Shown: positions 1 to 52,694 of the stretch, piece after piece
How positions within the stretch are numbered: position 1 is the stretch's first letter
Layout of the letters: every line of letters starts with the position of its first letter
From: Thermoleophilia bacterium
Lineage (GTDB): Bacteria; Actinomycetota; Thermoleophilia; Gaiellales; Gaiellaceae
Direction of reading: 5' to 3'
Length of the DNA: 52,694 nt
NCBI GenBank assembly: GCA_029865325.1
Contig: JAOUHF010000004.1
Coordinates: 1-52,694 of the forward strand
The notes under the pieces: model-generated
Databases searched by the model: none
What the model was told of the DNA's origin: nothing
The model's input: only the letters and a program-made list of their open reading frames with translations
Translations under genes and position numbers: made by a program

Positions 1-1
1 C

Positions 2-184
2 GCGCGGTCGTTCAAGGTCAACCTCATCCCCTACAACCCGACAGGCAAATACGAAGGATCCTCGCGTCCGGCGATCGAGTCCTTCAAAGCTGTCCTCGAC
101 CGAGCACGCATTCCGGCGACGGTGCGACTTACACGCGGCCGCGACATCGAGGCGGCCTGCGGGCAACTGGCGAGTGCCCGTTGA
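2..184 (+). CDS. rlmN: 23S rRNA/tRNA (adenine-C2)-methyltransferase RlmN, C-terminal fragment (5' end outside window)
   Basis: Frame 2 reads ARSFKVNLIPYNPTGKYEGSSRPAIESFKAVLDRARIPATVRLTRGRDIEAACGQLASAR*. VNLIPYNP and GRDIxAACGQL are typical RlmN C-terminal motifs. Confidence 0.9.
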   Translation, partial: ARSFKVNLIPYNPTGKYEGSSRPAIESFKAVLDRARIPATVRLTRGRDIEAACGQLASAR

Positions 185-555
185 TGGAGCGCGTGACCGG
201 GATCGGCGGAGTGTTCTTCCGGGCGCGCGATCCGAAGACCCTCCTCGCCTGGTACCGGGAGATCCTCGGAGCCCCGGTCGGGAACGAAGATCTCGTCATC
301 TTCCCCGAGTCGCGCAACACTCACTGGGTGCCGTTCCCGAGTGACACGACGTACTGGCCGGCCGAGAGAGAGCTGATGGTCAACTACACCGTCGGTGATC
401 TCGACGCGATGCTCGAACAGCTGCGAAGGGCCGGCGTCACGGTCGACGAGCACGTCGAGGAGCACGAGTTCGGCCGCTTCGGCTGGTGCTGGGATCCCGA
501 GGGGAACCGCGTCGAGCTCTGGGAGCCGCCCGAGGGACCGTTGCCCGTTCCATAG
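184..555 (+). CDS. VOC/glyoxalase family protein
   Basis: ORF 181..555. The ATG at 184 overlaps the rlmN stop (TGATG). VOC-like pattern: FFRARDPKTLLAWYREILG ... WDPEGNRVELWEP. Confidence 0.85.
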   Translation: MERVTGIGGVFFRARDPKTLLAWYREILGAPVGNEDLVIFPESRNTHWVPFPSDTTYWPAERELMVNYTVGDLDAMLEQLRRAGVTVDEHVEEHEFGRFGWCWDPEGNRVELWEPPEGPLPVP

Positions 556-597
556 AGGTCCAGCCGGCAACCCCGGGCTACCCTGGCCTCGGTCGTG

Positions 598-2084
598 CTA
601 CGTCGCGTCGACCCGCACCGGGTGCTCGTCGAAGAGGTAGCGGAGAATCGGCTGCTTCGCTGCGCGCACCTCGTCGAGCCTCCGCACCGGCCGACCGTGG
701 GGCGCCTCCTTCAGCACCTCGGGAGACTCGGCAGCCTCCTCGGCGATCCGCCGCATCGCATCCACGAACCCGTCGAGGCGCTCCTTCGGCTCCGTCTCCG
801 TCGGCTCGATCATGAGCGCCTCGGGGACGACGAGCGGGAAGTAGATCGTCGGCGGGTGGATCCCGTAGTCCATGAGCCGCTTCGCGACGTCGAGCGCCGT
901 GATCCCGTGCTCGCGCTTGAGGTTCCTCGCGGAGAGGACGAACTCGTGCATGCAGTGGCGGTCGTACGGGAGGTCGTAGACGTCTCGAAGTCGCGCGAGA
1001 ACGTAGTTGGCATTCAGCACCGCGACCTCCGACATCTCCTTGAGGCCAGGCCCGTACGCGCGCATGTACGCATACGACCGCACAAAGACCCCGAACGGAC
1101 CGGCGAAGCCGCGAACCCGCCCGATCGACTTGGGTCGGTCGTGATCGAGTCGAAAGGCGTCGCCGTCCCGGACGACGGTAGGAGCCGGAAGGTACGGCTC
1201 GATGCTCTCGCGCACCGCCACCGGACCGCCGCCAGGGCCACCCCCGCCGTGCGGCTGCGAGAACGTCTTGTGCAGGTTGTAGTGGACGATGTCGAAGCCC
1301 ATGTCGCCCGGGCGCGAGATCCCAACGACGGCGTTGAGATTCGCACCGTCGTAGTAGAGAAGCGCCCCGGCGTCGTGGAAGATCTCGGCGACCGCCTCGA
1401 TGCCCTCGTCGAAGAGACCGAGCGTCGAGGGATTCGTGAGCATGAGCCCTGCGGTTCGGTCGTTCACCTTGGCTCGAAGATCCTCGAGGTCCAGGTTTCC
1501 GCGCGCGTCCGTCTCGACCTTCTCGAGCTTGAATCCGGCCATCGTCACGCTCGCCGGGTTCGTCCCGTGCGCCGTGTCGGCCGTGATGATCGTGTCGCGA
1601 TCCTCTCCACGATCCGCGAAGTACGCGCGCATGAGCATGAGGCCGGTCAGCTCGCCCTGTGAGCCGGCGGCGGGCTGCAGGGTGACGGCCGGAAGGCCTG
1701 CAATCTCCGCGAGCATCTCCTGGAGCCGCCACATCAACTCGAGTGCTCCCTGAGCCCCGTCGTCATCCTGGTACGGGTGAAGGTCGCGGAAGCCCGGGAG
1801 AGAGGCGAGTCGCTCGTTCACGCGAGGGTTGTGCTTCATCGTGCACGAGCCGAGCGGATAGAAGCCCGTGTCGACGCCGAACGTTCGGTCGGCGAGTGCG
1901 GTGAAGTGGCGCACGATCTCGGGCTCGGACAGTTCGGGCAGCCGCGGCGGACGAGCGCGGCGAAGCGACTCCGGGACGTCCGGCGTGGGGAGATCGGGGA
2001 TCGGCGGGCGCCCAGCCCTACGTCCCGTGCGAGACCGTTCGAAGATGAGTGGGGTGTCTCTCCAGGTCCGATCTGGCTCAACGC

Positions 2085-2094
<10 letters not shown>
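598..2094 (-). CDS. gcvPB: Glycine dehydrogenase (decarboxylating) subunit 2
   Basis: 498-aa ORF with GSCTMKHNPR, DGANLNAVVGISRPGDMGFDIVHYNLHKTFSQPHGGGGPGGGPV (PLP-lysine region of P-protein). Confidence 0.95.
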
Positions 2095-3409
<1,315 letters not shown>

Positions 3410-3413
<4 letters not shown>

Positions 3414-3805
3414 TGGTCGGCGATGTGCACGCGGTAGGCGGCCGCGTCCATCAAGCCGGCGACCTCACCTGGATCGGACATGCGAATTCGAATCAGCCAG
3501 CCCTCGTCGTAGGGGTCGTCATTGACGATCTCGGGCTCGTCGATGGCCTTCTGGTTCACCTCGAGAACTTCGCCCGAGAGAGGCGCAACGATGTCCGAGA
3601 CCGCCTTGACGGACTCGACCTCGCCGTAGGACTCGTCCTTGGCCACAGTCGAGCCGACGACGGGTGCCTCGTAGTGCACGAGCTCGCCGAGCGCGTCCTG
3701 TGCAAACCACGTGACTCCGAGCGTGGCGTCGTCGCCGTCGATCCGCGCCCAGTCGTGTTCTGGGTGGTACTTGAGTTCCTCGGGATAGCTCTCGGCAGCT
3801 GGCAT
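3410..3805 (-). CDS. gcvH: Glycine cleavage system H protein
   Basis: 131-aa ORF with lipoyl motif GEVESVKAVSDIVAPLSGEVLEVN. Confidence 0.95.
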
Positions 3806-4858
3806 CTACGTCTCCCTCCGATAGATCGGCTTCTTGACGACACGGGCTCGCTTCGGCTTGCCCCGGACATCGATCACGATGTCGTTACCCGGCGTCGCCG
3901 CTTCGCTCGGGAGGTACCCCATCCCGATACCCACGTCGAGCATCGGCGAATGCGTGCCGGAGGTCACCTCGCCGCCACCTTCGATCGGCATCCCTTGTCG
4001 GGGAACCGCTCGCTCCTCCAGTACGAAGGGCACGAGTCTCCGGGTAGGACCTTCATCGCGTGTTCGGCGCAGGACGTCGACACCGGTGAACTCCGTGGCG
4101 AGAGCGCAGGCCCAGCCGAGACCGGCCGAGATCGAATCCGTTTCCGGACCGATGTCGTTCCCGTGCAGCGGGTAGCAAACTTCGAGTCGAAGCGTGTCTC
4201 GCGCACCCAGACCACAGGGAACGGCACCTCGGGCGAGGACCGCGTCCCAGAGCGCGGGTGTTTCGTCCGCAGCGCAGCACAGCTCGACACCTCTCTCCCC
4301 CGTGTACCCGGTCCGGGAAATCAGCACCTCGATGCCGTCGATCTCGCCCATGTCATGCGTGAACGCGGGAGCCTCAAGGAGCCCGAGGCGCCCGAGCGCC
4401 CGCGGCCCTTGTACGGCGAGGAGCCCGTACTCATCGGACGCGTCACGCACTTCAGCGCCTCGGGGCTCGCGGTCCTTGAGCCAGGCAAAGGCTGCCTCCC
4501 TGTTGGACGCGTTCACGACGAGAAGGAACTGGCCGTGAGCGAAGCGATAGACGATCAGATCGTCGACGATTCCGCCCTGCTCGTTTGTCAGCAGCGTGTA
4601 CTGGGCCTGGCCGTCCCCGACCCGATCGACGTCGTTCGAGAGCATGGCCTGGAGGAATGCCTGCGCGGTTGGACCGTCGACGTGGAGCTCGCCCATGTGG
4701 GAGACGTCGAACACGCCGCAGTCGCCTCGAACAGCTCGGTGCTCGGGGATGACACCCTCGTACTGCACCGGCATCTCGAAGCCCGCAAACGGCACCATGC
4801 GCGCGCCAAGCCCCACATGGCGCTCGAAAAGCGGAGTGCGCTTCAGCGTGGCTTCCAC
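3806..4858 (-). CDS. gcvT: Aminomethyltransferase (glycine cleavage T protein)
   Basis: 350-aa ORF: KRTPLFERHVGLGARMVPFAGFEMPVQYEGVIPEHRAVR ... ISRTGYTGERGVEL; GTG start. Confidence 0.95.
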   Translation of the reverse strand: MEATLKRTPLFERHVGLGARMVPFAGFEMPVQYEGVIPEHRAVRGDCGVFDVSHMGELHVDGPTAQAFLQAMLSNDVDRVGDGQAQYTLLTNEQGGIVDDLIVYRFAHGQFLLVVNASNREAAFAWLKDREPRGAEVRDASDEYGLLAVQGPRALGRLGLLEAPAFTHDMGEIDGIEVLISRTGYTGERGVELCCAADETPALWDAVLARGAVPCGLGARDTLRLEVCYPLHGNDIGPETDSISAGLGWACALATEFTGVDVLRRTRDEGPTRRLVPFVLEERAVPRQGMPIEGGGEVTSGTHSPMLDVGIGMGYLPSEAATPGNDIVIDVRGKPKRARVVKKPIYRRET

Positions 4859-4910
4859 CGCCGCGACTCTACCGCCGACAGGATCCCCTCAGCCGTCGAA
4901 GGTGAGCCAC

Positions 4911-4994
4911 GCCGCAGCCACCGAAGCGGATGCCTTCTGGGATTCGCGCAACCGGGATCCGCTCGCGCGGGATTCCGGTCGCGCAAGGCACTAG
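4911..4994 (-). repeat. Dispersed hairpin-plus-tail element, copy A (ftsZ-gcvT intergenic)
   Basis: Minus: TGCCTTGCGCGACCGGAATCCCGCGCGAGCGGATCCCGGTTGCGCGAATCCCAGAAGGCATCCGCTTCGGTGGCTGC. Outer stem TGCCTT/AAGGCA, inner stem ACCGG.../...CCGGT. Confidence 0.6.
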
Positions 4995-6055
4995 TCCTCT
5001 TTCAGGAAGCTGGGAATATCGATCTCGACGTCGCTGACGCTGGGCGCATGGAAGACCGGGCGCTCGGACGATGTCTCGATCGACGCCTCGACTCGGCGTC
5101 GGCGCGGACGGCCGCCGAAGCCCGTCGCGATCGCCGTCACCCGCACGTCATCTCCCATAGCCTCGTCGATGACTGCGCCGAAGATCACGTTCGCGTTCGA
5201 GTCCGCCGCGCTGGTCACGACCTGGGCGGCTTCGTCAACCTCCGCCAGGCCCAGGTCCGGACCCCCCGTGATGTTCAGCAGGACTCCGGTGGCGCCGTCG
5301 AGGGAGGTCTCGAGGAGCGGCGAAGAGATCGCAGCCTTCGCCGCATCGATTGCGCGATTGTCCCCTCGCGCCACGCCGATGCCCATCAGGGCGGAGCCGG
5401 CATCCCGCATGATCGTGCGCACGTCGGCGAAGTCGAGGTTGATGAGACCGGGAACGGTAATGAGGTCGGTGATGCCCTGCACGCCTTGGCGCAGGATGTC
5501 GTCCACCATGCGGAAGGCCTCCGTGACGGGCGTCGAGCGCTCGACGACCTGCAGCAAGCGGTCGTTCTCGATGACGATGAGCGTGTCGACGTTGTCGCGA
5601 AGCGTCTGGATTCCCTGCTCGGCCTGATCTGCCCGCAGTCGACCCTCGAACGCGAACGGCCGCGTGACGACCCCGACCGTGAGCGCACCGAGTTCCTTGC
5701 CGATCTCAGCAACGACAGGCGCTCCGCCCGTGCCGGTGCCACCGCCCTCGCCTGCGGTGACGAAGATCATGTCTGCCCCTTTGAGCGCCTCCTTCAACTC
5801 ATCCCGGCTCTCCTGCGCGGCGGCGATCCCTACGCGCGGGTCGGCGCCGGCCCCCAGGCCGCGGGTTGCCTTCGAGCCGATGTGGATCTTGACGTCGGCC
5901 TCCATCATCAGGAGGGCCTGTGCATCCGTGTTCACGGCGACGAACTCCACGCCCGAGACACCTGCCTCGACCATCCGAGTCACCGCGTTCGAACCCCCGC
6001 CACCGATCCCTACGACCTTGATCACGGCGAGATAGCTACCTAACTGATTGCTCAT
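4991..6055 (-). CDS. ftsZ: Cell division protein FtsZ
   Basis: 354-aa [15 protein letters not shown], tubulin signature [13 protein letters not shown]-terminal tail [13 protein letters not shown]. Confidence 0.98.
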
Positions 6056-6121
6056 GTCTCAACCCACCTCAGGCTGAAGCTCGCATTGAACGTGCGATTG
6101 CGGAAGCACCCTTCGCCTTCG

Positions 6122-6150
6122 AGAGTACGGCTCCTGCAGAACGTTGTCAA
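6122..6150 (-). promoter_or_regulatory. Candidate sigma70-type promoter for ftsZ: TTGACA-N17-TACTCT
   Basis: Minus strand reads TTGACAacgttctgcaggagccgTACTCT in the ftsQ-ftsZ intergenic region (-35 at 6150..6145, -10 at 6127..6122, 17-nt spacer). Confidence 0.7.
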
Positions 6151-6194
6151 CGGTTTTCTGGCGTCAAACATTTAACCTCAACCTGAGACTTAAT

Positions 6195-7004
6195 CTACGT
6201 ACCAGAGACAGGACGCTCGGGAACGCTTACGTCGATGTAGGTCGCGCCGCTCTCGACGAGTCGGAACACCGCTGCCGCGACCGCCACCTTGAGGCCAAGG
6301 TCGGTCGCCTTGCCGAGCCGGATCTCAGGCCCGTGACGCAGGACGAGCGTGAGCTCGTCGCCCATCGCGCGCACGGCCTTGACTCGCCGCGGGAACTTCT
6401 CCTCCGTAGCGGAAGCAAGCGCCTTCGTGGCGGGTGTGTAGCTCGCCGGAAGCGTTCCCCCGAGGTTGACCGCGACTTCCCGCGTGAGCCAGATTCGCGG
6501 GTACGTCCGCTCCGAGCCCGTCTCGATCTCCCGAATCACCTTGCCCGCCCCCGTCACGAGCCACGAGGAGTGACCGCGCCGCGCGACGGCAACCGCCCGC
6601 TCCGGTGCGATCTTGACGACGAGCGAGTGCGGAAATGCCCGATCCACCGAGACACCTGCGACCGACGGGAGTGCACGAAGGGTGCCTTCGACTCCGTCGG
6701 TATCGACTGCAACCAGGCTCGTTCCCAGCACATCCTTTGTTGCTGCCTCGATCTGGCGCGCGATCTCGGGAGACGCCCCGATCACCTCGACTCGATCGAC
6801 GGCGAACACCGACGAGGCATAAGCACCCCAGTAGACGAGGAGAGCGCCCACGACGACGGCGAAGGTGGCGAGAAGCGACAGGCCGGAGGGAACGAACCGA
6901 GCGAGATGCAGGCGATCACCCGCCGCGCCGCGCGGAAACGGGACGACGACGCTTGCCGCACGCGCATGCCGGCGCGATCCGCGCTCGGTTCGTCCCCCGG
7001 CCAT
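6195..7004 (-). CDS. ftsQ: Cell division protein FtsQ/DivIB (POTRA)
   Basis: Single TM followed by VFAVDRVEVIGASPEIARQIEAATKDVLGTSLVAVDTDGVEGTLRALPSVAGVSVDRAFPHSLVVKIAPERAVAVARRG. ATG at 7004 preferred over the longer ORF, which runs into murB. Confidence 0.9.
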   Translation of the reverse strand: MAGGRTERGSRRHARAASVVVPFPRGAAGDRLHLARFVPSGLSLLATFAVVVGALLVYWGAYASSVFAVDRVEVIGASPEIARQIEAATKDVLGTSLVAVDTDGVEGTLRALPSVAGVSVDRAFPHSLVVKIAPERAVAVARRGHSSWLVTGAGKVIREIETGSERTYPRIWLTREVAVNLGGTLPASYTPATKALASATEEKFPRRVKAVRAMGDELTLVLRHGPEIRLGKATDLGLKVAVAAAVFRLVESGATYIDVSVPERPVSGT

Positions 7005-7035
7005 GCGGCGGGATTCGCCGTGCGGCGCGCGCTTC

Positions 7036-7920
7036 CTACGTGGCCGACGGAAGCTCGAGCGCGCCGGCGAAGACGACCTCGCGCTCGAGCTCGACACCGA
7101 ACTGCTCCCGCGCACGCCGTCGCGCCTCGACCATCAGCGCAATGCAATCGGCGCTCGTCGCGCCTCCCGCGTTCTCGATGAAGTTCGAGTGCTTCGGCGA
7201 TATGACTGCGCCTCCAACCCGATGACCCTTGAGACCGCAGAGCTCGAGCATCCGTCCCGCGCCGATCTCGCCGGCGGGATTCTTGAAGACGCTCCCGAAC
7301 GTGCGCCTGTTCGTCGGCTGTGTGGCCTTCCGCCGAGCGACGAGCTCCGCGATCGTCTCCTTGACGTCGGCTGGTGGGCGCGGCTCGAGCCGGTATTCGA
7401 CTCTTGCGACGACATGTCCGGAGGTGATCGACGAATGACGGTAGGCGAGGCCGAGATCCTCCCGCGAGAGCCAGCTCTCGCCGCCTGCCGTGGCAATGAG
7501 CGCTCGGACGAGGACGTCCGACCAGTCGCGCCCGTACGCACCCGCATTCATCCGCACGCCGCCTCCCGCTGTCCCAGGGATCGCGCAAGCGAACTCGAAG
7601 CCACCGAGCCCGGCGTCGCGTGCTCGGTGGAGGCACACCGCGTTCGCAGCCCCGCCGCCCGCGGCTAGAAGTCCGTCGCCCGTCTCCACCCCCGCGAGCT
7701 CGCCTTCGAGGCGCACCACAAGTGCATCGACACCGTCGTCGGCCGCCAACATGTTCGATCCGAGCCCGACGACGAGGATCTCCAGGTCCTCGCCCTCCGC
7801 AAAGCGAAGTGCTTCCGCGAGCTCGGGAAGTGTTCTGGGCCGCGCCAGAGCACGAGCAGGACCGCCCGTTCCTATCGTCGTGAGACGCGCAAGCGGAACG
7901 CCGTGCTCGATCGGCACCAC
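7036..7920 (-). CDS. murB: UDP-N-acetylenolpyruvoylglucosamine reductase
   Basis: LTTIGTGGPA, GLGSNML, IPGTAGGGVRMNAGAYGRD, GSVFKNP, SPKHSNFIENAGGATSAD. A GTG at 7920 overlaps the murC TAG stop (TAGTG); ORF track start is 7962. Confidence 0.93.
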   Translation of the reverse strand: MVPIEHGVPLARLTTIGTGGPARALARPRTLPELAEALRFAEGEDLEILVVGLGSNMLAADDGVDALVVRLEGELAGVETGDGLLAAGGGAANAVCLHRARDAGLGGFEFACAIPGTAGGGVRMNAGAYGRDWSDVLVRALIATAGGESWLSREDLGLAYRHSSITSGHVVARVEYRLEPRPPADVKETIAELVARRKATQPTNRRTFGSVFKNPAGEIGAGRMLELCGLKGHRVGGAVISPKHSNFIENAGGATSADCIALMVEARRRAREQFGVELEREVVFAGALELPSAT

Positions 7921-9119
7921 TATTCGGGCAGCCCTTGGACGATCGAGTGCGCGATTCGCCACGGCTCTCCGACGCCTAGCGTGACGACAACGTCGCCGCG
8001 CCTCGCCCAGTCAAGGGCGAGCGCGCAGGCGTCGTCCAACGACGGCGCCCAACCCCGACGAACGCCCGGAGCCACGTTGTCCAGGACGAGCTTGCCGGAG
8101 ACACCGAGGATCGGTGCGTCACGCCCGTCGATCACATCGGTGACGACGGCCGCGTCTGCGAGACCCAGCGAAGCCCCTAGTTCTCGTGCGAGCTGGCGCG
8201 TTCTCTCGTAGACGTGCGGTTGATACACGGCGATAAGGCGCCTCCTGGTCACGTCTCGAGCCGTCTGAAGCGTCGCAGCGATCTCGGTTGGATTATGGGC
8301 ATAGTCGTCGATCACGCGAACGCCACCGCGCTCGCCGACGAGCTCAAACCGCCGATTCACTCCCGCGAACTCGACGATCACGCGCTCCGCGTCCGCGGGC
8401 GCGACGCCTGCGAGCTCGAGGACCGCGACCGCGGTAGCCGCGTTCCTGCGGTTGTGGTCTCCCGGCACTGCCAGCTCGAGATTGGCGGCGTCGAGCTCCC
8501 AGCCACGAACGGTGAGCGGAGCCGCCATCAACCACTCCTCGAAGAACGCGCCAAGCTCGTCCTCCGACCCGTACGTCGCGTGGTGGTCGAGCTCGATGTT
8601 CGTCACGGCCGCGATGTCCGGACGAAGAAGCGCGATCGAGCGGTCGGACTCGTCGCCTTCGACGACGAGCCATCCCGCACCGGTGCCTGCATTGCCGCCG
8701 AGCTGCGGAACGACCCCGCCGATGATCCAGGACGGATCCTCGCCGAGCTCCTTGAGGACGTACGCGATCATCGCCGCCGTTGTCGTCTTTCCGTGTGCGC
8801 CGCCGACGACGATCGACCGTCGGAGAGCGACGAGCTCGGTGAGAAACTCTGCGCGCGACCGACCCTCGATCCGGCCGATGTGCGCGGTCGACACCACGAC
8901 TTCGAAGTCCGCAGGAGGTTCGGGGTCACCACCAAGATCGACGTCGATGCTGTTCAGCGCTTCGAGAAAGATCGTGTCTCGCGCCTCCCACCCACGCACG
9001 TCGGCACCCCACGCACGCGAGAAGTTGGCGTACGCGGACAGCCCAGCGCCGCCGATCCCGACAAAGTAGAAGCGCCGCCCGGCGAGTGGTTTCGAGCTCC
9101 CGGTCAAGTCGCCATCCAT
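7920..9119 (-). CDS. murC: UDP-N-acetylmuramate--L-alanine ligase
   Basis: YFVGIGGAGLSAYA, GAHGKTTTAAMIAYVL, EGDESDRS, VIDDYAHNPTEIAATL, YQPHVYERT. Confidence 0.95.
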   Translation of the reverse strand: MDGDLTGSSKPLAGRRFYFVGIGGAGLSAYANFSRAWGADVRGWEARDTIFLEALNSIDVDLGGDPEPPADFEVVVSTAHIGRIEGRSRAEFLTELVALRRSIVVGGAHGKTTTAAMIAYVLKELGEDPSWIIGGVVPQLGGNAGTGAGWLVVEGDESDRSIALLRPDIAAVTNIELDHHATYGSEDELGAFFEEWLMAAPLTVRGWELDAANLELAVPGDHNRRNAATAVAVLELAGVAPADAERVIVEFAGVNRRFELVGERGGVRVIDDYAHNPTEIAATLQTARDVTRRRLIAVYQPHVYERTRQLARELGASLGLADAAVVTDVIDGRDAPILGVSGKLVLDNVAPGVRRGWAPSLDDACALALDWARRGDVVVTLGVGEPWRIAHSIVQGLPE

Positions 9120-9137
9120 CGTTCAAGCACCAGACTG

Positions 9138-10229
9138 TTACTTGGCACGATGAGTGCTCCGTCCCGATGCGAGTGCCACGAGCTCGTCGGCGATCGTCTC
9201 GGCGGCGTGCGGCCGCGCGAGCGTGCGCATTGCGTCTCGCATGCTGCGTAGGCGCTCGGGGTCCCCGAGCAACTCGACGACGAGCTGAGGGGCACGCGAA
9301 AGATCGCTCTGGTCGAGGGCAATCGCGCCGCCACCGCGCTCGAAGTGCTGCGCGTTGACGGTTTGGTGATCAGCCGTCGCATACGGGTACGGAACGAGGA
9401 TGGAGGGCGTCCCCGCGGCGGCGAGCTCCCACACCGTTCCCCCCGCCCGCGAGATTGCGAGATCGGCAACGGCAAGTGCTTCGCCGAAGTGGTCGGTCGT
9501 CGAAAGCAGGACGTAGTCCGGGCGCTTCACCTTCGGGCGCAGCGCCTCATAGTCTCTCTCGCCGGAAACGTGCAGCACGGCGGGCCCGGTCTCACCGAAC
9601 ACGTCGACTGCGAACTCGTTCAGAGCCTGCGCTCCCGCCAGCCCCCCGAACACGGCGAGGACAGGACCGTCGGCTGGGAGTCCGAAGCGCACCCGACCAG
9701 CCGCGCGATCGGCGTCGAGATGGGCCGTGGGAATCGGCCTCCCCGTGACGACGTACTTCGCGCCGTCGCGGCCAGGAATCGAGTAGGAGAGGAACACCTT
9801 GTGCGCAAACGGCGCTGCAAGCCGGTTGGCGAGCCCGAGGTGCGCGTCCGCTTCGGTGAGTGCGGTCGGCATCCGGCGCAAGCGCGCGGCGAGCACCATC
9901 GGCCCAGCGACGTAGCCCCCCGCTCCAAGGACGACGTCGGGACGGCGGCGTTCGAGGATGCCGCTGCAGGCAAACGGAGCGCGAGCTGCGCGAATGAGAG
10001 CGTGCAGGAGGTCGAGACCGAGCCTTCGGGGAAACCCCGAAATGGGGAACGTGTCGAGCTCGAAGCCCGCTTCAGGAACCAGATGCGACTCGACGGGACC
10101 TGGCGACCCGGCGAACGTCACCGTCACTCCGCGTGCGCGCAACGCTTCGGCGACCGCGAGCGCTGGCCGGACGTGCCCTGCTGTTCCGCCCGCTGCGATC
10201 AGGCACGCGAGCTTGGACGACGGTTCCAT
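9138..10229 (-). CDS. murG: UDP-GlcNAc--undecaprenyl-pyrophosphoryl-MurNAc-pentapeptide GlcNAc transferase
   Basis: N-terminal IAAGGTAGHVRPALAVAEAL, DVVLGAGGYVAGP, ISRAGGTVWELAAAGTPSILVPYPYATADHQTVNA. Confidence 0.95.
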   Translation of the reverse strand: MEPSSKLACLIAAGGTAGHVRPALAVAEALRARGVTVTFAGSPGPVESHLVPEAGFELDTFPISGFPRRLGLDLLHALIRAARAPFACSGILERRRPDVVLGAGGYVAGPMVLAARLRRMPTALTEADAHLGLANRLAAPFAHKVFLSYSIPGRDGAKYVVTGRPIPTAHLDADRAAGRVRFGLPADGPVLAVFGGLAGAQALNEFAVDVFGETGPAVLHVSGERDYEALRPKVKRPDYVLLSTTDHFGEALAVADLAISRAGGTVWELAAAGTPSILVPYPYATADHQTVNAQHFERGGGAIALDQSDLSRAPQLVVELLGDPERLRSMRDAMRTLARPHAAETIADELVALASGRSTHRAK

Positions 10230-11307
10230 TCACGGCGATGTTAAGGAGAATCCCTACCCCGGCGAGGAGCACAACGAGACTTGACCCGCCGTAGGAGACG
10301 AACGGAAGCGGAACCCCGGTCAAAGGTGCGATGCCGAGAACGGCGGCGAGGTTGATCGCAGCCTGTCCGCAGATGAGCGCTGTGAGCCCTGCCGCGAGCA
10401 GCTTGCCGAAGGGGTCGCGACAGCGAAGCGCGATGCGAAACCCCGCCACTGCGAACACAGCGAAGGCGCCGATGACGAGCACTGACCCAAGGAGGCCGAG
10501 CTCTTCTCCGATGACGGCGAAGATCATGTCGGTGTGCGCCTCGGGCAGGTACGAGATCTTGCCCACGCCCTCGCCAAGACCCGCTCCGGTGAATCCTCCC
10601 GACCCGATGCCGATCATCGCCTGGACGATCTGGAATCCGGACCCCTGAGCATCGCTCCAGGGATCGAGGAAGCTGAACACTCGCGCGCGGCGATAGGGCT
10701 CGACCCAGATCGCGAGGAGACCCACGCCGGCGGCGAGAACCGACGCTGCCACGAGCAGCCGGAAAGGCACGCCGGCTACAAGAAAGACAGCAAGCATCAT
10801 CCCGCACAGGGAGACGGTCGTTCCGAGATCAGGCTCCAGGAGGATCAGGCCGCAGAAGATCGCGGTGAGCAGTCCGAGCGGCTTGATGAGCTCACCCAAC
10901 GTTCGTGGAGCTCGTCGCCGCGCGAGATACACGGCAGCGAACAGACACAGCGCGAGCTTGGCGAGCTCGGACGGCTGGAAGCTGGCGGGCCCGAGCAGGA
11001 ACCAGCGTCGCGCGCCGTTGATCTGTGGGCCGAGAACGAGCACGGCGACACAGAGACCCAAAGCGATGAGGAGGAGCGGCGGCGCGATGAACCGGAGGCG
11101 GTGGTAGTCGAAGCGGGCGGCCGCCACCAATACGGCCACGCCGATGAGTGCGTACACGGCCTGCCGCTTGAGGTAGCTCATCGGATCGCCGTTGCCGAGA
11201 GTCGCCGACGCCGAGGTCGCGCTGTAGACCATCACGAGCCCGAACGCGACGAGACCCAACGTGACGAACGCGAGGAGCCGCTGGTCGAAGTGCCCATCTC
11301 TCGTCAC
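10072..11307 (-). CDS. ftsW: Lipid II flippase/polymerase FtsW (SEDS family)
   Basis: 411-aa polytopic protein: GARRWFLLGPASFQPSELAKLAL, LGEGVGKISYLPEAHTDMIFAVIGEELG, GVPLPFVSYGGSSLV. C-terminus overlaps the start of murG. Confidence 0.95.
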   Translation of the reverse strand: MTRDGHFDQRLLAFVTLGLVAFGLVMVYSATSASATLGNGDPMSYLKRQAVYALIGVAVLVAAARFDYHRLRFIAPPLLLIALGLCVAVLVLGPQINGARRWFLLGPASFQPSELAKLALCLFAAVYLARRRAPRTLGELIKPLGLLTAIFCGLILLEPDLGTTVSLCGMMLAVFLVAGVPFRLLVAASVLAAGVGLLAIWVEPYRRARVFSFLDPWSDAQGSGFQIVQAMIGIGSGGFTGAGLGEGVGKISYLPEAHTDMIFAVIGEELGLLGSVLVIGAFAVFAVAGFRIALRCRDPFGKLLAAGLTALICGQAAINLAAVLGIAPLTGVPLPFVSYGGSSLVVLLAGVGILLNIAVNGTVVQARVPDRSGRNSRARPASARGRRSVARTRSDGDVRRVARSRRVASGS

Positions 11308-12566
11308 GAGAGCGCCTCCACGAGCCGGCGGAACTCGTCGCCTCGGGCCTCAAAGTCTTCGAACTGGTCGAAGCTCGCGCACGCCGGCGAGAGGAGCACG
11401 ACATCGCCGGCTCGGGCGCTCGCCGTCGCCTCCGCGAGAGCCACTACGAGGCTGCCCGCAGCGCTGTATGAAACGCCTGCCGAGCCGAAGGCGTCGGCGA
11501 TCTCTTGTGCACTCTCACCGATGAGATATCCGCGATCGCCCGATCCGAACGCGGCGGCGAGAGACTCGTACGACTCCGCTTTCCCTCGCCCGCCGAGGAT
11601 GACGTGCAGCCGAGACCCGGGGAACGATGCGAGCGCGCGTAACGCTGCGGCGACGTTCGTGGCCTTCGAGTCGTTGACGTAGCGCACGCCCCGAAGCTCG
11701 CGGACGAGCTCGATCCGGTGGGGAACACCGGGGAACGTGCGAAGGCCCTTCGCGATCGCCTCGTCGGGGATCCCGGCAGCACGCGCTGCGACGGTCGCGG
11801 CCGCTGCGTTCTCGCGGTTGTGCGAGCCCGGGATCAGCGGCTCGGCGGGGAGCTCGTCGGCCGCGTCGAACTCCGCCCGGCGGCCGGCGCCGGGAACGGT
11901 GCCGAAGCCGCGTGGAACGACTGCCGTGTCTTCACTCGACTGGCGCTCGAAGATGCGCAGCTTGGCGTCGCTATAGGACTCGAGCGAGCCGTGACGATCC
12001 AGATGATCGGGCTCGAGGTTGAGGAGAATGCCGATCTCGGGATTGAGGGTCTCGACGTCCTCGAGCTGGAACGACGAGAGCTCACAGACGATCCAGGTAT
12101 CGGGCCGAGCCACGCCGACGAGGGACGTGAGCGGACGACCGACATTCCCGGCAACTTCGACGGGCCGATCCGCTGCCCGAAACACCTCCCCGAGAAGCTC
12201 ACTCGTCGTCGTCTTGCCGTTCGTCCCGGTCACTCCGAGGAGTGGGTTCGGGAGGAGCTGTGCACCGAGCTCGACCTCGCTCCAAACGGGGATGCCGCGC
12301 CGGCGGGCGCCGGCGACGAGCCGCGTCTCGCCCGGGACACCCGGGCTCTTCACGACGAGATCTGTCCCCTGTAGCAGCTTCTCCTCCTCGCGTCCCGTGT
12401 GAACTTCGACGCCAAGCTCGAGGAGCCTCCCCACTCCGACGGCTTCGTCGCGATCGAACGCCACCACGTCGGCACCCCGGCCAACGAGCACGGCGGCCGC
12501 AGCGTTCCCGGAGCGCGCAAGCCCCACGACGAGAACGCGTTTGCCGGAGAGCTGGGTCGCGTTCAA
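11304..12566 (-). CDS. murD: UDP-N-acetylmuramoylalanine--D-glutamate ligase
   Basis: LNATQLSGKRVLVVGLARSG, GVTGTNGKTTTSELLG, YVNDSKATNVAAALRAL. A TTG start at 12566 overlaps the mraY stop (TTGA). Confidence 0.93.
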   Translation of the reverse strand: MNATQLSGKRVLVVGLARSGNAAAAVLVGRGADVVAFDRDEAVGVGRLLELGVEVHTGREEEKLLQGTDLVVKSPGVPGETRLVAGARRRGIPVWSEVELGAQLLPNPLLGVTGTNGKTTTSELLGEVFRAADRPVEVAGNVGRPLTSLVGVARPDTWIVCELSSFQLEDVETLNPEIGILLNLEPDHLDRHGSLESYSDAKLRIFERQSSEDTAVVPRGFGTVPGAGRRAEFDAADELPAEPLIPGSHNRENAAAATVAARAAGIPDEAIAKGLRTFPGVPHRIELVRELRGVRYVNDSKATNVAAALRALASFPGSRLHVILGGRGKAESYESLAAAFGSGDRGYLIGESAQEIADAFGSAGVSYSAAGSLVVALAEATASARAGDVVLLSPACASFDQFEDFEARGDEFRRLVEALS

Positions 12567-13579
12567 GGCTCGATGAACTGAAGGAAGTCGCCGTAGAAGA
12601 GAGTGAACCCCGATGCGCAGAGGATCGCGCAGATGATCCAGAATCGAACCATCACCTTGGTCTCCGACCACGCTTTCATCTCGAAGTGGTGGTGGATCGG
12701 CGCCATCAGGAAGACACGTCGCCCCGTCCTCTTGAAGCTGACCACCTGGATGATCAGCGACAGCACTTCGATGACGAAGATCCCCGCGATGAGCGGCAGG
12801 AGAATCTCCGTCCCGGTGACGATCGCAAACCCTGCGATCGCGCCCCCCAGGGCCATCGAGCCCGTGTCGCCCATGAAGACCTCGGCCGGGAAGGCGTTGT
12901 ACCAGAGGAAGCCGATCGTCCCTCCGATCAGCGCTGCCGCGAGCGTGGCGATGTCGAGGTACACCTCGCTGCGGTCACCGGGGACGCCCGAGCGAATCCA
13001 CGCAATCCCCGCGATCGCGAGAAACGTCAGGAGCATGATCGTCGCCGTGCCTGCAGCGAGACCGTCGATGCCGTCGGTGAGATTTGCGCCGTTTACGGTT
13101 CCGGCGATCACCAGGAAGAGAAACGGATAGAAGAGAACGCCCAGGTTCACGTCCCAGCCGACCACGGGAACGTAGATCGATGTCGTGAAACTCTGGGTCT
13201 CCTGTAGAAGCAGGGCGGCCCCCACCGTCACAGCGACGAGGAGCACCATCTTCCAGCGCCCGGGGAGCCCGAGCGAGTGCCGGCGGCGCAGCTTCAGGTA
13301 ATCGTCGCCGAATCCGATCGCAGCGCACCCGAGCGTGATGAAGAGCACCGTCAATGCTTCCGCCGTGTACTGCGAGAGCGCCAGGAAGGGAATGACCGCC
13401 GAGGCGATGATGAGGAGCCCTCCCATCGTCGGCGTCCCCTGCTTGACGACGTGCGCCGCCGGCCCCTCGGCCCGGATCTGCTGACCAAGGTTCCTCGCCC
13501 GCAGCATCTCGATGAACTTCGGCCCGATCACGACGGCGGAGACCATCGCGAGCAGGCCTGCGATCAGGACGGGGACCAT
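12563..13579 (-). CDS. mraY: Phospho-N-acetylmuramoyl-pentapeptide-transferase
   Basis: KQGTPTMGGLLI, GFGDDYLKL, NLTDGIDGLAAG, GDTGSMALGG, PIHHHFEMKAWSETKVMVRFWII. Confidence 0.97.
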   Translation of the reverse strand: MVPVLIAGLLAMVSAVVIGPKFIEMLRARNLGQQIRAEGPAAHVVKQGTPTMGGLLIIASAVIPFLALSQYTAEALTVLFITLGCAAIGFGDDYLKLRRRHSLGLPGRWKMVLLVAVTVGAALLLQETQSFTTSIYVPVVGWDVNLGVLFYPFLFLVIAGTVNGANLTDGIDGLAAGTATIMLLTFLAIAGIAWIRSGVPGDRSEVYLDIATLAAALIGGTIGFLWYNAFPAEVFMGDTGSMALGGAIAGFAIVTGTEILLPLIAGIFVIEVLSLIIQVVSFKRTGRRVFLMAPIHHHFEMKAWSETKVMVRFWIICAILCASGFTLFYGDFLQFIEP

Positions 13580-14838
13580 GCTCGAGCGAAGTTCGTGATC
13601 TCCTCGGCGATGCCTTCGAGCCCGACGACTCGCGAGGCCTTTACGAGAACGGCGTCGCCGGGTTTCACCATCGTGCGGGCAGCGTCGAGCGCCTCCTCGG
13701 CTCCAGCCACGCAGACTACTGGCCCATAAGCCCTGGCCGGCTCTCCGACTCCGATCAGCGCGACGCGGAGGCGGGCGGCGAGCTCGCCGATCTCGCGGTG
13801 GTATCGATCCGACTCCACCCCGAGCTCCGCCATCTCTCCGAGGATCGCCACGCGGCGACGCGCCCCCGCGCGCTCCGCTAGATGCTCGAGCGCGGCGCGC
13901 ATCGAGTCGGGGTTCGCGTTGTATGCGTCGTTGATCAGCAGACCTCCACCCGCAAGCAGTGTCTCCTCACCTCGCCAAGGAGAGAGCCGAATGGCGTCGG
14001 CGCCTGCCGAGGCGCGATCGAGCGGAAGCCCGAGCGCCGCGAACGCGTGTAAGGCAGCCAGGGCGTTGACGGCGTGGTGGCGCTGCGTGAACGGAAGCTC
14101 GAGCTCGACGATCCGACCGTCAAGCGAGTAGCGCGCCGTGCTGCCTTCGAGTTCGACCTCGTCCGAGTCGAAGCGCCGCACGGCGATGTCGTCCCGCCCG
14201 AGGTACGGAGCGAGCTCAGACGCCCTTGCGGGAACCACGGCGGTGCCGCCGGGCGGAAGTGACGCGATGGCTTCGGCGTTTGCTTCGGCCACCCGCGCGA
14301 CGGTACCGAGAAGTTCGAGGTGCTCGGGACCGATGTGGGGCACCACGACGATCTCGGGTAGCGCAATCGCGCACAGCGCGGCGATCTGTCCGAGGCCGCG
14401 CATTCCCATCTCCGTGACGAGAATCCGGGTGTCGAGCTCCAGCCGGCACACCGTCAGCGGCAGTCCGATCTCGTTGTTAAGGCTCTTGTCGGCCCAGATC
14501 GTGGGCGCATGTGGCGCGCACAGGGGGCCGAGGATGTCCTTCGTGGTCGTCTTGCCCGCCGAACCGACGACGGCGACCACGCGCGCGTCGCTCTTTCTGC
14601 GGACGAGTGCAGCGAGCGCAGCGAGCGCGACCTTCTGGTCCTTCGGCACGAGAGTCGCCGCGCCACGCGCACGCGCCTCCTCGACGTAGCCGACGCCGGC
14701 GTTGAGCGCCACGAAGAGATCGTCCGGCCCCACCTCACGGGAGTCGGCTTTGATCCCGACGATCGTCCGACCCGGATCTCCACCCTCCAGCGTGCCGAGC
14801 CGGAGCTCGGCGACCTCCGACCACGCGAGCGGGATCAT
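13564..14838 (-). CDS. murF: UDP-N-acetylmuramoyl-tripeptide--D-alanyl-D-alanine ligase
   Basis: VVGSAGKTTTKDILGPL, TEMGMRGLGQIAALC, LINDAYNANPDSMRAALEHL, AILGEMAELG. Confidence 0.95.
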   Translation of the reverse strand: MIPLAWSEVAELRLGTLEGGDPGRTIVGIKADSREVGPDDLFVALNAGVGYVEEARARGAATLVPKDQKVALAALAALVRRKSDARVVAVVGSAGKTTTKDILGPLCAPHAPTIWADKSLNNEIGLPLTVCRLELDTRILVTEMGMRGLGQIAALCAIALPEIVVVPHIGPEHLELLGTVARVAEANAEAIASLPPGGTAVVPARASELAPYLGRDDIAVRRFDSDEVELEGSTARYSLDGRIVELELPFTQRHHAVNALAALHAFAALGLPLDRASAGADAIRLSPWRGEETLLAGGGLLINDAYNANPDSMRAALEHLAERAGARRRVAILGEMAELGVESDRYHREIGELAARLRVALIGVGEPARAYGPVVCVAGAEEALDAARTMVKPGDAVLVKASRVVGLEGIAEEITNFARAWSPS

Positions 14839-14845
14839 TCGCCTG

Positions 14846-16294
14846 TCACCGGAACGAGCCGGGCCCGGCGAGCGCCTCGCGCGCGACCGTGCGGTCGTCG
14901 AAGGGATGGATCACGCCCGCGACCTCCTGGCCCTGCTCGTGCCCCTTGCCCGCGATGACGACGACGTCGCCAGGCTCGGCGATCCCGATCGCCCGCACGA
15001 TCGCTGCACGCCGGTCCGGATCCATCTCCACGTCGACGCCGGTTCCCTGGAGCACATCCGCGATGATCGCGACAGGCTCCTCCGAGCGGGGGTTGTCCGA
15101 CGTGACGATCACGTGATCAGCAAGCTCGACGGCGACCCGGCCCATCAGCGGGCGCTTCCCCCGGTCGCGGTCTCCCCCGGCTCCGAAGACCACGATGATG
15201 CGCCCATCTCCCAGCCCACGCGCTGCGCGGAGCACTGTCTCGAGCGAGTCGGGCGTGTGCGCGTAGTCGACGATGACGGAGAAGTCCTGGCCTTCGTCGA
15301 CGGCCTCGAATCTTCCAGGGACGCCGGCCACGCGGGCAATTCCGGCCGCGATCGCGTCCTCGGCGAGGTTGAGGAGTAGCCCCGCGGCGACCGCCCCCAG
15401 GACGTTCTCAACGTTGAAGAGCCCGCGGAGCGGCGTGTCGATCTCGATCCCTGCGGCGCGAAAGCGGCTTCCGTGGGCCGACAGCGCAAGCGCCTCGGGC
15501 CGAATCTCGGCATCGTCGTCGAGCCCGAAGGTGACGAGCGGTGCCCGATGAACGTCGGCGAGCTCGCTCGCCAGCCGGCGGCCCCAGTCGTCGCCGATGT
15601 TCACGGCGGCGGGGGGAGGCTGTGCCCCGGTGAACAGGCGGCGCTTTGCCTGGAAGTAGTCGTCCATCGTTCCGTGCAGATCGAGGTGGTCCTGGCTCAA
15701 GTTGGTGAAGACGAGCGCATCGAAGCGCACGCGGTCGAGACGACCGAACGCCGATCCATGCGAGGACGCCTCGACTGCAGCGCTGCGATCGCCCTGTTGG
15801 AGCATTTCTCGGAAGAGCCGTTGGAGGTCGATCGCTTCCGGGGTCGTGAACGGCGCGGGGCGATGCTCGCCCCCGACGATCCACTGGATCGTCCCCACGA
15901 GCCCGGAAGTCTGCCCTGGCGAGTCGAGCATCGCCTGGAGCAGGATCGCAGTGGTGGTCTTGCCGTTGGTCCCCGTCACTCCAGCGATCTCGAGCTCCTT
16001 CGTCGGCTCCTCGAAGAACGCGTCTGCGGCAATCGCCATCGCCGCCCGCGAGTCCGCGACGACCAGTTGTGGAACGCTGACTTCGAGCGGACGCTCCACG
16101 ACCAGAGCGGCCGCGCCACGCTCGATCGCCTCCCAAGCGAGATCGTGCCCGTCGACCCGCGCGCCCGGAACGCAGAAGTAGAGAGCGCCTGCCGTCACGC
16201 GTCGTGTGTCGTATGCGAGGTCGGCGATCTCGACCGGCCGCGCTCCGGTCACGTCGCTCGGTGCGAGCGCCCGGATCAGCGCGTCGAGATCCAC
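14846..16294 (-). CDS. murE: UDP-N-acetylmuramoyl-L-alanyl-D-glutamate ligase MurE
   Basis: GVTGTNGKTTTAILLQAML, EASSHGSAFGRLD, VDYAHTPDSLETVLRAAR, DNPRSEEP. A GTG at 16294 (VDLDALIRALAP) is preferred; the longer ORF is low-complexity extension through repeat DNA. Confidence 0.93.
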   Translation of the reverse strand: MDLDALIRALAPSDVTGARPVEIADLAYDTRRVTAGALYFCVPGARVDGHDLAWEAIERGAAALVVERPLEVSVPQLVVADSRAAMAIAADAFFEEPTKELEIAGVTGTNGKTTTAILLQAMLDSPGQTSGLVGTIQWIVGGEHRPAPFTTPEAIDLQRLFREMLQQGDRSAAVEASSHGSAFGRLDRVRFDALVFTNLSQDHLDLHGTMDDYFQAKRRLFTGAQPPPAAVNIGDDWGRRLASELADVHRAPLVTFGLDDDAEIRPEALALSAHGSRFRAAGIEIDTPLRGLFNVENVLGAVAAGLLLNLAEDAIAAGIARVAGVPGRFEAVDEGQDFSVIVDYAHTPDSLETVLRAARGLGDGRIIVVFGAGGDRDRGKRPLMGRVAVELADHVIVTSDNPRSEEPVAIIADVLQGTGVDVEMDPDRRAAIVRAIGIAEPGDVVVIAGKGHEQGQEVAGVIHPFDDRTVAREALAGPGSFR

Positions 16295-16324
16295 TCCGCG
16301 GAAGGCTACTGACTGCGCAGCGGA

Positions 16325-16463
16325 CGGACTCCGCTCGCGCGGATTCCGGCGTCTGGTTGATGCTGGGAGAACCTCCCGATCCTCCCGACCCTTTTCCCTG
16401 GTCCTCTTTGCCGACAAGGCGCTCCGCGCCTTTCCTTGAGGCATCCGCTTCGCGGCCGCGGCA
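16325..16463 (+). repeat. Dispersed hairpin-plus-tail element, copy C (ftsI-murE intergenic)
   Basis: Hairpin CGGACTCCGC-TCGC-GCGGATTCCG (16325..16348), about 90 bp of spacer, then tail TTGAGGCATCCGCTTCGCGGCCGC. Shares both modules with 4911..4994 and 38930..39012. Confidence 0.55.
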
Positions 16464-16474
16464 CCCGTGCTTTG

Positions 16475-18159
16475 CTAGCGGCGTGTGGCCGTTCGCGGTG
16501 CGTCCGGGGGCACTTCGAGGTGCTGCAGGTTGAAGCGCGCGATCTCGCTGAACGCCGGCGCAGCCACCACACCGCCGTAGATGCTCCCGCGTGGCTCGTC
16601 GACCATGACCATGACCACGAGCCGGGGCTTCGTCGCGGGCACGAGCCCCACGAACGACGCGACGTAGCGAGAGGTCGAGTAGCGGCCGTTCGAATCGATC
16701 TTCGCGGCAGTGCCCGTCTTGCCCGCGACGGTGTAGCCGGGGATGGCGGCCTCGGTTCCCGTTCCTTCGAGAACGACGCCTCGAAGCATCGACAGCATCT
16801 GGGCCGATACCAGGCGCGACACGACTCGGCGCGTCTTCGGCGCCGCGATCGGCTGGCCGTCGACCCGCTCGATGAGGTGAGGCCTCACGAGCACTCCTCC
16901 GTTCGCGATGGTTGCGTAAGCGCGAGCCATCTGAATCGGCGTCACTGCGATCCCGTGCCCGATCGGCACGGTTCCGATCGTCGACCCCGACCACTGGTCG
17001 AGCGGTAGCGCGAAGCCCGATGACTCACCCGGGAAGTCGATTCCCGTGGTCTCACCGAATCCGAAGCGATCGATCCACGACGCGAGCCGGCCTTCGCCGA
17101 GTCTCTGCGCGATCGTGATCGTGCCGATGTTGGACGAGAACTCCACGATCTGCTTGACCGTCAGCCGCTGCGTCCCGCGCGAGTGGGCTTCTCGGATCAC
17201 GCGATCCGAAACCTTGATCGAGGGCGCAAGTCGGAACGAGGTAGACGGGTTCACGATGCCCTCCTGGAGGGCCGCCGCGACCGTGACGAGCTTGAACGTC
17301 GAGCCCGGCTCGTACGTGTCCGTCACCGCTCGATTGCGGCGACGATCAGGGCGCGTGGTCGGAAAGCGGTTCGCATTGAAACGCGGCGCGACTGCCATCG
17401 CCAGCACCGACCCCGTATAGGGATCCATCACGATGGCCGACGCTGCCCGTGCGCCCCAGCGGCGCACGGTCTCCTGAAGAACGGTCTCGGCGTTCGCCTG
17501 AATCTGATGGTCGATCGTGAGGCGAACATTCTTCCCCGGCGTCTCCGGATTTGTAGAGACGACATCGAGCGCCCGACCGAACGGATCCTTGACGATGGTC
17601 TGGCTTCCGGGCCGGCCGGCGAGCACCGTCTCGAGCGAGCGCTCGAGCCCCTCGAGGCCTTTGTTGTCGAGCCCGGCGAATCCGAGCACCTGAGCCGCAA
17701 CCGGACCCTGAGGATAGGTCCGAAGCTCCTCGGGGTAGAAACCGAGCCCCGCGAAGCCCAGCTTCTCGAGCTCCTCGACCTTAGCGGATCGGCCTTGCGT
17801 GCCACATACACGAACCCTCGTGTGCGATCGACGAGCTGCGGATAGACGATGCCGGGCTCGACGCCGAGCGCCTTGCCCGCAGCCAGCGTCAGGTCTCGTG
17901 GGCGGTCGACCTGACGAGGGTTCGCGTACACCGTGGTCGCCTGCTCGCCGATCGCGAGAGGCTCGCCGTTGCGATCGAAGATCGTCCCGCGCGCAGCCGG
18001 AACAACGACCGTCTCACGATGTTGGCGCAGCGCCATCGCCGCGAGCTCGGGCCCTTTCACCGCCTGCAGCCACACCGCCCGACCGAGCGCAGCGGCGAGG
18101 AGGGCCACGAACACCCCCGCAAGAAGGACGATGCGCCGGTTCGTCGCGGCTGGCTTCAC
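16475..18159 (-). pseudogene. ftsI: Peptidoglycan D,D-transpeptidase FtsI/PBP interrupted by a single-nucleotide frameshift near 17785 (sequence error or true lesion)
   Basis: N-terminal half in ORF 17428..18159 (MKPAATNRRIVLLAGVFVALLAAALGRAVWLQAVKG ... YVARKADP); C-terminal half in ORF 16475..17689 (GSTFKLVT, SSN, AGKTGTAAK). One added G restores ADPAKVEELEKLGFAGLGFYPEELRTYPQGPVAAQVLGFAGLD. Confidence 0.9.
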
Positions 18160-18500
18160 CGACCGAGTTGGACGTAGATCGTCTCGTCGGATTTCGCCGG
18201 CACAAGCCCGAGCTCCTTCTGCGCCAAGCGATCGATTCTCGACGTGGCGGACGCACTCGAGAGCTGCGAGCGCAGCCGGGAGACGTCTGCTCGAAGCTCC
18301 GTGCGCTCACGGCCCGCCTGGTCGAGCTGAAGATTCAGCCGAAGCACGGTCACGTTGACGGCGACGACGCCGGCTAGGAGCACGGCGAAGAGGACGATCC
18401 ACAGAACGCCACCCCCGAGGACCCACGAGCGCCGACGTGCCGCACCGCGCGTGCGCGTGCCGCTGCGGCCGGCACGTGTGCCTTGGGCAATGGTTGACAT
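18156..18500 (-). CDS. ftsL: FtsL/DivIC-like septum formation protein
   Basis: 114-aa, one TM (WIVLFAVLLAGVVAVNVTVLRLNL) followed by a coiled coil; located between rsmH and ftsI. Confidence 0.7.
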   Translation of the reverse strand: MSTIAQGTRAGRSGTRTRGAARRRSWVLGGGVLWIVLFAVLLAGVVAVNVTVLRLNLQLDQAGRERTELRADVSRLRSQLSSASATSRIDRLAQKELGLVPAKSDETIYVQLGR

Positions 18501-19465
18501 CAGATCTTGACAGCCGCCCGTAGCCGAGCAGAGCTCGCGCGTGGGTTGTGATCGACTTCACGGGCCGACGGCCGCACGATCCTCGGCGTGAGGATCCGCA
18601 GTTCGGGCTCGTGTCCACATACACAGATGGGGAATTCGGGCGGGCAGGTACAGCCGCGCGCGCGGTCGCGAAGGAAGCGCTTGACGATTCGGTCCTCGAG
18701 CGAGTGGAAGCTGATGACCAGAAGCCGGCCGCCCGGCCGCAGCATCTCGAACGCAGCCGGAAGGCCTGCCTCGAGAGACTCGAGCTCGTGATTGACCTCG
18801 ATCCGGAGAGCCTGAAAGACGCGCTTCGCGGGATGTCCTTCGCCGAAGCGAGCCGGAGCCGGAATCGAGGCGCGAACGACGTCGACCAGCTGCCCGGTGC
18901 GCTCGATCGGGCTCTCGCTTCGACGGCGAACGATCCCGCGGGCTATCTGACGCGCATATCGCTCTTCCCCGTACGTGCGAAAGATCTTCTCGAGCTCCCG
19001 CTCGTCCCACGTTGCGATGACATCGGCCGCGCTGAGCTCATCGGAGGTGTCCATCCGCATGTCCAGCGCAGCGTCCGTGGCATACGAGAAGCCACGCTCG
19101 GGCCGATCGACCTGCATCGAGCTCAGACCGAGGTCGAGCAGAACGGCGTCGGCGCCGACGCCGTTCCCGGCGAGCTGCGACAAGACGACGGCGTAGTCGC
19201 CGCGCAGGAAGCGCATCTGCACGCCGCGTGTCGACGCCTTGACGCGGTCGAAGTACGAGCGCGCGGTCGGGTCGCGATCGATTGCCATGAGCTTGCCGCT
19301 ACCCTGGAGATCTGCTGCGAGCAGGCGCGAATGGCCCCCTGCTCCAAATGTCCCGTCGACGATCGTCTCTCCCGGCTGGATGGAGAGAAGCTCGCGCACC
19401 TCCTCGGCCAGCACGGGGACGTGATCAGCTGCGTCTGTCTGCTGCACGTTCGGCAACATCGCCAA
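18500..19465 (-). CDS. rsmH: 16S rRNA (cytosine1402-N4)-methyltransferase
   Basis: HVPVLAEEVRELL, DGTFGAGGHSRLL, LDLGLSSMQVDRPERGFSY, FQALRIEVNHELESLE, ISFHSLEDRIVKRF. Confidence 0.97.
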   Translation of the reverse strand: MAMLPNVQQTDAADHVPVLAEEVRELLSIQPGETIVDGTFGAGGHSRLLAADLQGSGKLMAIDRDPTARSYFDRVKASTRGVQMRFLRGDYAVVLSQLAGNGVGADAVLLDLGLSSMQVDRPERGFSYATDAALDMRMDTSDELSAADVIATWDERELEKIFRTYGEERYARQIARGIVRRRSESPIERTGQLVDVVRASIPAPARFGEGHPAKRVFQALRIEVNHELESLEAGLPAAFEMLRPGGRLLVISFHSLEDRIVKRFLRDRARGCTCPPEFPICVCGHEPELRILTPRIVRPSAREVDHNPRASSARLRAAVKI

Positions 19466-19856
19466 CGCTCCCTTCGATCGCGCTTACGTGACCCGCCCAC
19501 TGGGTGCGGTCCCAGATCTCGATGTGGTCGTGCACCCCGGCGACGACGACGTCCTTGCCGAGGCCTGCGTGCGTGAGGAGGTCAGGTGGAACGAGCACTC
19601 GCCCCTGCTTGTCGAGCTCGGCGACCGAGGCGCCCGCAAACAGGTAGCGCTTCATCTCGCGAGCTTCCCGCGTGAGCGAGTCCAGATCGGCGATTCGCGC
19701 GATGCTCGCGTCCCAGCTCCCCCGCGGGTACACGTCGATGTTCCGGTCGATGCCGCGCGCGAGGACGACACCGGCGGACAGCGCATCGCGGAACTTCGCC
19801 GGCAGCGTGAGCCGGTTCTTCTCGTCGACCGTGTGCTCGTGTTTTCCGTAGAACAT
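19425..19856 (-). CDS. mraZ: Transcriptional regulator MraZ
   Basis: MFYGKHEHTVDEKNRLTLPAKFRDAL ... LDKQGRVLVPPDLLTHAGLGKDVVVAGVHDHIEIWDRTQW. ATG at 19856; the longer ORF runs through the promoter. Confidence 0.93.
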   Translation of the reverse strand: MFYGKHEHTVDEKNRLTLPAKFRDALSAGVVLARGIDRNIDVYPRGSWDASIARIADLDSLTREAREMKRYLFAGASVAELDKQGRVLVPPDLLTHAGLGKDVVVAGVHDHIEIWDRTQWAGHVSAIEGSVGDVAERAADRRS

Positions 19857-19877
19857 CGAAGCGTCCGGGGTGGTCTT

Positions 19878-19913
19878 CCCACGGAGCCCCACCTTACTCC
19901 ACTTTCCCCCACT
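19878..19913 (-). promoter_or_regulatory. MraZ-box array: four GTGG repeats at exact 10-bp spacing upstream of mraZ
   Basis: CCAC on + at 19879, 19889, 19899 and 19909 (minus strand CAGTGGGGGAAAGTGGAGTAAGGTGGGGCTCCGTGGGAAG). A further CCAC lies at 19930. Confidence 0.8.
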
Positions 19914-19919
19914 GCGCAA
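19891..19919 (-). promoter_or_regulatory. Candidate dcw-operon promoter TTGCGC-N17-TAAGGT overlapping the MraZ boxes
   Basis: Minus strand TTGCGC agtgggggaaagtggag TAAGGT, 17-nt spacer, TAnnnT-type -10. Confidence 0.45.
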
Positions 19920-19947
19920 CCCCTGCGCCCCACTCGGCGCCGGAGCT

Positions 19948-20763
19948 TTAGGGAAGCGGAACGTGCTCGGCGTGCACCCCGGCGCCCGCGAGGGCGCCTG
20001 CGCCACACTGAGCGGCAAAGTCGAGAGCCGCTAGCCCGTCCAGCCCTGCACCAAGGGCGAAGGCAAGACCGGCAGCAAAGCAGTCGCCGGCGCCGTACGA
20101 GTCGACCGTCGTCAGTGGAAGTGGAGCCGCCGAATACGGTCCTCCCGGCTGCGCCCAGCCGCCGAGGGCACCCGACGTCGTCACGACGAGGCGCGGCTCC
20201 GGGGCGAGATCGCCCGGCCGGTAGAGCTCCGCCTCGTCCTTCCCGCTGCCCACGAGCGCATCGAGCTCGACTGCGACCTGCCGTAGCGTGGCCAGCTCGC
20301 GCGCGGTTGCAACCAGAACGCGCGCCCGCCGGGCGAGCAGCAGCGCATCAGCGTCTCCGGCGCAGAAATACACCGCGTCGCAGAGTGCAAGCTCGTGCCA
20401 CGGAAGCGCGTCGTCGTGACCTCGTGGATGGAGCTTCATGCCGATCGTCGTGATCGTGCGCTCGCCCATCTCGTCCACGAACGTGACTCCGCTCCTCTGC
20501 AGAGCGCCCGCAGCCGACGCGTGCACCTCGATCCCGCGCTCCTCGAGCTCGAGCCTCGCACGCTCTCCATGATCGTCCGCGCCAAGCGCCGTGAAGAACC
20601 GCACCGAGTCGGCAAGTCGGGCAAGCTGCACGGCGGCGACGACCCCTCCTCCGGCCGCCTGCTCCCAGGACTCCGCCGCATGGACGATCTCGCCGGGGCC
20701 GGGCACGTGCTCAACCGGAACGAACTTCATCCACTCCACATGTCCGACGACGGCGACCTTCAT
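19948..20763 (-). CDS. PfkB-family carbohydrate/nucleoside kinase
   Basis: GGGVVAAVQLARL, FFTALGADDHGERARLELEERGIEVHASA, C-terminal TTVDSYGAGDCFAAGLAFALGAG (PfkB signature 2). Confidence 0.88.
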   Translation of the reverse strand: MKVAVVGHVEWMKFVPVEHVPGPGEIVHAAESWEQAAGGGVVAAVQLARLADSVRFFTALGADDHGERARLELEERGIEVHASAAGALQRSGVTFVDEMGERTITTIGMKLHPRGHDDALPWHELALCDAVYFCAGDADALLLARRARVLVATARELATLRQVAVELDALVGSGKDEAELYRPGDLAPEPRLVVTTSGALGGWAQPGGPYSAAPLPLTTVDSYGAGDCFAAGLAFALGAGLDGLAALDFAAQCGAGALAGAGVHAEHVPLP

Positions 20764-20800
20764 ATGGGCATGCTCACAAATGCGCGCCGCCGTGCGTTGG

Positions 20801-21271
20801 ATGACGATGATGCACGCGGTGACGATTCCTCCGTTCGAGCACTTCTACGAGCAGCACCGCATCGAGGTGCACCGCTTGCTTCGGCGCCGTCTGGGGACCG
20901 ATCGAGCCGACGACGCGTTCCAGGAGACCTTCCTTCGGGCGCTCAGGGCGTATCGCCGTCTCGAGCACGGCGAGCATCTTCGGGCCTGGGTGCTCACGAT
21001 CGCGCAGAACGTCGCACTCGACGCGCTTCGCCGATCGAGGCCGAGTGCCGAACTCGTCGAAACCGGCATCGAGGACTCGCGGCCCGCATACGAAGATCTC
21101 GCCGATCTGACCGACGGACTGCCGCCGAAGGAACGCGCCGCCGTCGTGCTTCGCTACGGCTACGACCTGTCCTACGACCAGATCGCCTCGGCGCTCGGGT
21201 CGACCCCGGATGCGGCGCGTCAGGCCGCGTCAACGGGGATCCGCAGACTGCGAAGGAGCGCATCCTCATGA
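20801..21271 (+). CDS. ECF-like sigma-70 family RNA polymerase sigma factor
   Basis: FEHFYEQHRIEVHRLLRRRLGTDRADDAFQETFLRALRAYRRL ... WVLTIAQNVALDALRR ... LPPKERAAVVLRYGYDLSYDQIASALGSTPDAARQAASTGIRRLRR (sigma regions 2 and 4). Start among ATGs at 20801, 20807 and 20810. Confidence 0.9.
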   Translation: MTMMHAVTIPPFEHFYEQHRIEVHRLLRRRLGTDRADDAFQETFLRALRAYRRLEHGEHLRAWVLTIAQNVALDALRRSRPSAELVETGIEDSRPAYEDLADLTDGLPPKERAAVVLRYGYDLSYDQIASALGSTPDAARQAASTGIRRLRRSASS

Positions 21272-21825
21272 CTGTCTCTTCCGACCTCGACCGTCGCTTC
21301 CGCGAAGCCGCGGTCGCACTCGACTTGGTCGATATGGGCTTTGACGTCGTCGACACGCCGATCGGCCAGCTGTTCGTGGCCGCGTCCACTCGTGGGCTCG
21401 CAGCCATCTCGTTCGAGGCAGACCCGGACAATCAGCTCGAGCGACTGGCCCGAATCGCCGGACCTGCCGTCCTCCGCTCGCCGAAGTCGGTTGACGCGGC
21501 GCGTCGCGAGCTCGACGAGTACTTCGCCGGGCGGCGCCGCGTGTTCGACCTCGCCCTAGATCTCCGCGCGCTTCCACAATTCACGGTGTCGGTCCTCCAC
21601 GAGCTCGCGCGCGTGCCGTTCGGGGAGACGACGACGTACGGCGCACTGGCAGCCGCGGTCGGGCGGCCGCGGGCAGCTCGTGCAGTCGGGACCGTGATGA
21701 ACCGAAACCGCATTCCGATTGTCTTGCCGTGCCATCGGGTCATCGGGTCCGGCGGCGACCTCGTCGGCTACGCGGGTGGGCTCGACCTGAAGATCACGCT
21801 CCTCGAGCTCGAGGGTGCGCGGTAA
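21268..21825 (+). CDS. ogt: Methylated-DNA--[protein]-cysteine S-methyltransferase (MGMT/Ogt)
   Basis: Active site IPIVLPCHRVIGSGGDLVGYAGGLDLKITLLELEGA and VPFGETTTYGALAAAVGRPRAARAVGTVMNRN. ATGA overlap with the sigma gene. Confidence 0.93.
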   Translation: MTVSSDLDRRFREAAVALDLVDMGFDVVDTPIGQLFVAASTRGLAAISFEADPDNQLERLARIAGPAVLRSPKSVDAARRELDEYFAGRRRVFDLALDLRALPQFTVSVLHELARVPFGETTTYGALAAAVGRPRAARAVGTVMNRNRIPIVLPCHRVIGSGGDLVGYAGGLDLKITLLELEGAR

Positions 21826-21840
21826 GGCGAGGCGGGCATC

Positions 21841-22515
21841 TCACCACTCGAGCAGCCGGTACCCCACGCCCCACACGTTCACGATGTAGCGGTCGTCGTC
21901 CGCGATTCGCAACTTCTTCCGCAGCCGCGAGGCGTGGGATTCCAAAGTGCGTGTGCGCCCGAGAGCCCGGAATTCCCAGACCTCCCGTAGCAGCTCCTCC
22001 TTCGTGAAAACGCGATACGGCTCCACCGCGAGCCTCGTGAGGAGCTCGAACTCCTTCGCCGAGAGGACGACGAGCGTGTCGCGCACCGAAACGCGTCGCG
22101 TCCGCTTGTCGATGACGAGGTCGCCCGCGACGAGCACGTCGGCGGCACCGACGGAGCTTCGGCGCAGGAGCGCACGGATTCGTGCGAGCAGCTCGTCGTA
22201 CACGAAGGGCCGGCCCATGACGTCGTCGGCACCGCGATCCAGAGCGCGCACGCGATCGACATGATCCGCCGACTGAGCGAGCAGGATCACCGGCACGTTT
22301 CGATCCCACGTGCGCCCCGGCTCGCCACTCCGCAGTCGAAGACAAAGATCGAGCTCTGCAAGGAGCACGACGTCCGGGTGAGCCCGCTCGGCGAGCTCGA
22401 GCGCCTCGCTCCGGCGTGCTGCGCCGAGAACGTCGAAGCCGTCGTCGCGCAGCTGGCGCCCCAGGTACTCGCGAATCTCAAGCTCGGGTTCGGCGACGAG
22501 GACGGCGCTCGGCAT
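21841..22515 (-). CDS. OmpR-family winged-helix regulator with degenerate receiver domain
   Basis: C-terminal wHTH LSAKEFELLTRLAVEPYRVFTKEELLREVW ... TLESHASRLRKKL ... VWGVGYRL. The N-terminal receiver-like domain lacks canonical phosphoacceptor residues. Confidence 0.85.
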   Translation of the reverse strand: MPSAVLVAEPELEIREYLGRQLRDDGFDVLGAARRSEALELAERAHPDVVLLAELDLCLRLRSGEPGRTWDRNVPVILLAQSADHVDRVRALDRGADDVMGRPFVYDELLARIRALLRRSSVGAADVLVAGDLVIDKRTRRVSVRDTLVVLSAKEFELLTRLAVEPYRVFTKEELLREVWEFRALGRTRTLESHASRLRKKLRIADDDRYIVNVWGVGYRLLEW

Positions 22516-22623
22516 GACGCCGACGGTAGCCCGACTCCCACTTGGGCGCCAGATGTTCTTTGCAGCGGATCCGTGACAAGCGTTCCTCAGCTGTCCGGCC
22601 CGGACTCGGCCCGAGTCTCCGAG

Positions 22624-24291
22624 CTAGAGCCGGCCGTGGCGGAGAATGCCCCAGACGAGCCAGATTCCGAAGACGCTCGAGATGACGAAGCCAACGAGCG
22701 CGAGCAAATTGATGCCTGCGGCGTGCGGCCCGCTCTCGGCAAAGACGCCGATCATCGCCGATCCGAGAAGCCCTCCGACAATCACGAGGGCGACCGCGAT
22801 GCGATTCGTCGCCTTGTCGATGTGATCGTCGAGCTCGTCGATGCCCGGGTTCTCGATCCGAACCTGGAACGTCCCCTGCCGAAGGCTTTCGAGAATGTCG
22901 CTCACCTGGTACGGAAGCTCGCGGGCGACCGAGCCGAGCGCGAGCATCTCCGCACGCGCCCGCTGCGACATCACGCGAGGATGGAACCGCTCGACGAGCA
23001 GTCCTCGCGCGTACGGCCTGGCAATCTCGAACACGTTGAAGTCCGGATAAACCTCCTGTCCAACCGAGGCGAGCGTGGCAATCGCCTTGTCGAGCATCAC
23101 GAAACGACTTGGCAGCCGCAAGTTCAACGAGTAGATGAGTTGGAACCCCTCGCGGATCACCTGGAGTGGGTCGATGTCCGAGAGCCGAGTGCCGTAATAG
23201 CGATCGAAGAGAACGCGCAGCTCGGCACGGAACTCCTGCTCGCGCTCGGGCGCGTAGCGAACACCGAGCTCGCGCAGCCGCCTTGGAATGGCGTCGATGT
23301 TCTCGGTCGCCGCGTCGACGAAGAGCCGCGTCAGCTTGGCCATGTCCTCGTCGGTGAGCTTCTCGGCCTGCCCGAAGTCGACGAGCCCCAGCTCGCCGGA
23401 GTCGAGGACGAAGATGTTCGCCGGATGCGGATCGGCGTGGAAGAAGCCGTGGCGGAACACCATCGTCATCCACGCGTCCGCCAGCGAATAGGCGATGTCA
23501 CGCCGCTCATCCGGTCGGAGCGCCACCAGATTGAGGTCGGCAACCTTCATTCCTCGTAGGTACTCGAGCGTGAGGACGCGTGCGGTGGAGTACTGCCGGA
23601 TGACCCGTGGCACGACGACGCCGTCCGTGCGGGCGAAGTTCCGGTGGAAGAGCTCCGCATTCCGCGCCTCGTGCCCGTAGTCGAGCTCGAGGCGTATTGA
23701 GCGCGCGAACTCGTCCACAAGCTCTTGCGGGTCCATGAACTCAAGTGCCCGCACGCGCTCCTTCAGAAGCTTGGCCGCCTGGTAGAGAAGCCCGATGTCG
23801 GCCTCGATCTGGCCGGCTGCCGTCGGCCGCTGCACCTTTACGGCGACCTCCTGCCCGTCTGGAAGTACCGCACGATGCACCTGTCCGATCGACGCAGACG
23901 CGATCGGCATCGGGTCGAACTCGAGAAACGCCTGCTCGATGGTGAGGCCTAGCTCAGCCTCCACGACCTCCTGTATCTGCTCGAACGGAATTGGAGAGGC
24001 GTCGTCCTGCAGGCCGCGAAGCTCGGCGACGATGTCCGGCGGGACGACATCCGGTCTCGTCGAGAGGAGTTGGCCGAACTTGACGAAGGTCGGCCCGAGC
24101 TCGTCGAGCATCTCGCGCAAACGGCGCCCGCGGTCCGAGCCAGTCGCGGTCGTCGCGCCCTCCACCCCGGCCGTGAGGTCGTCCAGGCGGTTTCTCCGGA
24201 GGAAGTAGCCGAACCCATGCCGCGCCGCCACCTGAGCGATCTCCGAGAGGCGGCTGAACCCTCCCTGAGACCGCGTCTGCGAGCTGGCCAT
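22624..24291 (-). CDS. ABC1/UbiB/AarF family kinase-like protein
   Basis: 555-aa: LREMLDELGPTFVKFGQLLSTRPDVVPPDIVAELRGLQDD, IASASIGQVHRAVL, VAVKVQRP, FFHADPHPANIFVLDSGELGLVDFGQ, two C-terminal TMs. Confidence 0.95.
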   Translation of the reverse strand: MASSQTRSQGGFSRLSEIAQVAARHGFGYFLRRNRLDDLTAGVEGATTATGSDRGRRLREMLDELGPTFVKFGQLLSTRPDVVPPDIVAELRGLQDDASPIPFEQIQEVVEAELGLTIEQAFLEFDPMPIASASIGQVHRAVLPDGQEVAVKVQRPTAAGQIEADIGLLYQAAKLLKERVRALEFMDPQELVDEFARSIRLELDYGHEARNAELFHRNFARTDGVVVPRVIRQYSTARVLTLEYLRGMKVADLNLVALRPDERRDIAYSLADAWMTMVFRHGFFHADPHPANIFVLDSGELGLVDFGQAEKLTDEDMAKLTRLFVDAATENIDAIPRRLRELGVRYAPEREQEFRAELRVLFDRYYGTRLSDIDPLQVIREGFQLIYSLNLRLPSRFVMLDKAIATLASVGQEVYPDFNVFEIARPYARGLLVERFHPRVMSQRARAEMLALGSVARELPYQVSDILESLRQGTFQVRIENPGIDELDDHIDKATNRIAVALVIVGGLLGSAMIGVFAESGPHAAGINLLALVGFVISSVFGIWLVWGILRHGRL

Positions 24292-24323
24292 GCCGCGATT
24301 GTAGGGACGACCCGGGTTTTGCT

Positions 24324-24650
24324 CTAGGCCCGCTCGAGAAGCCTTAGGCGATGCTCGATCTGTGCCACGCGCAGCTCGAGCTCGTCCACGACCTCCCGTG
24401 AAGCCACCCCAACCTCGGCCGCGACCCGCGACGCTGCGCTTCCGGTGCTGTCACCGAGACGGCCCGCCTCTCGGCGCCAGCTTTCCAGGACATCCGCGAC
24501 CGCTGCTCGCACCTCGTCACGCTCGACTCCTAGACGGCTTGCAATCTCGTCGGCGAGACGATCGGCGCGTCCGGCCGCGAGAGCCACGGCGCCGAGCCCG
24601 GCCAACGTGAGCGTCTCCAGTGGGTTCCGATCGCTAGCGGGATCGGCCAT
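24324..24650 (-). CDS. Small coiled-coil (phasin/UbiK-like) protein upstream of ABC1 kinase
   Basis: MADPASDRNPLETLTLAGLGAVALAAGRADRLADEIASRLGVERDEVRAAVADVLESW ... VVDELELRVAQIEHRLRLLERA. ATG at 24650. Confidence 0.6.
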   Translation of the reverse strand: MADPASDRNPLETLTLAGLGAVALAAGRADRLADEIASRLGVERDEVRAAVADVLESWRREAGRLGDSTGSAASRVAAEVGVASREVVDELELRVAQIEHRLRLLERA

Positions 24651-27402
24651 GAGGTCTCGATGCGCGTCGTTGGCGCCGGCGTTCTCGCTTGGAGGACGCC
24701 GCGGACCCGGATGCAGGCGCACCGGCCGCGGGCACGCGCTCCGCCACCGAAGCCTCGTCGTCGACCCCGCCATCCGCCGACATGCCGTCCTCACTCGCGA
24801 CGATCTCCGCCGCCTCCATCGCGAGCGTGCCGCCTACCGTGGTAATGCCCTCGAGCGCGCCGAGGTCGTCCCGACGGCGGGCGAACTCCGGTTCTCGCTC
24901 CTTGAGAGCGGCGACCAGCGGTGCGGCGAGGAAGATCGACGAATACGCGCCAGAGCCGATGCCCACGAGGAGCGCAAAAGCGAAGTCCTTCAGCGTGTCC
25001 CCGCCGAAGACGTAGAGCGACGCGACCGGAAGCAACGTGATGAGAGTCGTGGCCAGGGACCGCGGGAGCACTTCCCACATCGAAACGTTTCCGATGACGC
25101 GGAACGACGCGCGCCGCATGAGTGGGACGTTTTCTCGCATGCGGTCGAAGACGATGATCGTGTCGTAGATCGAGTAACCAAGCACGGTGAGGACCGCGGC
25201 GACGGTTGCGGTCGAGACTTCCCTGCCGGTGAGCGCGTAGATCCCGACGGTGATGACGACGTCGTGTGCGAGTGCGACGAGGACGCCGATCGAGTACTTC
25301 CATTGGAAGCGCACCGAGATATACGCAACGATCAGCAGCAGGCTCACCAAGATCGCGAGCAGCGCGTTGTTGGCGATCTGGCGGCCGAAGCTCTCGGAGA
25401 CACTCTTTGCACCGAAGGCCGTTGCGTTCACGGTGTCGGCGAGACCTTGCTGCAGCACGCTTTGCTCGTCGCCGGTCAGCGACTCCGTGCGGATCTGGAA
25501 GCTCGTGTAGTTGCCTTCGACAGACCGTCCGCGCCCTTGAATGACAGCGCCTGCCTGACCGATCTCGGCCGCCTGGTTACGCACTTCTTCGAGGGAGGTG
25601 GGCTCCGGCGTTCGGAAGCTGAGCTGGGTGCCGCCCTTGAAGTCGATACCTAGGTTGAGCCCGTTGTATGCGATCGCCGCGATCGAGAGCACAACGACGA
25701 TGCCCGAGATCGCAAACCAGATGCGGCGTCTGCCGATGTAGTCCCACCGAAGCCAGCTCGGAATCCCTTGCCCGGTCGTGCCCATGAAGCGCGGGTTGTC
25801 GATCCAGCCGAAGCCGCCGATGAGGGCCAGAATTGCGCGGGTGGCGAGCACAGCGGTCAGCATCGACAGCGCGGTTCCGAGCAGCAGCATGAGGGCGAAT
25901 CCGCGCACGCTCGCCGTCGCGACGGAGAACAGGACCATCGCAGTGATCGCAGTGACGACGTTCGCGTCGACGATCGTCGCGAAGCCCTTTTTGTACCCCT
26001 GCGCGATGGCAGCGCGCACCGATCTCCCAGCGCGGACCTCTTCCTTGATGCGCTCGAAGATGACGATGTTCGCGTCCGCCGCCACTCCAAAGGTAAGCAC
26101 CAGGCCGGCGAAGCCCGGCAGCGTGAGGGTGACGTTGAAGAGGAGGATCGTCGCGTACAGGAAGGCCGCGTAGATCCCGAGCCCGGCGACCGCCACCAAA
26201 CCGAGGAAGCGGTAGAAGATCAACAGGAAGATTGCAACGAGGATCAGGCCGCCGATCGCGGCGAGCTGCGCCTCGGCGAGTGAGTCCTTGCCGAGCGTGG
26301 CGGAGATGTCCGTGCGGTCGAGCGTCTCGAACTTGACCGGGAGCGCGCCAGTCTGGAGCACGAGGGCGATCTCCTTCGCCTCCTGGAACGAGTCGAGACC
26401 CTCGATCTGGGCGCGGCTTCCGCCGATGCCGCCAGAGAGGCTCGAGTCCGTGTAGTCGATCTGCGGGAACGTCTTGATCTCGCGGTCGAGGACGATCGCG
26501 AAGTGCTGCGGCTGGTTGCGCAGCTTGCCGCGGATCCACTCGTCGCGAGTGATCTTCTCGAACTTGTCCGAGCCCTTGCCGGTGAACTCCATGGTCACGA
26601 TCGGCCGCCCGGATGAGCCGGGGCTCGTGTCGAAGTCCGCGCGGGTCCCGGAGAGCTTGAGGTCCTCACCCGTCATCTGCGGGACGTTCGGCGGGTCGTA
26701 CTTGAAGAGGTAGTAGTACGGGCGATCGGGCGCCACGCCGCTTCCCTGCGGCCCGCCCGGACACACGACCGCACCTTCCCCACACGAGATGACGACCATC
26801 TTCTCGGGCACCTCGAATACCTCGCGACCTGCGCGGAGCTTGCCGCCCGACTTCTTGAGCGCTTCCTCCTCCGATGCGTACGGCCCGGAGACGACGCGCT
26901 CCGTCTTGCGGTTCACGACGTAGAACTCAGCGGGCGTGCCGTCCTTCGCCTGTGACTGAACCTTCGCAAGCAACTCATACAGCGACGCGTGCTCGACGGG
27001 CTCGCCGCGAATGGAGACCGAGGGCCCGACGAGCGACGTCTCGAGGTCGTAGAGCTCGAGCTGCGCCGTGGTGCCGATGATCTCGGCTGCGGCCTCCGGG
27101 TCCTTGACGCCCGGAAGCTGGATCACGATCTGATCGTCGCCTTGGGTGTAGATGGAGGGCTCGCTCACACCGAGCTTGTCGACGCGGTTCCGCATGATGT
27201 CGACCGACCGATCGAGGTCCTCCTGCGTGAGATCGCGATCCGGCGGTGGAACCGCTTGCAGGGTGACCTCGAGGCCACCCTGAAGATCGAGCCCGAGCGT
27301 CGGCTTCTGTTGGATCGGCGAACCGGGGATGGCGAGCAGCGCTACGCCCACCAGCGCGGCGGCCAGCAGGGCGACGATCAAGGTGGAGGAACGCCGGTTC
27401 AA
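24634..27402 (-). CDS. secDF: Fused protein translocase subunits SecD-SecF
   Basis: 922-aa: LGLDLQGGLEVTL ... FGVAADANIVIFERIKEEVRAG (SecD) and LGIDFKGGTQLSF ... LTVLGYSIYDTIIVFDRMREN (SecF) in one ORF. Confidence 0.93.
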   Translation of the reverse strand: MNRRSSTLIVALLAAALVGVALLAIPGSPIQQKPTLGLDLQGGLEVTLQAVPPPDRDLTQEDLDRSVDIMRNRVDKLGVSEPSIYTQGDDQIVIQLPGVKDPEAAAEIIGTTAQLELYDLETSLVGPSVSIRGEPVEHASLYELLAKVQSQAKDGTPAEFYVVNRKTERVVSGPYASEEEALKKSGGKLRAGREVFEVPEKMVVISCGEGAVVCPGGPQGSGVAPDRPYYYLFKYDPPNVPQMTGEDLKLSGTRADFDTSPGSSGRPIVTMEFTGKGSDKFEKITRDEWIRGKLRNQPQHFAIVLDREIKTFPQIDYTDSSLSGGIGGSRAQIEGLDSFQEAKEIALVLQTGALPVKFETLDRTDISATLGKDSLAEAQLAAIGGLILVAIFLLIFYRFLGLVAVAGLGIYAAFLYATILLFNVTLTLPGFAGLVLTFGVAADANIVIFERIKEEVRAGRSVRAAIAQGYKKGFATIVDANVVTAITAMVLFSVATASVRGFALMLLLGTALSMLTAVLATRAILALIGGFGWIDNPRFMGTTGQGIPSWLRWDYIGRRRIWFAISGIVVVLSIAAIAYNGLNLGIDFKGGTQLSFRTPEPTSLEEVRNQAAEIGQAGAVIQGRGRSVEGNYTSFQIRTESLTGDEQSVLQQGLADTVNATAFGAKSVSESFGRQIANNALLAILVSLLLIVAYISVRFQWKYSIGVLVALAHDVVITVGIYALTGREVSTATVAAVLTVLGYSIYDTIIVFDRMRENVPLMRRASFRVIGNVSMWEVLPRSLATTLITLLPVASLYVFGGDTLKDFAFALLVGIGSGAYSSIFLAAPLVAALKEREPEFARRRDDLGALEGITTVGGTLAMEAAEIVASEDGMSADGGVDDEASVAERVPAAGAPASGSAASSKRERRRQRRASRPHGRSR

Positions 27403-27417
27403 GGCAGGCGGCTCAGG

Positions 27418-29009
<1,592 letters not shown>

Positions 29010-29091
29010 CTAGTCGCGAAGTGCAGACCCATGGGACACGACATCGCGTCGGAACTGCGACAAGTGCACGGTCTGCTCTCACCGCCGCCAG

Positions 29092-30033
29092 TCAGAGGAT
29101 CACCATCGCATCACCGAATGAGTAGAACCGATATCGCTCGTCGACGGCGACGCGATAGATCTCCCGCGCCTCCCCGACGCCAACGAATGCCATGACGAGC
29201 GCGAGCAACGTGGAGCGCGGGAGGTGGAAGTTCGTCAGCAGGGCATCGACACGCCGAAACGTGAAACCCGGCGCGACGAAGAGCGTCGTGCGTCCGCGCA
29301 ACTCTCCACTTCGTGCAACCGTCTCGAGCACACGCACGGTGGTTGTACCCACGGCAAGTACACGGCGAGCGCCGGCGATCCGGCTCCACGTATCCGCGTC
29401 GACCTCGTACCGCTCGCCATGGAGAACGTGCTCCTCCAGGCGGGTTTCCGTGACGGGTCTGAAGGTATCGAGACCCACGTGGAGCGTCACGTGGACGGAC
29501 TCGAGATCAGCGAGCGTGTCCGGTGTGAAATGAAGACCTGCGGTTGGAGCCGCCGCCGACCCCAGCACTCGCGCGTAGACGGTTTGGTACCGCTCTGGAT
29601 CTTCGAGTGGCTCGCGAATGTATGGCGGAAGGGGGGTGTCGCCACTCGGCTCGCCGTCGAGTCGGATGAGCCAGCGTCCGTCGCCGAGCGGTTCGAGGAG
29701 CTCCACCGGGCCGAGCCGCTCTCCCGCGCGCAATCGGCGTGCTGGGCGAGCGAGCGCTTCCCACGTGTCCCCGCCTGCGACGGCTTCGAGGAGGAGGACT
29801 TCCACCGCCCCGCCGGAGGCGCGTCGGAGGCGAAGCCGCGCGGGTACGACGCGGCTGTCGTTGACCACGACGAGCTCGTCGGTGAGGAGCCCTCGGAGAT
29901 CCGAGAAAACCGCGTGCTCGATGGTGGCCGAGTCCCGTCGGTACACCAAGAGCCTCGACGCATCGCGCGGCTCGACGGGATGCTGGGCAATCAGCTCCGC
30001 GGGCAACTCGTAGTCAAGCTCAGCCGTGTCCAT
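29092..30033 (-). CDS. queA: S-adenosylmethionine:tRNA ribosyltransferase-isomerase
   Basis: LDYELPAELIAQHPVEPRDASRLLV, VVNDSRVVPARL, GSAAAPTAGLHFT, VGTTTVRVLE, TNFHLPRSTLLALVMAF, YRFYSFGDAMVIL. Confidence 0.96.
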   Translation of the reverse strand: MDTAELDYELPAELIAQHPVEPRDASRLLVYRRDSATIEHAVFSDLRGLLTDELVVVNDSRVVPARLRLRRASGGAVEVLLLEAVAGGDTWEALARPARRLRAGERLGPVELLEPLGDGRWLIRLDGEPSGDTPLPPYIREPLEDPERYQTVYARVLGSAAAPTAGLHFTPDTLADLESVHVTLHVGLDTFRPVTETRLEEHVLHGERYEVDADTWSRIAGARRVLAVGTTTVRVLETVARSGELRGRTTLFVAPGFTFRRVDALLTNFHLPRSTLLALVMAFVGVGEAREIYRVAVDERYRFYSFGDAMVIL

Positions 30034-30060
30034 CCGGCGCGGAGAGTAGCCTCGGCGCCC

Positions 30061-30540
30061 ATGGACAGCCTTGCATTGGAACGAGCGAAGCAGCGAATTG
30101 CAGACGCGGCGGCCGGCCGCCCCGAGCCCGCGGCACTTGAAGCTGCGCTCGAACGCTCACGCAGCCAGATCGAGACACTCGCCGTCGCAACGGCCGAGTT
30201 CGAGGCCTCGATCCCCGCTCAGGTCGGAAGCGCAGTTCGGGACGGCCTTCGCGCAGAAGTCCTGCCGGTCGCGCGACACATCGCCGAGATCCGCGGGCTG
30301 CTCAACCAAGCGATCCGCAGACTCGAGCGGCTCGAAGGCCAACTGCTCGCCGAGCGGCACGCTCGTGTGGACGATCTCGCGCTCCTCGTCGATCTCGTGA
30401 GCTCGGGTTGGAAAGGTGTCGACACACGCCTCGAGCGACTCGAGCGCGCCCAAGAAGAGGCGGCCGGATCGCTCATTCGAGTCGAGGCGACCGCGATGAA
30501 CGAAGCGCACGAGCAGGTCGAGCACGCGGCAGCAGCCTGA
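30061..30540 (+). CDS. Hypothetical coiled-coil protein
   Basis: ATG at 30061: MDSLALERAKQRIADAAAGRPEPAALEAALERSRSQIETLAVATAEFEASIPAQVG ... Ala/Glu/Arg-rich; divergent from queA with a 27-bp gap. Confidence 0.6.
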   Translation: MDSLALERAKQRIADAAAGRPEPAALEAALERSRSQIETLAVATAEFEASIPAQVGSAVRDGLRAEVLPVARHIAEIRGLLNQAIRRLERLEGQLLAERHARVDDLALLVDLVSSGWKGVDTRLERLERAQEEAAGSLIRVEATAMNEAHEQVEHAAAA

Positions 30541-30563
30541 CGCGGGCGACTCGGCACCTGACC

Positions 30564-31965
30564 TTATAGAGCCGGACCAAGCGGGAGTACCAGCCGGAAG
30601 CAGCTTCCGCTTCCAGGCTCCGACTCGAGCTCGATGCGCCCGCCGAGAGCGACCGCCAGCTCTCGTGCGATCGGAAGCCCAAGCCCGGTCCCGTTGACGT
30701 CCTCCGACACGAACGCGTCGAAGATCCGTGCGCGCTCGCGCGGAGCAACGCCAGGCCCTGTGTCGAGAACGTCCACGCGCACGTCACCGTTGTCCGATCC
30801 GAGCGAGAGCTCTATGCGACCGCCGTCGGGAGTCCACCGAAACGCGTTCGAGAGTAAGTTCGTGATGACCTGAAGCACACGGTCGCCGTCGGACACGATG
30901 ACGGGCGGCTCCGACTCAGCGGACAGCTGATAGTCGATCTCCCTCCGTCGCGCCTCCTCCGTGAACGCGCCGTACGCGTGATCGAGAACGCGGTTGAGGT
31001 CGACCTCTTCGCGGCGGACGGTGAACCGGTGAGCCTGCAGCTTCGCGAGATCCAGGACATCGCCGACGAGCCGCTCGAGCCGGTCGGTCTCGGCGACGAC
31101 GATCTCGAGCGAGCTCTCGACCTGTTCGGGCTCCGTGATGATGCCCTCCCGGATCGCCTCCACATGCCCACGGATGGCGGTCAGTGGCGTCCGCAACTCG
31201 TGCGAGACGGACATCAGGAACGAGCGCTTCATCTGTTCCGTCTCGGCGAGCTGCGCCACCATGCCGCGGAAGCGCTCCGTGAGAAGTGACACCTCGTCGC
31301 TTCCACGAGCGGCCGGAATCTCGATGTCGTACCGACCCGCGGCGACGTCCTCGGTGGCGCGTGAGAGAGTGAGGACCGGGTCCGTCAAGCGTCGAGAGAG
31401 CCAGTAGAAGAGCACTCCGGCAAGCGCCACGCCTACGGCGAGCGCGAGCACGAGCCTGCCGACGAGCGTCAGCCATTGCTCCCGCAGCTCAGCGGTGGGC
31501 TTCGCGACGATGAGCCATCCGAACGGGTCGGTTCCCGGTTCGAGCTTGACCGGATAGGCGGCAGCGAGCAGCCCGCGGCTCTCGCCAGGCGGCGTGAATT
31601 CGAACGTCACCTGTCGGTCACCGTCCAGCTCGACATCGCCAAGCGCGCTTCGTGGTACCCGCGTCAGTCCGAACCGCTGCCCGGGAAACGGTGAGGCGCC
31701 GACATAGAAAAGCTCGTCGCCGGTCGCAAGCTCGAGCTTCTCCGCCGCGAACTCGGGCGCCTTTGCACCTTCATCCGTCGAGCGAAGAGCCGATTCCGCA
31801 TACAGCGCGGCGAGACCGGCGGCTTCACGTTCGAGCTCCCGCTCCGACGCGGTGCGCGTGACGTCTTGGAACAGGCGCACGGCAGCGGCGATCGAGACGA
31901 GGCCAAAGACGAGAACGACCACGAGAAAGAGCGCTGTCAAACGGACGCGAAGCGTTCCGAGCACG
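30564..31965 (-). CDS. Membrane sensor histidine kinase (HAMP, HisKA, HATPase)
   Basis: FLMSVSHELRTPLTAIRGHVEAI, NLLSNAFRWTP, DTGPGVAPRERARIFD, GTGLGLPIARELAVALGG. GTG start proposed at 31965. Confidence 0.92.
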
Positions 31966-31981
31966 AGTCCAGGGTAGCCCG

Positions 31982-32692
31982 CTAGACGGCTGGGGATGGC
32001 GCGGGAGTCCGCTCGGACGCGACCTTGTAGCCCACGCCCCACACCGTCACGATCGGTGACGCGTCGCCGAGTTTGCGCCGGATCTGCCGGACGTGCACAT
32101 CGACCGTTCGCGTGTCTCCTGCGAACGTGTACCCCCAAACGCGTTCGAGCAACTGGTCTCTGGTCAGGACGATGCCGCGGTGGTCGAGCAACTCCCAGAG
32201 AAGCTCGAACTCCTTGGGTGCGAGGCGGATCTCCTCGTCACCCACGTGCACCTCGCGCTTGCCCGAGTTGATTGCGAGGCTGCCGTGGCGGAGCTCCTCC
32301 GACTCGCCCTTTCGTCGGTCTGGCGCAGCCCTGCGAAGGACACTCTTGACGCGGGCAACGAGCTCGCGCGGGTTGAACGGCTTCGTCATGTAGTCGTCGG
32401 CGCCGACCTCGAGCCCGATGATCTTGTCGATGTCCTCATCGCGCGCGGTGAGCATCAGGATCGGAACGTCGGAGCCCTTTCGAATGCGGCGACAGAGCTC
32501 GACGCCGTCTCCGTCGGGCAGGTTGAGGTCGAGGACGATGAGGGCAGGCGTCCCGCCCGCGAGTTCGATGAGAGCACCTTGCGCGGTCGAGGCGGTCTTG
32601 ACGACATACCCGGCGTTGCGCAGATAGGCGGCGACGAACGATGCGATCGAGGTCTCGTCCTCGACGACGAGGATCGTGTGCGGCGCGGTCAC
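31982..32692 (-). CDS. OmpR-family response regulator (canonical receiver)
   Basis: ILVVEDETSIASFVAAYL, LIVLDLNLPDGDGVELC, GADDYMTKPFNPRELVARV, winged helix WGVGYKV. Confidence 0.95.
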   Translation of the reverse strand: MTAPHTILVVEDETSIASFVAAYLRNAGYVVKTASTAQGALIELAGGTPALIVLDLNLPDGDGVELCRRIRKGSDVPILMLTARDEDIDKIIGLEVGADDYMTKPFNPRELVARVKSVLRRAAPDRRKGESEELRHGSLAINSGKREVHVGDEEIRLAPKEFELLWELLDHRGIVLTRDQLLERVWGYTFAGDTRTVDVHVRQIRRKLGDASPIVTVWGVGYKVASERTPAPSPAV

Positions 32693-33228
32693 GACGCTAC
32701 GACTCGCGAAGAACGCTCGCCTGCCGTCGGGCCGAAAACGAAGCGCTCGGGCTCGGTCGGAAGCGGAGCGCAGAGCTGAGGCTCGACCCCACAGTCCGCT
32801 CCGTCAAGGGAGTACACACCTGAGTCCTCGCCTTCGACCTTGGGCTCGCCGTCCAACATGACGACCCCACGCCCTACCGCCTCGACGTCGATGCCGGCCC
32901 CGCGAATCACGACGCGATAGCCCCCGCCGAGCATCCGGAAGCGAAGACCCTGGCCGCGGTAGAGCACCGTTCGCGGGCCGACGCGAGTCTGGGTGAGCTT
33001 CCTGCCGACCACGTATGCCCCGTAGCGGTCGCCTGGAGTGTGATCGGTCACGCGCAGCGTGCCGTTCGAAAGCCGGCCGAGCACGCTCCCGCGGAGGTCA
33101 AGCATCACAACACCTTTACCCCGCTCGACGGACAGCGTTCCCGCGTTGGGCTCGGCGGCGCCGGCAAGGCCGGCGAACGCGGCAAGGGCCGCGGCACCGG
33201 TGCACGAGATGAGGGCAAGCGTCCGCAC
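32689..33228 (-). CDS. Predicted exported protein, first gene of the RR-HK operon
   Basis: GTG start at 33228 gives VRTLALISCTGAAALAAFAGLAGAAEPNAG (signal-peptide-like). 4-nt overlap with the RR gene. Confidence 0.6.
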   Translation of the reverse strand: MRTLALISCTGAAALAAFAGLAGAAEPNAGTLSVERGKGVVMLDLRGSVLGRLSNGTLRVTDHTPGDRYGAYVVGRKLTQTRVGPRTVLYRGQGLRFRMLGGGYRVVIRGAGIDVEAVGRGVVMLDGEPKVEGEDSGVYSLDGADCGVEPQLCAPLPTEPERFVFGPTAGERSSRVVAS

Positions 33229-33400
33229 TGCTCCAGGGGCAGTATCGACGTCCCGCGTGAGTCGCTGATGATTTGGGTGTAAGGAGAGTGTTAGCTCGCA
33301 CAGGACACGGGGTCCGCGGCGGCGCGGATCGCGTCGGCAAGTCCGCGCTGACGACGCTGCTCGCGCCGCCACTCCTCCGAGCCGTCGCGCGGCGGCCAGA

Positions 33401-34261
33401 TCAGTCGTATGTGTAGAAGCCACGGCCGCTCTTGCGACCGAGGAGGCCGGCGTTCTTCATCGCGACGATGCGCGGTGGCGGTGCCATTCGCGGCTCGCGG
33501 AGCTTCTCGTACAGGGCCTCCGAGGCGTGCACGTGGACGTCGATCCCGACGAGGTCGACGAGCGTGCACGGACCCATCGGCCACCCTGCGCCCGCGGTCA
33601 TCGCGGTGTCGAGGTCGTCGGGCGAGACTCGCGCCTCGTCCAGCACGCGCAGGCAATCGTTCAGGAGTGGGATCAAGACCCGATTGACGACGAAGCCAGG
33701 CGTGTCGTTGCAGCGGATCGGGTGTTTGCCCATTCGCTCACCCACCGCGTACGCCGCCTCCACTGCCTCGTCGGAAGACAGCTCGGCGCGCACGATCTCG
33801 ACGAGCGGCATCAGCGGCGCCGGGTTGAAGAAATGCATCCCGACGACCCGGGCCGGCGCTGCGACGGATGCGGCGATCTCGGTGACGGAGAGCGCAGATG
33901 TGTTCGTCGCAAGAATCGCGTCGTCGCGAACGACTCTGTCGAGCTCGGAGAACAAAGCCAGCTTGTCTCCGAGGTCTTCGACGATCGCCTCGATCACGAG
34001 ATCGCAGTCAGCGAGATCGGCGAGATCGGTCGTGAGCGAGAGCCGGGCGAGAGCGCTCTGTCGATCGTTGGCGCTCATCCGCTCTTTGTCGACCTTGCGT
34101 TGGAGGAAATGCGCGACCCGCCTGTGCGCCTGCTGCCCGAGCTCGTCGGTCACCTCGCGGCCGATCGTCTCGTAACCCGCCTCGATGGCGAGTTGCGCGA
34201 TCCCGGTGCCCATCGAGCCGAGACCGACCACGCCGATCGTCCGTATCTCGGGGGCGGGCAT
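33401..34261 (-). CDS. 3-hydroxyacyl-CoA (3-hydroxybutyryl-CoA) dehydrogenase
   Basis: IGVVGLGSMGTGIAQLAIEAGYE, ILATNTSALSVTEIAA, RVVGMHFFNPAPLMPLVEIV, NDTPGFVVNRVLIPLLNDC. Confidence 0.95.
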   Translation of the reverse strand: MPAPEIRTIGVVGLGSMGTGIAQLAIEAGYETIGREVTDELGQQAHRRVAHFLQRKVDKERMSANDRQSALARLSLTTDLADLADCDLVIEAIVEDLGDKLALFSELDRVVRDDAILATNTSALSVTEIAASVAAPARVVGMHFFNPAPLMPLVEIVRAELSSDEAVEAAYAVGERMGKHPIRCNDTPGFVVNRVLIPLLNDCLRVLDEARVSPDDLDTAMTAGAGWPMGPCTLVDLVGIDVHVHASEALYEKLREPRMAPPPRIVAMKNAGLLGRKSGRGFYTYD

Positions 34262-34309
34262 CGCGCGCGATCCTAGCGACGCTCGACCGGAGACGAGGAG
34301 AAGGTCCGG

Positions 34310-34423
34310 CTACGCGTTGTAGCGACGCCGGCGGTCGGCGTCGTCGATCCGAGAATCGACGCCCGCGACGAGTGCCAACGGGCCCATGACCAAGAGCAAT
34401 ACGAGAAGGATGACACCGAACAT
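34310..34423 (-). CDS. Unannotated 37-aa small membrane protein
   Basis: Minus-strand ATG at 34423 to TAG at 34310: MFGVILLVLLLVMGPLALVAGVDSRIDDADRRRRYNA*. GAGG lies just upstream. Below the length cutoff of the ORF track. Confidence 0.6.
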   Translation of the reverse strand: MFGVILLVLLLVMGPLALVAGVDSRIDDADRRRRYNA

Positions 34424-34477
34424 GTCCTCATGATGCCAATCGCACTTCATCAGCACCAGTCGCTTTTACATTGATAT

Positions 34478-34496
34478 CGATCAGTCGATCTGATCG
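34478..34496. promoter_or_regulatory. Perfect inverted repeat CGATCAG-TCGAT-CTGATCG
   Basis: 7-bp perfect arms, 5-nt centre, between the thiolase stop (34508) and the 37-aa ORF/hbd unit. Confidence 0.5.
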
Positions 34497-34507
34497 GTAC
34501 TCTGGGC

Positions 34508-35677
34508 TTAGAGACGCTCGACGACGCCTGCGATCGCCTGGCCTTGGCCGATGCACATCGTCGCGATCCCATACTGCGTCTGCCGGCGCTCGAGCTCGTT
34601 CACGAGCGTCGCCGTGATGCGCGCACCCGTGGCTCCGAGCGGATGACCGAGTGAGATTCCTCCACCGTTCGGATTCACGTCGCCCGCCTCCCAGCGTTCG
34701 TGCAGCCCGGTGTCGGCCAGAAACTGGAGCACGACCGATGCGAAGGCCTCATTGACCTCGACCACCGAGATGTCGTCCCACGCAAGGCCGGCCTTGGAAA
34801 GTGCGCGGGAGCAGGCTTCCGGATTCCCGTGCAGCATCCGGTACGGGTCGACACCTGAGAGCCCGAACGAGACGAACCGCCCGCGCGGCTTCAGGCCCAG
34901 GCGCTCCACGGCCTCGCCGCTTGCAAGCAGCATCGCGGCCGAACCGTCGACGATCGAGCTCGAGTTTCCGGCGGTCACGACCCCATCAGGCTTGAAGGCC
35001 GGCTGGAGAGAAGCGAGCTTCTCCGGTGACGTATCCCGTCGTGGCGTCTCGTCAACGGCGAAGAGGACAACTGCTCCTCCAGCTCTGACCTCAACCGGCA
35101 CGATCTCGTTCTCGAACTTGCCCTCGTCGCTGGCGGCAACAGCTCGGCGGTGTGACGCAAGAGAGTAGTCATCGAGCTGCTCTCGCGTCAGCGTCCATTC
35201 TTCGGCAATCACCTCCGCAGAGATCCCCTGCGGCACGATCGGCCAACGCTCACCGATCTTCTCGTTGACGGCGCCCCAGCCAGCTTCGCCGAGGTTCGAG
35301 CCCATCGGCACGCGGGTCATGTGCTCGACGCCCGCCGCGACGACGAGATCGAGGTGACCCGCCTGGACCGCGGACGCGCCGTTGAATGCCGCCTGCAGCG
35401 ACGACCCACACTGACGGTCGACTGTCGTGGCGCACACGGTCTCCGGCCAGCCTGCGACAAGCACGGCGCCCCGCCCGACGTTGAGCGCCTGCTCTCCGAC
35501 CTGGGTCACACAGCCCATCTGAACGTCCTCGATCTCGCCAGGGTCGACGTCGATTCGGTCCAGCAGGCCGTTCAGAACCTGTGCGGCGAGCTCGTCGGCG
35601 CGAATCTCCGAAAGCGAGCCGTTCCGCCTCCCGATCGGTGAGCGGACGGCCTCGACGATGTATGCATCTGTAGCCAT
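34508..35677 (-). CDS. Acetyl-CoA acetyltransferase/thiolase
   Basis: MATDAYIVEAVRSPIGRRNGSLS, TTVDRQCGSSLQAAFNGA, NEAFA, NPNGGGISLGHPLGATGARI, CIGQGQAIAGVVERL. Confidence 0.95.
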   Translation of the reverse strand: MATDAYIVEAVRSPIGRRNGSLSEIRADELAAQVLNGLLDRIDVDPGEIEDVQMGCVTQVGEQALNVGRGAVLVAGWPETVCATTVDRQCGSSLQAAFNGASAVQAGHLDLVVAAGVEHMTRVPMGSNLGEAGWGAVNEKIGERWPIVPQGISAEVIAEEWTLTREQLDDYSLASHRRAVAASDEGKFENEIVPVEVRAGGAVVLFAVDETPRRDTSPEKLASLQPAFKPDGVVTAGNSSSIVDGSAAMLLASGEAVERLGLKPRGRFVSFGLSGVDPYRMLHGNPEACSRALSKAGLAWDDISVVEVNEAFASVVLQFLADTGLHERWEAGDVNPNGGGISLGHPLGATGARITATLVNELERRQTQYGIATMCIGQGQAIAGVVERL

Positions 35678-35720
35678 CGGCCACAGAATAGAGACGCCGG
35701 ACCCTGAAACGCCTCTTGGC

Positions 35721-35912
35721 TCACGCCCGCCACCGGTCGGCGAACGCCAGCCCCGAGCCGGCGGCGAGATCTTTTTCGGTGACGAACGTCTGCGGCCCGT
35801 CACCGACGACCTGGTACGCGATCGCCACGGCGCAGCCCCCGGGCGTCGCGAGCGCCCGGCACGTCCATCCGCAAGGGTCCCATCTAGACTCCCGCCATGG
35901 CGACGACCGCAA
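35721..35912 (-). pseudogene. Possible remnant of an alpha/beta-hydrolase-adenylate cyclase fusion protein (internal deletion)
   Basis: 63-aa ORF in which TPGGCAVAIAYQVVGDGP (typical N-terminal motif) is directly joined to TFVTEKDLAAGSGLAFADRWRA (resembles the C-terminal TVKDLVAGSGxxFEDRG motif). Recognition is from memory. Confidence 0.3.
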
Positions 35913-37324
35913 TGGAGCGGAAGCTGCTCATAGGGGGAGAGTGGGTCGAGACAGGCGAATGGTTCGATGTTTCCTCGCCGTACGACGGCTCGCCCGTCGG
36001 CCGAGTGGCAAGGGCGGGAGGGGCTGAGACCCGACGGGCGCTCGACGCCGCCGAAAACGCCATGCGAGAGCCGATGCCCGCGTATGAGCGGGCCGCGATC
36101 CTCGACCGCGTTGCCGCGCTACTCGCGGAGCGCGCCGACGAAGCGGCGCGGACCATCTCTGCCGAGGCCGGCAAACCCCTGAAAGCAGCCCGGGTCGAAG
36201 CGGCACGAGCCGTCTCGACCTACACGATGTCTGCCGTCGAGGCCCGCAAGCTCGTAGGTGACGCCGTCCCCATGGACGCATCGCAGGCCGGAGCGGGAAA
36301 GCTCGCGCTTACGCTCCGGGTGCCCATCGGCATCGTCGGTGCGATCTCGCCGTTCAACTTCCCGCTCAACCTCGTCGCGCACAAGATCGCCCCGGCGCTG
36401 GCCGCTGGCTGTGCAGTCGTCCTGAAGCCAGCGTCGCAGACCCCACTCTCCGCGCTCTTGCTCGCTGAGCTCGAGACGGAGGCGGGGCTTCCGCCGGGCT
36501 GGCTCAACATCGTCTGCGGCCCGGCAGCGGAGATCGGCGACGTGCTGGTCGAAGACGAACGCGTGAAGCTGATCACGTTCACGGGCTCAGGCCCAGTCGG
36601 CTGGAAGCTCCGCGAGCGCGCTCCCCGCAAGCGGGTCAATCTGGAGCTCGGCAATGCGACACCGGTCATCGTCGCTTCCGACGCCGACCTGGATGACGTC
36701 GCAATCCGACTCGCGGCGAACGCATTCTCGTTCGCCGGACAGAGCTGCATCTCGGTGCAGCGCATCTACGTCGAGCGCGACTCTTACGACGCTTTCCTCG
36801 AGCGCTTTCTCCCTCGAGTCGAGGCACTCCGCGTCGGCGACCCTGCGGAGGAAGACACGGATGTCGGCCCCCTGATCGCAACGTCCGAGCGCGACCGGGT
36901 GCTTTCGTGGATCGAGGATGCGAGGGCGCGTGGCGCCAGTGTCCTGACAGGCGGCACGCTCGACGGCGAGCTCCTTCGCCCCACAGTAATCGCCGACGTG
37001 CCGGCCGACGCGAAGGTGTCGTGCGACGAGGTCTTTGGTCCTCTCTGCGTTGTCACGCCCTACGACACACTCGATGAGGCGATCGCACTCGCGAACGGCA
37101 CGCGCTTCGGGCTTCAGGCGGGCGTCTTCACGAACAACGTGCGGTCCGCACTCCACGCAGCACGCGAGCTCGAGTTCGGTGGAGTGACAGTGAACGAGGC
37201 GCCGACGTTCCGCGCCGACCAGATGCCGTACGGCGGCGTGAAGGATTCCGGCAACACCCGTGAGGGACCTGCCTACGCGATCCGCGAGATGACCGAAGAG
37301 CGGCTCGTCGTCTTGCAGCTCTAG
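35897..37324 (+). CDS. Aldehyde dehydrogenase family protein
   Basis: GAISPFNFPLNLVAHKIAPALAAGCAVVLKPASQTPLSALLLAEL, LELGNATPVIV, FSFAGQSCISVQRIYV, EVFGPLCVVTPYDTLDEAI. Confidence 0.95.
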   Translation: MATTAMERKLLIGGEWVETGEWFDVSSPYDGSPVGRVARAGGAETRRALDAAENAMREPMPAYERAAILDRVAALLAERADEAARTISAEAGKPLKAARVEAARAVSTYTMSAVEARKLVGDAVPMDASQAGAGKLALTLRVPIGIVGAISPFNFPLNLVAHKIAPALAAGCAVVLKPASQTPLSALLLAELETEAGLPPGWLNIVCGPAAEIGDVLVEDERVKLITFTGSGPVGWKLRERAPRKRVNLELGNATPVIVASDADLDDVAIRLAANAFSFAGQSCISVQRIYVERDSYDAFLERFLPRVEALRVGDPAEEDTDVGPLIATSERDRVLSWIEDARARGASVLTGGTLDGELLRPTVIADVPADAKVSCDEVFGPLCVVTPYDTLDEAIALANGTRFGLQAGVFTNNVRSALHAARELEFGGVTVNEAPTFRADQMPYGGVKDSGNTREGPAYAIREMTEERLVVLQL

Positions 37325-37334
37325 GCTTTTCGAG

Positions 37335-37739
37335 ATGGCGGGCACGGAGAACACTCAGAGCCTGACCTCGACCGGAGTCCCGGGATCGCACTACGTGGTT
37401 CCGCCGGCTCGAGAGCTCAAGCGGGAGCGCAAGGCGCTCCTGCAAGTGCGAGAGGAAAAGCTTCGCGACCTGGGCGGGCTCGCGCTCGAGATGTACAAGC
37501 GAGATCGTTTCAGCGCTGGGCTCATCGTCGAGCGCTGCGCCGAGCTCGTGGCGATCGAGGTTCGCGTCCAGGAGATCGACGCGCTGCTCGACGGAACGGC
37601 GCGTCTGCGCCGCGGTGGTGGAGGAGCTGTCTGCATTTGTGGAGCACCTCTACTTCTCGGCGCACGGTTCTGCGCGACCTGCGGTCGACCCGTCGGCGGA
37701 AGCCCACCAGCCGCGACCACCTCTCCAAGCGGCGAATGA
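37335..37739 (+). CDS. Zinc-ribbon protein with helical N-terminus
   Basis: C-terminal VCICGAPLLLGARFCATCGRPVG (two Cys pairs). Confidence 0.65.
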   Translation: MAGTENTQSLTSTGVPGSHYVVPPARELKRERKALLQVREEKLRDLGGLALEMYKRDRFSAGLIVERCAELVAIEVRVQEIDALLDGTARLRRGGGGAVCICGAPLLLGARFCATCGRPVGGSPPAATTSPSGE

Positions 37740-38305
37740 CAGCCTGCCCGCGCTGCGGCGAGCCCTCGGCTCGCGGACAGGAGTACTGCCTGGAATGCGG
37801 TGTCCGCCTTCCGGCCTCCGGCGATCGGGGCATACGTACAGGCGGATCGGAATGGATGACGCGTACCGCGATCGCGGCCGTCGTCGCGCTGATCGGAGCT
37901 GCGGCAGCGGTAGCCGTTGCCGGCGGCTCCCAGGGCGATCCCGAGGTGATCACGGCCACGGGCGGATTCGCAACCGTGCCGGCATCGAGCACGCTCCCGT
38001 CCCCGGACGACGGCAGTCCCTCGCAGATCGCGGAGTGGCCACCCGGAGAGGACGGGTGGACCGTGGCGCTCGCATCTCTGCCCCAGACGGGAGGTCGCCG
38101 AATCGCGCTCGCGCGCGCCGCCAAGGCACGAGCCCGGGGACTCCCACAGGTCGGCGTCCTCGACTCGTCGCGGTACGCAAGCCTGCACTCTGGCTACTGG
38201 ATCGTGTTCACGGGCGTCTACTCCTCCGAGGCCGAGGCAACAAGTGCGCTCGAGGCGGCCCGACGGCTCTCGCGGACCGCGGCTGTTCGACGTGTCGTCT
38301 CGTGA
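37736..38305 (+). CDS. Zinc-ribbon / single-TM / SPOR-like domain protein
   Basis: MTACPRCGEPSARGQEYCLECGVRLP, TM TAIAAVVALIGAAAAVAVAGG, C-terminal SGYWIVFTGVYSSEAEATSALEAARRLSRTAAVRRVV. ATGA overlap with the preceding gene. Confidence 0.7.
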   Translation: MTACPRCGEPSARGQEYCLECGVRLPASGDRGIRTGGSEWMTRTAIAAVVALIGAAAAVAVAGGSQGDPEVITATGGFATVPASSTLPSPDDGSPSQIAEWPPGEDGWTVALASLPQTGGRRIALARAAKARARGLPQVGVLDSSRYASLHSGYWIVFTGVYSSEAEATSALEAARRLSRTAAVRRVVS

Positions 38306-38343
38306 TTCTTTGTTGCCGGTACAGGCTACACTCGTCTCGCACT

Positions 38344-38372
38344 TTGTAACACCGGCGCAAAGGCGCTACACT
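38344..38372 (+). promoter_or_regulatory. Candidate sigma70-type promoter TTGTAA-N17-TACACT
   Basis: ttTTGTAAcaccggcgcaaaggcgcTACACTt. A second TACACT lies at 38327..38332. Confidence 0.6.
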
Positions 38373-38379
38373 TCCCCTC

Positions 38380-38406
38380 CGCGAGGCGTACGCTTCGCGT
38401 CTTTTT
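38380..38406 (+). terminator. Intrinsic-terminator-like hairpin plus T-run just downstream of the TACACT box
   Basis: CGCGAGGCGTACGCTTCGCG followed by TCTTTTT. Confidence 0.55.
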
Positions 38407-38446
38407 CGCCCGGCCAGAAGGATCCAGGAGAATTCGGCAGACTCGT

Positions 38447-38899
38447 TTGGACGACCAAGTCGCACAGCTTCGCTCGTGTATGTATCAATACTCGCGAGCG
38501 ATCTATCGCTCGATCAAAGACCTGATCGATCCCTACGCTGGCAAGACGACGCAGCTCGAGTACCGTCGTGCGGTGCTTCTCGAGTGCGAGCACACAATGG
38601 CTCGCCTCGCGGACGATCCTCACTACTTCGCACGCCCGGATCGAGCGCTCTTCGCCGACATTCGACGCTATTTTCCGATTACCGCTCAGGCTCAGGTCGC
38701 GTGGACCGTTCGAGAAGGGGTCGGCGCTGCGACAAGCTTCATCGAGCAACAGGTCGAAGCCGGCCTTCTGGATGGCGGAATCGCCCGTTGCCACGCCACT
38801 ACCCGCAAGGGCAAGGCATGCCAGCGAACGCCGCTCCCCGGGCGGGACTTCTGCCCGTCGCACCAGCATCTCGAGCGTTCCGCCACCGTCGCCGCCTAA
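38447..38899 (+). CDS. Conserved protein with C-terminal Cys/His (DUF5763-like) zinc-binding motif
   Basis: MDDQVAQLRSCMYQYSRAIYRSIKDLIDPYAGKTTQLEYRRAVL ... CHATTRKGKACQRTPLPGRDFCPSHQ. TTG start is uncertain. Confidence 0.65.
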   Translation: MDDQVAQLRSCMYQYSRAIYRSIKDLIDPYAGKTTQLEYRRAVLLECEHTMARLADDPHYFARPDRALFADIRRYFPITAQAQVAWTVREGVGAATSFIEQQVEAGLLDGGIARCHATTRKGKACQRTPLPGRDFCPSHQHLERSATVAA

Positions 38900-38929
38900 A
38901 CGTCCACCTGCGTGCGAACGCGAGCCTGC

Positions 38930-39012
38930 GGCTGCGAAGCGGGACGCCTTCAGGGATTTCGCGCGGACCGGAATCAGCACTCGCGGATTCCGGTCCTGCG
39001 CCAACCAACTAG
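38930..39012 (-). repeat. Dispersed hairpin-plus-tail element, copy B
   Basis: Perfect 11-bp arms GGACCGGAATC (38965..38975) / GATTCCGGTCC (38986..38996). Minus strand continues GCGCGAAATCCCTGAAGGCGTCCCGCTTCGCAGCCGC. Confidence 0.6.
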
Positions 39013-39036
39013 CCGAGCGGTAAGCTCGCAACGCGC

Positions 39037-41046
39037 ATGTCCCACGACGCCGACAAGCTCATCCGGCAGCTTTCACTGGTTGCGTTCCTCATGGCCGAGC
39101 GGCGGCTGCTTACAGCGCGCGACGTCAAGTCGAACGTCGAGGGATACAGCGAGATGTCCGATGAGGCATTCGCTCGCCGGTTCTACTCCGATCGTGCCGA
39201 GCTGACGGCACTCGGCGTACCGCTCCAGTCACAGCGGGACGAGTTCACGGGAGAAGAGCTCTACACCCTTCGGTCGGAGCACTACTTCCTCGACCGGCTC
39301 GAGCTGGACAACGACGAGCTCGCGGCGCTGCAGACGGCTCTTTACTACCTCGAGGGGAAGTTCGCGTACGCAGAGCCCCTGCGCCTGGCGCTTCAGAATC
39401 TCGCACTCGGCCGCTCGGGCTTTGCAGAGCCGACCACCCAGACGGCGGAGCGCGTGCGCGTGAGCGCACCGGACTACTCGCCCGAGCTCGCAGGCCGGCT
39501 GTCGAAGCTCGAATCGGCGATCTCGAAGCAGCGGACGGTTCGTTTCGGGTACTGGAGCCCGCGCCGCACACGATCCGGCGAGCGAACCGTGAACCCGTAC
39601 GCGCTCCGCCTCGACGACGGCAACTGGTACGTCGTCGGACACGATCTCGAGCGAAAGACCGAGCGGACGTTCAAGGTTTCGCGAATCCGCGGCGACATCC
39701 GGTTCGCGACCCGCCGTGAGCGCGACTTTCGGACACCCGCCGACTTCGACGTCGAGAAGCATCGGATCCCCCGGCCGTGGCAGATCGGTGAGACGGTCGG
39801 GACGGCTCGGATCTCTGTCTCCGAGGACACCGCGTGGTGGGTCGAGCGGACGCTCTCTGACGCCGGGACCGTCGAGGACGGGGTGTTCGAGACCGAGTAC
39901 GCAAACGTCGAGCTGCTAGCCGGCTGGATCCTCCGCCAGAACGGCCGCGCCGATCCGCTCGAGCCCGACGACCTCGTGGAGGCGGTCTCGAACGGCCTCT
40001 TGCATCTCGCGGAGACGCATGACGGACCAGCGCCCATCGCGGCGGGGCCAAAGCGGGCAGATTCAAGACAACCTCTGCCAGAAAGACCCCTCGGGCCTGT
40101 CGCTCCGGAGCGGTTCGGCGTCCTTCAGGCGCTCCTCGCGCAACTTCTCGCGGCCTGTGGAGACGAGCGATCCGCCGTGCTTGACGCAGGCGAGTTGGCC
40201 GCGCGTTTCTCCATCCCGATCGAGGAGCTTCAAGATCACCTCTCGCTCCTCAATCTCGTCAACTTCGGCGGCGGCTGCTATGCCGTGTACGCCATACACG
40301 ACGGCGACGTCGTGCGTGTCGACAAAGAGCTCTACGGCGACGTCTTCCGGCGTTCACCCAAGCTCACACCCCTCGAGGCGCGGGCGATCCGGCTGGCGAT
40401 CGAGTACGTCGGGCCGACGATCGCCGCGGACGCGCACTCGCCGCTCAAGCGTGTCCGTAAGAAACTCGAGGAGACCTTCGGCCGCTTCGATCTCGCCGGG
40501 ACGCCCGAGCCTCGCGACGCGTCGGATGAGGAGGCACTCGTCAAGGTCTTGAGCGAGGCGACCGAGAAACGCATCGTCGTCGAGATCGAGTACCTGAAGG
40601 ACGGAGCCGAGGGTCCGTCGCTTCGTCTCGTCGAGCCGTACACGATCGAGCGGGAGTTGCCGGTGTGGCGCGTGCACACATGGGATCAGTCGGTCGACGC
40701 CGCTCGCACGTTTCGTCTCGACCGCATGCGCTCGGCCAGGCTCACGGACACGACGTTCGAGTCTCGAGACGGATTCGATCCCTCGTACCTCCGGAACCCC
40801 CGGGTAGCGCGGCTCCTTCATTCCCCAGTCGTCGCACGTTGGAAGCTCGAGCGTGGCGCGCGCCCGCTCACCGACGGATCGGCCATTGCCGAGGTGCCAT
40901 ACAAGACGGAGGAGTGGCTCCTCTCTGAGGTACTCGCCGACCGAGGTGAGACAACTGTGCTCGAGCCGCAACGACTTCGTGACCTCGTCGCGAGGCGAGC
41001 GCGGCGACTTCAGCGAGAGCTTGGACGAGTTCCCACGCGCCGCTGA
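39037..41046 (+). CDS. Fused tandem WYL-domain transcriptional regulator (PafBC-like)
   Basis: 669-aa. Two repeats of winged-helix plus WYL-type domain: VRFGYWSPRR ... NPYALRLDDGNWYVVGHDLERKTERTFKVSRI and VVEIEYLKDG ... RLVEPYTIERELPVWRVHTWDQSVDAARTFRLDRM. Confidence 0.88.
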   Translation: MSHDADKLIRQLSLVAFLMAERRLLTARDVKSNVEGYSEMSDEAFARRFYSDRAELTALGVPLQSQRDEFTGEELYTLRSEHYFLDRLELDNDELAALQTALYYLEGKFAYAEPLRLALQNLALGRSGFAEPTTQTAERVRVSAPDYSPELAGRLSKLESAISKQRTVRFGYWSPRRTRSGERTVNPYALRLDDGNWYVVGHDLERKTERTFKVSRIRGDIRFATRRERDFRTPADFDVEKHRIPRPWQIGETVGTARISVSEDTAWWVERTLSDAGTVEDGVFETEYANVELLAGWILRQNGRADPLEPDDLVEAVSNGLLHLAETHDGPAPIAAGPKRADSRQPLPERPLGPVAPERFGVLQALLAQLLAACGDERSAVLDAGELAARFSIPIEELQDHLSLLNLVNFGGGCYAVYAIHDGDVVRVDKELYGDVFRRSPKLTPLEARAIRLAIEYVGPTIAADAHSPLKRVRKKLEETFGRFDLAGTPEPRDASDEEALVKVLSEATEKRIVVEIEYLKDGAEGPSLRLVEPYTIERELPVWRVHTWDQSVDAARTFRLDRMRSARLTDTTFESRDGFDPSYLRNPRVARLLHSPVVARWKLERGARPLTDGSAIAEVPYKTEEWLLSEVLADRGETTVLEPQRLRDLVARRARRLQRELGRVPTRR

Positions 41047-41151
41047 CTTTCGAAGAACTGCATCAACTTCGCGCCGACTTCCACGCCGTCCGTTGCGGGG
41101 CGTGTTCCGCAGTGCCATCGTTGTCGTAATAGACAACCAGAAGGAGCGCGC

Positions 41152-42540
41152 ATGGACGGACGTAGGAATGCCTTTGGCGGAAGGCTCGTCGTCTCGTTGG
41201 GGGTGCTGACTGGCGCATTGGCGGGTGCAGCAACGTTCCTTGTCGCAGACTCGGCGGTGGCCACACGCGCAGCGGAACCGTCGAGCGTGATCGTGGAGGC
41301 GACGCACGTGCCGCCGCTTCTCACGGTAGACGGGGAGCGATCCGACCTGAGCTACGACGCGTACTGCATCGACTCGGAAGCGGAAGCTCCCGAAGACTCG
41401 TGCGACCTCGTTGGCTCCGTGTTCATCCGCTCCGGATCCACAGGCCCGTTTTCTAAGCTTCCGCTTCGGAGCGACGGCACCGCCGGTCGGCTCGTCGCGA
41501 GCGTTCCCGAGGAAATAACAACACCGCGGAAGGGGTTCACGTACTACGCCGAGATCGCGGCGGCGACAGGCCAAGCCGCCGTAACCCTTCCGTCCGGAGG
41601 AGCATGGGCTCCTCATCAGAGCCTTCCCCTCGGCGCGGCGATCGCTATCGATCTCGGACGACATGCCTTCGGGTCGTCGTCTCGAGCCGACGAGCGCGTT
41701 GCCGAGGTTGGCTGGGGTGACGGTTCGAACGACGTCGGTCTCGAGGAGGGTCGCAATCTCACACCGATCGGCGCCTCCGCTTTCGACGTCGACCCGAGCG
41801 GAGTGGTCGTCGTTCTCGATCAGGCACATCGACGCGTGCTCCGATGGCGCAACGGGTCACAGAATCCGACCCGGGTTCCGCTGGCGATCGCCGGAACCAT
41901 CGCCGACATGGCGCTCGCTTCCGACGGTTCGCTCTACGTCCTCGAATTCGCGAGCCGCTCCGGACGCACGCCGCTCGTGCGCCGCTTCGACTCCCACGGC
42001 CGCGAGCTCGAGTCGACCGAAACCGCCGAGCGAACCGCATCCCAAATCCGGCAGGGCCCACTTGGGCCCGTCATCCTTCAACAGCCGTCGGGCCAGTGGA
42101 TGCCGGCAGCGTCCGCCGGTTCGCCCATCCCTCCGGAGGTCCAACGCCGTCGCGGCCGCTCCGGGCGCCCAATTCGTGGAGGCGAAGAGATCGTCGTACT
42201 TCGACTGAACAACGAGATCCGGGTCGCTCTGGTGGGTCCAGCCGGCGTGCGACGATCATGGCGGATCGCGAGTGAGACCGCGCTGGCGGAGGTACAACTC
42301 GCTGAACCGCTCGGACACGACGTCGTGCTCGTTGCCCGTGTCTACACGGATGACGCTGACGAGTTCGTAGCTCTCGTGTTGGGCGCAGAGGGACTTATTC
42401 GTCGAATCTCGCTCGATTCAGCGGACTGGGCAGAGAGTGCACCGCTCGGGCGCTTCCGACTGGTCCGCGGATCCCTGTACCAACTCGGCTCGACTCCCGC
42501 GGGTGCATACGTAGACCGCTTCGACCTGGAGGTCCGCTAA
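41152..42540 (+). CDS. Predicted exported NHL/beta-propeller-like protein
   Basis: N-terminal signal/TM GRLVVSLGVLTGALAGAATFLVADSAVA; repeats such as FDVDPSGVVVVLDQAHRRVLRW and MALASDGSLYVLEFASRSGRTPLVRRFDSHG. Confidence 0.6.
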   Translation: MDGRRNAFGGRLVVSLGVLTGALAGAATFLVADSAVATRAAEPSSVIVEATHVPPLLTVDGERSDLSYDAYCIDSEAEAPEDSCDLVGSVFIRSGSTGPFSKLPLRSDGTAGRLVASVPEEITTPRKGFTYYAEIAAATGQAAVTLPSGGAWAPHQSLPLGAAIAIDLGRHAFGSSSRADERVAEVGWGDGSNDVGLEEGRNLTPIGASAFDVDPSGVVVVLDQAHRRVLRWRNGSQNPTRVPLAIAGTIADMALASDGSLYVLEFASRSGRTPLVRRFDSHGRELESTETAERTASQIRQGPLGPVILQQPSGQWMPAASAGSPIPPEVQRRRGRSGRPIRGGEEIVVLRLNNEIRVALVGPAGVRRSWRIASETALAEVQLAEPLGHDVVLVARVYTDDADEFVALVLGAEGLIRRISLDSADWAESAPLGRFRLVRGSLYQLGSTPAGAYVDRFDLEVR

Positions 42541-43163
42541 TGGCTCGTTCTCACACGTTCCTCGCGTGCTTCGTCACTGCGTTCTTCCTCACCGGCGCAG
42601 GGACTGGAGCCGCTTACCACACGCAATTCGTCGCGACCAACTGCAACACAGCGGCCCCCACGCCTACCCCGTACATCACGCGCAGCGGATCGGCGACCGT
42701 CGCCCTCAGAGCACGATACGAGGGGTACCAATGGGCGGGCGGGTGTTGGAACAACAACGATCGCGACGACTCTCCGAACGACCCGACAAGCGATCCGGCA
42801 ACCGGCGGTGAAGGTGGCGACTGTTCCGGATTCACCTTCAAGGTGTGGCGGGAATCGCTGACCGAGAGCGATGCGAGCTTTCAGCAGTGGGGCATGTTGC
42901 GCAACGTGCACGGGCCGTACACCGCCTCGCGCTTCAAGTCGGGCCACGGGGCCCCCAACATCACGGCGTCCAAGTCGGCTCTGCTCAAGATGGACGCTTT
43001 GGCGAGCGAAAGCCACATCGGGATGATCTATGCACCGAACGCCGACGGAACGGATCAGATCATCGAAGCAAAGGGCGAGGCGTACGGAACGAACATCTGG
43101 ACGCGGACATACCGAGGAAGCTCCAGCTACGGGGGCGTTCGGCGCACCGGTTGGAGCTCCTGA
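42540..43163 (+). CDS. Exported NlpC/P60-like cysteine hydrolase candidate
   Basis: Signal peptide; GGDCSGFTFKVWRES (DCSGF) and SHIGMIYAPNADGTDQIIEAKGEAYG resemble NlpC/P60 Cys and His motifs. TAATG overlap with the upstream gene. Confidence 0.55.
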   Translation: MARSHTFLACFVTAFFLTGAGTGAAYHTQFVATNCNTAAPTPTPYITRSGSATVALRARYEGYQWAGGCWNNNDRDDSPNDPTSDPATGGEGGDCSGFTFKVWRESLTESDASFQQWGMLRNVHGPYTASRFKSGHGAPNITASKSALLKMDALASESHIGMIYAPNADGTDQIIEAKGEAYGTNIWTRTYRGSSSYGGVRRTGWSS

Positions 43164-43187
43164 GCTTCTGGCGCAGGGAAGCGTTCA

Positions 43188-43874
43188 ATGAGCGATCGCT
43201 TCGTCATCCGCGTGGCTGCCATGGTCGTCGGCTCGTTACTCACGATTGGATGCGATACCAACGACCCCGGCGCACCGATGACCTTGATGAACGGCTCTCG
43301 GGCGCCGGAGCTCCCGGTCGACCTCGAAGGCGTCGCGAGCCCGGCCGTGTCTACCTCGGTAGCGACGAGCAGCATCGGCGAGATCGGAGCCGGCTCGGCG
43401 TTTGGAGCGTGTGCGAAAAGGGCACAAGGGGAGCGTCGGTCGGTACCGGTCGTGGTCCGTGTCGGCGTGACGGGCGAGAGCGTTACGTTCCGAACGGAAT
43501 CGAGGCGCGGTCTTTATGGTTGCGACAACAGCCAGGGTTCGCGCGAGGAGGGTCGACGCGCATGTGGAGTCGCATTCGGCCAACTCTCAGAGGGCCGCCT
43601 GGAAGATCCGCGTCTCAACGTTGGCGCGTGCACGACCAAAGGCGGAGAACCACTCGGCTTTGCTTGGGTCCAGCCTGTCCCGAACGCGACGTTTGTCGCC
43701 GTCGAGCAGGACGGCTACGTCGAGGTGTATCGGACAGCGGGAGGGCTCCCCATCCGCGTGACAACGGATGACGTCGAGATCGATCGGTCAGGCGCGACGT
43801 TCCGCATCACCGAACACGCTGAGGATGGAGGGCTGATTCAGCAGTACCGGGTTGAAGCAAGCGTCGCGGGTTGA
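43188..43874 (+). CDS. Predicted lipoprotein
   Basis: Lipobox-like VVGSLLTIGCDTN near the N-terminus. Confidence 0.55.
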   Translation: MSDRFVIRVAAMVVGSLLTIGCDTNDPGAPMTLMNGSRAPELPVDLEGVASPAVSTSVATSSIGEIGAGSAFGACAKRAQGERRSVPVVVRVGVTGESVTFRTESRRGLYGCDNSQGSREEGRRACGVAFGQLSEGRLEDPRLNVGACTTKGGEPLGFAWVQPVPNATFVAVEQDGYVEVYRTAGGLPIRVTTDDVEIDRSGATFRITEHAEDGGLIQQYRVEASVAG

Positions 43875-44509
43875 CTCACCGGAAGGGCGATGGTGAATGT
43901 CGCACCTTCACCGGGAACCGACCTCAAGGTCAACGTCCCCCCGTGGGCCTCGGCGATCGCTCGAGCGATCGCGAGTCCGAGACCCGAGCCCGGTTCGTCA
44001 GCGTCGAGTCGAACACCTGCTTCGAAGATGCGTTCTTGGTCGGCGATTGGCACGCCAGCGCCCGCGTCCGAGACTGAGAGGAGGACCAGAGCTTCGCTCG
44101 ACCTGGCGCTGACGAAGACGTCTCCATCTAGGCCCGCGTGTCTCAGTGCGTTGGTCACGAGGTTGTCGAGCGCCTGCCGCAAGCGCACTGAGTCGGCCGC
44201 GATGCGGGGTATATGGGGGGTGACCTCTGAATCGATGCTCGCCCCGGCGAGCGAGGCTGTCGCCACAGCTTCGTGAACGAGAGTCCCAACATCGACCGGC
44301 TCGAAACGAACCGACGCGATCGCCGCGTCGATGACCACTCGCTGGATGCCGAGACAGGCGGCGATCGCCAGGCGCGACAGCTCGAACCGCACTCGGCCCT
44401 CGAGATCCTCGTCTCCGAACGTCTCGGCAATCGCCGCCAGCGCCGCTACGGGGCTACGAACTTCATGGACGAGCACGGCGAGCCGCTGAGGGTCGTCAGC
44501 TGAGCTCAC
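43838..44509 (-). CDS. Soluble histidine kinase without TM sensor region
   Basis: LVHEVRSPVAALAAIAE (H-box), LDNLVTNALRHA (N), SDAGAGVP (G1), GSGLGLAIARAIAEAHGG (G2). 4-nt overlap with queG. Confidence 0.85.
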   Translation of the reverse strand: MSSADDPQRLAVLVHEVRSPVAALAAIAETFGDEDLEGRVRFELSRLAIAACLGIQRVVIDAAIASVRFEPVDVGTLVHEAVATASLAGASIDSEVTPHIPRIAADSVRLRQALDNLVTNALRHAGLDGDVFVSARSSEALVLLSVSDAGAGVPIADQERIFEAGVRLDADEPGSGLGLAIARAIAEAHGGTLTLRSVPGEGATFTIALPVSQPATLASTRYC

Positions 44510-45507
44510 GCTGACCGCTCGGAAAGCCGGTTCAGGGCCCAGGTCGCGGTCTCCTCCAGCATCAGGTCCTCGCCTCCCAGGTACTGCTCAACGCTCGGCC
44601 TCAGAGCACCCGTGCCGACGTTCCCGGCGGCGATGAGCGCATTTCGTACCAGCCAGCGAGCGTCCTTTCTCGGAACGTAGAGACGTTCGAACTCAGCGAT
44701 CAACTCGCCCTCGTCCCCCTCGAGCCAATCGCGCAGTGACACGGTCGGCCTTGCGCCGTCGAGCGGCGCATCCCCTCGTCTCTTCTCGACGCCTCGATTC
44801 CAGGGGCAGACGTCCTGGCAGATATCGCAGCCGTACACGCTGTCGCTCAGCTCCCCTCGATACATCTCGGGAATCGACGACGGTGCCTGCGTCCAGTACG
44901 AGAGGCATTTCGTGGCGTCCAGGACCCCCGGCTCGTCGAGAGCGCCCGTGGGGCACGCGTCTATACAAAGTCGGCACGAACCGCAGTCGAGCTCTAGTGG
45001 AAGCGAGTGCTCGATCTCGACATCGGTGACGAGGGCTCCGAGGACGACCCACGATCCGTGTCGCCGAGTGATGGACATCGTGTTCTTGCCGTAGAAGGCG
45101 ATGCCCGCCCGCACGGCTGCCTCCCGATCGACGTGGTCGTTGTCGTCGACGAGGACCCGGTACGTGCCGCCCAGTGCTCGGCCTAGGGCATCGAGACGCT
45201 CACGCAACGTCGAATACTCGTCCCGCCAGGTGTAGCGCGGTAGTCGACCCTGATTCTCTCCCGGCTCGGCACCAGGCGCGTAATAGCAGAGCGCGGCGGC
45301 GACCACGGAGCGCGCACCTTCGAGAAGAAGCTCGGGATGGCACGAGACTTCGGGGCGAGCCATCGTGAAGCGCATGTCCGCGAAAAGCCCGCGCGACTGT
45401 CGCTCGCGGATGTGGCGCTCGGTCTCCTCGTAAGGCTCCGCTCGCGCCGCGCCGACGACGTCCAGCCCGAAGTCGGCGGCTACCCGAGTCAGCTCGGCGC
45501 TACTCAT
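44506..45507 (-). CDS. queG: Epoxyqueuosine reductase
   Basis: LDCGSCRLCIDACPTGAL ... YGCDICQDVCPWNRG (two 4Fe-4S clusters), WVVLGALVTD. ATG at 45507. Confidence 0.95.
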   Translation of the reverse strand: MSSAELTRVAADFGLDVVGAARAEPYEETERHIRERQSRGLFADMRFTMARPEVSCHPELLLEGARSVVAAALCYYAPGAEPGENQGRLPRYTWRDEYSTLRERLDALGRALGGTYRVLVDDNDHVDREAAVRAGIAFYGKNTMSITRRHGSWVVLGALVTDVEIEHSLPLELDCGSCRLCIDACPTGALDEPGVLDATKCLSYWTQAPSSIPEMYRGELSDSVYGCDICQDVCPWNRGVEKRRGDAPLDGARPTVSLRDWLEGDEGELIAEFERLYVPRKDARWLVRNALIAAGNVGTGALRPSVEQYLGGEDLMLEETATWALNRLSERSA

Positions 45508-45523
45508 GCGAGGATTCTGCCTC

Positions 45524-46513
45524 GTGAAGGCGGTTTGCATACACGAGGACGGAGGACCTGAGGTCCTCAGCTACGAAGACGTCGCAGATCCGGAGCCTGG
45601 CCCGGGCGAAGTCCTCGTCTCGCTGAGAGCCGCCGCACTGAACCATCTGGACGTCTGGGTGCGGAAAGGGCTCCCGTCAGCACCGAAGCCACGCATCCTC
45701 GGGGCCGACGGGGCAGGGGTCGTGGCCGCACTCGGCGACAGGGTCGAGGGTTTCGAGATTGGTGATCGCGTCGTCGTGAATCCCGGGATCGTTCACGACG
45801 GCCGCATCACGGTCATCGGTGAGCACACCGACGGAACGTACTGCGAGCTGAAGGCACTCCCGGCCGGGCAGCTCTACCCACTCGCCGACTCGATGTCCTT
45901 CGAGGAGGGTGCGGCGTTCCCGCTCACGTTCGAGACCGCACACCGCATGCTCGTGACCAAGGCGGCCGTCCGCGAAGGCGAGTGGGTGCTCGTCTGGGGG
46001 ATCGGCGGTGGAGTCGCCTTGGCCGCCTTCGAGATCTGCCGCGCGCTCGGCGCACGCACGATCGTGACGTCCTCGAGCCAGGAGAAACTCGATCGGGCGC
46101 GGGAGCTCGGCGCCGACGTGGCTGTGAGCCATTCGAACGACGATGTCGTGAAGGCCGTCAAGGACGCAACTGGGGGACGTGGTGCTGACGTCGTCGTCGA
46201 GACCGTGGGCGAAGCGACCTGGGAGCGCTCACTCGGAGCAGCCGCGCAGGAAGGGCGCGTGGTCGTCTGCGGCGCGACCTCAGGCCACAGCCCACCGGCA
46301 CGCTTGTATCGGCTCTGGTGGAAGCAGCTCGTGATCTACGGCTCCACGATGGGCATGCCATCTGACTTTGAGGGCGCATACGAGCTCATCCGGGTCGGAC
46401 GCGCGCGCGTACACGTCGACAGCGTGTATCCGCTCGCCGAAGCCGCGAAGGCGCACGAGCGACTCGAGTCGGGCAAGCAGTTCGGCAAGATCGTCCTCGC
46501 CATTCCCGGCTGA
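45524..46513 (+). CDS. Zinc-type alcohol dehydrogenase/quinone oxidoreductase (MDR) family
   Basis: MKAVCIHEDGGPEVLSYEDVADPEPGPGEVLVSLRAAALNHLDVWVRKG, ILGADGAGVVA, VWGIGGGVALAAFEICRALGARTIVTSSS. GTG start at 45524. Confidence 0.92.
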   Translation: MKAVCIHEDGGPEVLSYEDVADPEPGPGEVLVSLRAAALNHLDVWVRKGLPSAPKPRILGADGAGVVAALGDRVEGFEIGDRVVVNPGIVHDGRITVIGEHTDGTYCELKALPAGQLYPLADSMSFEEGAAFPLTFETAHRMLVTKAAVREGEWVLVWGIGGGVALAAFEICRALGARTIVTSSSQEKLDRARELGADVAVSHSNDDVVKAVKDATGGRGADVVVETVGEATWERSLGAAAQEGRVVVCGATSGHSPPARLYRLWWKQLVIYGSTMGMPSDFEGAYELIRVGRARVHVDSVYPLAEAAKAHERLESGKQFGKIVLAIPG

Positions 46514-46544
46514 GCGTCGATTCCGGACTGCGGAAAGCGGCGAT

Positions 46545-46844
46545 TCAGCCGAAGCCGAGGATGAACTTCGCGTCGTCGGACATGCGGTCGGGCGTCCACG
46601 GAGGATCGAAGGTCAGCTCGGCTTCGGCCTCAGCCACTCCGGGCACGCCGCGAGCTGCGTCGACGATGCCGTCAGCGATCATCGCCCCGGCCGGGCATCC
46701 CATGGACGTCAGGCTGTAGATCACCTTCACCTTCGGGCCGTCGACCTCCACGTCGTACATGAGACCGAGCTCGACGATGTCCATCCCGAGCTCGGGGTCC
46801 TCGACCGTATGCAGCGCCTCCACGACGTCCTCACGCGTGACCAT
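46545..46844 (-). CDS. DUF59/MIP18-family Fe-S assembly (SufT/PaaD-like) protein
   Basis: EDVVEALHTVEDPELGMDIVELGLMYDVEVDGPKVKVIYSLTSMGCPAGAMI. Confidence 0.92.
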   Translation of the reverse strand: MVTREDVVEALHTVEDPELGMDIVELGLMYDVEVDGPKVKVIYSLTSMGCPAGAMIADGIVDAARGVPGVAEAEAELTFDPPWTPDRMSDDAKFILGFG

Positions 46845-46848
46845 GCGC

Positions 46849-47778
46849 CTAGTGTAGAGGCGAGGTCCTCACAGCCGCGACGAGCTGGTCGGCGCGCCGC
46901 AGAACAAGATCGAGAACGTCGCCGATCGCGCCATCAAGCGAGTCGTTGACAATCACCGGTACGTCGTGGCGCCGAGCGCGCTCGATGAGGTAGTCCTGGA
47001 TCTCCCTGATCTGCGGAAGCGAGTCGAGGTACTTCTCGAGCGGCCGAAGTCCTTCGGTCGCCTGGTCCCGCACCCAGAAATGACTTCGGTGCAGGTTCTC
47101 GTCCTCGATCGCCACGATGCACTGGACGACGAACGCCCCCGGATACTCGGTGCCAACCATGCCAGGGACGAGATGGACGCCCTCGAGGACCGTCGACCAG
47201 TGTTCGGTGGCCGCGCGCTCCAGCGCGGCATGTACGCCCACGAGGACGTTCCTCGTCTGATCGAGGAAGCCGAGTATCGCGGCGTCCCCGGACTCCTCCT
47301 CCTCCGCCCGCGTCAGCGCGAGCCGGGCCTCGAAGCTCGAATAGTGCACGGAAGGCATGAAATCCTCCGCAAAGAAGGCCCTCATGGTCTGTCGGATGAA
47401 GTCCGTCGAGGTGACTCGCGTAATTCCGAGCCGGTAAGCAGCCTCCGTTGCGATCGTCGATTTCCCAGTCCCGGTTGCACCGCCCACGAGCAGGAGTAGC
47501 GGCTCCTCGAGGCGCGCCAGCGCATCCAGGCGCCGCAAACGACGAACCATCCTGGCTGCCTCATCGTCTCCGATGACCCCCGCAGCGAGCTCGCCAAGGC
47601 GGTCGATGTCGAGAGAGAGCACTCCGCGATCGGATAGGTCACGATCTGCACGACGTGCTATCAAATAGGCGCGCTCGGGATCGAGACCCGTGACGACGAG
47701 CGCCCGGGCCATCAGCCCCTTCGAGAAGGGAAACTCGTCCCCCAGGGGCAGCGGAATCGTGTACCGGCGTTCGCTCAT
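46849..47778 (-). CDS. 2-phosphoglycerate kinase-like protein (ATP-cone-like N-terminus)
   Basis: PFSKGLMARALVVTGLDPERAYLIARRADRDL; P-loop LLLLVGGATGTGKSTIATEAAYRLGITRVTSTDFIRQTMRAFF. Confidence 0.82.
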   Translation of the reverse strand: MSERRYTIPLPLGDEFPFSKGLMARALVVTGLDPERAYLIARRADRDLSDRGVLSLDIDRLGELAAGVIGDDEAARMVRRLRRLDALARLEEPLLLLVGGATGTGKSTIATEAAYRLGITRVTSTDFIRQTMRAFFAEDFMPSVHYSSFEARLALTRAEEEESGDAAILGFLDQTRNVLVGVHAALERAATEHWSTVLEGVHLVPGMVGTEYPGAFVVQCIVAIEDENLHRSHFWVRDQATEGLRPLEKYLDSLPQIREIQDYLIERARRHDVPVIVNDSLDGAIGDVLDLVLRRADQLVAAVRTSPLH

Positions 47779-49031
47779 CTAGCGAATTTGGCCACTTCGA
47801 GGAGCATCTCGTCAAGGTCCGCGTCGTCGGCCACCGGAATGACGTCGTTCGCGGCGAGCGCAACTTCGGCGCCTCGCGCAACCGCCGCCTCTGCCACGAC
47901 GTCCACCGCGGCGGCCTTCAGCTCGATCAAGAAGAGATCGGCGTCAACGTCGAAGAGCTCGCGGCGAAGACGGTCGCGGTCGGCAAGGTTGCCCGAAACG
48001 TGGACGATATGGGCGCCGTGAACATCCGTCAGATGCTCCGCGAGCGCCGCGTGAGCTCTCGCCGGGGCGGTGCAGAAGTACGCGACCGATCGTCCACTGA
48101 TGTCCACGGTCGGTCGCGGCCGCAAGGTCGTTCCGACGATGGCAACTCCGGGACGTACGACACTCGCAACGGCGTTACGAACGTGCTTCCAGCCCGATTC
48201 AGGCTCAGCCATGGTCACGACGACGAGATCCGCGAGCAGAAGGCGATACGTGTTCAGATACCCGGCTGCGACTGCGGGGTCCTGATGGCCGCCGACGACG
48301 ACGAGCGTACGATCAGCAGCGATCGGCGGTATCGCCGCGCCGCTTCCGTCGAACACGACGACATCCGGCGCCAACTGCACCGCGACGGCCGCGCCTGCCG
48401 AGATGTTCGAGCGCGCAACGCCGCCCGCGAGACCTCCCCCACACCGACGACATCCCACCGTCTCGACGCCCGTGAGTGCTGCAGTCTCAAGGTGATCTGA
48501 CGCCGCGTGCCGGCCGGACCGAGAGAGCTCGATGAGAGCGTCGATGGTGGGCGGGACAGTGACGACCTCGGGCTCGGGCGGACCACCCCTCCCCATCGCC
48601 ACGACGACGACTCGCCGCGTCGATGCCACGAGCCGTACGAGATGACCTGTGACAGCCGTCTTCCCAACTCGCTTGCCGGTCCCGACGACCGCGATCGAGG
48701 GGAGCCCGAACGGCAGCCTCTCGGGCGGGTCGAGCCGGAAGTCAGCCCCCACGTACGGAACACCCAGCGCGAGCACGCGACTCGCGAGCGCCAACCGCTC
48801 GATCGGCCCAAGCACCGGCTCATCCGAGAGATCGACGACGACCTCAGGTGCGTACCTCTCGATCGCCGCCTCGACGTCTGTGACCGTCGGGACGCCGTAG
48901 TCGTCTCCCCCTCGAAGCTTCTCCGTACCCCCGACGAGCACCGCGGCGGCGAACTCGTACGGCAGTTCGGCGAGCGCATCACGGACGACGGGCGCGTAGT
49001 GCTCGCCGTCGACGATGGCCAGAGCTCTCAA
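47775..49031 (-). CDS. cpgS: Cyclic 2,3-diphosphoglycerate synthetase-like protein
   Basis: 418-aa: MRALAIVDGEHYAPVVRDAL ... IAVVGTGKRVGKTAVTGHLVRLV ... VVVVAMGRGGPPEPEVV. Adjacent to 2PGK with ATGA overlap. Confidence 0.8.
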   Translation of the reverse strand: MRALAIVDGEHYAPVVRDALAELPYEFAAAVLVGGTEKLRGGDDYGVPTVTDVEAAIERYAPEVVVDLSDEPVLGPIERLALASRVLALGVPYVGADFRLDPPERLPFGLPSIAVVGTGKRVGKTAVTGHLVRLVASTRRVVVVAMGRGGPPEPEVVTVPPTIDALIELSRSGRHAASDHLETAALTGVETVGCRRCGGGLAGGVARSNISAGAAVAVQLAPDVVVFDGSGAAIPPIAADRTLVVVGGHQDPAVAAGYLNTYRLLLADLVVVTMAEPESGWKHVRNAVASVVRPGVAIVGTTLRPRPTVDISGRSVAYFCTAPARAHAALAEHLTDVHGAHIVHVSGNLADRDRLRRELFDVDADLFLIELKAAAVDVVAEAAVARGAEVALAANDVIPVADDADLDEMLLEVAKFAR

Positions 49032-49834
49032 GTGCGCGACGTGACCTCGTCCTCGATCATGCCGGTGAACTTGGCGTACTCGAGCGTGTCGAGCGAGAAC
49101 GAGACCAGCTGAACCTGACCGTGGAACGGGTGCCGCCTCCAGATGTCCACCTTTCCGTCCACGATCTCGATGACGTTGTAACAGGGCCTCGTGTTACCCC
49201 GAAGCCGGAGCGAGGAGACGGTTCCCGCATTCACGACAAAGAGATCCTCGAGCCGCCACACGTACGGCACGTGCTTGTGGCCCGAAAGGACGAGCCGGAC
49301 CCCGGCTCGTTGAAGGCACTCGATGGCATCGCCTGCGTCGTAGACGACATTCCGCTCCCGCCCAGTACCCGGCACAGGCAAGAGGTGGTGGTGGAGCACG
49401 AAGATCTTCAGATCCGCGGGCTCTGCGCCGAACTGCTCTTCGATCCAGCGATACCGGCCTCGCCCGATCTGGCCGTGATCGAGATCGGGCTCGCTCGAAT
49501 CCACTGCAACGATCGCCACGCCCCGCTTGCGAAGCACCGAGTTCCGCTCCCCGAACATCTCCTCGAAGTGGACATACCCGACGTTGCGCGAATCGTGGTT
49601 ACCGGGAACGACGACGACCGAATCGCAGTCGATGCGGTCCATGTACTCGCGCGCGGTCAGATACTCGTGACGGAAGCCGAACGTCGTCAGGTCTCCCGAG
49701 CAAACGACCATGTCGGGCTGCAGCTCGTTGATCTCACTGATCGCCCGCTCCAGCAGGCTCGCCTCAAAGTACTGCTCTCCGCAGTGCAGGTCGGAGAGCT
49801 GCGCAATTCGGAAAACGTCGCCGGTCGAAGCCAT
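49028..49834 (-). CDS. Calcineurin-like metallophosphoesterase (Icc/CpdA-like)
   Basis: IAQLSDLHCGEQYF, VVCSGDLTTFG, VVVPGNHDSRN, FVLHHHLLPVP, LVLSGHKHVPYVW. Confidence 0.92.
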   Translation of the reverse strand: MASTGDVFRIAQLSDLHCGEQYFEASLLERAISEINELQPDMVVCSGDLTTFGFRHEYLTAREYMDRIDCDSVVVVPGNHDSRNVGYVHFEEMFGERNSVLRKRGVAIVAVDSSEPDLDHGQIGRGRYRWIEEQFGAEPADLKIFVLHHHLLPVPGTGRERNVVYDAGDAIECLQRAGVRLVLSGHKHVPYVWRLEDLFVVNAGTVSSLRLRGNTRPCYNVIEIVDGKVDIWRRHPFHGQVQLVSFSLDTLEYAKFTGMIEDEVTSRT

Positions 49835-49881
49835 GCGGACAGTCTACGACGCGGACGGGGACGTCCGAGGTCACTGCTACT

Positions 49882-50259
49882 GTGGCGCAGGTGCGGGTCG
49901 AAAGTCCCGTTTTCCAGGCATATTGTGGAAAGGACCCTCCGCGATTCGCAAATCGCGTGGAGGTTGAGTGCGCCAAGATCCTCGACTACTACGCAGTGCC
50001 CTGGGACTACGAGCCGCACTCCTTCGTTCTGCAGCGCGACGAGAACGGGCGGGTGGTGAGCGCGTTCACACCAGACTTCTACCTCCCCGAGCAAGACCTC
50101 TTCATCGAAGTGACGGTGATGAAGCAGTCGTTGGTCACGCGGAAGAACAGAAAGCTCCGCGAAGTGCACCGCTTGTATCCACACGTCAAGGTCAAGCTCT
50201 TCTACCGGCGCGACATCGAGCGCCTCGCGCAGCGGTACCGTCTGCGCCTAGCGTCGTAG
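49882..50259 (+). CDS. PD-(D/E)XK nuclease-like small protein
   Basis: ANRVEVECAKILDYYAVPWDYEPHSFVL ... FTPDFYLPEQDLFIEVTVMKQSLVTRKNRKLREVHRLYPHVKVKLFYRRD; E..PD..ExT arrangement. Confidence 0.6.
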   Translation: MAQVRVESPVFQAYCGKDPPRFANRVEVECAKILDYYAVPWDYEPHSFVLQRDENGRVVSAFTPDFYLPEQDLFIEVTVMKQSLVTRKNRKLREVHRLYPHVKVKLFYRRDIERLAQRYRLRLAS

Positions 50260-50262
50260 TCG

Positions 50263-50838
50263 GTGGCGTCAGCGCATCGACCTGAGATCGGCGAGGTCGG
50301 AGTCGTGTACCTCACGCGCGCGCAGATCGCGGCGCGCGTTGTCGAGCTCGGCGTCGAGATCGCACGGGATTACGAGGCGCTCAATCCGATTCTCATCGCG
50401 CCGCTGAAATCGAGCGTCGTGTTTCTCGCGGATCTCACGCGAGAGCTTCGGATTCCGCACACGCTCGATCTCATCGAGCTCGCTCCGTACACCGGTGGGC
50501 AGGATGGCGCCGTGCGCCTTCTGAAGGACGTCGACGCGCCTCTCGAGGATCGCCACGTGCTCATCGTCGAGGACGTCGTCGATACAGGATTGACCCTCCA
50601 CTTCCTGTGCAAGACACTCGGACTCCGAAATCCCGCGAGTCTCGCGGCCGTGACACTTCTCGATAGGCCATACCGCCGACTCGTGGACGACATTCCGCTC
50701 GAGTACGCCGGCTTCACCGTTCCGGACGAACTCTTTGCAGGCTACGGGCTAGGACTCGACGAGCGCTGGCGGGCATTCCCTGACCTCCACATCGTGGTCC
50801 CCGTGGCTCTTCCGCGGGACGTAATAGAAGCCGCGTAG
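50263..50838 (+). CDS. hpt: Hypoxanthine phosphoribosyltransferase-like
   Basis: NPILIAPLKSSVVFLADL ... HVLIVEDVVDTGLTLHFL (PRPP loop) ... AAVTLLDRPYRR ... YAGFTVPDELFAGYGLGLDERWR. Confidence 0.88.
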   Translation: MASAHRPEIGEVGVVYLTRAQIAARVVELGVEIARDYEALNPILIAPLKSSVVFLADLTRELRIPHTLDLIELAPYTGGQDGAVRLLKDVDAPLEDRHVLIVEDVVDTGLTLHFLCKTLGLRNPASLAAVTLLDRPYRRLVDDIPLEYAGFTVPDELFAGYGLGLDERWRAFPDLHIVVPVALPRDVIEAA

Positions 50839-50847
50839 AGCGCCCGA

Positions 50848-52032
50848 TCAGAGATACAGGAGCGGATCGACCGCGACACCGTTGACACGCACCTCGAAGT
50901 GGAGGTGCGGCCCCGAGGAGTTGCCAGTGGAACCGACGAGCGAGACGGTCTCGCCCTGGCTCACCTGCTGACCGACGCCGACCAGAATCGACGACGCGTG
51001 AGCGTATGCAGTCGCGAGCCCGTTGCCGTGGTCCACGACTACGAGGTTCCCGTAGCCACCGAGCCATCCTGAATGAATGACCGTGCCGGCCGCCGCCGCC
51101 CGAATCGGTGTTCCGGACGACGCCGCGATGTCGATCCCTTCGTGCATGCGCCCCCAGCGCAGGCCGAACCCGCTCACGACAACGCCGTCCACCGGCCAGA
51201 TAAACCCTGCCGCCGATGGTGCTCCCGTCCCGCTCGAACCGGCCTCGGCCTGAGAACTGCGAATCGCGGCTGCGAGAGCAGCGCTCTGCGCCGCAAGAGC
51301 ACCGACCTCGGCCAGATACTCCTCGCGTGACTCGCGCGAGCTAGCCACGGCGCTCTGCTTGAGCTGGCGCGCGGCAAAGAGCGTGTCACGGTTCGCCGCC
51401 AGTCGATCGCGCACCGAGCGGGCCTCGTCCGTACGCGCGGAGATCACAGAAACGGTCGCCGCCGTGAGCCGCCGCGTGCTGGCGGTGGCGTGTCGCTCGG
51501 CAGCCGCTCGCTGCTTCGCCGACTCGACTTGGCGCGCGATGCGCTGGTCCTGGGCGCCGATCCGACTGAGGAATTCGACGTTGTCGATCACGTCGTCGAA
51601 GCTCGAGGCCGAGACGAGGAAGGACAGCACGTCGGGCGGCTCGTCGATGTAGATGGCTCGCACGCGCGATTCGAGGATGGTGACGACGCGCTCGTACTCG
51701 GCCTGAAGTCGCTCGAGGCGTCGCGTCTGCTTCTCGAGCAACAAGGTGAGCTGCGCGAGGCGATCCTGCTCCGTTGCGAGCTCCGCTTCAAGGATTCCGA
51801 GGCTGGACTGGGCGCCGTCTACAGCGTCCTGCGCCGCGCCAAGCTCCAAGACGACGGCCGAGAGCTGCGACGTGAGAACCCCCTCCTGTTGCTTCGAGGC
51901 GTCGATCTCGGCCTGAAGCGCGGCGATACGAGCATCGACCGCAGCCTTCTGATCCTCGATGTCGTCCCCTGCGGCAGGCGCGGCGAAGACGAGCGCGAGC
52001 CCGACGACGAGGAGCCACCGTCGTCCCATCAC
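50848..52032 (-). CDS. M23-family metallopeptidase with N-terminal coiled coil (EnvC/NlpD-like)
   Basis: Signal peptide, long coiled coil, LysM-free M23 domain: GFGLRWGRMHEGIDIAASSGTPIRAAAAGTVIHSG ... YAHAS ... VGSTGNSSGPHLHFEVRVNG. Confidence 0.95.
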   Translation of the reverse strand: MMGRRWLLVVGLALVFAAPAAGDDIEDQKAAVDARIAALQAEIDASKQQEGVLTSQLSAVVLELGAAQDAVDGAQSSLGILEAELATEQDRLAQLTLLLEKQTRRLERLQAEYERVVTILESRVRAIYIDEPPDVLSFLVSASSFDDVIDNVEFLSRIGAQDQRIARQVESAKQRAAAERHATASTRRLTAATVSVISARTDEARSVRDRLAANRDTLFAARQLKQSAVASSRESREEYLAEVGALAAQSAALAAAIRSSQAEAGSSGTGAPSAAGFIWPVDGVVVSGFGLRWGRMHEGIDIAASSGTPIRAAAAGTVIHSGWLGGYGNLVVVDHGNGLATAYAHASSILVGVGQQVSQGETVSLVGSTGNSSGPHLHFEVRVNGVAVDPLLYL

Positions 52033-52385
52033 CTTAGGTTCGCCGACTCATCGGACGTCCCTCTCTTTGGGGGCGTCGCTGCATGCTGTCCGCGAGCGTC
52101 GCGATCGAGCTTCTGCAACGCCGTTGCCGCCTCGCGGCGAAGCGGGCCGACCTCCTCCCGATAGTCCTGGTCAGTGATCGTGCCCGTGCGGTGATCGAAC
52201 TCGAGCTCCTTGAGAGCAGAGAGCGCTCTGTCGCGTTCCTCGAGCAGCTCGAGTCGACGCCGTTCGTCCTCGTCGAGCTCGTCGAGCTCGTCGGTCTCGG
52301 GATCGGGCTCGCTGAGGAATGGCAGGGCGACGACGACAACACAAGCGACGGCGAGTGCCGCCGCGAGCAGCAACGCGATCGTCAA
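52029..52385 (-). CDS. CcmI-like c-type cytochrome biogenesis small membrane protein
   Basis: N-terminal TM, acidic linker, LEERDRALSALKELEFDHRTGTITDQDYREEVGPLRREAATALQKLD; next to ccmF. Confidence 0.7.
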   Translation of the reverse strand: MTIALLLAAALAVACVVVVALPFLSEPDPETDELDELDEDERRRLELLEERDRALSALKELEFDHRTGTITDQDYREEVGPLRREAATALQKLDRDARGQHAATPPKRGTSDESANLR

Positions 52386-52694
52386 CGCGCTGCCGCAAGT
52401 CCGGCTTCACTCGACCGCGCGACGAGCCTTCGCTGCTCACGCCGGTCGGGCCAGAGTGTGATGAGAGACCCAAGGAGGAAGACCAGCCCGGCGAGCCAGA
52501 TCAAGTTGACGAGCGGCTTGACGAACACGCGGAAGTACACGCTCCCGTCGGGGTCGATCTGCTCTGCGATGACGAAGAGATCCTCGCCGGTGAGCTTGTC
52601 GCTCCGGATCCCGACTTCGTTCGACACCTGCTGCTCGATGGTGTATGCGTTCTTCCCGGCCTCGAGCGTGCCCAGCTCCTTGTCTCCGCGCTGA
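52382..52694 (-). CDS. Cytochrome c heme lyase CcmF-type, C-terminal fragment (5' end outside window)
   Basis: Open frame to the window edge: QRGDKELGTLEAGKNAYTIEQQVSNEVGIRSDKLTGEDLFVIAEQIDPDGSVYFRVFVKPLVNLIWLAGLVFLLGSLITLWPD. Confidence 0.8.
   Translation of the reverse strand, partial: QRGDKELGTLEAGKNAYTIEQQVSNEVGIRSDKLTGEDLFVIAEQIDPDGSVYFRVFVKPLVNLIWLAGLVFLLGSLITLWPDRREQRRLVARSSEAGLAAAR

Follow-up and report, generated by a model that had tools for sequence, protein, structure and literature searches.

Can an actinobacterium make, and perhaps take apart again, cyclic 2,3-diphosphoglycerate (cDPG), a compound that a 2023 structure paper places, together with its synthetase, only in hyperthermophilic methanogens? 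The question is raised by four consecutive genes in the stretch of DNA analysed here (the window, 52,694 nt of contig JAOUHF010000004.1 from a Thermoleophilia bacterium, assembly GCA_029865325.1). A first-pass annotation had described them as minus-strand genes with 4-nt overlaps or a tiny gap between them, in the order metallophosphoesterase (MPE), cDPG synthetase-like (CpgS), 2-phosphoglycerate kinase-like (2PGK) and DUF59. The coordinates bore this out (Table 1): MPE and CpgS overlap by 4 nt, as do CpgS and 2PGK, and a gap of 4 nt separates 2PGK from the DUF59 gene. In the earlier literature, cpgS genes had been noted in ammonia-oxidising archaea and reported, as genes responsive to pressure, in Pyrococcus yayanosii.

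Table 1. Positions of the MPE, CpgS and 2PGK genes and the adjoining DUF59 gene in the window, with their main database matches.
Feature	Position	Strand	Length, start and main match
Metallophosphoesterase (MPE)	49028..49834	minus	268 aa, ATG start; Pfam Metallophos E=2.1e-21 (over cut-off)
CpgS/cDPGS homologue (cyclic 2,3-diphosphoglycerate synthetase)	47775..49031	minus	418 aa, TTG start; cDPGS chains 8oru/8ork E=3.8e-83
2PGK-family P-loop kinase (2-phosphoglycerate kinase)	46849..47778	minus	309 aa, ATG start; NCBIfam PRK12337/PRK04220
DUF59/FeS_assembly_P (SufT/PaaD-like)	46545..46844	minus	99 aa, ATG start; PF01883 E=1.3e-19

The assembly (2.59 Mb in 192 contigs, the window being contig 53) holds a single copy of CpgS, and the nearest relatives of the genome are other Gaiellaceae/Thermoleophilia assemblies. 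A promoter scan of positions 46300-50300 gave zero matches, and the one terminator-like site found there is under the shuffled mean. Divergent from the operon, on the plus strand, lies a conserved gene of 125 aa (49882-50259) whose TPDFYLPE...IEVT pattern resembles PD-(D/E)XK nucleases and which has weak PHROG matches to Holliday junction resolvase/endonuclease; it accompanies hpt in Thermoleophilia. The hpt gene itself (50263-50838, plus strand) encodes a hypoxanthine phosphoribosyltransferase homologue (TIGR01203, E=3.4e-40, slightly below the cut-off) and is a cassette neighbour conserved across Thermoleophilia. In Gaiellaceae the cassette adjoins both hpt and the small nuclease-like gene.

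CpgS was compared directly with solved structures. In a phmmer search its residues 3-417 aligned with residues 6-451 of the Methanothermus fervidus synthetase (cDPGS, PDB 8oru) at 39.6% identity, and a second cDPGS (PDB 9sxb) was matched over the whole length (E=2.6e-79); Pfam and NCBIfam gave no useful model for this family. The TTG start agrees with the conserved N-terminus of the relatives, MRA.AIVDGEHY. When the published 2,3-diphosphoglycerate (2,3-DPG), Mg and phosphate contacts of cDPGS were placed on an alignment of 15 sequences (the window's and 14 relatives), E45, K46, K145, R146, K149, T150, D208, E404 and K406 were identical in all 15, including in the window's CpgS the two contacts that come from the opposite subunit, E45 and K46. 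At E305 and T353 the window's protein agrees with the solved enzyme, but the relatives vary. The adenosine-side contact P335 of the paper (F335 in the chain numbering used, L303 in the window) could not be placed; close to L303, P307 of the window's CpgS is invariant among the relatives. The locus CpgS is thus a full-length cDPGS homologue that retains the checked 2,3-DPG, Mg and phosphate contacts.

The neighbouring kinase, with the P-loop GGATGTGKST, has PRK12337 (E=2.7e-81, 273.6 bits against a curated cut-off of 603) and PRK04220 (E=2.8e-75, 253.5 bits against 343, residues 15-299 matching model positions 14-295) as its best-scoring families despite scores below both cut-offs; the model for mevalonate-3-phosphate 5-kinase also matches (E=9e-22). 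A sequence search of solved structures returned no match for this kinase, and its predicted fold (pLDDT 88) has a P-loop nucleoside-monophosphate-kinase-like core. We therefore infer the substrate, 2-phosphoglycerate, from the family and from the partner enzyme. The first-pass annotation had proposed a cpgS-2PGK operon in a bacterium, while allowing that the two enzymes might match unrelated P-loop families better or lack conserved substrate-binding residues. An actinomycete operon with homologues of both is indeed what we find; cDPGS and 2PGK, rather than unrelated P-loop families, give the best matches, and the catalytic and substrate-contact residues of cDPGS are kept.

The closest solved relatives of the MPE, both by sequence and by predicted fold (pLDDT 80), are Rv0805 and GpdQ, the latter being the best fold match (2dxl, E=1.8e-13). 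Five metal-ligand motifs (DLH, GDL, GNHD, HHH and GHKH) are invariant in the CpgS-linked MPE family, and no membrane segment is evident in the locus protein. It appears, in effect, to be a class III phosphodiesterase-like enzyme of the GpdQ/Rv0805 fold, and a candidate hydrolase of cDPG or 2,3-DPG.

How far this arrangement extends was assessed across 36 families of Actinomycetota, each represented by one genome; in this phylum CpgS was present in 159 of 298 sampled genomes. The order MPE-CpgS-2PGK, with its strand, is kept in 30 of the 36 families, far above chance. 2PGK adjoins CpgS in 35 families, on the same strand in 34; in f71 it is inverted relative to CpgS, and in f22 it is located elsewhere (10/10 genomes tested). 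Likewise, across 60 genome loci it adjoins CpgS in nearly all those with enough sequence, including the loci of Haloferacaceae and Thermococcus. Two single genomes depart from the usual arrangement: G266 and G267 have CpgS with a nearby MPE, but in G266 a 2PGK was not found at E<1e-8, and in G267 the 2PGK is present elsewhere. An adjacent MPE is missing in four families (f12, f13, f45 and f48), three of which have an unlinked paralogue. The usual setting of the cassette is a block running from the thr operon, upstream in many families, to rho-rpmE-prfA, with rho downstream in 31 of the 36 families and often fsa/talC in between; none of the genes of this block occurs in the stretch read for f1, f3, f15 and f71. 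Its recurrence across families suggests that the position is an old one.

The claim that the phosphoesterase belongs with CpgS and 2PGK is thereby upheld on grounds of adjacency, co-occurrence (see below) and conserved order. The DUF59 gene, which had been taken as attached to the same system, fared differently: in the stretches read it lies near the cassette only in f1 and f3 of the 36 families, and it can lie kilobases away or on the opposite strand (L013). Its scores against the SufT/PaaD equivalogs are all below the curated cut-offs (91.6/143.4, 80.6/202.6 and 51.4/108.15 bits). We have therefore rejected it as a pathway member, and regard it as a lineage-local, co-directional neighbour that probably falls outside the cassette. 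A PF01676 phosphoglycerate mutase gene found upstream in some families was also rejected as pathway evidence, since its product passes a 'proposed homoserine kinase' model as well and the gene takes the place of thrB in the thr operon. This apgM-like replacement was seen in 10 of the 36 families (e.g. L142:9051-10220 and L145:9086-10177), and no stretch that was read contained both it and thrB.

Another way to judge whether MPE and CpgS belong together is to ask if they are present and absent together. We took as orthologous an MPE found at E<1e-100, a threshold chosen once the gap separating it from the paralogues was known, with a search profile built from CpgS-linked members. Among 150 genomes of the window's class, which are related so that the counts are not independent and a Fisher value for the association cannot be read as a probability, CpgS was present in 74; 72 of these had the orthologous MPE, within 300 nt of CpgS in 69, and zero of the 150 genomes had the orthologous MPE without CpgS. 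Several lineages, belonging to f1, f8 and f10, lack the two together: the f8 genomes G012 and G030 contain neither, and in f10 the pair is present in G143 but absent from G097 and G110. Two class genomes (G022 and G115) carry CpgS without an orthologous MPE. Genomes of f8, including G012, G018 and G030, have a second, unlinked MPE paralogue (E about 1e-80), which persists in genomes that lack both CpgS and the linked MPE.

In archaea, CpgS was found in 92 of the 115 genomes of the phylum of the Thermococcus locus and in 5/199 of that of the Haloferacaceae locus, and at both loci 2PGK is adjacent to it. Together with the actinobacterial counts, this gene distribution does not fit the published restriction of cDPG and its synthetase to hyperthermophilic methanogens. 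A fused two-domain relative of MPE lies at most 3.5 kb from CpgS in 71 of the 85 Thermococci genomes counted, either convergent (L105-L107, L120) or co-directional after CpgS-2PGK (L115, L116, L118, L119). In the MPE tree the first domain of this Thermococcal protein is sister to a group of linked and unlinked bacterial forms; given that it is equally close to the unlinked bacterial paralogue, a single ancestral MPE-CpgS association is not proven. A recent transfer from archaea was also considered and is not supported, as the actinobacterial CpgS sequences form one clade separate from the archaeal ones (in an unrooted tree) and the cassette occupies a conserved position in the thr...rho-rpmE-prfA block.

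Considered as a whole, these observations are in our view explained, with a probability of roughly two in three, by a bacterial cDPG cycle made up of MPE, CpgS and 2PGK. 2PGK would use ATP to convert 2-phosphoglycerate to 2,3-DPG. In keeping with the mechanism proposed for M. fervidus cDPGS, CpgS would then phosphorylate the 2-phosphate of 2,3-DPG with a second ATP, and attack by the 3-phosphate would close the ring to give cDPG, ADP and Pi. The MPE, with its binuclear metal centre, may reopen the phosphoanhydride ring (cDPG to 2,3-DPG) or take a phosphate off 2,3-DPG, which would return carbon and phosphate to glycolysis. The synthetic chemistry is what we infer from conserved residues, and a bacterial cDPG pathway is likely given which enzyme families are present and that they are conserved together. 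The hydrolytic step is the weaker part of the explanation: gene association, co-occurrence and fold place it somewhat above an even chance. As few of the carriers found look hyperthermophilic, a role as thermoprotectant or osmolyte does not transfer automatically, and in these mostly non-hyperthermophilic organisms cDPG would likely serve as a regulated phosphate or energy reserve or as a stress protectant, not as a molar thermoprotectant. The solutes listed in targeted analyses of Rubrobacter and Thermococcales are other compounds.

The two halves of this cycle could be separable. CpgS and 2PGK may make cDPG while the MPE acts on a side product, a nucleotide or another phosphodiester, its linkage being regulatory, which we consider possible if rather unlikely. 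Enzymes of the MPE superfamily are promiscuous in their substrates; unlinked paralogues from the same subfamily are found both in genomes without CpgS (G012, G030, G097, G110) and in families lacking an adjacent MPE; and the Thermococcal relatives show no particular closeness to the linked bacterial clade. Against this reading stand the near-perfect co-occurrence and adjacency of CpgS and the linked orthologue within the class, a cassette order kept in most families, and an MPE relative near CpgS, in other orientations, in an archaeal lineage. The product itself might also differ, the cassette making an analogous compound, cyclic or phosphorylated, whose precursor is a different phosphorylated hydroxy acid. 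This seems less probable again: every 2,3-DPG-contacting and catalytic residue of cDPGS that was checked is kept and, just as in archaea, CpgS is paired with a 2PGK-family kinase; yet the bacterial 2PGK does score below its curated cut-off, the archaeal enzyme has a different residue at about 60% of the positions aligned with CpgS, and we found no report of bacterial cDPG in the open-access literature searched.

It is highly improbable, in our judgement, that the purpose of the operon is to supply 2,3-DPG to a cofactor-dependent phosphoglycerate mutase, the amount of 2,3-DPG being adjusted by CpgS and MPE. 2,3-DPG is the cofactor of that enzyme, which was the form present alone in most Actinobacteria surveyed in 2010 (PMC2964296). 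However, the window's genome encodes a bona fide cofactor-independent mutase (601 bits against a cut-off of 331), so that a supply of cofactor is not obviously needed; Rubrobacter xylanophilus has the independent mutase only (PMC2964296), and a catalytic cofactor would have no need of an ATP-consuming cyclase.

Should the cDPG cycle be real, cDPG would turn from a supposed speciality of a few hyperthermophilic methanogens into a metabolite common in many lineages of Actinomycetota; about half of the genomes sampled carry its synthetase gene. The gene distribution points to cultured archaea, and probably bacteria, as places to look for cDPG, and enzymes from non-hyperthermophiles would be useful for production of this extremolyte. 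For the cDPG hydrolase reported in the 1990s, to which we found no gene assigned in the open-access literature searched, the MPE would provide a specific candidate gene. A bolder suggestion, improbable enough that we offer it as speculation, is that cDPG is an old and widespread regulated metabolite of Actinomycetota, akin to a second messenger, with a synthase pair and a dedicated class III phosphodiesterase, and that its role as a solute of hyperthermophiles was a later use.

Among known systems, the M. fervidus cDPG pathway (2PGK and cDPGS, PDB 8ork/8oru) has in common with the locus both enzyme families and the checked cDPGS contacts. The locus differs in being bacterial, in having its genes adjacent and overlapping and in including a phosphoesterase. 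The cDPG hydrolase of Methanothermobacter thermautotrophicus has the reaction proposed for the MPE, but it is known as a membrane-bound activity (PMC1224877), which counts against the match to a protein without an evident membrane segment. GpdQ and Rv0805 share with the MPE their predicted fold and metal-ligand motifs at an identity of about 20%, whereas the MPE has a different, conserved motif, PGTGRERN. The cpgS-2PGK genes of Thermococcales (T. kodakarensis TK1039; P. yayanosii PYCH_14390-400) form a tandem with a nearby MPE of the same subfamily, as here; their MPE is a fused two-domain protein encoded downstream and often convergently, while the bacterial one is single-domain and encoded upstream.
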